NCBI RefSeq assembly: GCF_013315815.1 | Contig: NZ_CP046051.1 | Location: 1,889,501 to 1,953,500, forward strand | DNA: 64,000 bases | Source of the DNA: Caproicibacterium lactatifermentans | GTDB lineage: Bacteria > Bacillota > Clostridia > Oscillospirales > Acutalibacteraceae | Reading direction: 5' to 3' | In this document: positions 1 to 64,000 of the stretch, in pieces | How positions within the stretch are numbered: the first letter of the stretch is position 1 | How the letters are laid out: each line of letters opens with the position of its first letter | Position numbers and translations under genes: made by a program | Notes under the pieces: model-generated | Told to the model about the DNA's origin: nothing | The model's database searches: none | The model's input: only the letters and a program-made list of their open reading frames with translations

Positions 1-10
1 TTTGGATATT

Positions 11-1483
11 TTACTGGACTGCCTTTGCGGCCGTAACCACCGCATCTACATCCGTGCTGTTTGCCAGTCCCAGCGTCACACCATCCGCTGTAACCAGATA
101 CCGCCGGCTGCCGGAAGCGTAGAACGCATAGGTATGGTGTACCTTCGTGTCAAAGCCGCTGACCGTCAGCATCCACGCCGGTGTACCGGAAGGCTTCGCA
201 CTGCTGGCCTCCAGCACTTTCAGCGCGGCCGCTTTATCAAAGAAGCTGCTGTAAGTGCTTTCCGTTTTCACCTTTTTGCCGTTGCACACGGTAGAATAGG
301 TATAGGAAGGAACGTCCTCCGTGGAGGAGCTTTCGTTCTTCGTGCGGGAAATAACCATACTGTAAACCGCGCTGCCGCCTTTCAGCGTAACGCCGGCCAA
401 ATCGTTCCGCTCGTTTTCCAAAACCGTAGTACGCTGCAGGTCAAAAGCCTTTTGTGTCAGCCACGTCAGGTTGCTGCTTTCCACCAGATAAACCACACGG
501 CCGCCCTTCATCATAACATAATAGGTTCCGCTGGTCTTTTCCGCACCGACCAGCAGTGTCCCGCTTCCGGAAGTGGACGTATAGGCAAGTTGTGAAATTG
601 GCTTATCCAGTCCGTAAGTCTTCAGCTGCGCGGCAGTTGGGTCCAGCGCCTCCGCGCTGGAAGCGCTGACCGCAGCTGCGGCATTGGCGAGGATTTCCAC
701 TTTGCCGCTGTCCGCCGGGCAGCCGTTTACCTGCCACCCACTGCCGGAACGAACCAGATGGAACGCGCCGTTCTGGTTGGTCACATCAATTTTTTGGAAT
801 GCCGCACTCATGTCCGCCGTGTCTGAAGAAGTATCAGAGGAAGCGGAAGGCAGGGAAACGCTGGTCACCTGTTTGGAAAGGTAAGCTGGAAGCCCCTGCA
901 ACAGCTCATCCGCAATGCCCGCCGTATAGACGGTGTCTTTCCCCTGCAGCATGACATAGTGTGCCGAGGAGTCCAGCGGTGTTGCGCTGCCGACCAGCAG
1001 GGTGATTTTTTTGCCGTCCTTAAATGTGCTGGTAATTGTCGCTGTCGGATTTTTTAGGCCATAGTCCGCCAAGGAACCGCTGGATGCACCGAGGTTCTTC
1101 ACCGCGGTCAGGCTGTAGCCGTCCTGTGCCGCTGTACTGATAGTATCGGCAGTTGTAGACATACCGCTCAGCTCCTGAATGCGGAAAACGACCTTGGAAG
1201 AGGCTGTGGAAGAAGTGCTGCTGCCGGAAGGAGCTGCCGCCGCGGAGCTAGCTGCTTTTGCGGTGGCCTCTTTATCCGGAACAATGGTGTAGCCGCCCGC
1301 CGTATTCTTTACGGACATGCTGACAAGGTCACTGTCCTTGTAACTGTAAAGCGTAGCTGTGTTGTCCGAAGAATCGGAGGAGGAGCTGCTGCTGGAAGGT
1401 GAAAAATGCAGCCATGCCAGTGCTCCGGCAAGCCCTGCCACACAAATCAGCAGAACAATCAGTACACGCTTGGGGTGCCTCAT
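11..1483 (-). CDS. DUF4340 domain membrane-anchored protein of an ABC export operon
   Basis: Last gene of a four-gene operon (ATPase, permease, GldG-like, DUF4340). The 490-residue product has one N-terminal membrane segment (about residues 7-27), then a serine-rich linker, then a large extracytoplasmic region. Two similar blocks, each with an LLVG strand followed by a YYVM/HYVM strand and a G-x-x-VY turn (near residues 160-195 and 305-345), look like the duplicated DUF4340 fold. Its start codon overlaps the stop of the preceding gene by one base (TAATG), so the two are translationally coupled. Substrate is unknown; related operons resemble the gliding-motility Gld ABC systems, but nothing here indicates gliding. 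Family assignment is by pattern recognition. Confidence 0.8.
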   Translation of the reverse strand: MRHPKRVLIVLLICVAGLAGALAWLHFSPSSSSSSSDSSDNTATLYSYKDSDLVSMSVKNTAGGYTIVPDKEATAKAASSAAAAPSGSSTSSTASSKVVFRIQELSGMSTTADTISTAAQDGYSLTAVKNLGASSGSLADYGLKNPTATITSTFKDGKKITLLVGSATPLDSSAHYVMLQGKDTVYTAGIADELLQGLPAYLSKQVTSVSLPSASSDTSSDTADMSAAFQKIDVTNQNGAFHLVRSGSGWQVNGCPADSGKVEILANAAAAVSASSAEALDPTAAQLKTYGLDKPISQLAYTSTSGSGTLLVGAEKTSGTYYVMMKGGRVVYLVESSNLTWLTQKAFDLQRTTVLENERNDLAGVTLKGGSAVYSMVISRTKNESSSTEDVPSYTYSTVCNGKKVKTESTYSSFFDKAAALKVLEASSAKPSGTPAWMLTVSGFDTKVHHTYAFYASGSRRYLVTADGVTLGLANSTDVDAVVTAAKAVQ

Positions 1484-3114
1484 TACAGTTTCCTCCTTTT
1501 ACGATACACCACGATTCCCGCCACAAACAGGCAGACCGGAATGATAACAGTAAAGACGCCAAAGCCAAGCAGCAGGCTGGAAGCACTGGACAGCTTAATG
1601 TCCATCGCATTGGTCTGCACCGGTGTAACCGTTACCGCGCCGGTGCCGTTTGTTCCGGTCAGATACCGGGCAAGGTCCGCGCACCAGTTTCCGTTTGAAT
1701 AGGTATTCGTGTTGATAATGCCATCGGCAAAGAAAGCGGAGCTGCCGCATACGGCGACATTGGCATTGACCTTTTTGCCTTTCACTGTTAAATTCTTCTG
1801 TGCAGCGGCGGCGAGGACCGAGGCTTCCTGTGTTTTGCCGGAAGCAGAAGCACTGGTATCCGACGTACCCACCGAATAGGAAGTGCTGCCGGACTTAACC
1901 AGCGCACTGGTGGTGACACCGCTCACCTCAGAAAGCGTCATGCTCTGCGAAATTGGCATTAGAAGGTCATTGTAAGTAGTGTTCGCCTTATTCAGCGTGA
2001 CGCCGGTCTGGGCCTCCGCCAACAGATAAGACGGTTGTTCCATGACATACTTGCTGTCGTCTGATTCCATTACCACGCGGTGCTGCAGGGTAATGCCCCA
2101 TTCTTTGAGGAAAGAAGCCAGCTTTGGCATCTGTGTTGGGTCTATAACGTTGGTTGTCAACAGCAGACCTCGGTCACTGGTGCTGCTGGAAGAGGACAGG
2201 AACGCGTCCAGCTTTTCGATTTCCGCATCGGTATAGTCCGTTTTCGGCGCACCGATAAAGATAAGGCGGGCGCTGTCCGGAATTTTGTCCGTCAAAAGGT
2301 TGAATTCCTTTGTCTGGAAGTTGTTGCTGGTGCAGACCTTCTTAACCGCTGTAGTATCCAGCTGTTCCTCATGGCCGGTTGCAAACGCAACGATTGGCAG
2401 TGTTTCGGCGCCTGCATTGCTGAGACCAGCGGCCAGCGCGTCACCCACCTGTGTGTACACCTGCTGGGCACCGCTGGTGCTGTCACTTTGAATATCAAAC
2501 ATATCCGTTAGCTTGACAACATAGGAACGTTTCGCTGTCTGCACTACCACATCGCCGGAGGTAATCTGCTCGCTGGTGAACTGGTTCACAAACGTGGGGT
2601 CCTTGTCCAAATCCTTGTAGGTAACCGAAATTTTATGGTTGCGCTCGGCCATCTTGCCCGCGATAACCCCTACCTGGCTGTACTTAATATTGTAGGAAGA
2701 GAGAATCTCGTTATTCTTGACCTGTTCCTCCGTACCAAGAATAATGAGTTTGGTGTCCTGCTGCATGCCGTCCACCACTTTTTTCACGCTGGTACTCAGG
2801 GAATTGACACTACCGGTGGACAGGTCAATATTCATGCTGGGATAACGGCCGCTCAGCGATGACATCAAGACATTTACAAGAACCAGCACTACCAGCCCCA
2901 GCGCCGTAATGGCGCTGGCCACTGTGCCGTGCCGGAACCGCTGGGAACGCATTTGCTGCCGCAGCGGGACACGGTTCTTCTTCTGTTCCTTTTTCTCTTC
3001 TTTTGCGGTGCGGCGCTTGTTTTCCTTTGCCTGTTCCGCCGTCTGCTTTTCTTTATCCTTCACATACACTGATTTTTTCAGCTCAACAGGTTTGTTCTGT
3101 TTTTCTTCTTTCAT
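1483..3114 (-). CDS. GldG-family ABC-type transport auxiliary protein
   Basis: The 543-residue product has a long, very basic/acidic cytoplasmic N-terminus (about residues 1-60, Lys/Glu rich), a membrane segment near 67-88, a large extracytoplasmic domain and a second membrane segment close to the C-terminus (about 512-535) followed by a short basic tail. This is the topology of GldG-type (ABC_transp_aux) proteins, which pair with an ABC-2 permease and an ATPase. It lies 17 bases after the permease gene, with a purine-rich ribosome site, and overlaps the DUF4340 gene by one base. Function beyond being a subunit of this exporter cannot be read from the sequence. Confidence 0.8.
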   Translation of the reverse strand: MKEEKQNKPVELKKSVYVKDKEKQTAEQAKENKRRTAKEEKKEQKKNRVPLRQQMRSQRFRHGTVASAITALGLVVLVLVNVLMSSLSGRYPSMNIDLSTGSVNSLSTSVKKVVDGMQQDTKLIILGTEEQVKNNEILSSYNIKYSQVGVIAGKMAERNHKISVTYKDLDKDPTFVNQFTSEQITSGDVVVQTAKRSYVVKLTDMFDIQSDSTSGAQQVYTQVGDALAAGLSNAGAETLPIVAFATGHEEQLDTTAVKKVCTSNNFQTKEFNLLTDKIPDSARLIFIGAPKTDYTDAEIEKLDAFLSSSSSTSDRGLLLTTNVIDPTQMPKLASFLKEWGITLQHRVVMESDDSKYVMEQPSYLLAEAQTGVTLNKANTTYNDLLMPISQSMTLSEVSGVTTSALVKSGSTSYSVGTSDTSASASGKTQEASVLAAAAQKNLTVKGKKVNANVAVCGSSAFFADGIINTNTYSNGNWCADLARYLTGTNGTGAVTVTPVQTNAMDIKLSSASSLLLGFGVFTVIIPVCLFVAGIVVYRKRRKL

Positions 3115-3131
3115 CTGCTGTGTGCCTCCCC

Positions 3132-3836
3132 TCAGTTCCAGCGGCGGCTCTCAAGCCGCCGGGCGGTCAGAAACAGCAGCGCCGCTGTCACAGAAACAAA
3201 GAACACCACTGCGCTGATGTCAAATATGCCGGACGTAAACTGTTTATACCGGCTGGAAAAAGAAATCCACGAAACGACGGCGGAAAAAGCCGTATTGTTC
3301 ACCGCGCTGGCCACGGAATCAATGACCATCAGCAGAACTGCAATTCCCAGGCTGCCGATTGCCGCAATAATGGGGTTTTCTGTCAAAGACGAAATGAAAA
3401 TGCCGATTGCCGTCATAGCCGCCCCATACAGCAGTGCCCCTATGTATTCGCCGAAAATCATGGCCCAGTTCGGTGAACCGGAAAAGGTCAGCACTACTGC
3501 TGGAATGAGTGACAATGTCATTGCCAGGAAAAAGATGAAAAATGCCCCGACAAACTTGCCCATGACAATGCCCATGGTACTGACCGGTGCAGTCAGCAGC
3601 GCCTGGTCTGTTTTCGTGCGGCGCTCTTCACTGAAGGTCCGCATAGTCAAAATCGGGATAATCAGCATACACCAGATGAACATATTGCCGTATACATACG
3701 AAATATTGGCAGAGCTGCCGGAAAGGAACACCTGCGTGTAGAAAAAGCCGAACAGCGCCAAAATGACTCCCAGGCAGACATATGCAACCGGAGAATGGAA
3801 ATATTGTTTCAGTTCTTTTTTGGTTACTGCGCCCAT
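3132..3836 (-). CDS. ABC-2 type transporter permease (GldF-like)
   Basis: Start chosen at ATG 3836 because it follows a GGGGAG ribosome site and the family-like N-terminus MGAVTKKELKQYF; an upstream in-frame extension overlaps the ATPase gene and has no family character. The 234-residue protein has about six hydrophobic segments and the typical TMRTFSEERRTKTDQALL-like cytoplasmic loop (near residues 65-85) of ABC-2 permeases. One base separates this start codon from the stop of the ATPase gene, implying coupled translation. It should form the membrane channel of the exporter with the neighbouring ATPase and GldG-like protein. Confidence 0.85.
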   Translation of the reverse strand: MGAVTKKELKQYFHSPVAYVCLGVILALFGFFYTQVFLSGSSANISYVYGNMFIWCMLIIPILTMRTFSEERRTKTDQALLTAPVSTMGIVMGKFVGAFFIFFLAMTLSLIPAVVLTFSGSPNWAMIFGEYIGALLYGAAMTAIGIFISSLTENPIIAAIGSLGIAVLLMVIDSVASAVNNTAFSAVVSWISFSSRYKQFTSGIFDISAVVFFVSVTAALLFLTARRLESRRWN

Positions 3837-3837
3837 C

Positions 3838-4926
3838 TCAATTCTCCCCCTTCCGGGTATCTGCATCGTCCGCTTTTTCCGCGGCCTTTTCTTCTTTGCG
3901 GGAAAGTTCGTCGTTTGTTTCGGGTACCCTGCAGTCCACAACATCGGCTGCAGCCGCACGCATGCGGCGACTGTGGTCTGCGTCCTCTTTTTCGGCCTGC
4001 TTGTCCGCACCGGACGTTACCCGCAGGAAGATATCCTCCAGGGTATTGCGCCGCGGCGACATGGCCAGCATTGGCCAGTGTTTGTCACAGCACAGCTGAA
4101 ACACCTCGCGGCGGACATCATCGCTTTCATCCAGTGAGTATTTCTGTACACCGGGTTCGCTTTCCCCTTCCGCCCGCACGGTTTCCACATGCGGCAGCGC
4201 CTGCAGCGCTTTTTTCGCTTCTTTTTCGGGCGCTTCTATCTCGGTCATCAGCCGCTGCGGCTCCACGCTTTTGGCCAGTTCTTCCTGTGTGCCGTCTGCT
4301 GCCAGACGGCCGTTGTTAATAATGAGAATGCGTCCGCAGGTAGCCTCCACTTCCTGCAGAATGTGGGACGAAAGAATCACGGTGTGGCTTTTCCCCAAAG
4401 TTTTAACTAAATTGCGTATTTCAATAATCTGTTTGGGGTCCAGTCCAACGGTGGGTTCGTCCAAAATCAGCACCGGCGGGTCGCCCAGCAGTGCCTGTGC
4501 CAGCCCAACACGCTGGCGGTAGCCCTTGCTCAGGTTGCCAATCAGGCGCGTATAAACATGGTCAATGCCCGTTAGCCGGCATATTTTTCCGATATGCTCT
4601 TTTTTGGACCGCTTTACTTTTTTTAGGTCGTAAATAAAGTCCAGATATTCCTCCACGGTCATATCCATATACAGCGGGGGCAGTTCTGGCAGATACCCAA
4701 TGCAGCTTTTCGCCGCATCGGCATCGTCCAGCACATCATGTCCCTCTATGGAAACGGTACCGCTGGTGGCCGAAAGGTAGCCTGTTAAAATATTCATTGT
4801 GGTGGACTTTCCGGCGCCGTTCGGCCCCAGGAACCCCACAACGCCGCTGCCCTCCACCGTAAAGCTCATGTCCGACAAAGCTGTGTTCCGGCCGTACCGT
4901 TTAGTGAGGTGGCTGACTTCGATCAT
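3838..4926 (-). CDS. ABC transporter ATP-binding protein
   Basis: First gene of the exporter operon. Start ATG 4926 has an AAGGAG site nine bases upstream and begins MIEVSHLTKRYG, the usual ABC A-loop region. Walker A GPNGAGKST is at residues 34-42, the signature LSKGYRQRVGLAQALL and Walker B LILDEPTVGLDP follow, and the H-loop is ILSSHILQEVE. After the ATPase core there is the usual accessory domain of efflux-type ATPases and then an unusual highly charged tail of about 55 residues (Glu/Asp/Lys/Arg rich) to residue 362. It energises export through the adjacent ABC-2 permease; substrate unknown. Confidence 0.9.
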   Translation of the reverse strand: MIEVSHLTKRYGRNTALSDMSFTVEGSGVVGFLGPNGAGKSTTMNILTGYLSATSGTVSIEGHDVLDDADAAKSCIGYLPELPPLYMDMTVEEYLDFIYDLKKVKRSKKEHIGKICRLTGIDHVYTRLIGNLSKGYRQRVGLAQALLGDPPVLILDEPTVGLDPKQIIEIRNLVKTLGKSHTVILSSHILQEVEATCGRILIINNGRLAADGTQEELAKSVEPQRLMTEIEAPEKEAKKALQALPHVETVRAEGESEPGVQKYSLDESDDVRREVFQLCCDKHWPMLAMSPRRNTLEDIFLRVTSGADKQAEKEDADHSRRMRAAAADVVDCRVPETNDELSRKEEKAAEKADDADTRKGEN

Positions 4927-5150
4927 CTGTTCCCAACTCCTTTTGCTGTTGTTCTGCACGCCTGCCGGCGGGCATTCTGCTGTCATTTTTGCAGTATCTG
5001 TTTAGTATATCTTTGGTTTCTGAACTTTGTGTGAAGTTTACGGCGGATGCGGCAGTCCTTTTTACGCAGGGTTTCTTTGGGATAGGCGGCAGGTATAGGC
5101 ATGAAAAGTGCATTAAAATTTATAAAGTCCTGCAAATTTTATCACTTTGC

Positions 5151-5180
5151 TTGACGAAACTGCACCTTTGCGGTTACAAT
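5151..5180 (+). promoter_or_regulatory. Sigma-A-type promoter of the DUF1015 gene
   Basis: TTGACG at 5151-5156 and TACAAT at 5175-5180 are 18 bases apart. This lies in the 344-base divergent gap 4927-5270 between the ABC operon and the DUF1015 gene; I see no other gene or structured element in that gap. A TATACT-like -10 for the leftward ABC operon is present near 5004-5009 without a convincing -35. Confidence 0.7.
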
Positions 5181-5270
5181 GATACAAACCCGCCAAAGAC
5201 GTCCCCTACCGGCGGCTGCCGCAGGCTGTGTTTCTTTTCAGTGTCTTATATTTAGAGGAGGTATATTCTT

Positions 5271-6548
5271 ATGGCCGTTGTCAAACCGTTCCGTGCGCTG
5301 CGCTATACCCAAAAAGCCGGCGACATCGCAAAGCTCACCTGCCCGCCCTATGATATCATCAGCGAAGAGCAGCACAGCTCGTTTCTTGCCGAAAGCCCGT
5401 ACAACATCATCCGGCTGGAACTGCCCCGCGGCGAAAATCCTTATGCCGCGGCCGGCGCTCTGCTGAAAAACTGGGAGGCCGGCGGCATTCTGCAGGAAGA
5501 TACGCAGCCCGGCCTTTATATTTATGAGGAAGAATTTAAAGCTAGTGAAAAGACCTACCGCATTAAGGGTGTCATCTGTCGCGTAAAGCTGGAACCTTTT
5601 GAGCGCGGTGTCATTCTGCCGCACGAGGAAACCCTCAGCAAGGCAAAAGAAGACCGTTTCCACCTCATGCAGACCACTTACTGCAACTTCAGCCAGATTT
5701 ATTCCCTGTATATGGACCCGCAGCATACTACCCGCGCCCGGCTGGATGCCCTGAGCCGCGACACGCCCCGCTATGAATTTTCGGACGGCACTGTCACACA
5801 CCGCCTGTGGCTGGTAAATGACCCGGTCGCCATTTCCGCTATCTGTGCGGATTTTGAAAGGCGCCGCCTGTATATTGCCGACGGCCACCACCGCTATGAA
5901 ACTGCCCTGAATTTCCGCAACTGGTGCCGCGACCAAGGTGTCATTTCCAATGAACCGGACTACTGCATGATGATGCTTGCGGATATGGAAGACCCCGGTC
6001 TGGTCGTATTTCCGACACACCGCCTCATCCATGGACTTCCCGGCTTCAATCGGGAAGCACTGCTGGACGGCTGTCGCGACCAGTTCCAAATTGTACATAT
6101 CCCCGGCGTACAGGCAATCTCCGAAAAGCTCGCCGACTGTTACGCTTCCGGTCAGAAAGCCTTCGCCTGCTACTGCGGCGGCGATGAATGGGACCTGCTG
6201 GTCCTCAAGGACCTTGCCGATATGGACGCAGCCCTGCCAGACAAATCCGCTGCCAGCCGCGGGTTGGACGTCAGCGTTCTGCATACCCTGATTCTGCAGA
6301 AAGTACTGGGCATTGACAAGGAAAACATGGCAAAGCAAATCAACCTTTCCTACACCCGCGATATGGACGAAGCGATTTCCAGCGTACAGAAGGGCGAAAG
6401 CCAGTGTGCCTTCCTGATGAACCCCACGCGCGTCACTGAAATCCGCGACGTAGCGGCCGCCGGTGAAAAGATGCCACAGAAATCCACTTACTTTTATCCC
6501 AAGCTGATTACCGGCCTTGTTATGAATCAAATGGACATTCTGTGCTGA
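5271..6548 (+). CDS. DUF1015 family protein
   Basis: A 425-residue cytoplasmic protein starting at ATG 5271 behind a strong AGAGGAGG ribosome site. It starts with the family-typical KPFRALRYT and CPPYDIIS motifs and carries the hallmark ADGHHRYETAL around residues 202-212. DUF1015 (PF06245) members are widespread in anaerobes and have been suggested to be kinases acting on small molecules or linked to serine metabolism, but the role is not established. The gene is monocistronic here: own promoter upstream and an intrinsic terminator directly downstream. Confidence 0.88.
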   Translation: MAVVKPFRALRYTQKAGDIAKLTCPPYDIISEEQHSSFLAESPYNIIRLELPRGENPYAAAGALLKNWEAGGILQEDTQPGLYIYEEEFKASEKTYRIKGVICRVKLEPFERGVILPHEETLSKAKEDRFHLMQTTYCNFSQIYSLYMDPQHTTRARLDALSRDTPRYEFSDGTVTHRLWLVNDPVAISAICADFERRRLYIADGHHRYETALNFRNWCRDQGVISNEPDYCMMMLADMEDPGLVVFPTHRLIHGLPGFNREALLDGCRDQFQIVHIPGVQAISEKLADCYASGQKAFACYCGGDEWDLLVLKDLADMDAALPDKSAASRGLDVSVLHTLILQKVLGIDKENMAKQINLSYTRDMDEAISSVQKGESQCAFLMNPTRVTEIRDVAAAGEKMPQKSTYFYPKLITGLVMNQMDILC

Positions 6549-6557
6549 ATGCGCCTA

Positions 6558-6595
6558 TTTTTGCAGGCATTTTGTGTATGGCCTGCAAAAATTTT
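6558..6595 (+). terminator. Intrinsic terminator after the DUF1015 gene
   Basis: An 11-bp perfect stem (TTTTTGCAGGC at 6558-6568 with GCCTGCAAAAA at 6581-6591) with a 12-base loop followed by TTTT. Confidence 0.8.
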
Positions 6596-6627
6596 ATGGT
6601 TTTATGTCACTAAATTGCAAAAGGATA

Positions 6628-6656
6628 TTGACGTTTTGATTTTTTCATAATATAAT
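6628..6656 (+). promoter_or_regulatory. Promoter of ilvBN
   Basis: TTGACG (6628-6633), 17-base spacer, TATAAT (6651-6656): near-consensus housekeeping promoter. The leader to the chosen GTG start is only about 67 bases, too short for a T-box, so any control would act at this promoter or through a small hairpin (CATCA/TGATG, about 6668-6682). Confidence 0.85.
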
Positions 6657-6729
6657 CAGTTTCAAACATCATCAGTTGATGCACACGGAATGTACATGTA
6701 TGACAATGCAGCACAAGGGGGTGTTTGCA

Positions 6730-8352
6730 GTGGCCAGCGGTGCAGAAATCATGGTACGGTGCCTGGAGAAAGAAAACATCCACGTGGTTTTCGGTTATCC
6801 GGGTGCGGCAATCTGTCCATTTTATGACTGTCTCGGTTCGTCTTCCCTCCGCCATGTTTTAGTACGGGAAGAACAGGACGCCGCTCATATGGCCAGCGGC
6901 TATGCACGCTCCTGCGGAAAAACAGGCGTATGCGTAGCAACCTCCGGCCCCGGTGCAACAAACCTCATCACCGGCATTGCCACTGCTTACATGGACTCTG
7001 TTCCGCTGGTGGTCATTACGGGACAGGTCAACTCCTGGCTGCTGGGCCGTGACGTGTTTCAGGAAGCAGATATTACAGGCGCATGTGAAAGCTTCGCCAA
7101 GCATAGCTACCTTGTGAAAGATGCCGCCGAGCTGCCGCGCATTTTTAAGGAGGCGTTCCATATTGCCTCCACCGGCCGGCCTGGTCCGGTGCTCATTGAT
7201 GTACCTACCGATATACAAAATCAGGAAGTGTCCGAGTGGCACTATCCTGAGAAAGCCATTATCCGCGGCTATAAACCGAGCACGCAGGGCCACGCCCTGC
7301 AGGTAAAAAAAGCACTGAAAGCCATTGCCGATGCGGAACGTCCCATTATCTGCTGCGGCGGAGGCGTGGTGTCGGCGAATGCCCGTGATGAGATGATTGC
7401 CTTCGCCCGCAAAAGCGGAATTCCGGTATGCGCCACTATGATGGGAATCGGCGTGATGCCGATGGACAGTGACCTGTACCTCGGCATGATTGGAATGCAC
7501 GGACGGGAAAACGCCAACCTGACCATGCAGCAGGCCGACCTGGTGATTCTGTGCGGTGCCCGTGTGGGCGACCGCGCGGTTTCCGCTCCGAAGCAAATTG
7601 CAGAACAGGCAAAAATTATTCATATTGATATTGACCCGGCGGAAATCGGAAAAAATATGCCGGTGGATGTTCCCATTGTCGGCGATGTCCGGCAGGTTCT
7701 CAAAAGTTTGACCGAACAGGTAACCGACACAGTTCCGGAAGCGTGGAAGCAAAAAGTGGTGGACTACAAAAAGCAGTTTCCGCCGCGCGGTGAACCGCGG
7801 GATGACTTTGTTGAGCCCCGTGTGTTTATCCGTGACTTATCCGCGATGATGGAAGAAAAAGCGATTCTGGTTGCCGATGTTGGCCAAAACCAAATCTGGG
7901 CGGCACGCAACTTCAACGTGAAAGAGGGCCGCTTTTTAACCAGCGGCGGCCTCGGCACCATGGGGTATGCCATTCCGGCCGCTGTCGGTTCCAAAATGGC
8001 CAAGCCCCACCGGCAGGTTGTGGCGGTGTGCGGCGACGGCTCCTTCCAAATGTCCATGTGTGAACTGGGTACGCTGATACAAACCGGTATAAATATTAAA
8101 ATCATTATCATGCAGAACGGTATGCTCGGCATGGTAAAAGAATTTCAGGACAGGCTGTATGGCGGACATCATATTGGCACTGTGCTGGAAGGCGGTGTGC
8201 CCGATTTTGTCAAACTTGCAGAAAGCTACGGTATCCGCGCTTCTCTGGCCAGCAGCAATGCTGAGGCCAAAGCGCAGGCTGCACAAATGCTTTCCTGTGA
8301 CGCGCCTTACATTCTGGTGTGCAGGGTAGACCCCTCCACACCCAGCATTTAG
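6730..8352 (+). CDS. ilvB: Acetolactate synthase large subunit
   Basis: Thiamine-diphosphate enzyme condensing two pyruvates to acetolactate, or pyruvate with 2-oxobutyrate, the first common step of valine/leucine/isoleucine synthesis. GTG 6730 is preferred as start because AAGGGGG lies just upstream and the protein then begins ASGAEIMVRCLE as the family does; a longer in-frame reading from TTG 6676 has no ribosome site. Visible motifs: FGYPGA with the catalytic Glu in the VREEQDAAHMASGYAR region, the central DHAP domain, and the ThDP/Mg site GDGSFQMSMCEL near the C-terminus. 540 residues, normal length. Coupled to ilvN, whose ribosome site overlaps this stop codon. Confidence 0.93.
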   Translation: MASGAEIMVRCLEKENIHVVFGYPGAAICPFYDCLGSSSLRHVLVREEQDAAHMASGYARSCGKTGVCVATSGPGATNLITGIATAYMDSVPLVVITGQVNSWLLGRDVFQEADITGACESFAKHSYLVKDAAELPRIFKEAFHIASTGRPGPVLIDVPTDIQNQEVSEWHYPEKAIIRGYKPSTQGHALQVKKALKAIADAERPIICCGGGVVSANARDEMIAFARKSGIPVCATMMGIGVMPMDSDLYLGMIGMHGRENANLTMQQADLVILCGARVGDRAVSAPKQIAEQAKIIHIDIDPAEIGKNMPVDVPIVGDVRQVLKSLTEQVTDTVPEAWKQKVVDYKKQFPPRGEPRDDFVEPRVFIRDLSAMMEEKAILVADVGQNQIWAARNFNVKEGRFLTSGGLGTMGYAIPAAVGSKMAKPHRQVVAVCGDGSFQMSMCELGTLIQTGINIKIIIMQNGMLGMVKEFQDRLYGGHHIGTVLEGGVPDFVKLAESYGIRASLASSNAEAKAQAAQMLSCDAPYILVCRVDPSTPSI

Positions 8353-8366
8353 GGAGGGCGGAAACA

Positions 8367-8846
8367 ATGAAACATACGCTTTCTGTTTTGGTGGAAAACC
8401 AGCCGGGCACCCTTTCCAAAGTGGCAGGGCTTTTTTCCCGGCGCGGCTTCAACATCGACTCTCTTGCAGTCGGTGTGACAGAGGACCCTGCCGTTTCCCG
8501 CATGACCATTGTGGTGAACGGTGACGAGCACATGGTTGAGCAGGTAGAAAAGCAGCTAAATAAGCTGATTCAGGTCATTAAGGTACGCGTGCTGGAACCC
8601 GGCCATTTCATTTCACGGGAGCTTTCCTTAGTAAAGGTAAACTGCCGTACCCCGGACCGCGGCGACGTCATGAAGATTGCGGAGCTTATGCAGGCACGCA
8701 TTGTGGACGTAACCACCACAACGCTGACACTGGAGTTTTGCGATACAGACGAACGCACCGCTACCCTGCTGGCCCTATTGCGGCCCTTCGGCTTTAAAGA
8801 AGTCGTACGGGCCGGTGCCATTGCCGTTGAAAAAGGCAGCAAATAA
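8367..8846 (+). CDS. ilvN: Acetolactate synthase small (regulatory) subunit
   Basis: 159-residue ACT-domain regulatory subunit that binds the IlvB product and gives valine feedback inhibition. Start ATG 8367 follows AGGGAGG, which overlaps the ilvB stop. N-terminal ACT domain: ENQPGTLSKVAGLFSRRG then FNIDSLAVG; C-terminal domain has the usual VKVNCRTPDRGDVMKIAELM segment. Length matches the ~160-residue form of Firmicutes. Lies in the ilvB-ilvN operon, followed by the leader region of ilvC. Confidence 0.93.
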   Translation: MKHTLSVLVENQPGTLSKVAGLFSRRGFNIDSLAVGVTEDPAVSRMTIVVNGDEHMVEQVEKQLNKLIQVIKVRVLEPGHFISRELSLVKVNCRTPDRGDVMKIAELMQARIVDVTTTTLTLEFCDTDERTATLLALLRPFGFKEVVRAGAIAVEKGSK

Positions 8847-10013
<1,167 letters not shown>

Positions 10014-10030
10014 TCGGTTTTACAAAAAGG

Positions 10031-10063
10031 CCGTACGGGGAACTGTTTCCCTGTACGGTTTTT
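10031..10063 (+). terminator. Intrinsic terminator after ilvC
   Basis: Stem CCGTACGGGGA (10031-10041) with TCCCTGTACGG (10048-10058, one G-U pair) followed by TTTTT. Confidence 0.85.
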
Positions 10064-10184
10064 CTCTGTATTCCCTTATTTTTTCTATATTTTCCATTTG
10101 TTTCATATAGAATATATAGAATAATAAAATATAAAAGAGCATTGTTCCTTTTTACAGTTTTCCCACACGAAAGGAGAAATCATT

Positions 10185-10976
10185 ATGAACTGGCAACGTT
10201 CCATTCTGAAGGACAACGCAAAAATTTCCCTACACAACTGTTACTGGGTAAGCTTTGCTGTTTCGTTGGTGGCAACGCTGCTGAGCGGCGGTATTTTTTC
10301 CATATACAGCTCTTTTCAGCATCTAGTTAAAAAGCTGCACGACTTCCAAGACGGCCTTTTCTTGCGGAATGAATGGAGTGGGGCTGACTTTTCATGGCAC
10401 CACAGCTTCGGCTTCTTCCCAACGATTTCTTCCATTCTGGCCCTGCTGACACTGCTGGTCGCCATTTTTATCGGCGCAGCTATGATGGTAGGTGCCAGCC
10501 GCTACTACCTGCACAAACGCTTTGGTGACACCCACTTCTCCACTCTGTTCAGCGGCTTTCAGCAGAGCTGGGGGAACACCGTCGGCGTTCTTTTCACGAC
10601 CAATCTTTTTATTTTTTTGTGGAGCCTATTGTTTATCGTTCCGGGCATTGTAAAGCGCTATCAGTATTATTATGTAGATTTTCTGCTGGCAGACAATCCC
10701 AGCTTGACCGGAAAACGCGCACGGGAAATCAGTTGGATGCTGTCAGACGGTGAAAAAGGGCGCCTTTTCCTGTTTGACCTTTCCTTTTTCTGGTGGTATA
10801 TACTGGTGGGGTTGACCAGCCTGATAACGCTGGGCCTGAGCGTATCTTTCCTGATGCCTTATGTGGAAAGCGCCCGTGCAGAACTGTACATTTATGTACG
10901 TGACCGCGCGATTCAAATGAACCAGCTGAATCCCGCCGAGCTCTGCCTGCAGCCGGCGAACAGCCAGCCGCAGTAA
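10185..10976 (+). CDS. DUF975 family integral membrane protein
   Basis: 263-residue polytopic protein with about five to six hydrophobic segments. The start MNWQRSILKDNAK and the later GTSRYYL-type segment (here GASRYYLHKRFGD) with GNTVGVLFTTNLFIFLWSLL and IPGIVKRYQYY-like stretch (VPGIVKRYQYYYVDFLLADN) are characteristic of DUF975 proteins of Firmicutes. Start ATG 10185 has AAAGGAG upstream. Function unknown for the family. It is convergent with the flippase gene, with a hairpin between them. Confidence 0.85.
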   Translation: MNWQRSILKDNAKISLHNCYWVSFAVSLVATLLSGGIFSIYSSFQHLVKKLHDFQDGLFLRNEWSGADFSWHHSFGFFPTISSILALLTLLVAIFIGAAMMVGASRYYLHKRFGDTHFSTLFSGFQQSWGNTVGVLFTTNLFIFLWSLLFIVPGIVKRYQYYYVDFLLADNPSLTGKRAREISWMLSDGEKGRLFLFDLSFFWWYILVGLTSLITLGLSVSFLMPYVESARAELYIYVRDRAIQMNQLNPAELCLQPANSQPQ

Positions 10977-11020
10977 ACAAAAAGTATTCCTTATTCTGAC
11001 TGACATACAGCTATGAGAAA

Positions 11021-11066
11021 CTGCTCCGTATCCCGCACCTTTGAAAGCGTGCGGAACACGGAGCAG
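11021..11066. terminator. Large hairpin between convergent genes, probable bidirectional terminator
   Basis: CTGCTCCGT/ACGGAGCAG outer stem and CCGCAC/GTGCGG inner stem (11021-11066) between the DUF975 and flippase genes. Flanking T-runs are short in both directions, so termination efficiency is uncertain. Confidence 0.5.
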
Positions 11067-11086
11067 CGTTCTGTCATTTCAACGGA

Positions 11087-12427
11087 TTATTTATGTTTGA
11101 ATATTTGTTTTACAGCATTCAGCTCTTCACGGCTTGGTACCAGCAGACGAACAAACGGTGTATGGGAGTATCTGCAAAAAATAACGATACTGGAAAGCCC
11201 CTGCACCGTCAGAGAAATAGAGGTGGACAGTGCCACGCCGTTAATGCCAAGCAACGGAATAAAAATCAGGCACGCTACACAGTTGGAAGCGACACCCAGC
11301 GCAGTGGGCAGGATATTAAGCTCCGGCCGACCGTAGGCAGCTATGGAATTGCCCAGCACCTTGGAATAGGAAATAAAGATGGAGCCGACAATGAGGTATG
11401 ACAGCGGTGCCAGCGCTCCCGTATACATTGGAAACAGCCACGGCACAAAAACATTTGCCATCCACAGAATCAGCAGTGCCGCCACCGTTGTTACATAGGT
11501 AACCATCTTCGTAGATATCAATGTTAGGTGCAGTTTGTCTTTCTGCTCACTCATAGCCGCAATGCGGCTCATAATGACCTGGCTGACCGCATCCGGCAGA
11601 ATCCACACCTGCTGCATAATGGTAAATGCCGTAGAGTAGACGCCAAGGTTTTTAATGCCAAACTTTCCTTGTACAATATAGGTACCGAGGAATGTATTGA
11701 TGTAGGTCAGGACGTTGCTGACATGGGCTTTCAGGCTGTACTTAATCATGGAGTTAGCCGGTACCGGATAATCATCGTCCGGTGCAGGCTTAGGCCGCGG
11801 ACCGTTCCAGCGGCGGATACACACTAGACCAAATACAATCATTCCGCAGGAAATGGCTACGGTTCCCCAAATCCAAATGCTTGCCGATGGTCGGAATGCA
11901 ATGTAAAGGGCTAAAATCATTGCCAAAATTCGCTGCAGCAGGTTAATCATATTAAAGGACTTAAACTTATTTTCACCGCGCAGCACACCGGTACACAGGT
12001 TCAGCACCAGGGAACTCAGCGCATAGACTACAATCGCCACCAAAAACGGCGACGGTGTCTTGTTGAAAAACGAACTTTTTCGCAGTGCAATCAAAATTGC
12101 CGTGCCAATAACCGCAATCACCACGAAAATGACTGCTCCCAGTTTTACAATGGGCTTCCGGGTATTTTCAATCTTATATCGCGCGACGAAATAAATAATA
12201 GAGGCCGCTACGCTTAACCCAATGATGGTATAAAAGCCGCCGCCCCAGTTCTGCACCGCATTGTAGTAACCTTTTATGGTTGGGTCCACCCGGCGAAGCA
12301 CTACAATAGAGGAAATGAGTGCCAGCACCGCACCAAATGCATTGGTTCCAAACGTGTTGAGAGAATCCCGCACCACATCGCTGTGAATTCTTCTGTCTTT
12401 TTTCTTCATATTGTCTTCATACTCCAT
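11087..12427 (-). CDS. Polysaccharide flippase (Wzx-like, MOP superfamily)
   Basis: 446-residue protein with about 12-14 membrane segments, of the oligosaccharide flippase group: the N-terminal DVVRDSLNTFGTNAFGAVLA amphipathic start and the ENKFKSFNMINLLQR and YIVQGKFGIKNLGVYSTA regions are typical of lipid-linked oligosaccharide exporters. ATG 12427 opens the frame but lacks a ribosome site; ATG 12409 (MKKKDRRIHSD) is ten bases after GGAG and may be the true start. It would move undecaprenyl-linked repeat units across the membrane for the polymerase encoded at 13270. It is on the opposite strand from the rest of the polysaccharide genes. Confidence 0.85.
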   Translation of the reverse strand: MEYEDNMKKKDRRIHSDVVRDSLNTFGTNAFGAVLALISSIVVLRRVDPTIKGYYNAVQNWGGGFYTIIGLSVAASIIYFVARYKIENTRKPIVKLGAVIFVVIAVIGTAILIALRKSSFFNKTPSPFLVAIVVYALSSLVLNLCTGVLRGENKFKSFNMINLLQRILAMILALYIAFRPSASIWIWGTVAISCGMIVFGLVCIRRWNGPRPKPAPDDDYPVPANSMIKYSLKAHVSNVLTYINTFLGTYIVQGKFGIKNLGVYSTAFTIMQQVWILPDAVSQVIMSRIAAMSEQKDKLHLTLISTKMVTYVTTVAALLILWMANVFVPWLFPMYTGALAPLSYLIVGSIFISYSKVLGNSIAAYGRPELNILPTALGVASNCVACLIFIPLLGINGVALSTSISLTVQGLSSIVIFCRYSHTPFVRLLVPSREELNAVKQIFKHK

Positions 12428-12492
12428 ATTCGCTGTTTCATAAAGAACATGGAGAATATTATACCATTCTTTTGGTCAGATAACAATGATGT

Positions 12493-13011
12493 TTACTGAA
12501 CGAAAGCCGCCACTTTCTTTTTCATCTGCAGACGGTCCAGTGCACGTGCCGCCAGCAGATAAATAACCGCACTGGCAGCTGCCTGCACCAAGTTTGCCGG
12601 AATTTCCACCAGCGGTGAAACCATGCTGTGCATCAGGAACGCCTCTGTCAGGTAGTAGCCGCCAACACAAATGGCGCCAGCCGCAATGGTAGCAAGGGCA
12701 TTGCGCCGTGTCAGCAGCTTGGCACCGGCCGTGGAAAAGCACAGCGCCATCGCCGATTTAATCAGCAGTGTCGGCAGGGCATACACTAGGCTGCCCGTCA
12801 GTGCATCCGACATTGCCTCCCCTATTCCGGCGGCTGCCACCGCATACGGTGCGGGCAGCATACTGGCCGCCAAATAGACGAAAGCGTCACCCAGATGGAT
12901 ATAGCCGCCGGTTGCCGGCGTTGGAATATGCAGAATATAAGCCGTCACTACAAAAATGAGTGCGCCAAACAGCGCAGCCATAACACCAAGATGCAGGGAT
13001 TTGTTTTTCAC
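12493..13011 (-). CDS. ECF transporter S component (PF07155/TIGR04002-like)
   Basis: 172-residue protein with about five to six hydrophobic segments; the stretch GGYIHLGDAFVYLAA near residues 35-50 is the diagnostic motif of the DUF1393/ECF riboflavin-type S-component family. Such proteins bind a vitamin or other small molecule and dock to a shared EcfA-A'-T module encoded elsewhere. Start is GTG 13011 preceded by AAAGGAAAG. Substrate cannot be assigned. A leader hairpin (13033-13077: CCTGTT/AACAGG with inner CCCAC/GTGCGGG, minus-strand sense) precedes it but matches no riboswitch I know. Confidence 0.75.
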   Translation of the reverse strand: MKNKSLHLGVMAALFGALIFVVTAYILHIPTPATGGYIHLGDAFVYLAASMLPAPYAVAAAGIGEAMSDALTGSLVYALPTLLIKSAMALCFSTAGAKLLTRRNALATIAAGAICVGGYYLTEAFLMHSMVSPLVEIPANLVQAAASAVIYLLAARALDRLQMKKKVAAFVQ

Positions 13012-13193
13012 AGGGAACCACTTTCCTTTCTCTACAGGCCTGTTTCAGTCTCCCGCACTTTTCGTGGGAACAGGATTTTCCTTATCATAGCGGAAAACTG
13101 GAATGTTTAAAATAGACAGTCTATAAAAAAATAAGAGGTACAGTTTACATATACCGTTCTGAAAATATCTTGTGCTTCCGATTTTTAAAAAAT

Positions 13194-13222
13194 TTGTCAC
13201 TGAAAAGATTCCATGCTATAAT
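13194..13222 (+). promoter_or_regulatory. Promoter of the polysaccharide operon
   Basis: TTGTCA (13194-13199), 17-base spacer, TATAAT (13217-13222), about 48 bases before the polymerase start codon. The only convincing promoter seen for the 13.2-21.1 kb gene string. Confidence 0.8.
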
Positions 13223-13269
13223 AAGATAATTATAATATTTTGAACTTGAACAAAACAGGAGGTGGACCC

Positions 13270-14826
13270 ATGACAGCAGAACAGCTGAATGCGCGCAGCA
13301 CATGGCGCAATACGCTGCTGTTTGGCTCGGGCAGTATTCTTCTTATCCTGGCGAATCTGCTGCGGCTGTCCGGCAATTCGTACTCAACTGGTGCAGTATA
13401 TCTGCTTTTCGCCGCAAATGTCGCTCTAAATGTTGCTATTCTTTGGGACCTCTGCAGCCATATCCGGCGGGACTTCCCCATGCTGGTCTTTGTCATTTCC
13501 TTTGATATTCTGCTGCTGGGGCGTGTTTATATTGCTTTCTTGGCAAAGGACCCCGATTATCTGCTTTATAATTTGGAAGCGAATTCTTACGAAAATCTCT
13601 TTTCGGCGCTGCAGATTGTTACCTTCGCACTTCTTTTTGTCTACGCCGGGTACAAGCTGTCGGCACCGTTGTTTTTCCATCGGGAAAAAGCACTGGAAAA
13701 ACATGACCCCTCTGTATTCCACCGCAGCCAGCTTACACCACTGATTCGTCAAATCAGCATCATTATGCTGATTATCAGCTCGCTGGCATTTTTCTATGTC
13801 CTGCTGCAGAGCATTCTGGTTGTGCTGCGGTACGGGTACCTCGGTTCCTATACAAAAGACTTAGACAGAAGCGTGCCGTCGGTTATCAGCCGGCTTTCCA
13901 TGTTCTTTGTGCCGTCTTTTGCCGTATTTCTGGCCACGCTGCCGGACCGCTGCCAGCTGAGGCTGCCGCTTTTTGTTTACGGGATTTATATGCTCTCCTC
14001 CCTGATGACCGGCCGGCGCAACACTTTTGTCTGCGAAGCGCTGATGCTTTTGATTTACTTTTTCCTGCGGGACAGAATCATTCCGAAAGAACAGCGTATT
14101 TTCCAGAAAAAACACATTGTGCCGGTCCTCATTGTCATCGCATTGATGATATACTTCCTGGAGATGGTAGCAGAACGGCGCGCAGGTGGAAGCGGACACC
14201 GCAATTTGTTCACTGCCCTTTCTAATTTCCTGTATTCACAGGGAGCGACTTATCGGGTTGTTCAACAGATGGTCAACTATTGGGATTATTTTAACCACCA
14301 GACTTCCTGGCAGTTTTTGTTCTATCCCTGCACTGAATTTGTACACAACAACGGCCTGCTCAGTTCTATTTTGGGCCTTTCTTCCTTAACGAGCACTCAG
14401 AATATTCCGTATGTTATGACCAATTACAACTTTGGTCATGTGCTGACCTTTATGGCGGACCCGTCCCGGTACCTAAACGGCGGCGGCTTTGGGACCTCTT
14501 TTGTTGCAGAAGCCTACGTTTCTTTCGGCATGGCGGGCGTTGCCATCGTCAGCGGTTTCTTTGGTGTTGCGTTCCGTTTCTTTGCCACCATGCTCACCCG
14601 CTCCTGGCCAGTTCTTGCCCTTAGCTTAATTGCCATAAAGAACCTGGTTTATGTGCCTCGCAACTTTGCCTTATCCTGGGTTTTCAATGTATTCAGCATT
14701 ACCTACCTGCTTTACTTTATCCTCATTTATCTGGCGGCACTGCTGGTTTCCGGAATTGGCGCGCACCTGCGCCGGTCACGGGGCGGCATTGTTCCCTTCT
14801 CTGCAGGAGGTGCTGATCCCACTTGA
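13270..14826 (+). CDS. O-antigen/oligosaccharide repeat-unit polymerase-like membrane protein (Wzy-like)
   Basis: 518-residue protein with roughly 11-12 membrane segments and a large extracytoplasmic loop in the C-terminal half (about residues 300-420, containing GSGHRNLFTALSNFL), the topology of Wzy-type polymerases. Start ATG 13270 is preceded by AGGAGGTGG; an upstream in-frame TTG 13240 is rejected. It starts the polysaccharide operon and its last four bases overlap the TTG start of the next gene. Sequence identity of Wzy proteins is low, so the call rests on topology and on the neighbouring flippase, glycosyltransferases and Wzz-like genes. Confidence 0.75.
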   Translation: MTAEQLNARSTWRNTLLFGSGSILLILANLLRLSGNSYSTGAVYLLFAANVALNVAILWDLCSHIRRDFPMLVFVISFDILLLGRVYIAFLAKDPDYLLYNLEANSYENLFSALQIVTFALLFVYAGYKLSAPLFFHREKALEKHDPSVFHRSQLTPLIRQISIIMLIISSLAFFYVLLQSILVVLRYGYLGSYTKDLDRSVPSVISRLSMFFVPSFAVFLATLPDRCQLRLPLFVYGIYMLSSLMTGRRNTFVCEALMLLIYFFLRDRIIPKEQRIFQKKHIVPVLIVIALMIYFLEMVAERRAGGSGHRNLFTALSNFLYSQGATYRVVQQMVNYWDYFNHQTSWQFLFYPCTEFVHNNGLLSSILGLSSLTSTQNIPYVMTNYNFGHVLTFMADPSRYLNGGGFGTSFVAEAYVSFGMAGVAIVSGFFGVAFRFFATMLTRSWPVLALSLIAIKNLVYVPRNFALSWVFNVFSITYLLYFILIYLAALLVSGIGAHLRRSRGGIVPFSAGGADPT

Positions 14827-16052
14827 AGCTATTAATTCTGCTGACGACTTCTTTTCCGTTGGGCAGCGGAGAGGATTTTATCCCCGCCGAGCTGGCGCGG
14901 GCTTTCGGTTTTGACCGTATTCTGGTCTGCCCGTGCAGCCCGCAGAAAGGTGCGGTACAGACAAAGTCTCTGCCGGAAGGCTGCGAGCTGGTGCAGCTGC
15001 CGCGCCGCAGCCTTGGCCGATCCGCTTATATGCGTCTGCTGCTGCGTTCCGATGTGCGGGCTGAAATTTCCCTGCTGGCAAAGGAAGGGCAGTTAAACGG
15101 AGAGCGCACGCATGAGTTATTGTTTTTCGCGAAAAACGCGGTAGAAATTGCCGCGGCACTGACAGAAACAATTTCCGTTCGGCCGGGTGACGAAGTGGTG
15201 CTGTACAGCTACTGGCTGTACGACGCGGCGGCGGCCGGCGTGCGTTTTGCCGACTCACTGCGGAAACAGGGCGTCACGGTTCGTCAAATTTCCCGTGCTC
15301 ATGGGTTTGATATTCACCCGGAACGGCGAAAAAGCGGCTACCTGCCCATGCGCCGCTATCTGTTCCATCATCTTGACCGCATCTGTCCCTGTTCAGAGGA
15401 CGGCGCGGTGGTCCTGCGGCAACAGGCAGGCCCGGACGCCGGAAAAATCGCCTGTGCCTACCTCGGCACAAACGACAACGGCATTGGGCAGCACAGTCGG
15501 GAGCCTTTTCGCCTGCTGTCCTGTTCCTATCTGGTTCCAGTTAAGCGGATTCATCTTTTGATTGCCGCGCTGCAGCAGACCGATTTTCCTGTTGTCTGGA
15601 CGCACATCGGCTCTGGTCCGCTGGAAAACGAACTGCAGGCAGAGGCTGAAAAACTGCCTCCAAATGTCACCGTTCAGTTCCTCGGGCAGAAAACGAACGC
15701 GGAAGTTCTGGCCTATTACCGGGAACATGCGGTATCTGTGTTTGTCAATGTCAGTTCCAGTGAGGGAATTCCTGTAACCATTATGGAGGCCGCTTCTTTC
15801 GGCACACCGGTGGTCGCCACCGATGTCGGCGGCACTCATGAAATTGTAAAAAACGGGGAAAACGGGTTCCTCCTGCCGGCGGACTTTACACCGCAGGCAC
15901 TGCTGGCCGCTCTGCAGAAAATGCGGAATATGGACGCGGAAGCCTATGACGGATTTTGCCGCAATGCCCGTAAAATCTGGGCGGAAAAATTCAGTGCAGA
16001 AAAAAATTACCATGCATTTTATTCGGCCTTGAATGGTGGGAATACATTATGA
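14823..16052 (+). CDS. Glycosyltransferase family 4 protein
   Basis: 409-residue GT-B enzyme. Translation appears to begin at TTG 14823, overlapping the polymerase stop (TTGA), with GGAGG twelve bases upstream. C-terminal nucleotide-sugar domain is intact: VPVKRIHLLIAAL, HIGSGPLENEL, VTVQFLGQKTNAEVLAYY and the E-x7-E motif in SSSEGIPVTIMEAASFGTPV (about residues 315-335), followed by GTHEIVKNGENGFLL. The retaining GT4 signature is therefore present, unlike in the two divergent glycosyltransferases downstream. Donor and acceptor unknown; expected to add a sugar to the lipid-linked repeat unit in the cytoplasm. Confidence 0.88.
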   Translation: MKLLILLTTSFPLGSGEDFIPAELARAFGFDRILVCPCSPQKGAVQTKSLPEGCELVQLPRRSLGRSAYMRLLLRSDVRAEISLLAKEGQLNGERTHELLFFAKNAVEIAAALTETISVRPGDEVVLYSYWLYDAAAAGVRFADSLRKQGVTVRQISRAHGFDIHPERRKSGYLPMRRYLFHHLDRICPCSEDGAVVLRQQAGPDAGKIACAYLGTNDNGIGQHSREPFRLLSCSYLVPVKRIHLLIAALQQTDFPVVWTHIGSGPLENELQAEAEKLPPNVTVQFLGQKTNAEVLAYYREHAVSVFVNVSSSEGIPVTIMEAASFGTPVVATDVGGTHEIVKNGENGFLLPADFTPQALLAALQKMRNMDAEAYDGFCRNARKIWAEKFSAEKNYHAFYSALNGGNTL

Positions 16053-17236
16053 AATTTCTATATGTAAGCAATGTCAGCAAAGCAAAACAATATGCTGGCA
16101 TCCTCAAAAAAGTCGCCGGACAGACAGAGGGCGTTGCCCAGCTGGGCTGGGAAGCGCACTATACCTGCGTAGATGGCAGCAGCGTTTTGCTTTGCAGTGC
16201 GGACGGCAGCAAGCTACAGCGGAAGGATTTCCCTTCCGGCCTGCGCTGGCACGAACAGCAGCAGTCCATTGCCCGGTGCATCAGTGAATTTGCCGCGGAC
16301 GGCTGCTATGATGCCGTATACATTAAAGGCTTTCTGGCAAATCCCTATGCGCTACAGACGGCGGCTTCTGCAAAGAATGTGAACCCTGCCTGCCGCGTTA
16401 TTTTTGAGATTGCCACTTACCCCTATTGGGGTGAGTACAAGCGCTTTCTGCATGTGGACCTGCAGAAAAAAGACCGGCGCTCAATGGCCGGTCATTTGCT
16501 GGAAATTTGGCAGCACGCCACCACTGTACCGCATATGAAACAGTATGTAGATGCACTGGCTGTTTTCGGCGCACCGATTTCCCGTTTGTGGGGAATTCCG
16601 GCCATTACCATTGACAATGGCGTAGCAGTCGGCAAAATTGCTCCAAAACAGGTCAGCAGCTCCGACGGCACCATTCGCCTGCTGGGTGTAGCGGGAACCT
16701 CCGTTGCGCACGGCTATTCCCGTGTGCTGGAAGGATTGGCACAGTATAAAAAGGAAAAAGCACCGCAGGACCCGGAAGTCTGCTTTGAAATCGTCGGTGC
16801 AAATGAGACGATTGAAGCCATGAAGGCCCGTGCGGAATCACTTTCCCTCGGCAGTTCCTCTGCCTTTCTCGGTTATAAAAACGCGAAGGAACTTTCCGTT
16901 CTTTACAACCAGTGTGACGCGGCGGTTTCCTCCCTGGGCGTTTATCAGATTGGCCTGACATGGCTGTCACCCCTGAAATCACGCGAATACTGTGCCGCCG
17001 GCATTCCCTTCCTGTATGCTTATGAGGATACCCTGCCGAAAGATGTAGCATTTGCGATGAAAATTCCAAATGACTCTTCCCCGGTAAACATTGCCGCCGT
17101 GGTCCGCTTTGTCGAGCGCTGCCGACAGAATCCAGACATCTCCCGGCAGGAAAGGCAGTACGCGGCTGACCACTTCGACTGGAAAATCATTATGGAAAAG
17201 GTGCTCCGCTTTGCGGGCGCCGCGGATAAATCTTAA
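16049..17236 (+). CDS. Divergent GT-B glycosyltransferase, copy 1 of a duplicated pair
   Basis: 395 residues; ATG 16049 overlaps the preceding stop (ATGA). The C-terminal half has GT-B features: RLLGVAGTSVAHGYSRVLEG, EIVGANETIEAMK, SAFLGYKNAKELSVLYNQCD and LKSREYCAAGIPFLYAYED, corresponding to the donor-binding region of GT4-like enzymes. The last ~60 residues (NDSSPVNIAAVVRFV through KIIMEKVLRFAGAADKS) are closely matched by the gene at 18670, showing common origin, while the N-terminal acceptor domains differ strongly. It is followed 19 bases later by its Wzz-like partner. Confidence 0.78.
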   Translation: MKFLYVSNVSKAKQYAGILKKVAGQTEGVAQLGWEAHYTCVDGSSVLLCSADGSKLQRKDFPSGLRWHEQQQSIARCISEFAADGCYDAVYIKGFLANPYALQTAASAKNVNPACRVIFEIATYPYWGEYKRFLHVDLQKKDRRSMAGHLLEIWQHATTVPHMKQYVDALAVFGAPISRLWGIPAITIDNGVAVGKIAPKQVSSSDGTIRLLGVAGTSVAHGYSRVLEGLAQYKKEKAPQDPEVCFEIVGANETIEAMKARAESLSLGSSSAFLGYKNAKELSVLYNQCDAAVSSLGVYQIGLTWLSPLKSREYCAAGIPFLYAYEDTLPKDVAFAMKIPNDSSPVNIAAVVRFVERCRQNPDISRQERQYAADHFDWKIIMEKVLRFAGAADKS

Positions 17237-17255
17237 ACAATAAGGAGGCCCCACA

Positions 17256-18512
17256 ATGGAGCTGTATGCAAGTTTTTCTGACGTCATGCATTTCTTTAAG
17301 CGAAACTGGGTCAAATTTCTTCTGGTCATCCTTCTGTTTGGTGTTGTGTGTGGATTGCTTCCCCTAAAGCTGGCCAAGTACACTTATACCACCAACAGCA
17401 CCCTGACTATCAACTGCCAGCTGCCAGGAAATGCTTCCACTGATTTTCGTGAGCAGTACACCGGCATTCTCTACAACCGTGTGCAGTCCGTTCTGGTACA
17501 GTCCAATTCCAACAGCCTTGTGGAAAAAACGACCCAGCGTCTTGGCCTGAAAAAGGGCGAAATCAGCAAGATTACCGGTGAACAGATGAGAAGTGCGCCG
17601 GCCGTAAAGCTGACCGTGCAGACCACCAACGCGGACATGGCCGCAAAAATTGCCGACACTGCCGCCGATATTCTGGGAGAAGAAGTAGTTCAGCGGTTCC
17701 CCTCGCCGAAGCTTTCCGCTTTCATCAGCGATAGGGCAGTTCTGGTCGTCAGCCACTCCAAAAAATCTGCTATGATAAAATCCGGCATTCTGGGCCTTGC
17801 CTTTGGTTTTATTGTCTTCCTCTGTTACGGACTTATCCGTGTTCTTTCCAACCACTCTATCCGCAGCGGCAAAGGTTCTGCCGAACTGGTCGGCGCCAAA
17901 TGCCTGGGTGAGATTCCACACGGTGACGGCAGAAAACAGGCGGATGCTTTCCGTGAACTGCGCACTGTGCTGCTGAACCAGACAAAAACTTCCAGGAGCC
18001 TGCTGATAGAGGACACCGGAAAGGACAGCGGTGCACCGCAGACCGCAGCTGGTCTTGCAGTTTCTTTGGCCCAAGCCGGACGCCGTGTTTTGGCTGTGGA
18101 CGCTGACCTGCGCAGCCCACAGATGGCTGACCTTTTGGGCGTAAAGCCCGCACAGAACCTGCGGGACGTTCTGATAGGCCGCAGTACCCTGGCAGAAGCC
18201 GCAGAGGCGGTTCCGGATCATGACGGTCTGTTCCTTCTGGCAGGTGCTTCTGGAAAAGACGACCCAGCTGACCTTTTGGCCCGCAGTTTTCCCGCCGTGC
18301 TGAAGGAAGCTGAAACGCAGTATGACAGTGTGATTATCTGCGCGCCGTCCCAGCCGGACTACCCGGACGCAGACAGCATTGCCGCCTTCCCGCAGGCCGT
18401 CCTTTGCACTGCAAAATATGGACAGACCTCCTTTTCCACAGCACGCAGCGCTGTCAGCGCTTCCGCAGACGTCGGCGGCAAAGTGGCTGGTTTTGTCGTA
18501 GTAGGCGCCTGA
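17256..18512 (+). CDS. Wzz/BY-kinase-like polysaccharide co-polymerase with degenerate ATPase site, copy 1
   Basis: 418 residues: membrane segments near 19-37 and 172-192 flank a ~130-residue extracytoplasmic Wzz domain; a cytoplasmic CpsD/BY-kinase-like domain follows with AFRELRTVLLN (about 228-240). The Walker A region (about 247-268) reads TGKDSGAPQTAAGLA, so the catalytic GKS/T is absent; Walker A' VLAVDADLRSP (278-288) is kept; Walker B reads VIICAPS (about 358) with Asp replaced by Cys. There is no C-terminal tyrosine cluster. It probably controls chain length or scaffolds the polymerase, but should not autophosphorylate. Start ATG 17256 has AAGGAGG. Confidence 0.8.
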   Translation: MELYASFSDVMHFFKRNWVKFLLVILLFGVVCGLLPLKLAKYTYTTNSTLTINCQLPGNASTDFREQYTGILYNRVQSVLVQSNSNSLVEKTTQRLGLKKGEISKITGEQMRSAPAVKLTVQTTNADMAAKIADTAADILGEEVVQRFPSPKLSAFISDRAVLVVSHSKKSAMIKSGILGLAFGFIVFLCYGLIRVLSNHSIRSGKGSAELVGAKCLGEIPHGDGRKQADAFRELRTVLLNQTKTSRSLLIEDTGKDSGAPQTAAGLAVSLAQAGRRVLAVDADLRSPQMADLLGVKPAQNLRDVLIGRSTLAEAAEAVPDHDGLFLLAGASGKDDPADLLARSFPAVLKEAETQYDSVIICAPSQPDYPDADSIAAFPQAVLCTAKYGQTSFSTARSAVSASADVGGKVAGFVVVGA

Positions 18513-18669
18513 CTGCAGCCAACTTGCCTTCCCTAGTTACACAAGGAGTTTGTTCCCCTGCGGCACCACCGAAGGAACGGGCAGGAAACTCTGCAGTTAA
18601 GGTTCCAAAACAACAGGCAGTTCTTTCCCTGCAGAGAAAACGATAAAGGCTTTACGAGGAGATCAGCAA

Positions 18670-19872
18670 ATGGAACTCATGTATCTAACTTTTCAGGAAG
18701 ATGCCCTTCTCTATGTCGGCGTCACCCGTAAGATACGTTCACAGGTCCACGCCTTCCAGCAGTTGGGGTATCATGTTACCTACTCCCTTTGGAAAGGCTG
18801 TGAATACCGCTTTGTTACAGAAAACGGGACTCAAATAAAAAAGCTTACCGGCGGCAGCGGAATGATGCATCAGCTTGCGGATGCTGCAAAAGAGTATTTG
18901 TCGCAGCATTCCTTTGACGTTTTGTACATGAGGTTGGACCGCATCAGTTTTGATGTTCTGGAAATCTGCAGAATTACGCGCCGGAACGGCACTAGACGCA
19001 TTATTATCGAGCTGCCAAATTACCCCTATATTGCGGACTACATCAGCAGCGTCGACCATGTGCATCCTCTGACAAAGCGTGTTTCCGCCAAAGCCCATGT
19101 CCTTGCCTTTGCCGCGGAGGACCGTCTTTCCGCCTTGGGACTGAAAGGGCTTGTGGATGCCGTTGCCCTGATTGGCAACCCAAGCGACCATTTCTTTGGT
19201 GTAAAGGCAATCAATATCAGCAATGGGATTGATGTGAATGCCATGAAGCCGGTGCCACTGAAGTCCAGCCCGGACGAAATTGTTTTGATTGGAGTGGCAG
19301 GTACTCTTTGGTGGCAGGCATATGACCGCATTCTGGAAGGGATGTATCGCTATAAAAAGGCGGAACCACACCGCAAACCGCATATTCGGTTTATCATGGT
19401 GGGCGGCGACCCCAAGGAAATGCCGGACTTCCGTGCGCAAATCAGGAAATACGGCCTGCAGGAAGATGTGGAATGCCCCGGCTTTAAAACGGGAAAAGAG
19501 TTGGAAAACCTATACGCAAGGGCTGACCTTGGGGTTTCCAAACTGGGCTGCTACCGGCGGGGCCTGCAGGCCTGCTCTTCCCTAAAGGCACGCGAATACT
19601 GCGCGCAGGGTCTGCCTTTCATCTACACCTGTGAGGATTCCCTGGAAAAGGGAAACTCCGCTTTTGCCCTGCAGGTACCAAATGACCCTTCCCCCGTAGA
19701 TATGAATATGGTCGTCAAATTTGTGCTGAACTGTCGGCAGCATCCGGAAATTACTGCCCAGGAACGTCAGTTTGCCATGGACCATTTTGATTGGAAAATG
19801 ATTATGGAAAAGGTACTCCGCTTTGCGGGTGTTGCCGATGACTCAAACCATAAGGAGGACCCACACCAATGA
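18670..19872 (+). CDS. Divergent GT-B glycosyltransferase, copy 2 of a duplicated pair
   Basis: 400 residues, ATG 18670 behind GAGGAG. The C-terminal half parallels the enzyme at 16049: LIGVAGTLWWQAYDRILEGM, VECPGFKTGKELENLYARAD, SLKAREYCAQGLPFIYTCED, NDPSPVDMNMVVKFVLNCRQ and KMIMEKVLRFAGVADDS. The N-terminal half (MELMYLTFQEDALLYVGVTR) differs, suggesting a different acceptor. A 157-base gap (18513-18669) separates it from the first module; I see only a possible CTCTGCAG/CTGCAGAG inverted repeat there. Its stop overlaps the start of the next Wzz-like gene (ATGA). Confidence 0.78.
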   Translation: MELMYLTFQEDALLYVGVTRKIRSQVHAFQQLGYHVTYSLWKGCEYRFVTENGTQIKKLTGGSGMMHQLADAAKEYLSQHSFDVLYMRLDRISFDVLEICRITRRNGTRRIIIELPNYPYIADYISSVDHVHPLTKRVSAKAHVLAFAAEDRLSALGLKGLVDAVALIGNPSDHFFGVKAINISNGIDVNAMKPVPLKSSPDEIVLIGVAGTLWWQAYDRILEGMYRYKKAEPHRKPHIRFIMVGGDPKEMPDFRAQIRKYGLQEDVECPGFKTGKELENLYARADLGVSKLGCYRRGLQACSSLKAREYCAQGLPFIYTCEDSLEKGNSAFALQVPNDPSPVDMNMVVKFVLNCRQHPEITAQERQFAMDHFDWKMIMEKVLRFAGVADDSNHKEDPHQ

Positions 19873-21119
19873 AGCCGTATTTTCGCTTTTCGGATGTTTT
19901 ACATTTTTACAAACGAAACTGGATAAAGTTTCTGCTGGTTGTTTTGCTGTGCGGCGTTTTGTGTGCCCTACTGCCACTGAAGCTGCACTCCATGTCCAGC
20001 ACAGTCAACACCACCATTATGCTGAACTGCGAGCTTCCGGAAAACGCCAGCTCAGACTACCGCCTGCAGTACAACGGCATTGTCAGCTATCGGATAACTT
20101 CCGCCGTGGCGCAGGCCAGCTCCCATGACCTGATTGAAAAGACAACCAAACGTCTTGGCCTGCAGGAAGGGGAAATCCTCAAAATTACCGGTGAGCAGCA
20201 GCAGGGCGCACCGGCCGTGAAACTGACACTGGAAACAACAAACGCCGACATGGCCGAGAAGATTTCTGATACAGCTGCGGAGATTTTGTGCGACGAACTG
20301 GTTCAGCAGTATCCGTCGCCGAAGCTGACCGCTTTCATCAGCGACCCGGCCGCGGATATGCCGGAAACCCCCAAACTTGCCACAACAATCAAGGCCGGTG
20401 TCCTCGGCCTGGTGCTTGGTTTTATTCTGTTTGTATGCTATGGATTTATCCGTGTCCTTTCCCGCCGTTCTGTGTGTGACGGTAAAAAGGCCGCCGCCCT
20501 GCTGGGTGTGAAATGTCTGGGTGAAATCCCGCACGGTGACGGCAAACAGGCGGACGCTTTCCGCCGAATCCGCACCGTTCTGCTGAATCAGGCAGAACCT
20601 GCAAACAGTCTTCTGATAGAAGGCGCCAAGGACGGCGGCACCGCGCAAACCGCGGTGGGCCTTGCTGTTTCTCTGTCACAAGCCGGCCGCCGTGTGCTGG
20701 CGATAGATGCTGACCTGCGCAACCCGCAGATGGCCGGCCTGCTGGGCGTCAGCCCGACACAGAACCTGCGTGATGTTTTAGCTGGCCGCTGCACAATGGC
20801 AGAAGCCGTTGCAGCCGTGCCGAATCAGGATGGCCTGTTTCTGCTGGCCGGTGCAGCCGGTGATGAAAATCCGGCTGACCTGCTGGCCCGCAGTTTTCCC
20901 GCCGTACTAAAAGCGGCTGAAAGCAAATATGACAACATCATTATCTGTGCGCCATCTCAGCTGGATTACCCAGACGCAGACAGTATCGCCGCCTGCCCGC
21001 AAGCTGTCCTGCTCACTGCAAAATACAATGTGACGTCTTACAAAACCATGAACCGTGTTTTGCAGCGCACCGCCGGTGTCGGCGGCAAAACCGGCGGCTT
21101 CATTGTAATGGATGCATAA
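19869..21119 (+). CDS. Wzz/BY-kinase-like polysaccharide co-polymerase with degenerate ATPase site, copy 2
   Basis: 416 residues, clearly paralogous to the protein at 17256 along its whole length. Membrane segments near 19-37 and 171-193. The Walker A region (about 247-262) reads GAKDGGTAQTAVGLA, again lacking the GKS/T lysine; Walker A' VLAIDADLRNP is retained; Walker B is IIICAPS, without the Asp; no tyrosine tail. Start ATG 19869 overlaps the glycosyltransferase stop and has AAGGAGG upstream. Both copies share the same lost residues, so the loss pre-dates the duplication and the fold has been kept. Confidence 0.8.
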   Translation: MKPYFRFSDVLHFYKRNWIKFLLVVLLCGVLCALLPLKLHSMSSTVNTTIMLNCELPENASSDYRLQYNGIVSYRITSAVAQASSHDLIEKTTKRLGLQEGEILKITGEQQQGAPAVKLTLETTNADMAEKISDTAAEILCDELVQQYPSPKLTAFISDPAADMPETPKLATTIKAGVLGLVLGFILFVCYGFIRVLSRRSVCDGKKAAALLGVKCLGEIPHGDGKQADAFRRIRTVLLNQAEPANSLLIEGAKDGGTAQTAVGLAVSLSQAGRRVLAIDADLRNPQMAGLLGVSPTQNLRDVLAGRCTMAEAVAAVPNQDGLFLLAGAAGDENPADLLARSFPAVLKAAESKYDNIIICAPSQLDYPDADSIAACPQAVLLTAKYNVTSYKTMNRVLQRTAGVGGKTGGFIVMDA

Positions 21120-21143
21120 AGGACCTTCCACAGAATACACAGA

Positions 21144-21184
21144 CATCCGCAGAAAGGTTTCACGTTTTCTGCGGATGTTTTTTC
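21144..21184 (+). terminator. Intrinsic terminator closing the polysaccharide operon
   Basis: Stem CATCCGCAGAAA (21144-21155) with TTTTCTGCGGATG (21165-21177), followed by TTTTTT. Confidence 0.9.
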
Positions 21185-21277
21185 TGGCTTTCTTCGTCAA
21201 TATCCAGTATAATAAACTGCAATCAGACAAATTTCTGCTTTTCCGGCGGCAGCAGAGCCGCCGAACTGGAGGTATCT

Positions 21278-21940
21278 ATGGACTCTAAAAAGAAGACACT
21301 GCACCTGGGACGTACCACAAAACTGCTGCTTCTGACCGCAGCCATCACTGCTGGTATCGTATCCCTATTGTTTATCAACATCGGCCGTGCTTCCCGCAGC
21401 GGCAGCAGCCAGCCGCAGGTAACCAGCACGGTTGTAAAAGAAAAGGTACTCGGAATTCAGGAGCTTTCCACGGTTAAATATATGTACACCAATGTCGGGA
21501 AATTTTCACAATCCAATGCTCTTTACGGCTACACCGTTCCTTTTACTACCAAAAGTTTTTTGATTACCTATGATGGTACGATTAAGGCCGGACTGGATTT
21601 AAGCGCTGTACAGGTGCAGGTTTCGGACAACGCCGTCACCCTCACCCTGCCGCAGGCAAAAGTCCTGTCCCATGAAATTGATGAGAACAGCATTGAGGTT
21701 TACGATGAAACAAACAATATTTTTAACCCCATTCATGTAAAAGACTACACGACCTTCGCCGCAGGGGAAAAACACAAAATGGAGCAGAAAGCCGCCCAGC
21801 AGGGCCTTCTAAAAGAGGCTGATGCAAAGGCAAAAACCAGCCTGACACAGCTTTTGCAGGCAACAGCTGGAAACCGTAAAATTGCCTTCCGCCAGCAGTC
21901 CACGTCCTCTGCGTCGTCGGCCGCGTCCAGCAAAAAATAA
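21278..21940 (+). CDS. DUF4230 domain membrane-anchored protein
   Basis: 220 residues. A basic N-terminus and membrane segment (about residues 13-33) anchor an extracytoplasmic domain with the DUF4230 pattern: VVKEKVLGIQELSTVKYMYT, SFLITYDGTIKAGLDLS, TLTLPQAKVLSHEIDENSI and NIFNPIHVKDY. The C-terminus ends in a serine/alanine-rich tail. Start ATG 21278 is preceded by CTGGAGG. The family's function is unknown. It directly follows the polysaccharide operon terminator and has its own TATAAT near 21210, so a link to polysaccharide assembly is only positional. Confidence 0.85.
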   Translation: MDSKKKTLHLGRTTKLLLLTAAITAGIVSLLFINIGRASRSGSSQPQVTSTVVKEKVLGIQELSTVKYMYTNVGKFSQSNALYGYTVPFTTKSFLITYDGTIKAGLDLSAVQVQVSDNAVTLTLPQAKVLSHEIDENSIEVYDETNNIFNPIHVKDYTTFAAGEKHKMEQKAAQQGLLKEADAKAKTSLTQLLQATAGNRKIAFRQQSTSSASSAASSKK

Positions 21941-21971
21941 AGCCCCGAGCCACAAAAAGTGGTTCAAGGCT
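21932..21971 (-). terminator. Terminator of the thioesterase gene
   Basis: In minus-strand sense, AGCCTTGAACCAC / GTGGCTCGGGGCT hairpin with TTTTT loop, followed by TTATTTTTT; overlaps the end of the convergent DUF4230 gene. Confidence 0.75.
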
Positions 21972-22011
21972 CCTGTATGACGGCTGTCATTCTTTTTCAC
22001 GCCATATCGTT

Positions 22012-22398
22012 TTAGTTATCCGCGTTCTTTTTGTCGTCCGCTTTCTGCTGAAAACGGCGGCTGCTGACTTCCACGCGGGTATGGTCGCCTGTTGCACAAA
22101 CGCCCTTTTCATCTTCCGCTGTCAAGTGAAAACGGAAGGAGCGTCCCTCATGCTCTACAAGTTCCGCTGTAACGGTGATCGTCATGCCCAGAGGTGTCGG
22201 TGCAGTGTGGTCAATAGAAAGGGAGCATCCCACAGTCGTTTTGTTGGGAGCAAGATACCGCTGGGCCAGCTGTGCGGAGGCGTTCTCAAACAGCGCGCAG
22301 ATGGACGGCGTTGCCAGTACAGACAGGGAACCGCTGCCGACATTGACTGCCAGCATATCCTTTGTTACTTCCTTTTTGATAATGGCTTTTTCATTCAT
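22012..22398 (-). CDS. Thioesterase family protein (fluoroacetyl-CoA thioesterase FlK-like hot-dog fold)
   Basis: 128 residues with start ATG 22398 behind GGAGG (a longer in-frame start at 22443 lacks a site). The sequence shows the FlK-like hot-dog pattern: VLATPSICALFENAS early (Thr and Glu corresponding to the catalytic Thr/Glu), then VGCSLSIDHTAPTPLG with the conserved His, then ITVTAELVEHEGRSFRFHL. Such proteins hydrolyse small acyl-CoA thioesters; most clostridial members are not specific for fluoroacetyl-CoA. Physiological substrate unknown. Monocistronic with its own terminator. Confidence 0.82.
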   Translation of the reverse strand: MNEKAIIKKEVTKDMLAVNVGSGSLSVLATPSICALFENASAQLAQRYLAPNKTTVGCSLSIDHTAPTPLGMTITVTAELVEHEGRSFRFHLTAEDEKGVCATGDHTRVEVSSRRFQQKADDKKNADN

Positions 22399-22544
22399 TT
22401 GAATTTCCTCCATGAATATGCTATGATGAATTCGTTTTTGCATATCTTCATTTTACCAGAATTCTGTAAAAAGGCAATAGGGAACGCTTTTGCGGACAGC
22501 GTTTGTTGATTGGTTTTTCGAACCGGTCGTTTTAGGAGGTTTTT

Positions 22545-23273
22545 ATGCAGTATCCAAAAGCAGTTCTGTTCGATTATGGTATGACTCTCTGTACAGAGCC
22601 CTCCCCCCGTATAAAAGAAGGCTACACCGCCGTTCTGCAGCACGCGGTTTACAACCCACACCATGTTACTGTGCCGCAGCTGTTTGCATTCGCGCAGAAA
22701 GCCAAGGCGGACCTCAACTGGGAAGTGCCGGAAGACGCACAGCCGCTGGAAACTTGGTACTTATCCCTGCAGCGCTATTTGCTGGAATCTTTCGATATTC
22801 AGCTGGATATTAATGACCTGCAGGCGGAGCAGCTATACTGGGATGTCTGTTCCCCCGCTACTCCCTCCCCCTACATAGAACAGGCCTTTTCCGCCCTGCA
22901 GCAGCATGGCATTCCTTTCGGCGTCGTAAGCAACCTTTGTTTTACCGGCGCTACATTGGAACGCCGCCTGCACGCCTGCTTTCCGCAGGACCCGTTCCGC
23001 TTCATTTTAGCCAGCAGTGAATATGCCTTCCGCAAGCCACAGCGGCGTTTTTTTGAGCTTGCACTGCATAAAATAGGGACATCCGCCGACGAAACCTGGT
23101 TCTGCGGCGATAACCCCGTCTGCGATATGGATGGTGCCGCAGGCGCTGGAATGCGGGCGTTTTGGTATCGTGTTCACAATGACTTTGACACCTGTATTCA
23201 GCCGAAACACCCCTGCAACCGCCTGACGGATTGGCGCCGTTTTGCCGCACTGCTGAACGCATCCAATCCCTAA
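22545..23273 (+). CDS. HAD family hydrolase (subclass IA)
   Basis: 242 residues from ATG 22545, behind TAGGAGG. HAD motif I is AVLFDYGMTL (about residues 6-15), with Gly at the position of the second Asp, a known variant in part of this family; motif II FGVVSNL, motif III lysine in AFRKPQRRFFELA, motif IV FCGDNPVCDMDGAAGAGM. An alpha-helical cap (about residues 20-95) lies between motifs I and II. Likely a phosphatase on a small phosphometabolite; substrate unknown. Followed 27 bases later by the TM2-domain gene. Confidence 0.85.
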   Translation: MQYPKAVLFDYGMTLCTEPSPRIKEGYTAVLQHAVYNPHHVTVPQLFAFAQKAKADLNWEVPEDAQPLETWYLSLQRYLLESFDIQLDINDLQAEQLYWDVCSPATPSPYIEQAFSALQQHGIPFGVVSNLCFTGATLERRLHACFPQDPFRFILASSEYAFRKPQRRFFELALHKIGTSADETWFCGDNPVCDMDGAAGAGMRAFWYRVHNDFDTCIQPKHPCNRLTDWRRFAALLNASNP

Positions 23274-23300
23274 CACCCACGACGAAAGGAGCCAAACGAC

Positions 23301-23996
23301 ATGGAAACCGATAAAGAAAATAATCCGGAATTTGTCGAACACGCGCAGTCGAATACGTCGGATCAACAGGCCGGGAACTGCACCTGTGGTCAGCCGAACC
23401 CACAGGGCACACCGGGCCAGCAGGCCGGGAACTGCACCTGTGGTCAGCCGAACCCACAGGGCACACCGGGCCAGCAGGCCGGGAACTGCACCTGCGGTCA
23501 GCCGAACCCACAGGGCACACCGGACCAGCAGGCCGGGAACTGCACCTGCGGTCAGCCGAACCCACAGGGCACACCGGACCAGCAGGCCGGGAACTGCACC
23601 TGCGGTCAGCCAAACCCACAGGACAGATATCACCCGCCCTACACTTACGGCGGACAATTCAATGGTACCATGGTCAACAAACCGCAGTTTCCCTTCGGAC
23701 AAGTTGGCCGGCCGTTTGGTTATTTTGACGGCTGTTTTATACCGGGTAGTGCCACACCTATCCGCAGCCGTACCGCAACTGCCGTTCTCTGCCTGCTTTT
23801 GGGTCCATTCGGCATTCATAAATTCTATACCGGCCAGTGGGGCTGGGGCCTTGTTTCGCTGTTCCTGCTGATAACCCTCGGCTGGACCGGCTGGATATGG
23901 GGCATTCTCTACGCTGTTTCGCTTGCTGAATCTATTTTGCTTTTTACCATGTCCAATGAGGAATTCCAGAATAAATATCATATGCGGGCACAGTAG
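23301..23996 (+). CDS. TM2 domain protein with N-terminal Cys-Thr-Cys tandem repeats
   Basis: 231 residues from ATG 23301 (GAAAGGAG upstream). Residues about 22-108 are five copies of an 18-residue unit around QQAGNCTCGQPNPQGTP, each with a C-T-C motif (ten cysteines in all). After a Pro/Tyr/Gly-rich linker come a TM2 domain (about 153-215; LLGPFGIHKFYTGQWGWG, two membrane helices with the Asp-free GPFGIHKFY turn) and a short tail. TM2 domains are small two-helix membrane modules of unclear function, found with many N-terminal additions. The repeats differ from each other at few bases, suggesting recent expansion. Confidence 0.85.
   Translation: METDKENNPEFVEHAQSNTSDQQAGNCTCGQPNPQGTPGQQAGNCTCGQPNPQGTPGQQAGNCTCGQPNPQGTPDQQAGNCTCGQPNPQGTPDQQAGNCTCGQPNPQDRYHPPYTYGGQFNGTMVNKPQFPFGQVGRPFGYFDGCFIPGSATPIRSRTATAVLCLLLGPFGIHKFYTGQWGWGLVSLFLLITLGWTGWIWGILYAVSLAESILLFTMSNEEFQNKYHMRAQ
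23364..23625 (+). repeat. Five tandem 54-bp in-frame direct repeats
   Basis: Units begin at 23364, 23418, 23472, 23526 and 23580 (exact 54-base period, last unit truncated). They are nearly identical, differing mainly at third positions and at a Gly/Asp codon between units. Contained entirely in the TM2 protein gene; repeat number is likely to vary between strains by slippage or recombination. Confidence 0.95.
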
Positions 23997-24016
23997 TCCG
24001 TATGTTTTCAAAAAAG

Positions 24017-24043
24017 CCTGCCCTCTTTAGGACAGGTTTTTTT
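24017..24043 (+). terminator. Terminator after the TM2 gene
   Basis: CCTGCCC / GGACAGG stem (one mismatch) followed by seven T. Confidence 0.75.
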
Positions 24044-24134
24044 GATGCCTCCGTTTCCATAAGTAAGCTGTCCTGCAGGAAAGCGGTTTATTCTTTCAGC
24101 GGAAAAAGCCGCGCGGAGGGCACCTGCGTGTACC

Positions 24135-24163
24135 TTGCGTTTCCTTCCGGATAATGGTATACT
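24135..24163 (+). promoter_or_regulatory. Promoter of ychF
   Basis: TTGCGT (24135-24140), 17-base spacer, TATACT (24158-24163), about 40 bases before the ychF start. Confidence 0.65.
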
Positions 24164-24203
24164 TTGAATATTATTAGAATACGAAAAAGAAGGACAAAAC
24201 TGT

Positions 24204-25298
24204 ATGAAATTAGGTATTGTGGGGCTGCCGAATGTTGGCAAAAGCACCCTTTTCAACGCAATCACCAATGCAGGTGCACAAAGCGCAAACTACCCTTTCT
24301 GCACCATTGAGCCAAACGTTGGCATTGTCGCAGTGCCGGACAAGCGTCTGGACAAGCTGGCGGAAATGTACCACCCGCAGAAATACACCCCTGCGACCGT
24401 AGAGTTCGTAGATATCGCCGGTCTGGTCAAGGGCGCCAGCAAAGGCGAGGGCTTAGGCAACAAATTTCTTGCAAATATTCGTGAAGTGGACGCCATTGTC
24501 CATGTGGTACGCTGTTTCGATAACGATGACATCGTCCATGTGGACGGCAGCATTGACCCCGTCCGCGACATCGACACCGTCAATGTGGAGCTGATTCTCT
24601 CGGATATCGAAGTGCTGGATCGCCGCATTGACAAGACGAAAAAGCAGCTGAAGGCCGACAAAAAGTTCCAGGAGGATCTGGACTTCTTTGAGCGTGTGAA
24701 AAAAGCCCTGAATGACGGTCTGCCTGCCCGCAGCATAGACTGCACCGAGGATGAAGCCGCCCTGCTGTCCACTGTAAACCTGCTGACCAGCAAGCCCGTC
24801 CTGTATGCCGCCAACATGAGTGAAGACGACTTTAAAAATGGCATTGAAAACAACCATTACTACAAAGCTGTAGAGGAAGTCGCCGCTAAAGAGCATGCCG
24901 GTGTACTGCCCATCTGCGCCGAAACAGAAGCGGAAATTGCCGGTATGGAACCGGACGAAAAGGCACTATTCCTCTCTGATATGGGACTGGAAGAATCCGG
25001 CCTGGACCGCTTTATCCGTGCGTCCTATTCTCTGCTGGGCCTCATCAGCTTCCTGACTGCCGGGGAGCCGGAAGTGCGCGCATGGACCATTCAGAAAGGC
25101 ACCAAAGCACCGCAAGCCGCCGGCAAGATACACTCTGACTTTGAGCGCGGCTTTATCCGCGCCGAAGTCGTTCCCTATACGCAGTTGATTGACTGCGGCA
25201 GTATGGCCGCCGCCCGCGAAAAGGGACTGGTCCGCAGTGAGGGCAAAGATTATGTCATGCAGGACGGCGACGTGGTGCTGTTCCGCTTCAATGTCTAA
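24204..25298 (+). CDS. ychF: Redox-regulated OBG-family ATPase YchF
   Basis: 364 residues, normal length. P-loop GLPNVGKSTLFNAIT at residues 7-21; G2/G3 region with FVDIAGLVKGASKGEGLGNKF (Walker B DIAGL and the glycine-rich switch); G4 variant NMSEDDF region as expected for the ATP-preferring YchF; C-terminal TGS-like domain with GEPEVRAWTIQKGTKAPQAA and IHSDFERGFIRAEV. Ribosome-associated P-loop ATPase implicated in stress response and translational fidelity. Start ATG 24204 with AGAAGGA upstream. Confidence 0.95.
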   Translation: MKLGIVGLPNVGKSTLFNAITNAGAQSANYPFCTIEPNVGIVAVPDKRLDKLAEMYHPQKYTPATVEFVDIAGLVKGASKGEGLGNKFLANIREVDAIVHVVRCFDNDDIVHVDGSIDPVRDIDTVNVELILSDIEVLDRRIDKTKKQLKADKKFQEDLDFFERVKKALNDGLPARSIDCTEDEAALLSTVNLLTSKPVLYAANMSEDDFKNGIENNHYYKAVEEVAAKEHAGVLPICAETEAEIAGMEPDEKALFLSDMGLEESGLDRFIRASYSLLGLISFLTAGEPEVRAWTIQKGTKAPQAAGKIHSDFERGFIRAEVVPYTQLIDCGSMAAAREKGLVRSEGKDYVMQDGDVVLFRFNV

Positions 25299-25409
25299 CC
25301 GGCTTTCATATTCTGCCGTAAAATGGGGATGATTTTGATATTCCCCTTTTCCCATACACAAAACCGTACGTCTATCTACTTTCATTCATTATTAAAGGAG
25401 GAAATCGTC

Positions 25410-25952
25410 ATGGAATTCAAGGGAAGCAAAACCGAAGCAAATCTCGCCGCCGCATTCGCCGGCGAAAGTCAGGCCCGCAACAAGTATACCTACTATGCCA
25501 GCAAGGCTAAAAAAGATGGATACGAACAAATTGCCGCTATTTTCGAGGAAACGGCAAACAATGAAAAGGAACACGCAAAGCTCTGGTTTAAGCTGCTCCA
25601 TGATGACAACGTCCCCGACACTGTCGCCAACCTTGCGGACGCCGCAGATGGTGAACATTATGAATGGACCGAAATGTATAAGGAATTTGCCGACACCGCC
25701 GACGCGGAAGGCTTTAAGGCGATTGCCGCCACCATGCGCCGTATTGCCAGTGTTGAAAAATCCCACGAAGAGCGCTACCGCAAACTGCTTGCCAACCTGA
25801 AAGAGGATATTGTCTTTCAGGATGACGACGAGAATACCGTGTGGGTATGCCGCAACTGCGGTTACATCTATGTCGGCAAGCAGGCACCGAAGGTTTGCCC
25901 TGCGTGCAAACATCCGCAGGCTTACTTCGAGCGCCGCGCAGAAAATTACTAA
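25410..25952 (+). CDS. Rubrerythrin
   Basis: 180 residues from ATG 25410 (AAAGGAGG upstream); an in-frame extension back to 25323 is not family-like. Ferritin-like diiron domain with [18 protein letters not shown], the E-x2-H ligands in [10 protein letters not shown] and [10 protein letters not shown]-terminal rubredoxin domain with two C-x2-C pairs, [11 protein letters not shown] and [12 protein letters not shown]. Reduces hydrogen peroxide in anaerobes with electrons from rubredoxin/NADH. Monocistronic, ends at a strong terminator. Confidence 0.95.
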
Positions 25953-25977
25953 AAACAAAGTTCATACAAAAAAGAGA

Positions 25978-26005
25978 GGCGGGAAAATTCCCGCCGTTCT
26001 TTTTG
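25978..26005. terminator. Bidirectional terminator between rubrerythrin and VanZ genes
   Basis: Perfect GGCGGGAA/TTCCCGCC hairpin with T-runs on both strands (CTTTTTG rightward, TCTCTTTTTTG leftward). Confidence 0.85.
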
Positions 26006-26025
26006 TGTCCGTATATATATACGAG

Positions 26026-26526
26026 CTATTCCATATTCAGATACAACACTGCCGCCAGAATAAGCGCCATAAAAACCAGCATAAAAATATTCATCACACG
26101 GTCTGTTTTTCCTTTCCACCATTTTTTGAAGAGGATATATAGCCCTATCCCCAGCATACCGCCCACTGTGTTGTCCAGCAGATCCGTTACATCGGTTGTC
26201 CCCAGAGCAAAAACATACTGCAGCACTTCATATACCAGACTGAGCGAAAAACACAGCGCCGTCTTTTTTGCAAATGACCATGACGGCTTCAGCATTTTTA
26301 AAAAGATTCCCAGTGGAATAAAGATAAAAACATTCCCCAAAATTTCAGCAAGATTTAACCTGCCGTCAGGCAAAAAAGACGCTCCAAACGGAATAAGATT
26401 GATGTGCTGGTAACGGTAAAACATTGAAAGAGAAAACGACAGCTTAAATAGAACCAGCCACGTCAGCATTGCCAAATAAATGACCAATAGAACTTTTGTC
26501 AGTGTCCTTTGTTTTCGGTTTTCCAT
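26026..26526 (-). CDS. VanZ family membrane protein
   Basis: 166 residues with start ATG 26526 (MENRKQRTLTKVLL), preceded by GCAGGGAAA. About four to five hydrophobic segments with the VanZ-like pattern: HINLIPFG then EILGNVFIFIPLGIFLK and SLVYEVLQYVFALGTTDVTD and LLDNTVGGMLGIGLYILFKK. VanZ-like proteins have been linked to low-level teicoplanin resistance and cell-envelope functions. The gene overlaps the 3' end of tadA by 28 bases, so it is expressed from the same transcript. Confidence 0.88.
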   Translation of the reverse strand: MENRKQRTLTKVLLVIYLAMLTWLVLFKLSFSLSMFYRYQHINLIPFGASFLPDGRLNLAEILGNVFIFIPLGIFLKMLKPSWSFAKKTALCFSLSLVYEVLQYVFALGTTDVTDLLDNTVGGMLGIGLYILFKKWWKGKTDRVMNIFMLVFMALILAAVLYLNME

Positions 26527-26999
26527 TGTTTCCCTGCTTTCTTTTCTTTTCGGGCAGCACGCATACAGCGAAAAAAGCCGCGCAGCACCTCTGCGCATTC
26601 TTCCCCCAAAAGGCCCTGTTCCACCTTTGGGTGATGATTGTACGGACAGGAAAACAAATCGATAACAGAGCCGCAGGAACCGGTCTTCGGGTCCTTTGCG
26701 CCATATACCAGCCGTGGAATACGGGCGTTAATGATGGCACCGGCACACATGGGACACGGCTCCAGCGTAACATAAAGCGTACACTGCCACAGCCGCCAGC
26801 CACCCAGCACCCGGCAGCCCTTGTCAATCGCCGCCAGTTCCGCATGGTACAGCGCATTTTTCCCCGTTTCCCGCCGGTTTTTTCCCTCGGCGATAATTTC
26901 GCCATCCTTCGTCAGCACAGCACCAACCGGCACTTCTCCCTCATCGGCGGCCTCCTGTGCCAGCTGCAGAGCACGGCGCATACATTCTTCATCTGTCAT
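26499..26999 (-). CDS. tadA: tRNA-specific adenosine deaminase
   Basis: 166 residues from ATG 26999, overlapping the stop of the CPBP gene (ATGA). Zinc deaminase motifs: HAELAAID (catalytic Glu, zinc His) and EPCPMCAGAII (zinc Cys pair), with MRRALQLAQEAADEGEVPVG at the N-terminus. Converts A34 to inosine in tRNA-Arg(ACG). An in-frame extension to 27200 is the shadow of the upstream gene. Confidence 0.93.
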   Translation of the reverse strand: MTDEECMRRALQLAQEAADEGEVPVGAVLTKDGEIIAEGKNRRETGKNALYHAELAAIDKGCRVLGGWRLWQCTLYVTLEPCPMCAGAIINARIPRLVYGAKDPKTGSCGSVIDLFSCPYNHHPKVEQGLLGEECAEVLRGFFRCMRAARKEKKAGKQWKTENKGH

Positions 27000-27997
27000 C
27001 TGGACTGCATCAGCACATAAATGCTGCTCCCTACACCGTACAGCAGCATCAATAGGCCTCCGGCTGTGGTAACCATTCCGCGCATTCGCTGCCACTGGGA
27101 AGTCAGCATCCGGTCCGCCGGAATCCGCAGCTTTTTCATGGAACCTTTTCCTTCCACCGCCAGGCGGACCACAACTGCAGCCACTGCCGCCACAAAACAT
27201 ATCACAAAATAAGCAATAGTAAACTGCTGCTGGACCGTCTGCCCCATATTTTCCTGCAATAAGGCACCGACCGAAGCCATGCCATTATTGAACATATGCA
27301 GCACAATGCACGGTAAAATGCTTTCTGTACGCACCCGCAGATAACCGAACAAAATGCCAATCAGCACAGCAAACACAAACTGCGCCACATTCCCGTGGTA
27401 CAGCCCAAACAACAGGGCAGATACCACAATGGCAAACCAGTTACCCCAGCGGCGCAGGCATCCCAGCACCGCACCGCGGAACAGAACCTCTTCTACCAGC
27501 GGCGGAATGAGTGTCCCATACAGGAAGTACAGCACCTGTGTAAAAGCAGTGTGGTCCAGCGGCATATTGGGGATTTCACCGGAAAAGCCAAAGACCTGTT
27601 CCAGCGCTTCCACCAAAGAAACAGGAAGATTGCAGGCCAGCATCAACCCCATGCCAAAAACATACAAAAACAGCATATCTCTGCCGCTCAGACCGGCCTG
27701 AGCGGGTCGACGGAAAGGCAGGAACTCCTCCGTTGGCCGCCCACAAAAGCATACGTACAATATCGGTACCAGCGCCAGCAGCAAATACCCAACGCAGTCA
27801 CCCAAATACTGCAGTGACATACTGGCTCCAGCGGGCAAAGAAAAAGCTAAAAGGACCTGCACCACTGCCGTAACGCTGATAGAGCCAAGCGTCAGCCAGC
27901 TGGCTGTATTCACCGCCCTGCCAGCACCGCGGCGCTCCTGCCACACAAGCATCCAGCGGGGATCATTTTGTACAGGCATTTGATAACGATAGTCCAT
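26996..27997 (-). CDS. CPBP family intramembrane glutamic endopeptidase
   Basis: 333 residues from ATG 27997 (AAAGGAA upstream). About eight membrane segments; CPBP (ABI/Rce1-like) motifs PPLVEEVLFRGAVLG (EExxxR), LLFGLYHGNVAQFVFA (FxxxH) and IVLHMFNNGMAS (HxxxN). Members are membrane proteases, in some bacteria linked to bacteriocin self-immunity. First gene of a three-gene leftward unit with tadA and vanZ-like, which overlap each other. Confidence 0.9.
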   Translation of the reverse strand: MDYRYQMPVQNDPRWMLVWQERRGAGRAVNTASWLTLGSISVTAVVQVLLAFSLPAGASMSLQYLGDCVGYLLLALVPILYVCFCGRPTEEFLPFRRPAQAGLSGRDMLFLYVFGMGLMLACNLPVSLVEALEQVFGFSGEIPNMPLDHTAFTQVLYFLYGTLIPPLVEEVLFRGAVLGCLRRWGNWFAIVVSALLFGLYHGNVAQFVFAVLIGILFGYLRVRTESILPCIVLHMFNNGMASVGALLQENMGQTVQQQFTIAYFVICFVAAVAAVVVRLAVEGKGSMKKLRIPADRMLTSQWQRMRGMVTTAGGLLMLLYGVGSSIYVLMQSR

Positions 27998-28159
27998 AAA
28001 TATTTGATTCCTTTCTGCTCCGCCGCAAAGGCGTAACTTTATTTTAGTATACCATATCCACCTGTGTTTGAAAATCCAGCTTTCAACTTTTGTTTGTTTA
28101 TGATAATCCAAGAAAGAAAAACGTTAATTTCTGCAAAACCTCCGGAAAGAAATGTTATC

Positions 28160-29536
28160 ATGTCCCAGAAACAATCCACTGCTGACCTTGGTAACGACAG
28201 CGTCGGCAAACTGATGCTGCGCCTGTCCCTGCCCGCCATCGCCGCGCAGGTCGTCAATATGCTTTACAATATGGTGGACCGCGTGTATATCGGTCACATT
28301 CCCAACATTGGCGCGGCCGCCCTAACGGGTGTCGGCGTCAGTTTCCCTATTCTGATTTTAATTGCCGCCTTCAGTGCGCTCATTGGCCTTGGCGGCGCAC
28401 CCCGTGCCTCCATTGAAATGGGAAGAGGTAACCGCGAAAACGCGGAAAAGATTCTTGGCAACTGTTTTATTATGCTCCTTATGTGCGCTGCCGTGCTGAC
28501 GGTTGTATTCTTTTTCTTCAGCCGCCCTCTGCTGCTACTGTTTGGCGCCAGCGACATCACCCTGCCTTATGGCCTAAGCTATCTGCACATTTACGTTCTG
28601 GGCACAGTATTTGTCCTCATTTCAGTAGGCCTGAATGCTTTCATCTCCGCGCAGGGCGCAGCAGCCGTTGCCATGAAAACCACTCTGATTGGCGCAGTAC
28701 TGAATATTATCCTGGACCCGCTGTTTATCTTTACCTTCGGTATGGGTGTACAGGGTGCTGCGGTGGCAACCGTCATTTCTCAGGCAGTCAGCGCGGTATG
28801 GGTGCTGCGCTTTCTGTTCGGCGAAAAAACGGCCCTGCGCCTGCGGCGTGAAAACTTTAAACTTCAGCGCAAGGTTCTCATGCCGGTTCTAGCGCTGGGC
28901 TTGTCGCCATTTATTATGCAGTCTACTGAAAGCCTTCTGAACATCTGCTTCAATTCATCGCTGCAGCATTTTGGGGGCGACACGGCCGTTGGTGCCATGT
29001 CCATTCTCTCCACACTGATGCAGATGGTATGCCTGCCGCTGCAGGGGCTGACCATAGGTGCACAGCCAATCATCAGCTACAACTACGGCGCACAGAAATA
29101 CGACCGCGTACGCAAGGCGCTCCGCATGCTGCTTGTTTCTTCTATCATTTTTACGACGGCGTGCTGGGCATGCATGCAGCTTTTCCCATCGGTTTTTGTT
29201 GGAATATTTACAAATGACCAGATACTGACCAAAACAACCATATGGGCTTCCCATATCTACCTTGCCGCCCTTTTTATGGTGGGCATTCAGATGTCCTGCC
29301 AGCAAAGTTTTCTGGCACTGGGGCAGGCAAAACAGAGCCTGCTGCTGGCACTGCTGCGGAAAATCATTCTCTTAATTCCATTTATCTATATTCTGCCGCA
29401 TTTCTTTACTGACAAAGTTTTTGCTGTCTTTCTGGCGGAGCCAGTGTCCGACACACTCGCCGCATGCATTACATTCTTCACTTTCTTCACCTGGTTCCGG
29501 CACACATTTGAAAAAGCGCCGGCCTGTAAAAAATAA
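28160..29536 (+). CDS. MATE family efflux transporter
   Basis: 458 residues from ATG 28160 (MSQKQSTADLGNDSV), preceded by a weak CGGAAAGAAA site. Twelve predicted membrane segments in two repeats; typical MATE sequences LRLSLPAIAAQVVNMLYNMV, RVYIGHIPNIGAAALTGVG, GGAPRASIEMGRGN and LQGLTIGAQPIISYNYGA. Sodium- or proton-coupled export of drugs or cationic metabolites; substrate not predictable. Divergent from the CPBP-tadA-vanZ unit. Confidence 0.93.
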   Translation: MSQKQSTADLGNDSVGKLMLRLSLPAIAAQVVNMLYNMVDRVYIGHIPNIGAAALTGVGVSFPILILIAAFSALIGLGGAPRASIEMGRGNRENAEKILGNCFIMLLMCAAVLTVVFFFFSRPLLLLFGASDITLPYGLSYLHIYVLGTVFVLISVGLNAFISAQGAAAVAMKTTLIGAVLNIILDPLFIFTFGMGVQGAAVATVISQAVSAVWVLRFLFGEKTALRLRRENFKLQRKVLMPVLALGLSPFIMQSTESLLNICFNSSLQHFGGDTAVGAMSILSTLMQMVCLPLQGLTIGAQPIISYNYGAQKYDRVRKALRMLLVSSIIFTTACWACMQLFPSVFVGIFTNDQILTKTTIWASHIYLAALFMVGIQMSCQQSFLALGQAKQSLLLALLRKIILLIPFIYILPHFFTDKVFAVFLAEPVSDTLAACITFFTFFTWFRHTFEKAPACKK

Positions 29537-29550
29537 GTTCTTTATTTGAC

Positions 29551-29585
29551 GCATCGCCTGTAAACGGGCGGTGCCGCTTTTTTTT
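29551..29585 (+). terminator. Terminator after the MATE gene
   Basis: GCATCGCCTGT / ACGGGCGGTGC stem (two G-U pairs) followed by CGC and a long T-run. Confidence 0.8.
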
Positions 29586-29726
29586 GCAGAGAATGGATTT
29601 CTTTGCTACACTGTTAAGCAGCAAAAAGTACTGTTCTGCAGGATACGCTTCAGCTGGCCATTCCATCGAACCTTGTTCTTTCCTTGTGTCTGATTGGCGG
29701 CGCATCATTTAAAACTTTAGCAGTTC

Positions 29727-29825
29727 TTAGGAAGTTTCGTTGGTGAAACCCATGGCGGTCGGCGCCAACGTCAGTATTAGCGCCAAAATCAATACAGCCG
29801 CCACCACCGGCACCGTCAACTCCAT
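29727..29825 (-). pseudogene. Short fragment: N-terminal membrane/signal segment, 32 codons
   Basis: Minus-strand frame from ATG 29825 to TAA 29727, starting MELTVPVVAAVLILALIL and ending APTAMGFTNETS. It has the look of a membrane anchor or signal peptide, cut off by a stop. It lies just downstream of the ABC ATPase remnant and may be all that is left of a following permease or secreted-protein gene. Weak evidence. Confidence 0.3.
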
Positions 29826-29829
29826 GCAC

Positions 29830-30045
29830 GGCAGCCGCACTCCGCTCGGCGGCTTCGGCTGCATCGTCCGTTTGAATGGAAATATGGCATCTGCATTTTT
29901 CGTCCAGCTCCTGCTGAGTCAATTCCTCCAGCACATGGCCTTTGTGCAGTAAATATAGCGGGCAGCCGTCTGATACAGTTCACTTAGGATATGGCTTGAC
30001 ACGAGAATGGTGATACCTTGCCCACGGTTTAGCCATTTCATAAAT
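29830..30045 (-). pseudogene. Remnant of an ABC transporter ATP-binding gene (BcrA-like), frameshifted
   Basis: In minus-strand sense, WLNRGQGITILVSSHILSEL is the post-Walker-B H-loop region of a BcrA/lantibiotic-type ABC ATPase. The frame then breaks near 29950: the continuation HKGHVLEELTQQELDEKCR, the usual next segment of this family, is in another frame, reaching about 29850 (ISIQTDDAAEA). Everything upstream of the H-loop (Walker A, signature, Walker B) is missing. No start codon or ribosome site. Clearly a decayed gene. Confidence 0.75.
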
Positions 30046-30131
30046 TCCCGATCCGGGCAGACGGATTTTAATTTTCGCCTCAGATTGCTGATATGGGTAT
30101 TGACTGCTATTCGCTGATTTTTCGCTTTCAT
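30045..30131 (-). pseudogene. Remnant of a response-regulator DNA-binding domain
   Basis: Minus-strand NQRIAVNTHISNLRRKLKSV followed by CPDREF matches the C-terminal winged helix of an OmpR-type response regulator (the VNTHISNLRRKL recognition helix). It is fused by deletion, near 30045, to the ABC ATPase remnant. Together they suggest loss of a two-component/ABC exporter locus of the bacitracin-resistance type. The gap 29537-30151 otherwise holds only the MATE terminator and the short fragment at 29727. Confidence 0.6.
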
Positions 30132-30151
30132 GAATTTTTTGTGTCTACAGC

Positions 30152-30180
30152 TTGCACTTTACAAAAAGACAAGCTATGAT
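30152..30180 (+). promoter_or_regulatory. Promoter of the L-2-hydroxyacid dehydrogenase gene
   Basis: TTGCAC (30152-30157), 17-base spacer, TATGAT (30175-30180), 40 bases before the start codon. Confidence 0.75.
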
Positions 30181-30219
30181 AAGGCATATTAGAGTTTGTT
30201 TTTATGGGAGGGTATTACA

Positions 30220-31170
30220 TTGAAAACAAGAAAAATCGGCGTCATCGGCCTTGGTCATGTGGGCGCACACGTAATGTACAGCCTAGCCGTGCAGGGAATT
30301 GCGGACGATCTGGTGCTGGTGGATGCAGACCAGAAGAAAGCCACCAGCGAATGCCAGGATTTGACGGACAGCATTGCCTATCTGCCCCACCGTGTACGTG
30401 CTTCCGTTGGAGATTTCAGTGACCTTGGCGACTGCGACCTCATTATTAACTGTATCGGTAAAATTGAACTGCTGCACGGCAGCATGAACCGTGTACTGGA
30501 AATGGGCTTCACCATTCCCGCTGTCAACGGTTATGTGGACAAAATGAAAGCATCCGGCTTTAACGGCATTCTTATCAACATTACGAACCCCTGCGACATT
30601 GTCACACGTCAGCTTGCGCTTGGTCTTGGTCTGCCCCGCGGCCATGTTTTTGGCACCGGCACCGGGCTGGACACTTCCCGCCTGCTGTCCGTTCTTGCAC
30701 AGCAGACAGGCATCGACCAAAAATCCATTACCGCCTATATGATGGGCGAGCATGGTGTCAAACAGTTTTCGCCGTGGTCCTGTGTATCGTTCCGCGGCCG
30801 TTCGCTGGACGACTGGGCAAAAGAAGACGAACGTTTCCGCTTTGACCGTGACGCCATGCAGCAGGCCGCCATTCATTCCGGCTGGGTTACATTCTCCGGA
30901 AAATGGTGCACTGAATATGCCATCGCCACCACTGCCGCGCGCATGGCAAGCATTGTCCTGCACGACGAGAAAGCGATTATGCCGGCCAGCTGTGAGCTGT
31001 GCGGTGAGTACGGCGAAAGCGGCCTGTTTGCCGGTGTACCGGCCGTCATCGGCAAGGACGGCATTGAGCAGATTTTAGAGTTGCCGCTGACCGATGCTGA
31101 AAAAGCGACTTTCCACGAATGCTGCAACGGTATCCGTAAAAATATGGAACAGCTAAAAGACCTTTGCTGA
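30220..31170 (+). CDS. L-2-hydroxyacid dehydrogenase (L-lactate/L-2-hydroxyisocaproate dehydrogenase family)
   Basis: 316 residues. TTG 30220 is taken as start because GGGAGGG lies eight bases upstream and the protein then begins KTRKIGVIGLGHVGAHV. Rossmann GxGxxG and the NAD-selecting Asp (LVLVDADQ) are present; ILINITNPCDIVT and the catalytic-His motif MMGEHGVKQFSPWS follow, then AIATTAARMASIVL. Several segments (GVIGLGHVGA, GEHG-QF-WS, PAVIGKDGIEQ) look closer to lactobacillar L-2-hydroxyisocaproate dehydrogenase than to classical L-LDH, so a branched 2-oxoacid substrate is possible. Monocistronic with promoter and terminator. Confidence 0.85.
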   Translation: MKTRKIGVIGLGHVGAHVMYSLAVQGIADDLVLVDADQKKATSECQDLTDSIAYLPHRVRASVGDFSDLGDCDLIINCIGKIELLHGSMNRVLEMGFTIPAVNGYVDKMKASGFNGILINITNPCDIVTRQLALGLGLPRGHVFGTGTGLDTSRLLSVLAQQTGIDQKSITAYMMGEHGVKQFSPWSCVSFRGRSLDDWAKEDERFRFDRDAMQQAAIHSGWVTFSGKWCTEYAIATTAARMASIVLHDEKAIMPASCELCGEYGESGLFAGVPAVIGKDGIEQILELPLTDAEKATFHECCNGIRKNMEQLKDLC

Positions 31171-31181
31171 TAAAAAGCAAC

Positions 31182-31217
31182 AAAAAGGACTGTCCTCAGT
31201 GTGGACAGCCCTTTTTT
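31182..31217. terminator. Bidirectional terminator between the dehydrogenase gene and mutS2
   Basis: AAAAAGGACTGTCC / GGACAGCCCTTTTTT hairpin with T-run on either strand. Confidence 0.85.
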
Positions 31218-31230
31218 CTTCCCTCGTGTT

Positions 31231-33606
31231 TTATTTCAGTTCGGCAATGGTTACACCGCTTTCGCCCTCGCCGTAAGTACCCAGCCGATAGCGTTTTACA
31301 TTGGGGTGACGTTTCAGATGCTCCTGCACCGCTTTGCGCAGGACACCTGTCCCTTTGCCATGGATAATCGTGACCTGTGTCAAATTGCTGCGGGCGGCGT
31401 GGTCCAGAAACAGGTCCACATTGGCAATGGCCTCGTCCGCCGTTTGCCCACGCAAGTCAAGCTCTGAAGGCGCCGCTGCGCTGGAAAAGCGATGGGATAC
31501 CGTACGGGTGCGGCGGCGTTCCGCCTTCCGCTTTTCCGCGTCGCTGACCAGCTGCAAATTTTCCACATCTGTTTTGGTCTTGATGACACCGGCCTGTACC
31601 ACCACATGCTTGCCATCCGCAGAAACCTCCACCACAGATGCCGGACGGTCTAAATCCACCAACCGTACTGTGTCACCTACCCGCAGCGGCCGCGGCAGCT
31701 GACCGCCACGGCGGCGGCGCTTCTGCACCGGGTCCGCGGTTTCTTCCATTTTGCGTAAATCCGCGTTCAGCTTTGCCTTCTGTTCTGCGGTAATTTGTTT
31801 GTTCTTCTGTTTCTTCAGTTCTTCCAGCTCATTGAGGAGAAGGTCTGACTGTCCGCGCGTGCGGGAAACCAGAAGGCTGGCCTGTTCACGGGCACGGTCC
31901 ATTTCCTTCTGTGCGTTTTCTTCCAGCTCCGCTTTTTCTTTTTCGGCGCTTTCCAGTGCCTTCTTTGCCTCCAGCAGGTCACGCTGTACCTCTGCCCGCT
32001 CATCTTCCAGTGAACGGCGGGATTCCTCCAGCTTGCTGACAACATCCTCAAAACGGGTGTTTTCCTGCGAAACCAGCTGCTGCGCATTCTCCACAACGGA
32101 CGCTTTCATCCCTAAGCGGCGGGAAATGGCAAACGCGTTGCTGCGTCCCGGCACGCCAATCAGCAACCGATAGGTTGGCTGCAGTGTCGCCACGTCAAAC
32201 TCGCAGGAGCCATTCTGTACCCCGGGGGTATCCAGCGCATACGCTTTCAGCTCCGCATAATGCGTTGTCGCGGCAATGCGGGCACCCTGCTGTCGCAGTT
32301 GTTCCAAAATAGAGGTCGCCAGTGCCGCACCCTCTACCGGGTCCGTGCCGGCGCCCAGTTCGTCCAGCAGCACCAAACTTTTCCCGTCTGCCTCCTGCAT
32401 AATGCGGATAATATTGGTCATATGCGCGGAAAATGTGGACAGGTTCTGTTCAATAGACTGTTCATCGCCGATGTCCGCCAATACACGGTCAAAAACTGAA
32501 AGTCTGCTGCCGTCCGAAACCGGCACCAGCAAGCCACACTCTGCCATAAGCGTCAGCAGACCGATGGTTTTCAGCGTAACGGTTTTGCCGCCGGTATTGG
32601 GGCCAGTAATAACCAATGTATCAAAATCTGTGCCGAGCCGTATGTCCGTAGCAACCACCTTTTTGGGATCAATCAACGGATGGCGGGCGTGCTTCAGATC
32701 CAATTCCCCGCAGTCGTTCATCTCCGGCAGTGTTGCTTTCATCTTATAGCCGAGGCTGGCTTTCGCAAAAATCAGGTCCAGCTCCGCGGCATACTGGCAG
32801 CTGTGAATGATGCTGTCCGCAAAAGAGCCGGCTTCCGCCGAAAGTTCCTGCAAAATGCGGTCAATTTCGTTCTTTTCGTCGTTTTGCAGGACACGTACTT
32901 CATTGTTGGCTTCCACAACCGCCATTGGCTCCACAAATACGGTGGCACCGCTGCTGGATGAATCATGCACCAGCCCGGACACTTCACCGCGGAACTCCGC
33001 CTTCACCGGCACAACATACCGGCCAGAACGCTGGGTAACGATTGGGTCCTGCAAAAACTTCTGATAATATGGCGAGTGGACCATTTTGTCCAGTTTTTCA
33101 CGGGCACGGGTGCTTGCCGCGCGGATTTTGCGGCGAATGGCGGCCAATGCCGGTGAAGCATTGTCGTTCATTTCTTCTTCGGTCGCAATGGCACCGTAAA
33201 TTTTTTCTTCCAAATATTTATTGGTAACAATGCAGTTAAAGCGGTCATCCAGTGTCGTTTTGATTCCTGCGCTTTTGCTGCGCCAGTCACTCACGGCACG
33301 CAGGCAGCGCAGAACGCCCGCTATGCGCAGCAATTCCCCCATGTTCAGCACACCGCCGGAGGAGGCGCGGCGCAGCGGATTGGCCACATCGTGCAGTCCG
33401 CCGAAAGCCGGTGAACCGAACTTTGCCATCAGTCCGTACGCATCCCATGTTTCCTGCAGCAGGCGCTGCACACTGGAAAGGTCCTCCAGCGGGCACAGCT
33501 GCTCCGCCATATCTGCCGCCGCGTCGCTGGCGGTTTCCTGCTTCAACAGATGCAGAATCTTGTCCAATTCCAACGCATGAAAGTGGTGTTTCGTCTGTTG
33601 GTCCAT
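31231..33606 (-). CDS. mutS2: Endonuclease MutS2
   Basis: 791 residues, normal length. Contains the MutS core with clamp, ATPase P-loop TGPNTGGKTVTLKTIGLL (about residue 330), Walker B LVLLDELGAGTDPVEGAAL, TTHYAELKAYAL; then a long coiled-coil rich in Glu/Lys/Ala (about 520-640), a KOW-like basic segment, and a C-terminal Smr nuclease domain with LDLRGQTADEAI and IIHGKGTGVLRKAVQEHL. MutS2 suppresses recombination and rescues collided ribosomes. It follows the recO block in the same direction with a gap of about 65 bases. Confidence 0.95.
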   Translation of the reverse strand: MDQQTKHHFHALELDKILHLLKQETASDAAADMAEQLCPLEDLSSVQRLLQETWDAYGLMAKFGSPAFGGLHDVANPLRRASSGGVLNMGELLRIAGVLRCLRAVSDWRSKSAGIKTTLDDRFNCIVTNKYLEEKIYGAIATEEEMNDNASPALAAIRRKIRAASTRAREKLDKMVHSPYYQKFLQDPIVTQRSGRYVVPVKAEFRGEVSGLVHDSSSSGATVFVEPMAVVEANNEVRVLQNDEKNEIDRILQELSAEAGSFADSIIHSCQYAAELDLIFAKASLGYKMKATLPEMNDCGELDLKHARHPLIDPKKVVATDIRLGTDFDTLVITGPNTGGKTVTLKTIGLLTLMAECGLLVPVSDGSRLSVFDRVLADIGDEQSIEQNLSTFSAHMTNIIRIMQEADGKSLVLLDELGAGTDPVEGAALATSILEQLRQQGARIAATTHYAELKAYALDTPGVQNGSCEFDVATLQPTYRLLIGVPGRSNAFAISRRLGMKASVVENAQQLVSQENTRFEDVVSKLEESRRSLEDERAEVQRDLLEAKKALESAEKEKAELEENAQKEMDRAREQASLLVSRTRGQSDLLLNELEELKKQKNKQITAEQKAKLNADLRKMEETADPVQKRRRRGGQLPRPLRVGDTVRLVDLDRPASVVEVSADGKHVVVQAGVIKTKTDVENLQLVSDAEKRKAERRRTRTVSHRFSSAAAPSELDLRGQTADEAIANVDLFLDHAARSNLTQVTIIHGKGTGVLRKAVQEHLKRHPNVKRYRLGTYGEGESGVTIAELK

Positions 33607-33670
33607 GTCTTCCCTCTGTTTCTATGATATTGATTTTTATTCTATGTGAAATACAAAAAATTTTCTGTCG

Positions 33671-34435
33671 TTACGCGGGAGGCTGCACCACGGTATGGTA
33701 AAAGTCCAATGTACGGAAGTGATATTCAATCCGATCCAATAGGTATTCCTCACTGGCGCGCGCCAGCTCCTGCTGCCCCTGCTCCCCCAATGTAAACGAA
33801 AAGAGTTTCGGAAGGTCGGCATACACGGTGTGGCGCAGAGCGGTCAGTGCCCCTTTGTGCAGGGCTATCCCGTCCTGCCGTCCGTTTTTCTGCCGGCAGC
33901 TGGGGCACAGCAGTTCGCCCTGCAGCGGGTAAAAGTACATGATGCTGTCCTCATACTTCCGGCACTGGGCACAGCCGATAAGGTCCGGCATATAGCCCGC
34001 CAGGCTCAGCATACGCATCTCGGTGGCGGCCTTTACAACCGGCAGCGGCCGTCCGCCGCGGCACAGCCGCCGGAACGCACACAGCAGCAGCCGCAGAAAA
34101 TCCGCCGCTTTTTCGCTGTCCTCCTGCGGAGCCAGCTCTCCCGCTAGTTCGCAAAAATACTGTGCCAACGAAAGACGGCCGATATCCTGCCGCAGCTCAA
34201 AAAAAACTTCCAGCGGCTGGGCGTCATCTATGATATATTTATCTTTTCCGCAGAATAGCAAAATCCGCGCATAGCAGAAAAGCTGAGTGGCCGAAACCAG
34301 GCTGCTTTTTGCCGCGCGGCTGTTGCGTGCAAAGGCGCGCACGACCCCGCGGTCGCGCGTCAGGACCGTTACCAGACGGTCACGCTCCCCTACATTGGAG
34401 ACCCGGATGACAACTCCCTGTGTCTGTACCCGCAT
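33671..34435 (-). CDS. recO: DNA repair protein RecO
   Basis: 254 residues from ATG 34435 (GGAGAGGAG upstream). N-terminal OB-fold begins MRVQTQGVVIRVSNVGERDR; helical domain follows; a zinc-binding pair C-x2-C ... C-x2-C lies near residues 155-180 (CAQCRKYED, LLCPSCRQK). Loads RecA onto SSB-coated DNA with RecR. The start lies inside the short yqzL-like gene, as in the era-yqzL-recO order of other Firmicutes. Confidence 0.92.
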   Translation of the reverse strand: MRVQTQGVVIRVSNVGERDRLVTVLTRDRGVVRAFARNSRAAKSSLVSATQLFCYARILLFCGKDKYIIDDAQPLEVFFELRQDIGRLSLAQYFCELAGELAPQEDSEKAADFLRLLLCAFRRLCRGGRPLPVVKAATEMRMLSLAGYMPDLIGCAQCRKYEDSIMYFYPLQGELLCPSCRQKNGRQDGIALHKGALTALRHTVYADLPKLFSFTLGEQGQQELARASEEYLLDRIEYHFRTLDFYHTVVQPPA

Positions 34436-34544
34436 CCGGCTGCTCCTCTCCTTTGCTGTTCTCTGCCCTGCACTGGGCATAGCGTAGATAATCCTGTACG
34501 CTGCCCGTTTGTACAAAGCAGGACCAGGCTGTATTTTCGTCCAT
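34380..34544 (-). CDS. yqzL: YqzL-like small protein
   Basis: A 54-codon frame not long enough for most gene callers. Start ATG 34544 has a perfect AAAGGAG nine bases upstream. The product starts MDENTAWSCFVQTGSVQDYL, which fits the W-x2-F-x2-TG-x-(V/I)-x-x-YL pattern of YqzL proteins, and the position between era and recO is the conserved one. It overlaps the recO start by 56 bases, so its C-terminal third is in another frame over recO. Function of the family is unknown. Confidence 0.7.
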   Translation of the reverse strand: MDENTAWSCFVQTGSVQDYLRYAQCRAENSKGEEQPDAGTDTGSCHPGLQCRGA

Positions 34545-34705
34545 TGCGGCTCACTCCTTTTCCCGTGTGCTCTGATTTTCAAGCACATACGCTTATCACC
34601 AGTATGCGCACCAGCGGGAACGGTTATGAGTGGCAAATAAAAGAATTTTCGACACCTTTCGGCAGACATTCGCCCGCCGTTTATGGTAAAATACGCTGCA
34701 AAAGT

Positions 34706-35629
34706 TTACTGCAGAAGGTCCTTGGTATTAAAACCAAAGCTGCGCAGCGCAGCCTCTTTGTTGCGCCAATTTGGCTTTACCTGCACCTGCAGCTGCAGGT
34801 TTACTTTAATGCCGTAAAAATGTTCCAGTTCCTGGCGAGCCTGCGTGCCGATTTCCCGAATCATGCGGCCACCTTTGCCGATGATGATTCCCTTATGGTT
34901 TTCACGCTCACAGTAAATGTCCGCGTCAACGTCCAGGCAGGAACCGTCTTCCCGTTCTTTCAGATGTGTGACCACGACAGCAACGCCGTGCGGCACTTCT
35001 TTGTCCAACAGACGCAGCATTTTCTCCCGCACAAATTCGCCGGCCAGCACACGTTCCGGCTGGTCCGTCAGGGTATCGTCCGGGAACAGGTGTCCGCCCG
35101 GCTGGCTCAGTTTTTTCAATTCAGCCTTTAGGTCCTGTACACCATCGCCGGTGCGCGCCGAAACCGGCACGACCGCCGCAAAGGGGTACTTTCCGCTCAG
35201 CTCGGTAATCTGCGGAATTAACCGTGTCTTATCCTGCAGCAGGTCAATTTTATTGATGCATAAAACCGCCGGCAGCTTCAGCCCCCGAAACCGTTCCAGC
35301 AGGTCCTTGTCCGCCGGAGAAATGCCGGTACCGGCTTCCACCACCAGCAAAGCCGCATCCACACCCGCAACGGAGGAAGTCACGCTTTTCACCATGTATT
35401 CGCCCAGCCTGTCCCGTGGCTTTAAAAGCCCGGGGGTGTCCAGAAAGACCAGCTGGTCCGGCCCTTCTGTCAGCACGCCCATAATACGGGTGCGTGTTGT
35501 CTGCGGCTTTCGGCTGACAATAGCCACTTTCTGGCCAAGCATCCGGTTCATCAGCGAACTTTTGCCGACATTTGGTCTGCCGACAATGGCGAAAAAAGCT
35601 GATTTTTCATTTTTCTTGTTTTTTGGCAT
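34706..35629 (-). CDS. era: GTPase Era
   Basis: 307 residues from ATG 35629 (MPKNKKNEKSAFFAIVG; AGAGGTAC upstream). G1 GRPNVGKSSLMNRMLG, G2 TRTRIMG, G3 DTPGLLKPRDRLGEYM, G4 CINKIDLL, G5 VSARTGDGVQDL; C-terminal KH domain with IIIGKGGRMIREIG and VNLQLQVQVKPNWR. Assembly factor of the 30S subunit binding the 16S rRNA 3' end. Downstream of dgkA with a 55-base gap. Confidence 0.95.
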   Translation of the reverse strand: MPKNKKNEKSAFFAIVGRPNVGKSSLMNRMLGQKVAIVSRKPQTTRTRIMGVLTEGPDQLVFLDTPGLLKPRDRLGEYMVKSVTSSVAGVDAALLVVEAGTGISPADKDLLERFRGLKLPAVLCINKIDLLQDKTRLIPQITELSGKYPFAAVVPVSARTGDGVQDLKAELKKLSQPGGHLFPDDTLTDQPERVLAGEFVREKMLRLLDKEVPHGVAVVVTHLKEREDGSCLDVDADIYCERENHKGIIIGKGGRMIREIGTQARQELEHFYGIKVNLQLQVQVKPNWRNKEAALRSFGFNTKDLLQ

Positions 35630-35684
35630 AAAGTACCTCTTGTTGTCTGCCGTATTCCGGCAGGAAAATTTCGTTTCCACCCTG

Positions 35685-36170
35685 CTATTTTCTGCGGAAA
35701 AATGCACGCAGCTTGTCCGCCAGCAGTTTCGGGCCAAGGTGCACATAAAGGACAGCCGCGGCTGCCGAAAGCGCCAGCAGTACCAGTAGCAGCGGTCGGC
35801 CGCACAGCCACCAGAACCCTGCCGCGATGCAGGTGGGCTTTCCAAACAGAAAAATGCCCACTCCGGCGGCAAAGCAGGCATTGATCAGCACCGCTCCCGC
35901 CGCAATATCCTTAACACGGCGCACGCTGCTGCTATAGGCGGTGTTTTCCGCGTCACAGGCAGCCTCGACCGCTGTATTAAAAACCTCGGCCGCACAGACA
36001 CTGCCAATCGCCAACAGCAGCACCGCATATTCCATCCACCCAAACTGAAAGAACGGTGAAAACAGAAGTGTATAAAAAGCGGCTACCGTGTGAAACCGCA
36101 TGTGACGTTCCTGATTGATGCAGAAAAGGATTCCCCGCCCGGCAGCGCGCAGGCTTTTCAGTAAATGCAC
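35685..36170 (-). CDS. dgkA: Diacylglycerol/undecaprenol kinase family protein
   Basis: 161 residues from GTG 36170; an ATG at codon 24 is internal to the conserved N-terminal helix, so the GTG start is preferred although its ribosome site is weak (GTGGGA). Family motifs: RAAGRGILFCINQERHMRFH and the catalytic AEVFNTAVEAACD, then RRVKDIAAGAVLINA. Three membrane helices of the DgkA fold plus an extra hydrophobic hairpin at the C-terminus (about residues 118-150), giving a protein longer than the usual ~125. In Gram-positives this enzyme phosphorylates undecaprenol. Confidence 0.88.
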   Translation of the reverse strand: MHLLKSLRAAGRGILFCINQERHMRFHTVAAFYTLLFSPFFQFGWMEYAVLLLAIGSVCAAEVFNTAVEAACDAENTAYSSSVRRVKDIAAGAVLINACFAAGVGIFLFGKPTCIAAGFWWLCGRPLLLVLLALSAAAAVLYVHLGPKLLADKLRAFFRRK

Positions 36171-36227
36171 TTTGTCATTCCCACGCTTTCTTCTTCCCTC
36201 CAGCAGGCCGGCTGCCCGTACGGGGAG

Positions 36228-36734
36228 TTAGATATCGTCCTCGTCCAGCACATAGCTGCTGCTGCTTGGCAGCCCCAGCTCCGCCATGACCTGCTCTTCT
36301 TTTTCACGCATATGCACACGCTGAATACCCTCTTCATGGTCATAACCCAGAAGGTGCAGCATGCTGTGGGCAGTCAGATAGCCGACCTCCCGTTCCAAAC
36401 CGTGACCATAGCGCTCCGCCTGCTCCACTGCTTTTTCCATGGAGATAACAATATCCCCGAGGACCTTTGCCCCATTGGAGTAATCTGTATCATATACGCC
36501 GTCCTCGCCCATCGGAAAACTGAGCACATCGGTCGGTGCGTCCACGTCGCGGTACTGTTTGTTCAGCTTGTGTATCTGGTCGTTATCAACAAAGATTACA
36601 CTGATTTCAGCGGACTCTGTAAAATGTTCCATACGCAGGACTGCATTGCAGCAGCGGCGCACCAGCATACGCAGCCCGGTCGGAATTTTGACTGCCTTTT
36701 GACGATTATCTATCATGACTCGAATTTTTTCCAT
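36228..36734 (-). CDS. ybeY: rRNA maturation endoribonuclease YbeY
   Basis: 168 residues from ATG 36734; GAGGAGG lies twelve bases upstream. Zinc motif H-x3-H-x5-H in LTAHSMLHLLGYDHEEG (about residues 125-142) and the DVLSFPMGE signature. Needed for 16S rRNA 3' end maturation and ribosome quality control. The start overlaps the last 29 bases of phoH. Confidence 0.93.
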   Translation of the reverse strand: MEKIRVMIDNRQKAVKIPTGLRMLVRRCCNAVLRMEHFTESAEISVIFVDNDQIHKLNKQYRDVDAPTDVLSFPMGEDGVYDTDYSNGAKVLGDIVISMEKAVEQAERYGHGLEREVGYLTAHSMLHLLGYDHEEGIQRVHMREKEEQVMAELGLPSSSSYVLDEDDI

Positions 36735-37704
36735 GATTCGTATTGGCCTCCTCATATTTTTCGTATGCCTTTATAATTTCCTGTACCAATTTATGGCGCA
36801 CAACATCGCGGCCGGTAAACTGGACCTGCGCAATGTCCGGTACACCGCGCAGAATTTTTGTAACCTGTTTCAGGCCGCTTTTTTGGCCGTCCGGCAGGTC
36901 TATCTGTGTAATATCACCGGTAATGACCATGCGGCTGTTAAAGCCAAGACGCGTGAGGAACATTTTCATTTGCTCCGACGTTGTGTTCTGTGCTTCGTCC
37001 AGAATAATAAAGCTGTCGTCCAGCGTACGCCCGCGCATATAGGCGAGCGGCGCAACTTCGATATTGCCGCGCTCCACATAGCGCTGATACGTTTCCGTCC
37101 CCAGCATATCGAACAGGGCATCATACAGCGGCCGCAGGTAGGGGTCTACCTTCTGCTGAAGGTCACCCGGCAGGAAGCCTAGCTTTTCGCCGGCCTCCAC
37201 CGCGGGGCGTGTCAGAATGATGCGCTGAACCTGCTGTGCACGGAAAGCCGTGACCGCCATTGCCACCGCCAAATAGGTCTTTCCGGTACCGGCAGGCCCT
37301 ACACCAATGGTAATTGTGTTCTTTGCAATCGCGGCGCAGTAGCGTTTCTGCCCCAGTGTTTTCGGCTTAATGGGTTTTCCCTTGCAGGTAACGCAGATGC
37401 AGTCCCCCGCCAGCGCCTGCACTTTTTCCTCTGCGCCGTCATTGACTAAACTCATGCAGTAACGCACATTCTGTTCGGTCAGCGTTTCTCCACGGTTAAT
37501 CAGTGACAAAAGGCTGTTGACCGCACGCACAGCACGCTCCACACCCTCCGGCTCGCCGGAAACCTTAATTTCACTGTCCCGCGCAACAACCGACACACCA
37601 TATTCTTTTTCGAGAAGCCGGATGTTTTCGTCCATGCTGCCAAACAGCGCGGACGCCTGTTCCATCCGGTCTATAGGTATCCTTTTTTCAAACAAATACT
37701 TCAC
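36706..37704 (-). CDS. phoH: PhoH family ATPase
   Basis: 332 residues. GTG 37704 gives the full N-terminal extension (KYLFEKRIPIDRMEQASALFG) expected for PhoH-like proteins, though its ribosome site is poor. P-loop GVGPAGTGKTYLAVAMAV near residue 137; Walker B SFIILDEAQNTT; arginine-finger-type MRGRTLDDS. Cytoplasmic ATPase of unclear function, often beside ybeY and linked to RNA metabolism. In many Firmicutes a 7TM-HD (PgpH) gene sits between phoH and ybeY; here they overlap directly. Confidence 0.92.
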   Translation of the reverse strand: MKYLFEKRIPIDRMEQASALFGSMDENIRLLEKEYGVSVVARDSEIKVSGEPEGVERAVRAVNSLLSLINRGETLTEQNVRYCMSLVNDGAEEKVQALAGDCICVTCKGKPIKPKTLGQKRYCAAIAKNTITIGVGPAGTGKTYLAVAMAVTAFRAQQVQRIILTRPAVEAGEKLGFLPGDLQQKVDPYLRPLYDALFDMLGTETYQRYVERGNIEVAPLAYMRGRTLDDSFIILDEAQNTTSEQMKMFLTRLGFNSRMVITGDITQIDLPDGQKSGLKQVTKILRGVPDIAQVQFTGRDVVRHKLVQEIIKAYEKYEEANTNHGKNSSHDR

Positions 37705-37918
37705 CTGATGCTTATCGAATAATCAAATGCGGTATCTCAAAAAGCCGCATTTTTTAGTATAATCAAACAAAATAGCTGTTAAAATACATTTATATTATCA
37801 TACCACAGAACACAAGCCGCGTCACTAGGTTTTCTGCAAGTTTTTTGTGTGTAAAATGCCAAAAAAACAAATTTTTCCGCTGTACCGGAGCAGAAAATTC
37901 CACGCCTGCATTTTCCCC

Positions 37919-39106
37919 CTACGCGGGCGAACCATCCGCGGCGATTTTTACTTCTTTAGCGATATTTTCCCGACAGGTCAGCTTTCGTATAACCGTGATG
38001 CCTGTTTTGTCCTCTTTCACGGTATCGCGGTGCTGTACCACCTTGGCACCGGGCAGGTCTGTTTTCTCTTTTACGGCCAGCATTTTTACCGCTTCCGCCT
38101 CCGCCTGCCGGCGCGTACGCTTTTCTACTGTCTGTCGGACCGGTGTCAGCACCTCCCGTGTTACAGTGAGCGGCAGTTCCTTTCCGCACAGATGAACGGC
38201 GGTCCGCTCACCGGAACGCTGCACTTTCCCTTTCGGCGGCAGCTGCATGGAAAGCGGCAGCTGTACCCCAAAAACCGACAGTGCCCGCCGCTCAACAGAC
38301 GGGCCGGCAGGCTCCCAGTGCTGTATGGCAAACGGCATCTGCACCGTCAATGTATGCGATGTCTGCGCGATAACGGTGCCGGCAGCATGATACAATGCCA
38401 TAAATTTTTCATCTTTATTTTCCACCACCGGCGAAACCAGCAGCTGTCCCGGGGAAACGCCGTCACCTACCTGCACTTTGGCAGTCCCCGCATGGATATG
38501 CATTTCTACAACAACGCCGCTTTGCACCGCCTGCAGCTGATACCAACCCCTTTGGTCCGTAACCGGCGGCTGTTCATCTTTTTCCGTCAGCTGTACATAC
38601 ACATCTCCGCCATGGTCGTTGACACTAACCCAGCTGATGTTTGGGAACTTCTCCATTAGGCGCGTCTGCACCGCCCGCGCGGAAAATCCGCGTTTTGCAC
38701 AGCCGGGCGCAATACCCTGCTGCTGCAGCGCCGACCGAATATCTTTTTCCGGAATGCTTTTGCAGCCGGAGATTTCCACAGTCCAAAAAAATTGTCCCAG
38801 CCCCAGCAGCACCACACAAAACAGCGCCGCACCCGCCGCCAGCCCCGGCCGGCCGCGCAGATGTGCAATTTTCAGCGGCAGACCGCACCGCCGCTGGACC
38901 CGCAGACGCACATGTGCCTGTCGGGCCGGCTTGCGAAGCACGCGGTACTGACCCGCCCGCACGCAGGCAGTCATTCCCTTCTTTCCCGGACGCACCTGCC
39001 AAAGATGAATGCCCGCCCGCGTACAGCAGTTTAAAAAAATTTCACCTCCATGGGGAGATACAATGCGGAACCGTACCCAGCCCATCAGCCAGCGCATCAG
39101 TTTCAT
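37919..39106 (-). CDS. yqfD: Sporulation protein YqfD
   Basis: 395 residues from ATG 39106, which overlaps the yqfC stop (ATGA) and has GGAGGGGAG upstream. N-terminal soluble part with GGEIFLNCCTRAGIHLW, a membrane segment near residues 97-115, then a large extracytoplasmic domain with the FWTVEISGCKSIPEKDI start and LTEKDEQPPV. YqfD is a sigma-E-dependent membrane protein needed for efficient sporulation in several clostridia. The 214-base gap to phoH has an ATGCGG/CCGCAT hairpin near 37731-37754. Confidence 0.9.
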   Translation of the reverse strand: MKLMRWLMGWVRFRIVSPHGGEIFLNCCTRAGIHLWQVRPGKKGMTACVRAGQYRVLRKPARQAHVRLRVQRRCGLPLKIAHLRGRPGLAAGAALFCVVLLGLGQFFWTVEISGCKSIPEKDIRSALQQQGIAPGCAKRGFSARAVQTRLMEKFPNISWVSVNDHGGDVYVQLTEKDEQPPVTDQRGWYQLQAVQSGVVVEMHIHAGTAKVQVGDGVSPGQLLVSPVVENKDEKFMALYHAAGTVIAQTSHTLTVQMPFAIQHWEPAGPSVERRALSVFGVQLPLSMQLPPKGKVQRSGERTAVHLCGKELPLTVTREVLTPVRQTVEKRTRRQAEAEAVKMLAVKEKTDLPGAKVVQHRDTVKEDKTGITVIRKLTCRENIAKEVKIAADGSPA

Positions 39107-39393
39107 GGCTGCTCCCCTCCATTCTCCGGCAGCGGCGTCAGCAGTTCCCCGCGTGCGGCGTAAGCTATTTCCGTAATGTATCCGGAAACAATTAACGAAT
39201 GCTGTTCCAAACTGTGCAGCGTCAGCCCGCGCCCGACAAACCGCAGCACCCCGTGTCCGTAACGAATGCATACTACGTTTTGGGTATATTCCAGTACCCC
39301 GCCGCAGCCGTCCACGGTTGCTTCCCTGTTCCCGGCAAGTTCCAATTTCTCACCGGACTGCACCAGCAGTGACGGTTTTTCCGGCAGCCGCAT
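39103..39393 (-). CDS. yqfC: YabP/YqfC family sporulation protein
   Basis: 96 residues from ATG 39393 (AAAGGAGG eight bases upstream; an adjacent GTG is one codon earlier). All-beta protein of the YabP/YqfC family: KPSLLVQSGEKLELAGN, the tandem beta strands around GVLEYTQNVVCIRYG, and LTLHSLEQHSLIVSGYITEI at the end. Co-translated with yqfD; together they mark a spore-former. Confidence 0.9.
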   Translation of the reverse strand: MRLPEKPSLLVQSGEKLELAGNREATVDGCGGVLEYTQNVVCIRYGHGVLRFVGRGLTLHSLEQHSLIVSGYITEIAYAARGELLTPLPENGGEQP

Positions 39394-39511
39394 CACTTTC
39401 CGCCTCCTTTTTCAACCATTTATCAGAATATTGTTGAAAACTTTTCCTTCTACATAGGCAATAAATATTCTGTCCCCCTGCTGCATATTCTTAAAAAGAG
39501 GGGGGCTGTGT

Positions 39512-40567
39512 ATGTACAGAAAAGCTGCGGGCACGGCGGCTCTCTGTTTGGCGGCAGCTTTGCTGGTTTTTCCAAAGGCAGCCGCGCAGGGGGCCTCGGC
39601 GGGTATTTCCACCTGCCTAACCGTGCTGATTCCATCCCTGTATCCATTTTTGGTCATTACCGTGTTTCTAATCAAAAGCGGGGCAGCTTCTGCCATCGGT
39701 CAGCGCATCGGCGGACCGTTCGCGCGGCTGTTCGCTCTGCCGCCTGCCGCTGCGCCAGCCATTCTTATGGGCATGGTCGGCGGCTATCCCACCGGCTCCC
39801 GCGGGGCAGAAGCCCTGTACGAAAGCGGCGAACTGACCGCCCAGCAGGCAGAACGGCTGGTGCTGTTCTCCGTCAATGGCGGTCCGGCGTTCATCTGCAC
39901 AGCGGTCGGGCTTGGTTTCCTCGGCAGCGCACGCAGCGGACGGCTTTTGTTGGCTGTTCACCTTTGTGCTGGCCTTTTGGTTGGAATTCTGGTTGGCCTG
40001 CGCCACCACCGGGAACCGTTCCCACCCCCTCGACAGGGAAAATGGCCCGGCCCCGGCAAGGCGCTGCTGGCGGCCGCGCGCGATGCGGCCGCTTCTATGC
40101 TATTGATGTGCTGTTTCGTTATTTTATTCAGTACTTTCCTGTGTATACTGAAAATGTTCCTAAGCGGCCCCGTATTGGCGGCGCTGGCTGGTGTAAGTGA
40201 AGTGACGCTGGGCTGCCGCTCCCTTGGCGCACTGCACGCGCCGCTGTGGTGCTTTGCGCTGGTGCTGGGCTGGGGCGGTTTATGCGTTCACCTGCAGGTC
40301 CTGCAGGGACTTTCCTTTCCTGTACATACTGGCCGGTTTTGGCTGTGCCGGATTTTGCACGGCGGACTTTCCGCGCTGATGGTGCTGCCCTTTGCAAATC
40401 GGTTTTCCCCGGTACCCGTTCCCTCTGGACCCTCAATCGATGTTTTCGGCAGCTTTGCCCAAAGCCAGCCCGCGCTGTCCGGCAGCCTTGCCGCGGGCAT
40501 TGCGCTGGTAGTGCTGTGTGCCGCACTGTTAATGGATGGTGGCGGCAGGCAGGATTCTATGCTATAA
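39512..40567 (+). CDS. Sporulation integral membrane protein, YlbJ-like (nucleoside-recognition fold)
   Basis: 351 residues, about eight membrane segments. Start ATG 39512 with AGAGGGGGG upstream. The N-terminus reads as a signal-like helix, then STCLTVLIPSLYPFLVITVF and MGMVGGYPTGSRGAEALYES and NGGPAFICTAVGLGFLGS, the pattern of YlbJ/SpoVV-type membrane proteins with the Gate domain. SpoVV/YlbJ carries dipicolinate across the outer forespore membrane in Bacillus; transfer of that role is inference. Divergent from yqfCD. Confidence 0.82.
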   Translation: MYRKAAGTAALCLAAALLVFPKAAAQGASAGISTCLTVLIPSLYPFLVITVFLIKSGAASAIGQRIGGPFARLFALPPAAAPAILMGMVGGYPTGSRGAEALYESGELTAQQAERLVLFSVNGGPAFICTAVGLGFLGSARSGRLLLAVHLCAGLLVGILVGLRHHREPFPPPRQGKWPGPGKALLAAARDAAASMLLMCCFVILFSTFLCILKMFLSGPVLAALAGVSEVTLGCRSLGALHAPLWCFALVLGWGGLCVHLQVLQGLSFPVHTGRFWLCRILHGGLSALMVLPFANRFSPVPVPSGPSIDVFGSFAQSQPALSGSLAAGIALVVLCAALLMDGGGRQDSML

Positions 40568-40624
40568 TGATGTTTAAATAGTCTTATTCCTGATTTGGTA
40601 GAAGATGGAAGGAGGCCAATCGCC

Positions 40625-40843
40625 TTGAAAGTGCAGACGAGCTGCTTTTTCAGCAGCAGTATTCCACCGCGGTGTGATTACTGTGCCCACGCGGCAGGTA
40701 CGCAGCCCTGCCTTTCCTGCCTGCTGGGACGAGAATTCCCGGAAAGCGGCAGATGCTGCCTTTTCCGGTATGACCCGCTGCGGCGGGTTCCTACTGTACA
40801 GCCGCCGATTCCCAAGCCGGACGCGGAAAATTTTAAGCTCTGA
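40625..40843 (+). CDS. Small cysteine-rich protein of unknown function
   Basis: 72 residues starting at TTG 40625, nine bases after GGAGG. Pattern CDYCAHAAGT..CLSCLLGREFP then CCLFRYDPLRRVPTVQPP is shared by small clostridial proteins with paired cysteines followed by an FRYDPL-R-P motif, suggesting a metal-binding knuckle. No function known. A TATAAT lies at 40563-40568 overlapping the end of the ylbJ-like gene, so it may be separately transcribed. Confidence 0.65.
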   Translation: MKVQTSCFFSSSIPPRCDYCAHAAGTQPCLSCLLGREFPESGRCCLFRYDPLRRVPTVQPPIPKPDAENFKL

Positions 40844-40857
40844 CAAAAAGCAGAAAA

Positions 40858-40895
40858 ACAGCCACAGTGTCTTCTCTAAAGATACTGCGGCTGTT
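40858..40895. terminator. Bidirectional terminator between the small Cys-rich gene and pflB
   Basis: AACAGCC-x-CAGTGTCTT / AAGATACTG-x-GGCTGTT hairpin; T-rich on both sides (GTTTTTCTGCTTTTT leftward, TTTCTATTTCATTTT rightward). Confidence 0.8.
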
Positions 40896-40923
40896 TCTAT
40901 TTCATTTTTTAATTTTAATAATA

Positions 40924-43155
40924 TCAGACGCTTTCGTGGAAGGTACGGGCAATGACTTCTTCCTGCTGTTCCCGGGTAAGACGGATAAAGTTAACCGCAT
41001 AGCCCGAAACACGAATGGTAAGTGTCGGGTACTTTTCAGGATGATTCATGGCGTCTATCAGCGTTTCACGGTTCATCACATTGACGTTCAGGTGGTGGGC
41101 TCCCTGCGCAAAGTACCCCTCCAGCAGGGCCGTCAAATTATCTTCCCGCTGTGTTTCATCTTTGCCCAGTGCCACCGGCACAATCGAAAATGTGTTGGAG
41201 ATGCCGTCCTGACAAACACTGCGGTACGGGATTTTCGCCACGCTGTTCAGGGATGCCAGCGCACCGGAGTGGTCACGGCCGTGCATGGGGTTAGCGCCCG
41301 GTGCCAGCGGTTCCCCGCGGCGGCGGCCGTCCGGTGTGGTGCCGGTCTTTTTGCCATACATCACATTGCTGGTAATCGTTAGCGCCGACATAGTGTGCTT
41401 TGCTCCGCGGTACAGCGGATGCTTTTTCAGCTCACCGATAAAGTATTCCACAATATCCACCGCCAAATCGTCGGCACGGTCATCGTCGTTGCCGTACTGG
41501 GGGAACGTTCCCTCCGTACGAAAATCCACGGCAATTCCCTGCTCGTCGCGTACCGGATGCACCTTCGCATATTTGATTGCAGAAAGGGAGTCTGCCGCAA
41601 CGGACAGCCCCGCAATGCCAAACGCCATTAGCCGCTCCACATTCGTGTCGTGCAGGGCCATCTGGCTTGCTTCATAGGCATACTTGTCATGCATGAAATG
41701 AATAATATTATTCGCGTCCGTATAAAGCTGTGCCACATACTGCATTACTTTTTTGTAGTTTTCCCAAACCTTACTGTAATCCAGTACATCGCCGTTCAGC
41801 GGCGCAATGCCCGGCACCACCAGCTCACCCATACGCTCGTCCACGCCGCCGTTAATGGCCAGCAGCAGGCTTTTTGCAAGGTTGCAGCGCGCACCGAAAA
41901 ACTGCATTTGTTTTCCCAGCTTCATAGCGGACACACAGCAGGCAATGCCGTAATCATCGCCGTAAATTGGCCGCATGATATCGTCATTTTCATATTGAAT
42001 AGAATCGGTTGCAATGGAAATCTTGGCACAGTAGCGTTTAAACGCTTCCGGCAGGTGCTCACTCCACAAAACCGTAAGGTTCGGCTCCGGCGCAGTGCCA
42101 AGGTTGATAAGTGTATGCAGATAGCGGTATGAATTTTTGGTGACCAGCGAACGGCCATTCATGCCGACACCGCCGATGGACTCTGTCACCCAAGTGGGGT
42201 CGCCGCCGAAAAGTTCGTTGTATTCCGGCGTACGCAGATGCCGCACCAAACGCAGCTTAATAATGAACTGGTCCACAAGCTCCTGTGCGCCCGCCTCGGT
42301 CAGTGTGCCGTTCGTAAGGTCCCGCTGAATGTAAACGTCCAAAAATGTAGAAGTGCGTCCCAGGCTGGTCGCGGCACCGTTGTTTTCTTTGATACCGGCA
42401 AGGTATCCCATGTAAACTGCCTGTACTGCCTGCTGTGCCGTCGCCGCCGGTTTGGAAATATCCACCCCGTAGGACGCCGCTATTTTGGTCATTTCCCGCA
42501 GTGCACGGACCTGCTCGCTGACTTCTTCCGACAGACGGATACGCTCCTCTGTCATAGGGCCGTCCAATTCTGCGTGGTCTTTTTTCTTTTGCTCAATTAG
42601 GTAATCGGTACCGTAAAGCGCCACCCGGCGGTAATCACCGATAATGCGGCCGCGGCCATAGGCATCCGGCAGGCCGGTCAGCAGGCCGACGTGCCGTGCC
42701 GTCCGCACACGTTTGGGATAAGCGTCAAACACACCGTCGTTGTGTGTTTTGCGGTAAGCGGTAAAATGACGTTCAATTTCCGGGTCCAGCTGATAGCCAT
42801 ACTGTTCCAAACTTTCCTTTGCCATACGCATACCGCCGTATGGGTTCACCATGCGTTTTAGAGGTGCGTCCGTCTGCAGGCCGACAATCACTTCGTTTTC
42901 TCGGTCGATATAACCAGGCTCAAAATTGTTGATGCCGGAAATACGCTTGGTTTCTACGTCCAGCATACCGCCGTTTTCCCGTTCCTTTTGCAGAAGGTCC
43001 GTGCATTTTCCCCAGACCTTTTCTGTTTTCTCTGTGGGGCCGGTTAAAAAGGATTCGTCTCCCTCGTAAAGTGTATAGTTTTTCTGAATGAAGCTGCGTA
43101 CATCAATTTCCCGCTGCCAGCGGCCTTCCTGAAAACCATTCCATGCACTGTTCAT
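40924..43155 (-). CDS. pflB: Formate C-acetyltransferase (pyruvate formate-lyase)
   Basis: 743 residues from ATG 43155 (GGGAGG upstream). Glycyl-radical enzyme converting pyruvate and CoA to acetyl-CoA and formate. Adjacent active-site cysteines in [13 protein letters not shown] (about residue 405); glycyl-radical loop near the C-terminus is [14 protein letters not shown] (Gly about 720). Normal length for true PFL rather than a diol dehydratase homologue. Start overlaps the pflA stop by four bases, so activase is translated first and the two are coupled. Controlled by the ZTP riboswitch upstream of pflA. Confidence 0.95.
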
Positions 43156-43913
43156 TTTACAGTACCTCCCGTTTGCTCTGGTGTCGGATTTCTTTCTCCT
43201 TTGTTTACTGGGAAATAGCACCGCTGCCACTGTTCCGTTAAGGATGGGTCCATTGCTGGCGTACCGGCCAGCCGGTACGGAATGCCCAGTACCTTGTACT
43301 TGTGTACGCCCAGCAGATGGTACGGCAGCAGCTCCACTTTCTGTACATTGGGTACTTTTTTGTCAATAAATGTGCGCAGCGCCTGCATATGCGCCTCACC
43401 ATCCGTCAGCCCCGGCACGACTACATGGCGCACCCACACCGGTGTACCAGCTTTTTTGACGGCAGCCAAAAAATGCGTGGTTTCGGTTAAGCTTTGTCCG
43501 GTCATGCAGTGATAGCTTTCCTCTGTAATCTGCTTCACATCATACAGGACCAAATCGGTGTATTGTAGAATCTCGTCATAGCTGCCGCAGCCGTATCCGG
43601 CAGTGTCCAAGCAGGTGTGGATGCCCGCTTTTTTGCACAGCTGCAGCGTTTCCAGCAGGAACTCCGGCTGCAGAAGCGGCTCACCTCCGGAAAAGGTAAC
43701 ACCGCCGCCGCGTGAAAAGTAGGGCCGGCAGCGCAGAACTTTCCGTGTCACTTCTTCCGGCGTCATCTGGGTGCCGCCCTGTTCCTGCCATGTGTCCGGG
43801 TTGTGACAAAACAGACACCGCAGACGGCAGCCCTGCAAAAAAACCACTACACGAATGCCCGGGCCGTCCACCATTCCCATGGTTTCCAGTGAATGTACGT
43901 TTCCCAGTATCAA
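43152..43913 (-). CDS. pflA: Pyruvate formate-lyase activating enzyme
   Basis: 253 residues starting at TTG 43913, seven bases after AAGGAGGG. Radical-SAM cluster motif C-x3-C-x2-C in [31 protein letters not shown] before it and [12 protein letters not shown] (GGE motif) after it. Installs the glycyl radical on PflB with a 4Fe-4S cluster and SAM. Gene order is pflA before pflB, the reverse of the common pflB-pflA order. Confidence 0.93.
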
Positions 43914-43952
43914 ATCTCTGCCCTCCTTTTCTCTTCCGGGGGTCAAAAAGAG

Positions 43953-44046
43953 CAAAAAGGGCCGACCGCCCGGGTGCTTGCCCAGACGGTCGGCTCTTCT
44001 TGGCCATACTCCATGTGGTATACTCCACTTCCGTCAGTCGTATGGC
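43953..44046 (-). promoter_or_regulatory. ZTP/ZMP riboswitch (pfl motif) with terminator, upstream of pflAB
   Basis: Read on the minus strand from 44045: CATAC closing helix pairing with GTATG, ACTGACGGAAGTGG, loop, CCACATGGAG, a linker, then the second subdomain GCCGACCGTCTGGGCA. These match the conserved ZTP aptamer (ACUG-C-GA, GUGG/CCAC, and 3' CCGYCUGGGCA). The 3' subdomain strand CCGACCGTCTGGG (43981-43993 region) is also the 5' arm of a terminator with CCCGGGCGGTCGGCC (43960-43974) followed by a T-run at 43954-43958. ZTP or ZMP binding should favour readthrough into pflA-pflB when 10-formyl-THF is short. Confidence 0.9.
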
Positions 44047-44058
44047 TGCTATGGCTTC

Positions 44059-44087
44059 AGCATACCGGCTTTTCGCCGGAAAGTCAA
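44059..44087 (-). promoter_or_regulatory. Promoter of pflA-pflB with palindromic spacer
   Basis: TTGACT (44087-44082), 17-base spacer, TATGCT (44064-44059) in minus sense. The spacer contains CCGGC-GAAAA-GCCGG, a perfect inverted repeat between -35 and -10, a possible operator or a terminator stem for the upstream aminotransferase gene. Places the start of transcription about 10 bases before the ZTP aptamer. Confidence 0.75.
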
Positions 44088-44102
44088 GTACTTTTTTCGG
44101 TT

Positions 44103-45296
44103 TTACGCAAAAATATCCGTTTTGCGCATACGGTCAGCGGCTTGCCGCAAAGCTTCTTCGTCCTGCACCAAGGCCATGCGTACATGACCCTTTCCGCTGG
44201 GGCCAAACGCACTGCCCGGCGTTACCAGCACACCGGCCTTGTCCGCAAGCTCCAGTGCGAAGCGAGTATCGTCCTCGCCGTACTTTGCGGGAATTTCCGC
44301 CCAAACGAACATGGTTGCCGCCGGCTTTGCAAAGTGCCAGCCCAAAGCTTCAAACGCACTGCATAGCACGTCCCTGCGCTTTTCGTAAGCGGCACGGGTA
44401 CGCTCCACACAGGACTGATCCCCGGTAATGGCAGCAGCCGCAGCCTTTTGAACCGGCAGGAACATACCGTAATCCAGGTTGGACTTCAGTGTTTTCAGCA
44501 TTTTAACAATCTGCGCGTTGCCGACACAGAAACCCACACGCGCACCGGCCATGCCGTAGGTCTTGCTCAGCGAGTTAAATTCCACACCGACATCGGCGGC
44601 ACCCGGGAACCGCAGGAAGCTGCCGCAGTGAACGCCGTCAAACACCAATTCACTGTAGGCGTTATCATGCAGCACAATAATATCGTACTTTTTGGCAAAA
44701 GCAATGAGCTTTTCATAAAACCAGTCGGGGGCAAGTGCCGTGGTCGGGTTATTGGGGTAAGACACCACCATCAGCTTGGCCGCCTTCGCATCTGCTTCCG
44801 GAATCGCGTCAAAATCGATTAAGTAATTGTTCTCTTTTTTTAGGGGCATCCAGCAGAGCTTGGCTCCTGCCAGCATTGGCCCGCAGCTGAAAGCTGGATA
44901 GCACGGGTCCGGTACCAGCACAGTATCACCCGGGTCCGCAATGGACAGGGCAATATGCGTCAGGCCCTCCTGTGAACCCAGCAGGGAACATACCTGTGTG
45001 TTCGGGTCCAGCTTTACCTGGTAGCGGCGGCTGTACCACTGCGCCACTGCCTGCTGCAGTGCTTCCGTGTCGCTGATGGCATAAATATACTGTGTCGGGT
45101 CTAGCGCGGACTCCGCCAGCACCCGGCGGATAGCCTCCACCGGCGGGATATTCGGTGTGCCGACGCTCAGGTCAATGACCTGCATTCCCTGTGCTTCTTT
45201 TTTCTGTTTCAGGGCCAGCAATTCCGAAAAGACGCCCTCCCCGAAGTGTTCCATTCTCTTTGCAAACTGCAATTCCTGCACGCTCCCTTTTTTCAT
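44103..45296 (-). CDS. Aminotransferase class I/II (LL-diaminopimelate/aspartate aminotransferase-like)
   Basis: 397 residues with ATG 45296 (MKKGSVQELQFAKRMEHFG); the ribosome site is weak. Fold-type I PLP enzyme: SVGTPNIPPVEAI near the start, YPNNPTTA (substrate-carboxylate Asn), HDNAYSELVFDG, PLP lysine in NSLSKTYGMAGARVGF, and the C-terminal GSAFGPSGKGHVRMAL with the substrate-binding Arg. Resembles DapL and related MalY/AAT-like aminotransferases; exact amino acid pair is uncertain. It is transcribed toward pflAB but ends before their promoter. Confidence 0.82.
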   Translation of the reverse strand: MKKGSVQELQFAKRMEHFGEGVFSELLALKQKKEAQGMQVIDLSVGTPNIPPVEAIRRVLAESALDPTQYIYAISDTEALQQAVAQWYSRRYQVKLDPNTQVCSLLGSQEGLTHIALSIADPGDTVLVPDPCYPAFSCGPMLAGAKLCWMPLKKENNYLIDFDAIPEADAKAAKLMVVSYPNNPTTALAPDWFYEKLIAFAKKYDIIVLHDNAYSELVFDGVHCGSFLRFPGAADVGVEFNSLSKTYGMAGARVGFCVGNAQIVKMLKTLKSNLDYGMFLPVQKAAAAAITGDQSCVERTRAAYEKRRDVLCSAFEALGWHFAKPAATMFVWAEIPAKYGEDDTRFALELADKAGVLVTPGSAFGPSGKGHVRMALVQDEEALRQAADRMRKTDIFA

Positions 45297-45461
45297 TGCC
45301 CACAAAAATTCTCTCTTCCTGTTCTGCCTAAGAAAGAATGGCAGGTCTATCGGAAATTGTACACGCAGGAACAGCATTCGTCAACTTTTTGCAGCATTTG
45401 TTTTTTTAAAATGCAAAAGGCGGGACTACCCGGCCATTTTCGCCGAAGCAGTTCCGCTTTT

Positions 45462-45776
45462 TTATGGTTTCTTTGCTTTTTTCCATCTTTTCAGCAGGGT
45501 ACGGACAAGCTGCAGCGTAACAAGCCCCACCGCAGCACCCAGCAATAATCCAATTTCCAGCGCGGCCGCAGAGATATGCGGCAGGCCGACCAAATCATAC
45601 GTTGGAAACGCAAGCCCCGTCAGGCAGCCAACACCGGCGCCGGAAAAAGCCGCCAGCAGGGCATACAACAGCGCCGTCATATCCTTCCGGCTGCCACCTC
45701 TGTGGCGGCGGCGCCACTCCCGCCCGGTAACCTCTTTTTCGGAACCGTCCGTTTTTCGCAGAAGCATTTTTCTCAA
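45462..45776 (-). CDS. Small membrane protein of unknown function
   Basis: 104 residues if translation starts at TTG 45776, eight bases after AAGGAGG. A basic N-terminus (EWRRRHRGGSRKD) precedes two hydrophobic segments, about residues 35-57 and 65-90, and a Lys/Arg-rich tail (LKRWKKAKKP). No family recognised. It sits between trpA and the aminotransferase gene, in the same direction as both. Confidence 0.5.
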   Translation of the reverse strand: MRKMLLRKTDGSEKEVTGREWRRRHRGGSRKDMTALLYALLAAFSGAGVGCLTGLAFPTYDLVGLPHISAAALEIGLLLGAAVGLVTLQLVRTLLKRWKKAKKP

Positions 45777-45884
45777 AGCTGCCGCCTCCTTCCCTGTTTG
45801 CTTTTTATCGTAGGCAGTTTCTGTGGACAGAAAACAGACAAATTGCGAACATTCTGAAAACAAACAGTGAAAAGCCTCCCATAC

Positions 45885-46661
45885 TCATATTTCCCTCAAA
45901 ATGTCCTTCATGGATTTGACATACGCATAGATATGCCCGCCGGCATTGTCCCCATACCTCTCTGCCAACTTAACAATGGCACTGCCAACGATGACGCCGT
46001 CCGCAATGCTGCCAATTTTCTTTACCTGCTCCGGTGTATTGATGTCAAAACCGACCGCCGCCGGTGTCTGTGTGCTTTCCCGTGCCTCTTTCAGAATAGA
46101 GGCAAGGCCGGTGTTAATCTGGCTGCGCATACCGGTTACACCCATGGAGGAAACAATATACAAGAATCCCTCGGAATCCCCCGTAATGCGGCGAATACGC
46201 TCATGGGAAGTGGGTACAATCATGGAAATCACTTTCACATCATTTTTACGGGCGGTTTCCTGAATCTCTCCCTTTTCCTCATACGGCAGGTCCGGTACAA
46301 TGATACCATCTATGCCGACTTTGCGGCACCGGTCAAAGAAGCGCTCATTGCCGTAGCTGAAGACCGGATTGTAGTAGGTCATAAAGACCAGCGGCACATC
46401 AGTCTTTTGCCGCAGGTCCTCTACCATGTCAAAAACACCGTCCGTGGTCGTGTCGGCCTGCAGCGCGCGCAGGTCAGCTTCCTGAATGACAATTCCCTCG
46501 GCGATAGGGTCCGAAAATGGGATGCCGATTTCCACCAGGTCACAGCCGGCCCTAACCATTTGCAGGATATATTCCTCTGTTTTTTCAAGGGACGGGTCAC
46601 CTGCTGTAATAAACCCAATAAGTGCTTTTCCGTTTTCAAAAGCCTTGTGTATTCTGTTCAT
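45885..46661 (-). CDS. trpA: Tryptophan synthase alpha subunit
   Basis: 258 residues from ATG 46661, overlapping the trpB stop (ATGA). TIM-barrel enzyme cleaving indole-3-glycerol phosphate to indole for TrpB. Catalytic Glu in [11 protein letters not shown]; the second acid, Asp60 in the enteric enzyme, is Glu here (DPIAEG), a substitution seen in part of the Firmicutes. Phosphate-binding [13 protein letters not shown] and [14 protein letters not shown] present. Part of a trpBA pair under T-box control; other trp genes are not in this window. Confidence 0.94.
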
Positions 46662-47842
46662 TCTGTCAAGTCCCTCCCTCGATAGCGGGCAATGGACACC
46701 ACGTCTTTATCTCCTCTGCCGGAAAGGCAGATAATCATGCTCTGGTCTTTGCGCATGGTGGGTGCCAGCTTCATGGCGTAGGCCACCGCGTGCGCACTTT
46801 CAATCGCGCAGATAATGCCCTCGATACGGGCAATGTACTCAAATGCGTTCACGGCCTCGTCGTCCGTAACCGGCACATACTGTGCCCGGCCGATGTCACG
46901 CAGATAGGCGTGCTCTGGACCAACGCCGGGGTAGTCCAGCCCAGCGGAAATGGAGTAGACCTGTGAAATCTGGCCGTACCGGTTCTGACAGAAATAGGAC
47001 TTCATGCCGTGAAAAACGCCGAGTTTTCCGGTTCCCATGGTGGCGGCAGTCTGTGCGGTGTCTACGCCGCGCCCCGCGGCCTCACAGCCGATGAGACGAA
47101 CCTCTTTGTCGGGAATGAAATGATAAAACATTCCCATAGCGTTGCTGCCACCGCCCACACAGGCCAGCACAGCATCCGGAAGTTTGCCCTGAATTTTTAA
47201 AATTTGCCGGTGTGCTTCCCTGCTGATAACGCTCTGGAAGTCACGCACCATGGTTGGGTACGGGTGTGGCCCCATGACAGAACCGATGATATAGGCAGTG
47301 TCGTCCACACGGCTGGCCCACTCCCGCATGGCCTCGTTAATGGCGTCTTTTAGGGTGCCGGTGCCGCTGGTCACCGGGTGAACCTTTGCACCCAGCAGTT
47401 CCATGCGATACACGTTCAGCGCCTGCCGCTCGGTATCCTTTTCCCCCATGAACACTTCACATTCCATGCCCAACAGGGCGGCACCGGTCGCGGCGGCGAC
47501 ACCGTGCTGTCCCGCGCCGGTCTCGGCGATAATGCGTGTCTTTCCCATGCGTTTTGCCAGCAGTACCTGCCCCAGCACATTGTTGATTTTATGGGAACCG
47601 GTATGGTTCAGGTCCTCACGCTTCAGGTAAATCTTTGCGCCGCCGAGGTCCTTGGTCATTTTCTCCGCATAGTAAAGCAGTGACGGCCGGTTTGCATAAC
47701 CGCACAGCAGAGTATGCAGTTCCTCCTGAAACGCCGGGTCCTCTTTGTAGTACAGATAGGCTTCTTCCAGCCTTTTCAGCTCACTCATCAGTGTTTCGGG
47801 CACATACTGCCCGCCGTGAATGCCAAATCTTCCTTTAGCCAT
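46658..47842 (-). CDS. trpB: Tryptophan synthase beta subunit
   Basis: 394 residues from ATG 47842 with GGAGG upstream. PLP enzyme joining indole and serine. N-terminal [17 protein letters not shown] lysine in [15 protein letters not shown]; catalytic Glu in [10 protein letters not shown]; phosphate loop [27 protein letters not shown] loop. First structural gene after the tryptophan T-box leader. Confidence 0.96.
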
Positions 47843-47975
47843 TGCGCAGCCTCCTAATCATACCATCTATTTTTTTGGGTCTTTGCGGCCGTTCAGCTGT
47901 ATATCGGCCCGTCTCCCACAAATATGGTTTCGGCATATTTGTCCCTCCCACAGTTTTTGTCCCCAGGAAAGAACG

Positions 47976-48290
47976 CAAAAAGGCCCGTCCCGGGCAGACA
48001 GAATATAATCTATCCGCCAAGGACGGGCCTTAAAAATTCTCGGCTCGCGGTGCCACCTTGTTTCGCGGCAAAGTGCCGCACACTTATTGGGAGTACCAGC
48101 ATACTCCCGTCCCGTTACGCTGGCCCTGCGTCGCGGAATACTTGGCAGCTTTCAGCTGCCTTTGACCGCGCCCTCAGTGGTCCATTTAACTGCCTGCTTT
48201 CGGTCCGGTTCTCAGCTTCCCGGGCTCTCTGTACGGGCAATGGACAGTTTTTATCTCCACTTCATCGGTTTAAAGTAATATTTGATTTGC
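47976..48290 (-). promoter_or_regulatory. T-box riboswitch (tRNA-Trp) of trpBA
   Basis: Minus-strand leader between the promoter and trpB. The universal T-box reads AGGTGGCACCGCG at 48058-48046 (antiterminator bulge pairing with the tRNA CCA end). Downstream, AGGCCCGTCC (47981-47990) and GGACGGGCCT (48021-48030) form the terminator, followed by a T-run at 47981-47977. Stem I features AGAGAG and GCTGAGAACCGG are present, and a specifier UGG followed by A (48184-48181, in TTAAATGGACCACTGAG) indicates tryptophan. Uncharged tRNA-Trp should switch on trpBA. Confidence 0.93.
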
Positions 48291-48294
48291 TACC

Positions 48295-48322
48295 ATTATA
48301 CGCAGCGAACAGAATTTGTCAA
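48295..48322 (-). promoter_or_regulatory. Promoter of trpBA
   Basis: TTGACA (48322-48317), 16-base spacer, TATAAT (48300-48295): both hexamers are consensus. Confidence 0.88.
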
Positions 48323-48444
48323 CTGCTTTTTGCACTTTTTTACCGGAACTGAAAAATTTCTCGGCAGGGTGATTTCCTGTGGCATGCCCTTTTTTGCCCT
48401 TTCAAGGGACCATGTGTTCCTGTTCTGCATAAATTTACCCGTAA

Positions 48445-48486
48445 AAAGGGGAGCTGAGGTCCAAAAATGGACCTCAGCTCCCCTTT
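48445..48486. repeat. Perfect 19-bp inverted repeat with AAAA loop
   Basis: Arms 48445-48463 and 48468-48486 pair without mismatch (core GGGGAGCTGAGGTCCA). On the minus strand it ends in CCCCTTTTT, like an intrinsic terminator, but no gene is seen upstream of it in either direction. It lies between the trp promoter and the promoter of the sigma-like pair and may insulate them. The rest of 48323-48511 shows no gene. Confidence 0.85.
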
Positions 48487-48511
48487 GTTCAAACATTTGT
48501 TCATAAAAGTA

Positions 48512-48540
48512 TTGCATATCACTCCAAAGTTTTGTAAGAT
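48512..48540 (+). promoter_or_regulatory. Promoter of the sigma-region-4 gene pair
   Basis: TTGCAT (48512-48517), 17-base spacer, TAAGAT (48535-48540), about 48 bases before the first start codon. Confidence 0.55.
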
Positions 48541-48588
48541 GGAATTTAGAGGGATTCCGCTGCACAGAGAAAGTGAGTGGTTAAGAAT

Positions 48589-48792
48589 ATGGATAACTGG
48601 AAATGGGGACAAGAGTATTTGCAAGAAGCGGAGGTACTGAAAAAGCACCTGTTGCCTGTTCGCAAAGCACTGAAAAGTCGCACCCTAGGTGTGGAAGAAA
48701 GTCAAAAGTTCGCCCAGCGGGAAAGTATGCTGTATCAGATGTACCTTGAGTGCCGTGCAACCGGGCGCCATCTGCAGGAGAGCCGGCCATGA
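48589..48792 (+). CDS. Small helical protein preceding a sigma-region-4 protein
   Basis: 67 residues from ATG 48589 (MDNWKWGQEYLQEAEVLKKH); a GTG four codons earlier is an alternative and neither has a strong ribosome site. Predicted largely helical, charged, no membrane segment or known motif. Its stop overlaps the start of the next gene (ATGA), so the two are co-translated and probably act together. Confidence 0.6.
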   Translation: MDNWKWGQEYLQEAEVLKKHLLPVRKALKSRTLGVEESQKFAQRESMLYQMYLECRATGRHLQESRP

Positions 48793-49088
48793 GGCACCGC
48801 ATTTTAAGCTATGACCTGCTGCCGCAGGAACTCGGCACACCACAAAACCGGGAAGAACCAGACACCAGACGCATCGCCATGCGTCGTGCGCTGCGTCTGG
48901 CCATCCGGCAGGAACTAACCCCCCGCCAGCGTGCCTGCACGGAGCGCCGTCTGGCGGGTCTGAAAATACAGGAAATTGCCGCTGATATGGGTCTTGCGCC
49001 CTCCACCGTATGCGGGCACTTAAAGCGTGCCTCCCGGCGGCTGCAGCGTTCCCTGCAGTACAGCTGTCAGTTCCTGCAAAAACCATAA
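48789..49088 (+). CDS. Sigma-70 region 4-like HTH protein
   Basis: 99 residues from ATG 48789 with CAGGAG upstream. The C-terminal half is a sigma-70 region 4/LuxR-like helix-turn-helix: LTPRQRACTERRLAGLKIQE then IAADMGLAPSTVCGHLKRAS. The N-terminal ~40 residues are unlike sigma region 2, so this is not a full ECF sigma factor; similar short proteins occur in phages and integrative elements as late-gene activators. No other mobile-element genes are near. Target genes unknown. Confidence 0.7.
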   Translation: MRHRILSYDLLPQELGTPQNREEPDTRRIAMRRALRLAIRQELTPRQRACTERRLAGLKIQEIAADMGLAPSTVCGHLKRASRRLQRSLQYSCQFLQKP

Positions 49089-49108
49089 ACTCCATTTGTT
49101 CGACAGCA

Positions 49109-49148
49109 AAAGGGCTTTCCGCTGTAAAAACAGCGGAAAACCCTTTTT
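49109..49148. terminator. Terminator after the sigma-like gene
   Basis: AAGGGCTTTCCGCTGT / ACAGCGGAAAACCCTT hairpin followed by TTTTT rightward. Confidence 0.85.
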
Positions 49149-49152
49149 GACA

Positions 49153-49184
49153 GCCTGCCCTGTTTGGGGCGGGCTTATTTTTTT
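49153..49184 (+). terminator. Second hairpin terminator in tandem
   Basis: GCCTGCCC / GGGCGGGC (one G-T pair) with TTATTTTTTT after it; directly follows the first terminator and abuts the stop of the convergent CpXC gene. Confidence 0.75.
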
Positions 49185-49185
49185 G

Positions 49186-49839
49186 TTATGTGCGCTGATA
49201 GGTTTCCAGTACGCGGGCAGCAGCCCCGCCGTCCACGCGGACAAAGTCATCCCCCTGCTCACCGCCGCAGTCATGGCTGATTTCCATTGCTTTTTCGTAA
49301 GTAGCAAAGCGGGTGGCTTTTTTGATTGGCTCTTCTTTTCCGTCAATGAAAAAGACAAAACCCATACGGTCCGCTTCCGTATTGGCAAAGCAAAAACAGC
49401 CTGCCTCCACGGATACGTGCTGGCGCTCTTCCACAATGCCCGCCAGACCGGACTTCACCAGTTCAACGCCCATGTCGTCCAAACCGGCCTCAAAAATCAG
49501 CACTTTTTCCTTTAACTCCATGGGGGAAGCGACTTCACGCTTCTTGACACCGGCAAGCTGCGGGAAGCGTTTGTCTACTTCCACTTTCCGCAGACTTTTT
49601 TCGTTTCCCTCCGGTACCAGGTAAATCATAAATTTGTGATTTTTATCGTGGTAAAGGCACGGATAGACCAGCTCTGCCTGATAGCCGCAGTGCGGGCACT
49701 GCCAATCAAACAGTGTTTCATCCCGTACTTTCTGCCGCAGAAGCGGCTCTGTGTCCGCGCTGATTCCAGTCCACATTTTGGTGCGCACCGGCTTGCCGCA
49801 CTGCGGACAACATACGTCCTTGTTTACCTGTGTAGACAT
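49186..49839 (-). CDS. CpXC domain-containing protein
   Basis: 217 residues from ATG 49839. N-terminal zinc-ribbon-like halves CCPQCGKPV (about residue 10) and WQCPHCGYQAEL (about 46) define the CpXC domain (PF14353), followed by VYPCLYHDKNHKFMIYLVP, a conserved part of that domain. The C-terminal half (VEAGLDDMG-like FEAGLDDMGVELVKSGLAG) is typical of clostridial members. Function unknown. Monocistronic. Confidence 0.85.
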   Translation of the reverse strand: MSTQVNKDVCCPQCGKPVRTKMWTGISADTEPLLRQKVRDETLFDWQCPHCGYQAELVYPCLYHDKNHKFMIYLVPEGNEKSLRKVEVDKRFPQLAGVKKREVASPMELKEKVLIFEAGLDDMGVELVKSGLAGIVEERQHVSVEAGCFCFANTEADRMGFVFFIDGKEEPIKKATRFATYEKAMEISHDCGGEQGDDFVRVDGGAAARVLETYQRT

Positions 49840-50100
49840 AAAAGAAAAACACCCCCGTGTTCATTCCCATTCTCCAAATGAATTCTGTTTATTATACCAC
49901 ATTTCGCGCCGAATGCCTACCAGAAACCCCCTTTTGACATAATTTTTATTCCTTCACTGAAAACACTGTATCCGCACATTTTTTTACTGTTCAAAAAAAT
50001 GAAGATGCGGTATAATAGATATGTAACTTTTCGTTTATGAGTACCGCAACGCTTATTTTCCGCACGGCATTTCCGCCTGTGCGGTATGGAGGGATGTATT

Positions 50101-50643
50101 ATGGGACTTTTTAACGACCTTGGAAAACAAATTTCCGACACATTCGGCGGCCTGCGGGACAAAAACCACCGCACCGCTGTTGTAAACCGCCTGCGCATTG
50201 TCATTCGGAATGACCGCGAGGAACGCGCCCGTGCCTACGTTGCACTGGGGAAATATTACTATGAGCATATGCGCGGTCAGGGTAACCCCGAAGCGGAAGC
50301 CCTGTGCGATTCCATCGATGAAAGTGACCGCCGTCTAAAGCACGCGTTCCAGCGTTTGGAAGAAATCCGCGAAGAAAATGACGCAGAAGCTGCGCAGAAA
50401 GACAGATGTACTGAGTGTGACAGTGACTGCGGTAACTGCCAGTACGGCATGGACTCGGATGTCGCTGAAGGCTGGGCTCCCACTGAGCCGGAAACACCGG
50501 CGGATAATTCACAGAACGCCGCACCGGCTGACGAACCAGTTCCATCCGAAAGCGACAGTGCTAACCATCCGCAGGAAAAACCCGCTGCTCCTGCTGTAAC
50601 GCCTGCCGATGAAGAGGCAGCTCCGGAGGAACCACAGGCGTGA
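50101..50643 (+). CDS. Conserved clostridial protein with acidic, alanine/proline-rich tail
   Basis: 180 residues from ATG 50101 (GGAGGGAT upstream), TATAAT near 50011. N-terminal 90 residues are helical (MGLFNDLGKQISDTFGGLRD, then RARAYVALGKYYYEHMRGQG), followed by a C-x2-C-x3-C-x2-C cluster (RCTECDSDCGNCQYG, about residues 101-115) that could bind metal, then a disordered Pro/Ala/Glu tail. No function known. Its stop overlaps the GTG start of mnmA (GTGA). Confidence 0.75.
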   Translation: MGLFNDLGKQISDTFGGLRDKNHRTAVVNRLRIVIRNDREERARAYVALGKYYYEHMRGQGNPEAEALCDSIDESDRRLKHAFQRLEEIREENDAEAAQKDRCTECDSDCGNCQYGMDSDVAEGWAPTEPETPADNSQNAAPADEPVPSESDSANHPQEKPAAPAVTPADEEAAPEEPQA

Positions 50644-51740
50644 AAGGAAAAGTATTAGTTGGTATGAGCGGCGGCGTCGACAGCAGCGTTGCTGCTCTTT
50701 TGCTGCAGCAGCAGGGCTGGCAGGTTACCGGCTGCACACTGCGCCTGCATCTGGACGACCCCGCCTTTCCCCCGCGGGACGGCGGCTGCTGCTCCTACAA
50801 AGATGTACAGGACGCGCGCCGTGTTTGCTATGCGCTCGGCATAGACCATTTTGTATTTAATTTTACAGACTTGTTTTCAGAAAAAGTCATTGACAATTTT
50901 GTCGCAGAGTATAATGCCGGCCACACGCCGAACCCCTGTATTCGCTGCAACCGCTGGCTGAAATTCGGCGCCATGCTGCAGCGTGCACAAACACTCGGCT
51001 GTGATGCGATTGCCACCGGACACTACGCCAGCATACAAAAGGGTGAAAATGGCCGCTGGCAGCTGCTGGCCTCCCCCACCAACAAAGACCAAAGCTATGT
51101 GCTGTACAGTTTGACACAGGATCAGCTTGCGCACACGCTGCTGCCGCTTGGCAGTCTCCCGAAGCCGGAGGTCCGCCGCCTAGCGGAGGAAGCCGGCCTG
51201 CCGGTGGCCCACAAGCCTGACAGCCAGGAAATCTGTTTTGTGCCGGACAACGACTATGCGGGCTTTCTCTGCCGCCACTGTGGGCATGACAGCGCCCCTG
51301 GCGACTTTGTCGACCAAAGCGGCCACATCCTCGGCCGACACCGCGGGCTGACGCATTACACGGTTGGACAGCGCAAAGGGTTGGGCATTGCCTTTGGACA
51401 GCCCATGTACGTCACCCATCTGGACGCCAAAAACAACCGCATTGTCCTCGGTCCGGAGGGCAGCCAGTATAGCCGTTCCCTGCTGGCAAAGGAAATCAAC
51501 TGGGTATCCATTCCCGCACCGGACAGGCCCCTGCGCGTACAGGTAAAAATACGCTACCTGGCAAAGCCGGCAGCAGCGCTGGCTTCCCCCCGGCCGGACG
51601 GCTCCCTGCTCCTAACTTTCGACACGTCGCAGCGTGCTGCCGCTCCCGGGCAGGCCGCTGTGCTGTATGATGGTCCGCTGCTGCTGGGCGGTGGTGTGAT
51701 TCAGCAGGGTTTTCCGGACCTGCCGCCCGCTGACATATAG
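50640..51740 (+). CDS. mnmA: tRNA 2-thiouridine(34) synthase MnmA
   Basis: 366 residues from GTG 50640, overlapping the previous stop; GGAGG ten bases upstream. PP-loop GMSGGVDSSVAALLL at residues 8-22; catalytic cysteines in TPNPCIRCNRWLKF (about 100) and DSQEICFVPDNDY (about 200); DKDQSYVLY-type segment NKDQSYVLYSL; C-terminal beta-barrel with TVGQRKGLGIAFGQPMYV. Thiolates U34 of Glu, Gln and Lys tRNAs. Confidence 0.95.
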   Translation: MKGKVLVGMSGGVDSSVAALLLQQQGWQVTGCTLRLHLDDPAFPPRDGGCCSYKDVQDARRVCYALGIDHFVFNFTDLFSEKVIDNFVAEYNAGHTPNPCIRCNRWLKFGAMLQRAQTLGCDAIATGHYASIQKGENGRWQLLASPTNKDQSYVLYSLTQDQLAHTLLPLGSLPKPEVRRLAEEAGLPVAHKPDSQEICFVPDNDYAGFLCRHCGHDSAPGDFVDQSGHILGRHRGLTHYTVGQRKGLGIAFGQPMYVTHLDAKNNRIVLGPEGSQYSRSLLAKEINWVSIPAPDRPLRVQVKIRYLAKPAAALASPRPDGSLLLTFDTSQRAAAPGQAAVLYDGPLLLGGGVIQQGFPDLPPADI

Positions 51741-51756
51741 CCTTGTAAAACTGAAA

Positions 51757-51818
51757 TAAAAGCACAGACATTCGGTAAAAAGCACCCCTCGCTTTTTGCC
51801 ATACGCCTGTGCTTTTTT
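51757..51818. terminator. Bidirectional terminator between mnmA and the ClC gene
   Basis: AAAAGCACAG / CTGTGCTTTT outer stem with an inner GGTAAAAAGC / GCTTTTTGCC stem; T-runs on both strands. Confidence 0.85.
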
Positions 51819-51844
51819 CATGTTCTGTTCGCAGAAGCGGCCGT

Positions 51845-53122
51845 TTATTCCGCTTTTTTATTGATAAATTTCGCATGAAATTTACTGTACAAAATAGTCT
51901 GTTCCGCATAAAGGCCTGTATATCCGGAAAGCGCATAGGAAATGGCGCAGGCTAGGAAAAAGTACGGTGCACCGCTGTAGCCAAACATCGAGCAGCCCAG
52001 CAGCAGGGCTGTAATGGGGCAGTTGACTACGCCGCAGAACAGGCTGATAAGCCCAATGGCGGCAGCTAACCCGGGATTTAGCCCCAGCAGGCCACCCATC
52101 CAGCAACCGAACGTTGCGCCGATAAAGAAGCTGGGCACAATTTCGCCGCCCTTAAAGCCAGCACCCAGTGTCAGCGCTGTCAGCAGTATTTTCATGAGAA
52201 ACGCTTCCGGCCGAGCTTGTCCGCAGATTGCCCGCGCAATGACATTGCCGCCGGCGCCCTCGTAGTCCGTTGTGCCCGCCAGCAGTGTAATACCGATAAT
52301 CAGCGCGCTGCCTACCAGCACCCGGATATACTGATTGGGAAGGAACCGTGTGTAAAGTTTTCCTGCCAGATGCAGCACGCGACAGAACAGAATCGCTACC
52401 AGCCCGCACAGCGCCGCCAGCAGTGCTGTCTGCATCGCCGTCTGCAAATGAATACCGCCAGGCATAGCGGCAATCACAAAGTGCGCCGGCTTGGCACCGA
52501 GTTTCTGCGCAATGCCGGAAGCCAGCACACTGGAAATGCACACCGGCACCAGCGCCGAATAGTACATTTCCCCTACACTGATAACCTCCAGCGCAAAAAC
52601 GCCCGCTACAACCGGCATGCCAAACAGTGCCGAAAAGACGGCGCCCATACCGCACATAGTCACTATATGCAGGGATTTTTCGTCCAGCTTAAAAAGGCGT
52701 CCCGTGCCGTAGGCAAGGCTGCCGCCAATCTGCAGGGCCGCACCCTCGCGTCCGGCGGAACCGCCGAACAAGTGTGTAATGCCGGTCGCCGCAAAAATCA
52801 ATGGTGCCATGCGCGCGGGCAGCGGCTGTGGCGAGCGGATAGCCAGCAGCACCAAATCTGTACCGCGGCTTTTTTTGACACCGCAGATATGGTACAGCCA
52901 CACGATAAACAAGCCGCCCAGCGGCAATAAATACAATAGCCAGCTATGCTGCATACGGATTTGCGTACACCACTGCAAAGTATAATAAAACAGTGTGCCT
53001 ACACCGCCACCAATGACAGCGCCAATTCCGACACTGAGCAGCACCCAGCAGAAGAAGGCCTTTAGCCGTTGACCGTTATGCTTGGCACGCTGCTTCAAAT
53101 TTTCTTTTTTCTCTTCGTCCAT
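51845..53122 (-). CDS. ClC family anion transporter (possibly fluoride/proton antiporter type)
   Basis: 425 residues from ATG 53122 (GGAAGGGGAAA upstream), about ten to twelve hydrophobic segments. The gating-glutamate motif is FGGSAGREGAALQIGG (about residues 118-133); GAVFSALFGMPVVAGVFALE and KGGEIVPSFFIGATFG are the other pore motifs. The first filter motif GSGIP of chloride transporters is replaced by SRGTDLV, and the GREG context with HLFGGSAG resembles CLC-F fluoride exporters, so fluoride is a plausible but untested substrate. Co-directional with the GNAT gene 41 bases upstream. Confidence 0.85.
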   Translation of the reverse strand: MDEEKKENLKQRAKHNGQRLKAFFCWVLLSVGIGAVIGGGVGTLFYYTLQWCTQIRMQHSWLLYLLPLGGLFIVWLYHICGVKKSRGTDLVLLAIRSPQPLPARMAPLIFAATGITHLFGGSAGREGAALQIGGSLAYGTGRLFKLDEKSLHIVTMCGMGAVFSALFGMPVVAGVFALEVISVGEMYYSALVPVCISSVLASGIAQKLGAKPAHFVIAAMPGGIHLQTAMQTALLAALCGLVAILFCRVLHLAGKLYTRFLPNQYIRVLVGSALIIGITLLAGTTDYEGAGGNVIARAICGQARPEAFLMKILLTALTLGAGFKGGEIVPSFFIGATFGCWMGGLLGLNPGLAAAIGLISLFCGVVNCPITALLLGCSMFGYSGAPYFFLACAISYALSGYTGLYAEQTILYSKFHAKFINKKAE

Positions 53123-53163
53123 TGTCGCCAGATTTCCCCTTCCTGTTCGGTCCCGGTCCGCTT

Positions 53164-53706
53164 TTACGGCCGCCAGTCCGTCAGGTCCGCCGGATGTTCC
53201 GGCAGCAGCTGCAACTGTTTTGTCAGGACGGCAAGGTCACACCATTTTCCAAGTTTGTACGCTACATGGGGATAAAGATAGATGTCCTCATACCCGCACG
53301 CATGGTGAAATCCCACGCTTTCCGGATTTGGCACGGCAATCTGCGCATACAGCTGAATGCAGCCCATTTTTTGCAGCCGGTTTTCCAGCTGCTCATACAG
53401 GGCACGGCCTATTCCTCGTCCGCGCTGCAGCCAGCTGATATAAATACTGACTTCCGCCGACCAGCGGAACGACGCACGGGACTGCAGCTGGTGCGCATAC
53501 GCATATCCCTGCACATGGCCGTCCTCTTCATACACCAGCCATGGATATTCCCGCTGTGTCTGCTGTACACGGCGCGCCATCTCCGCCGCGTTCGGCGCCT
53601 GTTCCTCAAAGGTAATGACGGTTTCCTCAGCATAAGGCGCATATATTTCCGCCAGCCGGGCCGCATCGTCCGCCGCTGCCGGACGGATATTTCCGCAGTG
53701 TTCCAT
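53164..53706 (-). CDS. GNAT family N-acetyltransferase (phosphinothricin acetyltransferase-like)
   Basis: 180 residues from ATG 53706 (GGGAAGGGA upstream). N-terminal IRPAAADDAARLAEIYAPYA and ITFEEQAPNAAEMARRVQ, then YAYAHQLQSRASFRWSAEVS and the acetyl-CoA loop QRGRGIGRALYEQLENRL, ending VGFHHACGYED. These are the marks of the PAT/MDD group, which acetylates small amines such as methionine derivatives. Shares a transcript with the ClC gene. Confidence 0.85.
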   Translation of the reverse strand: MEHCGNIRPAAADDAARLAEIYAPYAEETVITFEEQAPNAAEMARRVQQTQREYPWLVYEEDGHVQGYAYAHQLQSRASFRWSAEVSIYISWLQRGRGIGRALYEQLENRLQKMGCIQLYAQIAVPNPESVGFHHACGYEDIYLYPHVAYKLGKWCDLAVLTKQLQLLPEHPADLTDWRP

Positions 53707-53793
53707 TCCCTTCCCCGCTTTCTGTAAACAGGCCTTTTCGGCCGAATTTATTTTTATTATAAGGGAGCCCACTGAAAAAAACAAGCAGACAGC

Positions 53794-53819
53794 AAAAAGG
53801 GCAGCCATAAAGGCTGCCC
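53794..53819 (-). terminator. Intrinsic terminator of the candidate RNA
   Basis: GGGCAGCC (53799-53806) / GGCTGCCC (53812-53819) with ATAAA loop and five T on the minus strand (53798-53794). Confidence 0.85.
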
Positions 53820-53917
53820 TCATTATACAAGTTCCTGCCCGCAAAGCGGACTGCATCTTTTTGCACGGCGCTGATTCCAATATATCGCGCGGACCACGTT
53901 TGTCCGAACTTTGTACT
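53794..53917 (-). ncRNA. Candidate small RNA or regulatory leader, about 124 nt
   Basis: A good promoter (53924-53952) is followed, on the minus strand, by a compact structured sequence and a terminator. TACAAAGTTC (53915-53906) pairs with GAACTTGTA (53834-53826, one bulged A) to close a 70-base interior with hairpins GGAC/GTCC, GCGC/GCGC, TGCA/TGCA and GTCCGC-TTT-GCGGGC (53851-53837). The transcript ends at GGGCAGCC/GGCTGCCC plus TTTTT. No ORF of interest. It does not match 6S, SRP, tmRNA, RNase P or a riboswitch I recognise. It could also be an attenuating leader for the GNAT-ClC pair 88 bases downstream. Rest of 53707-54038 shows no gene. Confidence 0.5.
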
Positions 53918-53923
53918 GTTTAT

Positions 53924-53952
53924 AGTATACCGCATCTTTGTGGGTTCGTCAA
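53924..53952 (-). promoter_or_regulatory. Promoter of the candidate small RNA
   Basis: TTGACG (53952-53947), 17-base spacer, TATACT (53929-53924), minus sense. Confidence 0.8.
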
Positions 53953-54038
53953 GGAAAATCGTAATTTTTTTAGCATTTCTGCAAAAAAGTTTTCGACACA
54001 ATTCGTCAATTTGTTATGTTATGTAGAAATTCTGCTTC

Positions 54039-55739
54039 TTAAATGCCAAGCAGTGTTTTCCCGCCGGCGGCCAGTTTTTCGGTCAGTGCGGCGCTTTCTG
54101 CCTCATTTTTACCCTTTGCGGACAGATAAATTTTAATTTTCGGCTCGGTGCCGGAGGGCCGCACAATGACCTTGCAGCCGTTCTCCAGCCGATATTCCAG
54201 TACATTGGACTGCGGCAGGTTAATCTTGCTTTCTTTGCCGGCGTCACTGCGTACACTGCGCTGGTAATCGCTCCAGCCGGCCACACGGAACCCCGAAACT
54301 TCGGTCGGCGTATGCTTACGCAGGCGTTCCATAATCTGCTGCATCTGGACCATGCCGTCCTCGCCCTCAAAGCCGAAGTTCAGTACCTCATTGCGGTAAT
54401 ATCCATAAGTTTTGTACAGGTCCTCCATTGCATCTGCCAGCGTCATACCCTTGTTCTTATACCAGCTTGCCATCTCGCAAATGAGCATGGTGGCGTCAAC
54501 AGCGTCCTTGTCGCGGACATAACCGCCAGAAAGGTAACCGTAGCTTTCCTCAAAGCCAAGCAGGAAGCGGTCCTCCTCGCCCTTGGCCTCCAGCGCGGCA
54601 ATTTGGTCGCCGATATACTTAAAGCCGGTCAACACACGGCGAACTTCCACCCCATAGGTTGCCGCAACCGCGGCAACCATATCTGTACTGACAATGCTGG
54701 TGACGACAACCGGTGCTTTCGGCAGGCGGCCTTGCTCCTTTTTCGCGCTGGCAATGAAGTTGAGCAGCAGCACACCCACCTCGTTGCCGGTCATCAGGCG
54801 GTATTCGGTTCCCTGCTTAACGGCAATGCCGCAGCGGTCACAATCCGGGTCCGTGGCAATCAAAAGGTCATCGCCGGTTTTTTCACACAACGCAATGCCC
54901 TTTTGCAGTGCCTCCCGAATCTCCGGGTTCGGGAATGGGCAGGTCGGGAAGTTCCCGTCCGGCCACTCCTGCTCCGGCACTACGTCCACTTTTTGTACAC
55001 CGAGGCGTTCCATAATGCGGGTACAGCACACACGGCCAGTTCCGTTCAGCGGTGTATACACAACCTTCAGGTTGCCGCACGGCTTCTGCAGAATACGCCC
55101 CGCATAAACCGCGTCCAGAAACGCGTCCAGCACCGACTCTGGAATGACAGAAATCAGGCCCTGCTTCACGCCCTCATCAAAGCTGATGAAATGAACGTCC
55201 TTAAAAATATCAGTATGGTCAATCTCGTTCTGGACATCCGTTGCCATTTGGGCAGTAATCTGACAGCCGTCACTGCCATATGCCTTGTATCCGTTGTACT
55301 GCGCGGGGTTATGGCTTGCTGTAACATTGATGCCCGCATCACAGCGCAAGTCCCGCACGGCAAAGGACAGGGTCGGTGTTGGGGACAGCCATGGGTAAAT
55401 GTGGGCGGCAATGCCGTTTGCCGCCAGCACACCGGCACTGACTTTGGCAAAAACCTCGGATTTAATACGGCTGTCATACGCAATGGCTACCCTGGGGCGG
55501 CGGCCCTGCACATGTTTGTTTAGATAATTGGCCAGTCCCTGAGTTGCCTGCCCCACCGTGTAAACGTTCATGCGGTTGGTGCCGGCACCGATGATGCCGC
55601 GCAGACCCGCTGTACCAAAGGAAAGGCTGCGGTAGAAACGGTCGTTAATCTCATCCGGCTTATTTTTAATCTCCCGCAGTTCCTTCATAAGGTCCGGGTC
55701 CGCCAAATCCTGCGCGAGCCATTTTTCATACTCCGTCAT
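54039..55739 (-). CDS. Phospho-sugar mutase (phosphoglucomutase/phosphomannomutase)
   Basis: 566 residues from ATG 55739 (CAGGAGGAT upstream). Alpha-D-phosphohexomutase family: SFGTAGLRGIIGAGTNRMN near residue 42, phosphoserine loop GINVTASHNPAQYNGYKAYG (about 135-155), Mg loop ATDPDCDRCGIAV, sugar loop GFEESYGYLSGGYVRDKDAV and the C-terminal phosphate site RPSGTEPKIKIYL. Interconverts glucose-1-P and glucose-6-P (PgcA type by length). Supplies precursors for envelope polysaccharides. Confidence 0.93.
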   Translation of the reverse strand: MTEYEKWLAQDLADPDLMKELREIKNKPDEINDRFYRSLSFGTAGLRGIIGAGTNRMNVYTVGQATQGLANYLNKHVQGRRPRVAIAYDSRIKSEVFAKVSAGVLAANGIAAHIYPWLSPTPTLSFAVRDLRCDAGINVTASHNPAQYNGYKAYGSDGCQITAQMATDVQNEIDHTDIFKDVHFISFDEGVKQGLISVIPESVLDAFLDAVYAGRILQKPCGNLKVVYTPLNGTGRVCCTRIMERLGVQKVDVVPEQEWPDGNFPTCPFPNPEIREALQKGIALCEKTGDDLLIATDPDCDRCGIAVKQGTEYRLMTGNEVGVLLLNFIASAKKEQGRLPKAPVVVTSIVSTDMVAAVAATYGVEVRRVLTGFKYIGDQIAALEAKGEEDRFLLGFEESYGYLSGGYVRDKDAVDATMLICEMASWYKNKGMTLADAMEDLYKTYGYYRNEVLNFGFEGEDGMVQMQQIMERLRKHTPTEVSGFRVAGWSDYQRSVRSDAGKESKINLPQSNVLEYRLENGCKVIVRPSGTEPKIKIYLSAKGKNEAESAALTEKLAAGGKTLLGI

Positions 55740-55800
55740 ACAAAAATCCTCCTGTCCAGTTTCCATGCCGCGTCTTTTTGGCGCGGATACTTTTACCATT

Positions 55801-55829
55801 AGATTACCATTTCATGATTTATAAGTCAA
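55801..55829 (-). promoter_or_regulatory. Promoter of the phospho-sugar mutase gene
   Basis: TTGACT (55829-55824), 17-base spacer, TAATCT (55806-55801), minus sense; overlaps the 3' end of the phosphoesterase gene. Confidence 0.65.
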
Positions 55830-56293
55830 TGCAGATGCACAATATTTGTAACAATACCGGCCCCTGTAATGTCGACATAACCATACGTTCCCGTGCTGCC
55901 GTGCAGGGAGCCGGGGTTGAGGATATAAAGACCGCTGTCGTATGCGGTGAGCGCCTCATGCGTGTGGCCAAAAAGCAAAACCTGCGCGCCGTTTTCACGG
56001 GCGGCCTGCTCCACCTCATCCATGCCGTACTTTACGTGCTCGGCGTAGCCGTGCGTCATGTAAAAAGTGACGCCGCCAATCTTTTCTATCAGGCGGGCAG
56101 GCAGTTTGCTGCCCCAGTCACAGTTGCCGCGCACCATATAAAAAGTCTTTTCCGGAAAGGAAGCCTGCACTTCCCGTGCTTCTTCCTCGCCGTCACCCAG
56201 GTGAATCACGGTTCGCGCCTTCGGCTGTGCCACCAGTGCCCGATGCAAAGCCCATCGGTCACGGTGTGTGTCAGACACGACCAGTATACGCAT
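55826..56293 (-). CDS. YfcE-type metallophosphoesterase
   Basis: 155 residues from ATG 56293 (AGGAGG upstream). All five calcineurin-like metal motifs are present: VVSDTHRDR, HLGDGEEEA, VRGNCDWGS, MTHGYAEHV and LFGHTHEALT. Small cytoplasmic YfcE/MJ0936-like phosphodiesterases act on artificial diesters in vitro; the natural substrate is unknown. Divergent from the small-protein cluster. Confidence 0.9.
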   Translation of the reverse strand: MRILVVSDTHRDRWALHRALVAQPKARTVIHLGDGEEEAREVQASFPEKTFYMVRGNCDWGSKLPARLIEKIGGVTFYMTHGYAEHVKYGMDEVEQAARENGAQVLLFGHTHEALTAYDSGLYILNPGSLHGSTGTYGYVDITGAGIVTNIVHLH

Positions 56294-56371
56294 TCTGTAA
56301 GAACCTCCTCTTTTTCCGTGTCATATCGTAAGGACAGTACGCATAATTTACACAGAAGGAGTGTCGCTGTT

Positions 56372-56584
56372 ATGCAAAACCGTTCTAATCGTCCGCTGTC
56401 GGGCTTTCCCAGCAAAGTTCCGCAGAAAGTCACCCCAGAACAGGTGCAGCAGCTGATACAGCAGCTGACCCCAACTGAAAAACAACAGCTGAACAATGTA
56501 CTGAACAGCAAGGAAGCTACCCAAAAGCTACTTTCAACACCGCAGGCAAAAGAACTGATGAAAAAATTCGGCGGAGGGAAATAA
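56372..56584 (+). CDS. Small Gln-rich protein, first of a three-gene cluster
   Basis: 70 residues from ATG 56372, AAGGAG eleven bases upstream. Pattern VTPEQVQQLIQQLTPTEKQQ then STPQAKELMKKFGGGK: helical, glutamine-rich, no membrane segment. Not recognised as a known family. Three bases before the next gene, so the cluster is one operon. Confidence 0.65.
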   Translation: MQNRSNRPLSGFPSKVPQKVTPEQVQQLIQQLTPTEKQQLNNVLNSKEATQKLLSTPQAKELMKKFGGGK

Positions 56585-56587
56585 CCT

Positions 56588-56962
56588 ATGGAAGACCTTG
56601 CCCAAAAACTTTCTGCCATGCTCAACGACCCGTCAACCATGCAGCAGATGCAGTCCATTATGGGTGCCCTGGGCGGCGGCGGTGCCGCCAATGCACCTCC
56701 GTCAAAACCAAAACCCACCCCAACCGCACCGCCGCCCGCTGGAATTGGCGGACTGAACACAGAAACGCTTGGGCTGGTTACAAAGCTTGCGCCCATGTTT
56801 TCCGCCATGCAGCAGGAGGACAACAGTACCCGCCTTCTGCATGCCCTGCGGCCGCTGCTGGGAACCTCACGGCAGAAAAAACTGGATGAAGCCCTGCGGC
56901 TGATGCAGCTGATGCGTGCCCTGCCTATGCTGAAACAGGCGGGGCTGCTGGGCTCACTGTAA
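56588..56962 (+). CDS. Small Met/Gly/Pro-rich protein, second of a three-gene cluster
   Basis: 124 residues from ATG 56588. Starts MEDLAQKLSAMLNDPSTMQQ, has a GGGG and Pro/Lys-rich low-complexity stretch (about residues 28-52), then helical segments with many Met and Leu (LGLVTKLAPMFSAMQQED, ALRLMQLMRALPMLKQAG). No catalytic motif or membrane anchor evident. Function unknown. Confidence 0.65.
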   Translation: MEDLAQKLSAMLNDPSTMQQMQSIMGALGGGGAANAPPSKPKPTPTAPPPAGIGGLNTETLGLVTKLAPMFSAMQQEDNSTRLLHALRPLLGTSRQKKLDEALRLMQLMRALPMLKQAGLLGSL

Positions 56963-56991
56963 AAAATACAGAGGGAAAGGGGTGTTCCACC

Positions 56992-57339
56992 GTGGCTACA
57001 GAAGAATCGGGAAATATGCAGCAAATGCGCAAAGACGCAATCCGCCGCACACAAGAAATGTATCAGCGGGCAAAGGCACCGCCCGGCTATAGCGGCAGCG
57101 CCTTTGCTAAAAAGGGACCTCCCCCTCCTCCTGCACCAAAACCGCCCGTGGCCGCGCAGCCAAAACCGCCCGCGGCCACGCAGCCAAAAGCGGATAAAGC
57201 GCCGCAGCCGCCCAGCTTTTTTCAGGCACTGTTTGCGGACGGCGAACGAAATCTCATTTTAAGTATTCTTCTCCTGCTGATGCAGGAAGAACACTCTGAC
57301 CCATCCCTGCTGTTTGCGCTTTTGTATTTGCTTTTGTAG
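56992..57339 (+). CDS. Small protein with proline-rich linker and C-terminal hydrophobic tail, third of cluster
   Basis: 115 residues from GTG 56992 (GGGAAAGGGG upstream). Helical basic N-terminus (MQQMRKDAIRRTQEMYQRAK), a Pro/Ala/Lys linker of about 35 residues (PPPPPAPKPPVAAQPKPP), then a leucine-rich C-terminus RNLILSILLLLMQEEHSDPS plus LLFALLYLLL that could insert as a hairpin in the membrane. Similar hydrophobic tails with an acidic turn occur in other small clostridial proteins of unknown role. Confidence 0.65.
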   Translation: MATEESGNMQQMRKDAIRRTQEMYQRAKAPPGYSGSAFAKKGPPPPPAPKPPVAAQPKPPAATQPKADKAPQPPSFFQALFADGERNLILSILLLLMQEEHSDPSLLFALLYLLL

Positions 57340-57346
57340 GGCCTCA

Positions 57347-58597
57347 TTATGCCCGTACCTGCCCGTCGCCCATGACTAGGAACTTCGTACTGGTCAGCTG
57401 GTTTACACCCATTGGGCCGCGGGCATGCAGCTTTTGTGTGCTGATGCCGATTTCTGCGCCCAGGCCAAACTCTCCGCCGTCTGTAAAGCGGGTGGAGGCG
57501 TTCACATATACGGCCGCGCTGTCTACCCGCTGCTGGAAAATGCGTGCATTCCGGTAGTTCCGGGTAACAATGCATTCGCTGTGTCCGGTACTGTACTTTG
57601 CAATATGTGTCAGCGCCTGCTCCAGACTGTCCACCACTTTAATGGCGAGAATATAATCATCGTATTCGGTTGCCCAGTCCGCTTCCGTTGCCGGCACGAC
57701 TTTGTCCGTGCCCAAAATGGCACGGGTGCGCGGGCAGCCGCGCAGTTCTACATGCTTTTCCAAAAGCCTTGCCCCGATAACGGGCAGGGCTTTTTCTGCA
57801 ATATCCTGATGGACCAAAAGCGTTTCCATTGCGTTGCAGACACTGGGGCGGCTGGTCTTTGCGTTGTCAACGATATTGGCGGCCATTTCAATATCCGCGC
57901 TGTCGTCCACATACACATGGCAGTTGCCGGCACCAGTCTGGATAACCGGTACCTTTGCGTTCTGCACCACACTCTGAATCAGGCCACGGCCGCCGCGCGG
58001 AATGAGGACATCCAGGTAGCCGGTCATCTGCATCATGCCGGTGGAAGAGCTGCGGCTGGTATCCTGCACCAACTGAATGCAGTCCCGCGGCAATCCCGTT
58101 TTTTCGACCGCGCCGCGCATAAGGTCCGCACACACGGTGTTGCTGTGGATTGCTTCTTTTCCACCGCGCAGAATAACGGCATTGCCCGCTTTCAGGCAAA
58201 GTGCCGCGGCATCGGCTGTCACATTCGGCCGTGCCTCAAAAATAATGCCAATAACACCCAGCGGCACCCGTACCCGGCGGATTTCCAGCCCATTTGGCAG
58301 GTTGCGTCCTTCGATGACCTGCCCTATAGGGTCCTCCTGCGCAGCTACCTGCCGCATACCGTCCGCCATGTTAGAAATACGGGTGTGATCCAGTGTCAGG
58401 CGGTCCAGCATAGCGGGGCGCATCCTCGCCGCTTCCGCCGCCTGTACGTCCTTTCGGTTTGCTTCCAGCAGCATTGGCTCACCCTGCTCCAGTGCATCTG
58501 CAGCTGCCCGCAGTGCCGCATCCTTCTGTGCCGCACCGGCCACTGCCAGCTGTGACGATGCTACTTTTGCCGCCTGTCCCATTTCAATGAGTGTCAT
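57347..58597 (-). CDS. proA: Glutamate-5-semialdehyde dehydrogenase (gamma-glutamyl phosphate reductase)
   Basis: 416 residues from ATG 58597 (GAAAGGAG upstream). Second step of proline synthesis. ALDH fold with RVPLGVIGIIFEARPNVT, LRGGKEAIHSN, IPRGGRGLIQSV; catalytic Cys in RPSVCNAMETLLVH; STRFTDGGEFGLGAEIGIST near the end. Follows proB with a 45-base gap. Confidence 0.95.
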   Translation of the reverse strand: MTLIEMGQAAKVASSQLAVAGAAQKDAALRAAADALEQGEPMLLEANRKDVQAAEAARMRPAMLDRLTLDHTRISNMADGMRQVAAQEDPIGQVIEGRNLPNGLEIRRVRVPLGVIGIIFEARPNVTADAAALCLKAGNAVILRGGKEAIHSNTVCADLMRGAVEKTGLPRDCIQLVQDTSRSSSTGMMQMTGYLDVLIPRGGRGLIQSVVQNAKVPVIQTGAGNCHVYVDDSADIEMAANIVDNAKTSRPSVCNAMETLLVHQDIAEKALPVIGARLLEKHVELRGCPRTRAILGTDKVVPATEADWATEYDDYILAIKVVDSLEQALTHIAKYSTGHSECIVTRNYRNARIFQQRVDSAAVYVNASTRFTDGGEFGLGAEIGISTQKLHARGPMGVNQLTSTKFLVMGDGQVRA

Positions 58598-58642
58598 GTG
58601 TGCTCCTTTCTTTAGAAACCCCTGCCCTGAAAATACCTATTA

Positions 58643-59449
58643 TTAGTTTTTTGCCTGCGCCGGTACAAAGGTCGTACCCAAAACAGTTCCGTCAAACAAA
58701 TCATACAGATCCCGCGGGTTTGCCCCTGAAAGGACAACACAGGGGATTCCCGCACGGTTGGCAATTTCCGCCGCCGATACTTTTGTCGCCATGCCGCCGG
58801 TGCCGAGGTCACTGCCCGCGCCGCCGGCCAGCGCTTTAATTTTATCCGTAATGCCATAAACATAAGGAATGCGCTTAGCCTGCGGGTTCGTGCGCGGATT
58901 GCCGTCATACAAGCCGTCAATATCCGTTAAAATAACCAGCAGATCCGCCTGTGACAGCACCGCCACGGTTGCTGAAAGGGTATCGTTGTCACCAAAATTT
59001 TTTCCGGCCAGCTCATCCGTTGCAACGGAGTCGTTTTCATTGACAACCGGAATAATGCCAAGGTGCAGCAATGTTAAAAATGTATTTTCTGCATTTTTCC
59101 GCGTAACCTGATTCTGTACCACGTCCCGTGTAAGCAGCACCTGACCAACTGTATGATTATATTCGCCGAAAAATTTATCATACATAAACATCAGCTCACA
59201 TTGACCAACCGCGGCAACTGCCTGTCGCTGCTCAATTTCTTCCGGATGTTTGTGCAGGCCAAGCTTTGCCATACCAACGCCTACGGCGCCGCTGCTGACC
59301 AGAACCACCTCCCTGCCCTCATTCTGTAAACCACACAGGACCTTACACAGTTCCTCCATGCGGCGCAGGTTCAGCCGTCCGTTTTCATAGGCCAGCGTAC
59401 TGGTTCCAACCTTAATGACCACTCGTTTTGCTTGCGTGATATGTGACAT
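58643..59449 (-). CDS. proB: Glutamate 5-kinase (single-domain form)
   Basis: 268 residues from ATG 59449 (GAGGGAACAG upstream). Amino acid kinase domain: VVIKVGTSTLAYENGRLNLR, VLVSSGAVGVGMAKLGL, VNENDSVATDEL, FGDNDTLSATVAVL, GTGGMATKVSAAEIA. The C-terminal PUA domain of the long enterobacterial form is absent, as in many Firmicutes. Proline pathway entry, cotranscribed with proA. Confidence 0.95.
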   Translation of the reverse strand: MSHITQAKRVVIKVGTSTLAYENGRLNLRRMEELCKVLCGLQNEGREVVLVSSGAVGVGMAKLGLHKHPEEIEQRQAVAAVGQCELMFMYDKFFGEYNHTVGQVLLTRDVVQNQVTRKNAENTFLTLLHLGIIPVVNENDSVATDELAGKNFGDNDTLSATVAVLSQADLLVILTDIDGLYDGNPRTNPQAKRIPYVYGITDKIKALAGGAGSDLGTGGMATKVSAAEIANRAGIPCVVLSGANPRDLYDLFDGTVLGTTFVPAQAKN

Positions 59450-59597
59450 TTTCTGTTCCCTCCGTCTGCGCCGCAGCGCAGAACGCCATCGGCAAATTTT
59501 CTTTTAATTATAGCATACTTTACCTGCGAAAGGGAAAACATCATATTTCAGGCAGAAAGACAAATACTAAGCGAAAGGGAAGGAGGGATATGATAAA

Positions 59598-59819
59598 ATG
59601 CTTGACAAAATTGCTCTTTTTTTCATCGTCGTCGGCGGAATCAACTGGGGATTGGTCGGATTCTTTCGGTTTGACCTAGTTGCATGGATTTGCGGCGGCC
59701 CTGCCACCATGCTTGCCCGCATCATTTACGCCGTCATCGGCATTGCTGCCCTGTGGTCTATTTCCATTTTCTTTAAGCGCATTACAACCGAATCGGATAT
59801 AGAACACGGCGCAATCTGA
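59598..59819 (+). CDS. DUF378 domain membrane protein
   Basis: 73 residues from ATG 59598 (AAGGAGGG upstream). Two membrane helices with the family pattern KIALFFIVVGGINWGLVGFF and DLVAWICGG followed by ARIIYAVIGIAALWSI. Function unknown. Confidence 0.88.
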   Translation: MLDKIALFFIVVGGINWGLVGFFRFDLVAWICGGPATMLARIIYAVIGIAALWSISIFFKRITTESDIEHGAI

Positions 59820-59841
59820 CCACCGTCCCCCTATGAAAAGG

Positions 59842-59871
59842 CAGAACTGTTTGCTACAGTTCTGTTTTTTT
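59842..59871. terminator. Terminator between DUF378 and pnp
   Basis: CAGAACTGT / ACAGTTCTG hairpin with TTTTTTT rightward and CCTTTTC leftward. Confidence 0.85.
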
Positions 59872-59874
59872 GTC

Positions 59875-62046
59875 CTAACGGGGTTTTGTCGGCCTGCGGT
59901 GGGCATTTTCCCTCGGCTGTGGTGCCGGCAGATCCGCTGGATTTAGCCCTTCCAGCTCAATGCGCGCTTCCCGACAGGAAAGGTTTAGCCTGCCGCGGCT
60001 GTCTATTTCCACAACCTTAACCATGACAGAATCACCTACTTTAACAACATCTGTCACCTTGTTCACAGGTTTGATATCCAGCTGTGAAATGTGTACCAAT
60101 CCCTCTTTTCCGGGGGCAATTTCCACAAATGCGCCGAAGTCTATCAGCCGGGTAACCTTGCCGCAGTATATTCTGCCGGGTTTTGGCCCTTCCACAATGG
60201 TGTGAATAATGTCCAACGCGCGCTGTGTGCCCGCTTCCTCCTGGCCGGAAACATAAACGTGGCCGTCCTCTTTGACGTCCATCTGTACATTGCACTCACT
60301 GCATATCTGCCGAATGACCTTTCCGCCCGTGCCAATAACTTCTCGAATCTTGTCGACTGGAATCTGCACCGTCTCCATCTTCGGTGCCCATTTGGAAAGC
60401 TTTCCGCGCGGCGCGGGAATCGCCTTTAAAAGAACCCCATCAATGATTTCGTTACGTGCCTTGTGCGTTTTCAGCAGGGCTTCCCGCACCATTGCCGGTG
60501 TCAGCCCCTGTATTTTCAGGTCCATCTGTATAGCCGTAATGCCTTCTTTGGTACCAGCCACCTTAAAATCCATATCTCCGAAGAAATCCTCAATGCCCTG
60601 TATGTCCACCATGGTCATCCAGTGCTCGCCCTCCGTGACCAGCCCGCAGGAAATGCCCGCCACCGGCGCTTGAATGGGCACGCCGGCTGCCATCAGTGCC
60701 AGTGTGCTGCCACAGATGCTTGCCTGTGACGTGGAACCATTGGAGGAAAGCACCTCACTGACAACCCGCATGGCATACGGGAATTCATCCACGCTGGGAA
60801 TGACCGGCAGAAGTGCCCGCTCCGCCAGCGCGCCGTGTCCGATTTCACGGCGGTTTGGCCCGCGGCCGGGTTTTGTTTCGCCAACGCTGTAACTCGGGAA
60901 ATTATACTGATGCATATAGCGCTTTTCTTTGGTCTCACCCAAGTCGTCCAGTGTCTGCGCATCACTCACCTGCCCGAGCGTCACGGTTGTAAGGACCTGT
61001 GTCTGGCCGCGGGTAAACAGGCCGGAACCATGGACGCGCGGCAATAGGTCTACTTCCGCCGCCAGCGGGCGAATCTCGTCCATTCCGCGGCCGTCTACCC
61101 GTTTTTTCTCGTCCAGCAGCCAGCGGCGCACAACATATTTTTGCAGTTTGTACAGGCTCTCGTCCAGCTGTTTTTCACTGTCTGGATATTGTTCCGCAAA
61201 ATGCGCAAAAACATCCGCATACACTTTTTGCAGACGTGTGTCCCGCACCATTTTGTCGCTGGTATCCATCGCCGCGCGCACAGCGTCCAATGCGTACACT
61301 GCCACGTCGTCCTGCATCTCATCGCTGGCGTGTTCTGCTGTATATGTAAATTTTTCTTTCCCGATTTCTTCCCGCATAGTCCGAAAAAGCGGCAACAGCT
61401 CCATGTTGGCACGGTGCCCCGTCAAAATGCCCTGATACATTTCCTCATCCGCAACAATTTTGGCACCTGCCTCTATCATCACCATGCGTTCCCCTGCGGA
61501 AGCGACCGTTACAGCCATACGGCTGTCTTTTCTTTGTTCTTCCGTTGGATTGATGAGAAAAGTTCCATCCGGTGCAAGGCCCACACATACGGCAGCGACT
61601 GGTCCTCCCCACGGAATATCCGAAATGGACAGTGCCGCGCTTGCGCCGAGGAGTGCCGCAATGACCGGCGAACAATCCGGGTCCAAGCTCATAACTATAC
61701 AGGACACGGTCACATCGTTGCGCATATCCTTTGGGAACAGCGGACGAATGGACCGGTCAATTAAGCGGCCCGCCAAAACGGCTTCTTCCGGCGGCTTTCC
61801 CTCCCGTCGAAGAAAGGAACCGGGAATGCGGCCGACCGCGTACATTTTTTCCTCATAATCTACCGACAGCGGGAAAAAATCCACACCTTCCCGCGGCTGG
61901 CTGCTGGCTGTGGCAGTGCACAGCACCGCCGTTTCACCGTAGCGCACCATACAGGCGCCGTTTGCCAGCTGCGCAAGCTTTCCTGTTTCTATCTGCAGTT
62001 CACGACCTGCAAGTGAAGTTCGGTAGGTCCTGCTGTTCTCAAACAT
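59875..62046 (-). CDS. pnp: Polyribonucleotide nucleotidyltransferase
   Basis: 723 residues from ATG 62046 (AAAGGGAGG upstream). Two RNase PH domains (first with FPLSVDYEEKMYAVGRIPGS, second with VHGSGLFTRGQTQVLT and AGVPIQAPVAGISCGLV, catalytic DIQGIEDFFGDMDFKVAGT), then KH domain (VIGTGGKVIRQICSECN) and S1 domain (LVHISQLDIKPV, VKVVEIDSRGRLNLSCR). Phosphorolytic 3'-5' exonuclease of mRNA decay. Order truB-ribF-rpsO-pnp is the conserved one. Confidence 0.96.
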   Translation of the reverse strand: MFENSRTYRTSLAGRELQIETGKLAQLANGACMVRYGETAVLCTATASSQPREGVDFFPLSVDYEEKMYAVGRIPGSFLRREGKPPEEAVLAGRLIDRSIRPLFPKDMRNDVTVSCIVMSLDPDCSPVIAALLGASAALSISDIPWGGPVAAVCVGLAPDGTFLINPTEEQRKDSRMAVTVASAGERMVMIEAGAKIVADEEMYQGILTGHRANMELLPLFRTMREEIGKEKFTYTAEHASDEMQDDVAVYALDAVRAAMDTSDKMVRDTRLQKVYADVFAHFAEQYPDSEKQLDESLYKLQKYVVRRWLLDEKKRVDGRGMDEIRPLAAEVDLLPRVHGSGLFTRGQTQVLTTVTLGQVSDAQTLDDLGETKEKRYMHQYNFPSYSVGETKPGRGPNRREIGHGALAERALLPVIPSVDEFPYAMRVVSEVLSSNGSTSQASICGSTLALMAAGVPIQAPVAGISCGLVTEGEHWMTMVDIQGIEDFFGDMDFKVAGTKEGITAIQMDLKIQGLTPAMVREALLKTHKARNEIIDGVLLKAIPAPRGKLSKWAPKMETVQIPVDKIREVIGTGGKVIRQICSECNVQMDVKEDGHVYVSGQEEAGTQRALDIIHTIVEGPKPGRIYCGKVTRLIDFGAFVEIAPGKEGLVHISQLDIKPVNKVTDVVKVGDSVMVKVVEIDSRGRLNLSCREARIELEGLNPADLPAPQPRENAHRRPTKPR

Positions 62047-62173
62047 AGTGAGCCTCCCTTTCTGCGCTTTTTCATATGCTCATCCCATTAATATAGATTG
62101 CATAAATTATAGTACATTTCTACTGATATTTATAGCATTTCTTAAAAAATAGTGTAGAGAATCCAAAAAAGCG

Positions 62174-62212
62174 CAAAAAAATCGCCGCAGGCGCACAAGA
62201 CGGCCGCGGCGG
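62174..62212 (-). terminator. Terminator or attenuator between rpsO and pnp
   Basis: Minus-sense CGCCGC ... GCGGCG hairpin followed by ATTTTTTTG. pnp then starts after about 130 bases carrying a TATAAT (around 62108-62113), so it may have its own promoter. Confidence 0.75.
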
Positions 62213-62234
62213 TTCTATTGGGTTCACAAACAGA

Positions 62235-62498
62235 TTACTTACGCAGATTCAGTTCGCTGATGATAGCACGGTAGCGCTCAATATCCACGCGCTCCAGATA
62301 GTTCAGCAGGCTGCGGCGGGTGCCAACCATTTTCAGCAGGCCGCGGCGGCTGTGATGATCCTTCTGGTGAGTACGCAGATGGTCAGTCAGGTCATTGATG
62401 CGCTTGGTCAGGACAGCAACCTGTACTTCCGGAGAGCCAGTGTCGCCCTCGTGCCGTGCATACTTCTTCATAATTTCTGTCTTTTCTGCCTTTGTCAT
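62235..62498 (-). CDS. rpsO: 30S ribosomal protein S15
   Basis: 87 residues from ATG 62498 with AGGTGG upstream; a longer in-frame reading is upstream shadow. Whole S15 sequence is present: [40 protein letters not shown] and [20 protein letters not shown]. Binds 16S rRNA helix 20-22 junction. Confidence 0.97.
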
Positions 62499-62539
62499 AA
62501 GATAAAACCACCTTTTATAATATTTGCCGCATACGCAGA

Positions 62540-62584
62540 GGAGGGTCGTTGTGGTATCCCCCAGTGGGGCAGTCGCCGGCCTCC
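62540..62584 (-). promoter_or_regulatory. Possible S15 autoregulatory leader of rpsO
   Basis: Minus-sense GGAGG (62584-62580) pairs with CCTCC (62544-62540), enclosing CCCC-ACT-GGGG and flanking single strands, within the 5' leader of rpsO. S15 leaders of Firmicutes form junction structures bound by S15; similarity here is by position and shape only. Confidence 0.35.
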
Positions 62585-62601
62585 GCGAAATGGGCAAAGC
62601 A

Positions 62602-62630
62602 AGTATAGCATATTTTTCCGCGTTACGCAA
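62602..62630 (-). promoter_or_regulatory. Promoter of rpsO
   Basis: TTGCGT (62630-62625), 17-base spacer, TATACT (62607-62602), minus sense, overlapping the end of ribF. Confidence 0.65.
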
Positions 62631-63549
62631 ATGCCTGTTTGCATTCTTGTTGCAGGTAGATCCTTGCGTGTTCGCCGTCCTGCCGAATCTGTTTGCCCAA
62701 TGCCTCCACACTGGCAAACTTCTTTTCCGGACGAATGAAGTGCAGTAAATCGGTGCATACCGTTGCGCCGTACACTTCCGGCCCAGTATAATCCGGCATC
62801 CATGTTTCCGCAGACACAAAGTGTCCATCTACGGTGGGCCGTATACCCACATTGGTTACACCGCAGTAGATGTGTCCGTTCAGGGTAACACGGCTGGCAT
62901 ACACGCCGAACCGCGGCAGGACAAAGTTGTCCGGGATTTTTTGGTTCAGTGTCGGCGTTCCAAGCCGACGGCCCAGCTGCTGGCCGTGCTGTACCGTTGA
63001 AAGGTAGCTGTATGGTCTGCCCAGCAGGCGGGCTGCCTCGCCGACCGCGCCTGCCCGCACCAGTGCGCGAATACGGGTGCTGCTGATGGGTGCATTGTCA
63101 GCCATAACGGCTGGTTTGACTGCTACACGCAGACCACGCTGTGTACACAGGTGGGTAAGATCCGCGCTGGTCGCACTGCCGCCCTCTCCAAACGTAAAAT
63201 TAAACCCGCAGCACACTTTTTTTGCGTGGCAGACTTTGATAAGAACCTCATCCACAAACTGCTCTGCGGTCAGGTGCATAATGCTTGCGAACTGCAGCCG
63301 GTACAGCTGCTTGATACCAAATTTCTCCAGCACCTGTTCTTTCTGCTGCTGCGTCATCAATTCGCCGCCAGTTTTTCCACCCAAATCACACAGGGGATTT
63401 CGGGCAAAGGTGAGCACGGTGGGAACGAGTCCCGGTTCACCCAATGTCTGAGAAATGACCGCCCTGTGCCCCAGGTGCAGCCCGTCAAAGGAACCGAGTG
63501 CCACTGCTGTCGGCTCCTCACAGGGTATCAGTTCTTGGTAGATTTTCAT
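62623..63549 (-). CDS. ribF: Bifunctional riboflavin kinase/FAD synthetase
   Basis: 308 residues from ATG 63549, nine bases after AGGAGG. N-terminal FMN adenylyltransferase: [18 protein letters not shown] (about 15-32), [30 protein letters not shown]-terminal flavokinase: [44 protein letters not shown], and ETWMPDY with the catalytic Glu. Makes FMN and FAD from riboflavin. Confidence 0.94.
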
Positions 63550-64000
63550 TTTGTACATCCTCCTGTGTGCAGAAAAGGCGCACAACACAAAGCTGGCCCT
63601 TCCCCTTCTCTTCTGCGCCAAGGCCGAGGAAATTCCCCTCAGGGTCCCTCACACGACAGTTCCCGCAAAGTCCCTCTGGCAGGTGCAGACGGTCCAGCGA
63701 CAGTCCGCCGCCGTTTGCAAAGCGTTTCGCCTGCGGCATGGTCACTGTCACCTGCGGCAGGTCCGCAAACAAATGCTCCACCGGCAGAACCTTCTGCAGG
63801 AGCCGTTCCCGTCCCATAGCTTTCGCCTGTGTCAGTGAAACGGCATCGTCCAATGTAAAGCCTGCCGCAGCCGTCCGGCGCAGGGCTGTCATCATTCCGT
63901 GTGAGCCAAGTGCTTCCCCTATATCCGCACACAGTGTGCGCACATAAGTACCACCGGAACACCTCACCCGCAGTGTTCCGGTACGGTCTGTTTCCCTATA
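63518..64000 (-). CDS. truB: tRNA pseudouridine(55) synthase TruB, C-terminal part (runs off the window)
   Basis: Partial gene; the 5' end lies beyond 64000, so at least 160 residues are seen. Visible: RVRCSGGTYVRTLCADIGEA, the TruB motif after the catalytic domain, then GSHGMMTALRRTAAAGFTLD and a C-terminal PUA-like segment ending LPRTDTL. The last 32 bases overlap the ribF start, supporting one operon. Confidence 0.92.
   Translation of the reverse strand, partial: YRETDRTGTLRVRCSGGTYVRTLCADIGEALGSHGMMTALRRTAAAGFTLDDAVSLTQAKAMGRERLLQKVLPVEHLFADLPQVTVTMPQAKRFANGGGLSLDRLHLPEGLCGNCRVRDPEGNFLGLGAEEKGKGQLCVVRLFCTQEDVQNENLPRTDTL

Follow-up and report, generated by a model that had tools for sequence, protein, structure and literature searches.

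According to the accepted model, PCP-2 machines require cycles of Tyr phosphorylation and ring disassembly. The locus described here raises the question of what role a BY-kinase-like domain fused to a Wzz-type co-polymerase can have once catalysis has been lost. Two such proteins, PCP1 and PCP2, are encoded in the window, which is the whole stretch of 64,000 nucleotides of Caproicibacterium lactatifermentans DNA that was analysed, and both open reading frames of the original prediction were confirmed at their positions (Table 1). Hydropathy analysis of both proteins revealed two hydrophobic helices (approximately residues 16-42 and 171-199) flanking a small extracytoplasmic part. The match to BY-kinases begins at about residue 225 (TIGR03029, E 1.2e-23 and 2.2e-25, below the curated cut-off), and the kinase-like domain could also be aligned to the solved chains of Wzc, CapB, Etk and BceF. 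TIGR01006 recognized all 11 members examined (E 0.001), PF02706 (Wzz) passed E 0.01 for just 3 of 11, and a full-length profile comparison by hhalign matched canonical fused kinases over columns 5-417 (E 3.7e-40). Hydropathy, TIGR01006 and hhalign thus bore out the proposed combination of a two-helix Wzz-type architecture with a BY-kinase fold.

The active sites of both proteins were examined by profile alignment to BY-kinase structures, a check for which the original prediction had called. The column of Wzc Lys540 is occupied by A260 in PCP1 and by T258 in PCP2, the Ser/Thr that follows it is replaced by Pro and Ala, respectively, and the column of Wzc Asp642 holds C362 and C360. Neither a GK(S/T) nor an Asp is found at these sites, so that the Walker A Lys and the Walker B Asp are absent from both copies, as had been claimed. 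The Walker A' motif (VDADLR or IDADLR) and the DAFRxxR motif are retained in both, and both chains terminate where the Tyr tail would begin, which agrees with its predicted absence.

PCP1 and PCP2 are 65% identical and are sisters on the tree (support 100/96), and the pair arose by tandem duplication and not by independent losses. The loss that had been noted in both copies is therefore real in each, but it provides no independent support, because the copies are duplicated sisters. The span 17256..21119 also holds a glycosyltransferase, GTb, between the two genes; GTb overlaps the start of PCP2 by 4 bases and is 36.6% identical to GTa. A promoter-like site, predicted by consensus scan only, lies upstream of the operon. 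The 61-nt stretch at 21130-21190 has a folding energy of -26.7 kcal/mol (z -7.2) and contains a terminator-like hairpin, which was missing from the site list of the consensus scan.

Table 1. Features of the co-polymerase gene cluster, in window coordinates.
Feature	Position	Strand	Basis or detail
Wzx-type flippase candidate	11087..12427	-	PF01943 E 5.6e-10
Promoter-like site TTGTCA-17-TATAAT	13194..13222	+	TG before second hexamer; consensus scan 11/12
Wzy polymerase (O-ag_pol_Wzy)	13240..14826	+	PF14296 E 5.4e-70
GT4 glycosyltransferase	14823..16052	+	PF00534 E 4.8e-27
Glycosyltransferase GTa	16049..17236	+	PF00534 E 1.2e-6
PCP1, Wzz-type co-polymerase + BY pseudokinase fusion, 418 aa	17256..18512	+	ORF, profiles
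PCP1 DAFRELR, ExxRxxR-type ring-interface motif	17943..17963	+	residues 230-236
PCP1 degenerate Walker A	18012..18059	+	residues 253-268; Lys site A260 (18033-18035)
PCP1 intact Walker A' AVDADLR	18093..18113	+	residues 280-286
PCP1 degenerate Walker B IICAPS	18333..18350	+	residues 360-365; Asp site C362
Glycosyltransferase GTb	18670..19872	+	PF13692 E 2e-8
PCP2, Wzz-type co-polymerase + BY pseudokinase fusion, 416 aa	19869..21119	+	ORF, profiles
PCP2 DAFRRIR	20553..20573	+	residues 229-235
PCP2 degenerate Walker A	20622..20666	+	residues 252-266; Lys site T258
PCP2 intact Walker A' AIDADLR	20700..20720	+	residues 278-284
PCP2 degenerate Walker B IICAPS	20940..20957	+	residues 358-363; Asp site C360
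Terminator-like hairpin with T run, operon end	21141..21180	+	fold

Homologues were collected by protein searches, each capped at 8000 scored candidates (in one, the best 120 of 124 matches were used), and by scans of genome contigs, in which a single-protein scan gave no match and an alignment-based scan gave 20 loci. One of these 20, a Pseudoalteromonas locus (L141), was rejected as a clade member since it matched at only 29% over 94 residues. An order-wide sample of 345 genomes yielded two matches at E 1e-40, both from the same bacterial family. Among 62 homologues (55 clusters below 90% identity), the Walker A Lys was found in none and the Walker B Asp in none of 61, one further row being truncated, while RxxR was kept in all 62. 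In the 106 other BY-kinase-like rows, Lys was present in 96 and Asp in 103; ten rows depart at the Lys or Asp site, and an eleventh has a gap at the Asp column. Two proteins outside the dead clade, P0018 and P0133, have lost both residues, and loss of Lys or Asp therefore occurs outside this clade too. At the C-terminus, 52 of the 62 chains end at the column of the last PCP1 residue, eight end one residue later, one two later and one, the frameshifted P0009, eleven later, and one of the 62 has a Tyr among its final 15 residues. All 24 loci encode a single fused frame of 414-467 aa.

Across 42 aligned rows, Arg233 and Arg236 are invariant and account for two of only six 42/42 columns in the domain, whereas residues at the Lys, Ser/Thr and Asp columns are freely exchanged. 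At the Glu position of the ExxRxxR motif, 31 rows have Asp, 7 Asn, 3 Glu and 1 His. For the dead domain, the 17 main-clade pairs that gave a value had a pairwise dN/dS of 0.06-0.19, although synonymous sites were saturated in many pairs (pS above 0.6) and the pairs are non-independent. By these values the dead domain is under purifying selection. Random decay was rejected because dN/dS is low and the loss is clade-wide, and the ortholog search thus answers the original concern that the loss might be mere degeneration.

The gene neighborhood connects these proteins with a polymerase. In all 24 fetched main-clade loci a Wzy (PF14296) homologue is encoded on the same strand as the co-polymerase and within 4 kb of it, as is the case in the window, and PF14296 is carried by all 23 main-clade genomes in a search of 398 genomes. 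When 17 of the 24 other PF14296 matches were fetched, such a co-polymerase was nearby in none. Four of the 24 loci (L079 and L084-L086) have a Wzx homologue within the cassette. The co-polymerases are accordingly placed, on this genomic context, in a Wzx/Wzy pathway. Linkage is no proof of contact with Wzy.

A retained non-catalytic role, as originally predicted, appears well supported by the missing GK(S/T) and Asp, the lack of any candidate Lys and the low dN/dS in homologues. Of the options that had been offered for this role (scaffold, chain-length control or other regulation), the Wzy gene in the cluster at 24 of 24 loci points to that of co-polymerase or scaffold. We consider it probable that PCP1 and PCP2 are PCP-2-type co-polymerases that serve a cognate Wzy without phosphorylation, with the pseudokinase as an assembly scaffold. 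The proteins would form a membrane ring beside the Wzy, and this ring would set polymerization (chain length or processivity) without an ATP-driven Tyr-phosphorylation cycle, while the dead kinase domain would have been retained as a cytoplasmic ring or scaffold for assembly. We infer that a ring forms, that the proteins contact Wzy and that they affect chain length; the scaffold reading follows from the interface arginines of ExxRxxR, which are invariant in proteins that have lost Lys, Asp and the Tyr tail. The EX2RX2R motif is described as one half of the CapB octamer interface, of which a Tyr cluster is the other half (PMC3795738), and the non-phosphorylated Wzc K540M is described as a homogeneous octamer (PMC8285477). 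Since a CapB-type Tyr cluster is absent from PCP1 and PCP2, there is no guarantee of a stable cytoplasmic ring. The rarity of Glu in the ExxRxxR motif and the few PF02706 matches also weigh against this reading.

The Walker A' motif counts against a scaffold role: DxD is kept in 47 of 62 homologues, a retention that a scaffold alone would hardly seem to require, and DxDxR in 36 of 62. The domain may instead have kept a ligand site, made up of Walker A' and a remodelled P-loop, for a nucleotide without Mg, a nucleotide-sugar or a protein, and act as an allosteric sensor for the polymerase. Gly259, which directly precedes the Lys site, is retained in 32 of 42 rows, and at position 266, which is Asn in 12 of 13 canonical rows, 40 of 42 rows have Gly; both observations favour this reading. 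However, the subclade L078-L086 retains the Wzy linkage despite a degraded Walker A', and no Lys or Arg of the domain resembles a replacement for the lost Lys. We regard a ligand sensor as unlikely. An active kinase with a non-canonical mechanism and a relocated lysine is scarcely credible. K256 does lie close to the PCP1 P-loop (TGKDSG), but it is not conserved, the Tyr tail is absent, and a scan of the domain for a conserved Lys specific to the clade, as against canonical kinases, detected none, nor is there a conserved Lys of the domain's own near the site.

It is improbable that relaxed constraint has left the domain as a vestige, with the Wzz part alone being functional. In most listed pairs the Wzz part had a lower dN/dS than the dead domain, and the drift of the catalytic columns would also fit, but the values for the domain are still low, RxxR is universal, and none of the 24 fetched main-clade loci lacks the domain, though these were found with a full-length model; it is missing from one database protein, P0059 (242 aa). 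Action in trans on an active BY-kinase, as with eukaryotic pseudokinase partners, has a conceivable target in the window's genome, where a CapA-CpsD-CpsB set at C1:791 kb encodes a Wzz protein, CpsD and a CpsB/CapC phosphatase consecutively, and where CpsD is intact (GKS, DTPP and seven Tyr in the last 30 residues). Of 25 main-clade genomes, nevertheless, only 4 have a BY-kinase that scores above the cut-off of the family, with a fragment in G197, and at the thresholds used no other BY-kinase was detected in 20 of 25, of which 13 are at least 97% complete and seven under 97%. Trans partnering is therefore rejected as a general role, and we give it very little credence overall. The number of genomes without another BY-kinase, weakened by the seven less complete ones, also favours the phosphorylation-free co-polymerase with a scaffolding pseudokinase, which is the reading that we prefer.

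BY pseudokinases that act with a PCP-2 are known from EcpK/EpsV of Myxococcus xanthus and HfsB/HfsA of Caulobacter; EcpK and HfsB have neither catalytic residues nor a Tyr tail, belong to Wzx/Wzy pathways and are proposed to be phosphorylation-free scaffolds (PMC12004946). By description, PCP1 and PCP2 are similar in having, as judged from sequence profiles, a BYK fold without catalytic residues or Tyr tail, conserved in orthologues, and would belong to the same class. They are set apart in that EcpK and HfsB are stand-alone, Gram-negative proteins, whereas PCP1 and PCP2 are fused to the PCP and come from Bacillota; EcpK also lacks Walker A', which the present clade mostly keeps. Fused Gram-negative PCP-2 pseudokinase variants, such as SMc01795 of Sinorhizobium meliloti, are mentioned as well (Cuthbertson et al., via PMC12004946), and, as described there, combine the PCP part and the pseudokinase in one chain as PCP1 and PCP2 do. 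In view of these published cases, the natively fused Acutalibacteraceae protein is a new variant and not the first case. Within Bacillota, CapA/CapB of Staphylococcus aureus (PCP-2b) is a co-polymerase with an alignable BY-kinase domain, but it consists of two separate proteins with the catalytic Lys K55 and the Tyr cluster present; CapB1 is described as binding ADP-Mg yet inactive in vitro (PMC3795738). Canonical fused BY-kinases (Wzc; P0014-P0017, P0060 onward) share the profile but possess the catalytic residues, and P0014-P0017 have Tyr-rich tails. Among the papers listed by a literature search on Caproiciproducens and exopolysaccharide, none was pertinent.

Fused relatives from the same bacterial family (L087-L092) have the same architecture, but differ in that only the Lys is changed, to Arg, while Asp and Walker A' are kept and a short tail carries one or two Tyr. 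No Wzy homologue was found near them, L087 and L092 being on short contigs. In a 60-row tree these relatives fall between the canonical and dead forms. This tree excludes six long rows (P0018, P0020, P0023, P0090, P0113 and P0133); when they are included, the K-to-R group joins the canonical side through open forks. The placement depends on sampling, and the long branch of L092 is a further caveat.

The label 'CpsD/CapB family tyrosine-protein kinase', as carried by P0003 (identical to the protein of G006), misleads for the dead-kinase clade. Tentatively, this Bacillota lineage may have proceeded stepwise, from K-to-R replacement and tail shortening to loss of Lys and Asp and then to erosion of Walker A' in a subclade. 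The outcome would be a phosphorylation-free machine with fixed ring-interface arginines that is the only BY-kinase-like protein in most genomes seen, and such a natural series would suggest that a PCP-2 can do without the phospho-cycle but not without the cytoplasmic ring. With catalysis lost and the domain under selection and linked to a polymerase, strains such as Caproiciproducens galactitolivorans and Caproicibacter fermentans offer a natural test of the purpose of the phospho-cycle.

The two polysaccharide co-polymerases of the window, PCP1 and PCP2, each consist of two hydrophobic helices and a BY-kinase-like domain at the C-terminal end, and are encoded in an operon with glycosyltransferases and the Wzy polymerase. 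Both proteins were aligned by sequence and by profile to chains of Wzc, Etk, CapB and BceF with solved structures. With the profile the best E value was 8.6e-26, for the Wzc chain found in entries such as 7nhr, and a profile-profile comparison with the canonical fused kinases gave a probability of 100 (E 3.7e-40, columns 5-417). In these alignments the Walker A Lys site is occupied by Ala or Thr, the following Ser/Thr site by Pro or Ala, and the Walker B Asp site by Cys; Walker A' and DAFRxxR are retained, and the chain stops short of the Tyr tail. The profile alignment to solved chains thus upheld the original prediction that both proteins lack the Walker A Lys and the Walker B Asp. PMC8517177 describes a salt bridge between these residues (K540 and D642) in the open state of Wzc, and therefore both partners of this switch are missing in PCP1 and PCP2. 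NCBIfam kinase models match both proteins with scores under the curated cut-offs. A database protein identical to that of genome G006 (P0003) carries the NCBI name 'CpsD/CapB family tyrosine-protein kinase' despite its missing catalytic residues.

Features of the co-polymerase operon, in window positions
Feature	Position	Description
Promoter-like site	13194-13222	consensus match only
Wzy polymerase	13240-14826	PF14296, E 5.4e-70; upstream of the PCP genes
GT4	14823-16052	glycosyltransferase upstream of GTa and PCP1
GTa	16049-17236	glycosyltransferase; precedes PCP1
PCP1	17256-18512	418 aa ORF; directly after GTa
GTb	18670-19872	glycosyltransferase; 4-base overlap with PCP2 start
PCP2	19869-21119	416 aa ORF; directly after GTb
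Strong hairpin leading into a run of T	3' of PCP2	from folding

Searches of proteins (among at most 8000 scored candidates each), of the genus (11 genomes) and of the family (a sample of 398 genomes from a larger set) together recovered one distinct clade. In the family, 29 genomes from 8 of 135 genera matched at E 1e-40 or better; the motif table places 23 of them (five genera) in the doubly dead main clade and the other six (three genera) in a Lys-to-Arg group. Within the genus, a main-clade protein was present in 7 of 11 genomes (E 5.2e-86 or better), and was not found in G008 or G009 (both 99% complete), nor in the partial genomes G004 and G005. This amounts to 25 main-clade genomes. An order-wide sample of 345 genomes yielded two matches at E 1e-40, both inside the same family. 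The named members are Caproicibacter fermentans, Caproiciproducens galactitolivorans and faecalis, and Anaeromassilibacillus sp. An200, joined by several assemblies labelled 'Ruminococcaceae' or 'Oscillospiraceae'; Caproicibacter and Caproiciproducens belong to the Acutalibacteraceae (Clostridia, Bacillota).

Motifs were counted in 62 main-clade rows (2 window, 24 genome-locus and 36 protein-database rows, some of the last repeating proteins already among the genome rows), forming 55 clusters below 90% identity, after removal of P0001, identical to PCP2, and P0059, which lacks the domain. The homologs share the loss: none of the 62 rows has the Lys and none of 61 the Asp, while RxxR is found in 62/62 and Walker A' as DxD in 47/62 and as DxDxR in 36/62. 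The substitutes are variable at the Lys site (G 32, A 21, E 4, T 3, Q 1, H 1) and at the Asp site (Y 26, C 12, S 9, H 7, V 4, N 2, F 1), so that no new residue has been fixed at either; in contrast, Arg233 and Arg236 (PCP1 numbering) are present in 42/42 members of the tree set. Among 106 comparison rows outside the clade (105 database matches and the CpsD of the window's genome), the Lys is found in 96 and the Asp in 103. Two outside proteins, P0018 and P0133, also lack both residues, apparently through independent losses. By the Nei-Gojobori method, with synonymous sites saturated in many pairs, dN/dS was calculated for the 22 closest pairs listed, 18 of them main-clade. The pseudokinase part gave 0.06-0.19 in the 17 main-clade pairs with a value (one was saturated) and the Wzz part 0.03-0.13; in L084/L086, the main-clade pair with the least saturation (dS 0.54), the pseudokinase value was 0.06.

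Trees were built after removal of the motif columns, with and without six long rows. A single branch separates the 42 main-clade rows from all others (SH-aLRT 93 with the long rows, 100/100 without them), and PCP1 and PCP2 are sisters (100/96). The Lys-to-Arg relatives (L087-L092; genera g8, g13 and g112) are fused BY-kinase-like proteins reading KEGRS, QEGRA or KDGRT, with Walker B and A' intact. In the tree without long rows their position is intermediate between canonical and dead forms. L092 (KDGRT, Asp retained, short tail with Tyr-Tyr) is closest to the canonical side, followed by the five proteins with KEGRS or QEGRA, whose short tail has a single Tyr. This is the order that stepwise erosion would give; the fork uniting these five with the main clade has a support of only 90/75, the L092 branch is long, and the order is not seen in the tree that includes the long rows.

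Other BY-kinases were sought with TIGR01007 in 33 genomes (E 1e-12). Four of the 25 main-clade genomes (G000, G006, G212 and G221) have one above the cut-off, G197 has a fragment only, and none besides the PCP was found in the other 20, 13 of which are at least 97% complete; the alignments of the remaining matches in these 20 begin no earlier than position 7 of the model, and these are presumably MinD/ParA-type ATPases. Among the four is the genome of the window, in which a Wzz protein, intact CpsD and a phosphatase of the CpsB/CapC type (PF19567, E 1.2e-26) follow one another at C1:791 kb. All six Lys-to-Arg genomes have a separate kinase above the cut-off.

Each of the 24 fetched main-clade loci has a homolog of the Wzy found in the window (38-74% identity), always on the strand of the PCP and no more than 4 kb upstream of it. 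It directly adjoins the PCP in five loci (L078, L080-L083); in the other 19, cassette glycosyltransferase genes lie between, with a Wzx flippase homolog as well in four (L079, L084-L086). PF14296 matched 42 of the 398 genomes, among them each of the 23 with a main-clade protein. Of 24 matches outside these cassettes 17 were fetched, and none of the 17 loci has such a PCP; the best ORF match to the window's Wzy was 21-28% in 14 and absent in three. One of them, L157, has a CpsD-like neighbor. A Wzy homolog was found in 0/6 Lys-to-Arg loci, where the L087 and L092 contigs span just 9.9 and 5.0 kb.

The DNA identity of the two window units is 37-51% up to about position 16875; the next twelve stretches, each of at most 120 bases, show 57-76%, and the final 83 bases 49%. 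This places the start of the duplicated tract within the glycosyltransferase gene. As proteins, GTa and GTb are 36.6% identical. Because of this jump and the unlike glycosyltransferases, the second unit looks like a tandem copy of the PCP and the glycosyltransferase 3' end, joined to a different glycosyltransferase. The region 16876-21119 thus resembles the product of a cassette exchange, through which one operon might make two glycan variants. Downstream of the terminator-like hairpin lies a DUF4230 protein (21278-21940; PF14014, E 3.8e-32) without a homolog at E 1e-6 in any of the 30 other loci. Positions 23301-23996 encode a small protein in which a 54-bp tandem repeat that includes Cys occurs in 4.9 copies (97% match), and which has a hydrophobic part towards its end.

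Among the best title and abstract-opening matches in the openly licensed PMC literature, no Gram-positive or fused Bacillota BY pseudokinase was found, and the fused Bacillota form is for this reason rated as a new form of a published phenomenon. PMC12004946 describes BY pseudokinases that stand alone beside a PCP-2, EcpK of Myxococcus xanthus and HfsB of Caulobacter, and cites fused variants from Gram-negative bacteria. The nearest case from the Bacillota among the matches is CapB1 (PMC3795738), a protein on its own that is inactive and binds ADP-Mg. The accepted view of canonical PCP-2 machines is that they alternate between an octamer and phosphorylated monomers, and a K540M protein incapable of phosphorylation is a homogeneous octamer (both PMC8285477). 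The CapB octamer interface is described in PMC3795738 as half EX2RX2R and half Tyr cluster; the main clade retains both arginines of the former, mostly with Asp for its Glu, but lacks the Tyr-cluster half. The best-supported reading of these sequences is that the PCP1/PCP2 family would act as a phosphorylation-independent co-polymerase for the linked Wzy; its members would form a ring and affect chain length.
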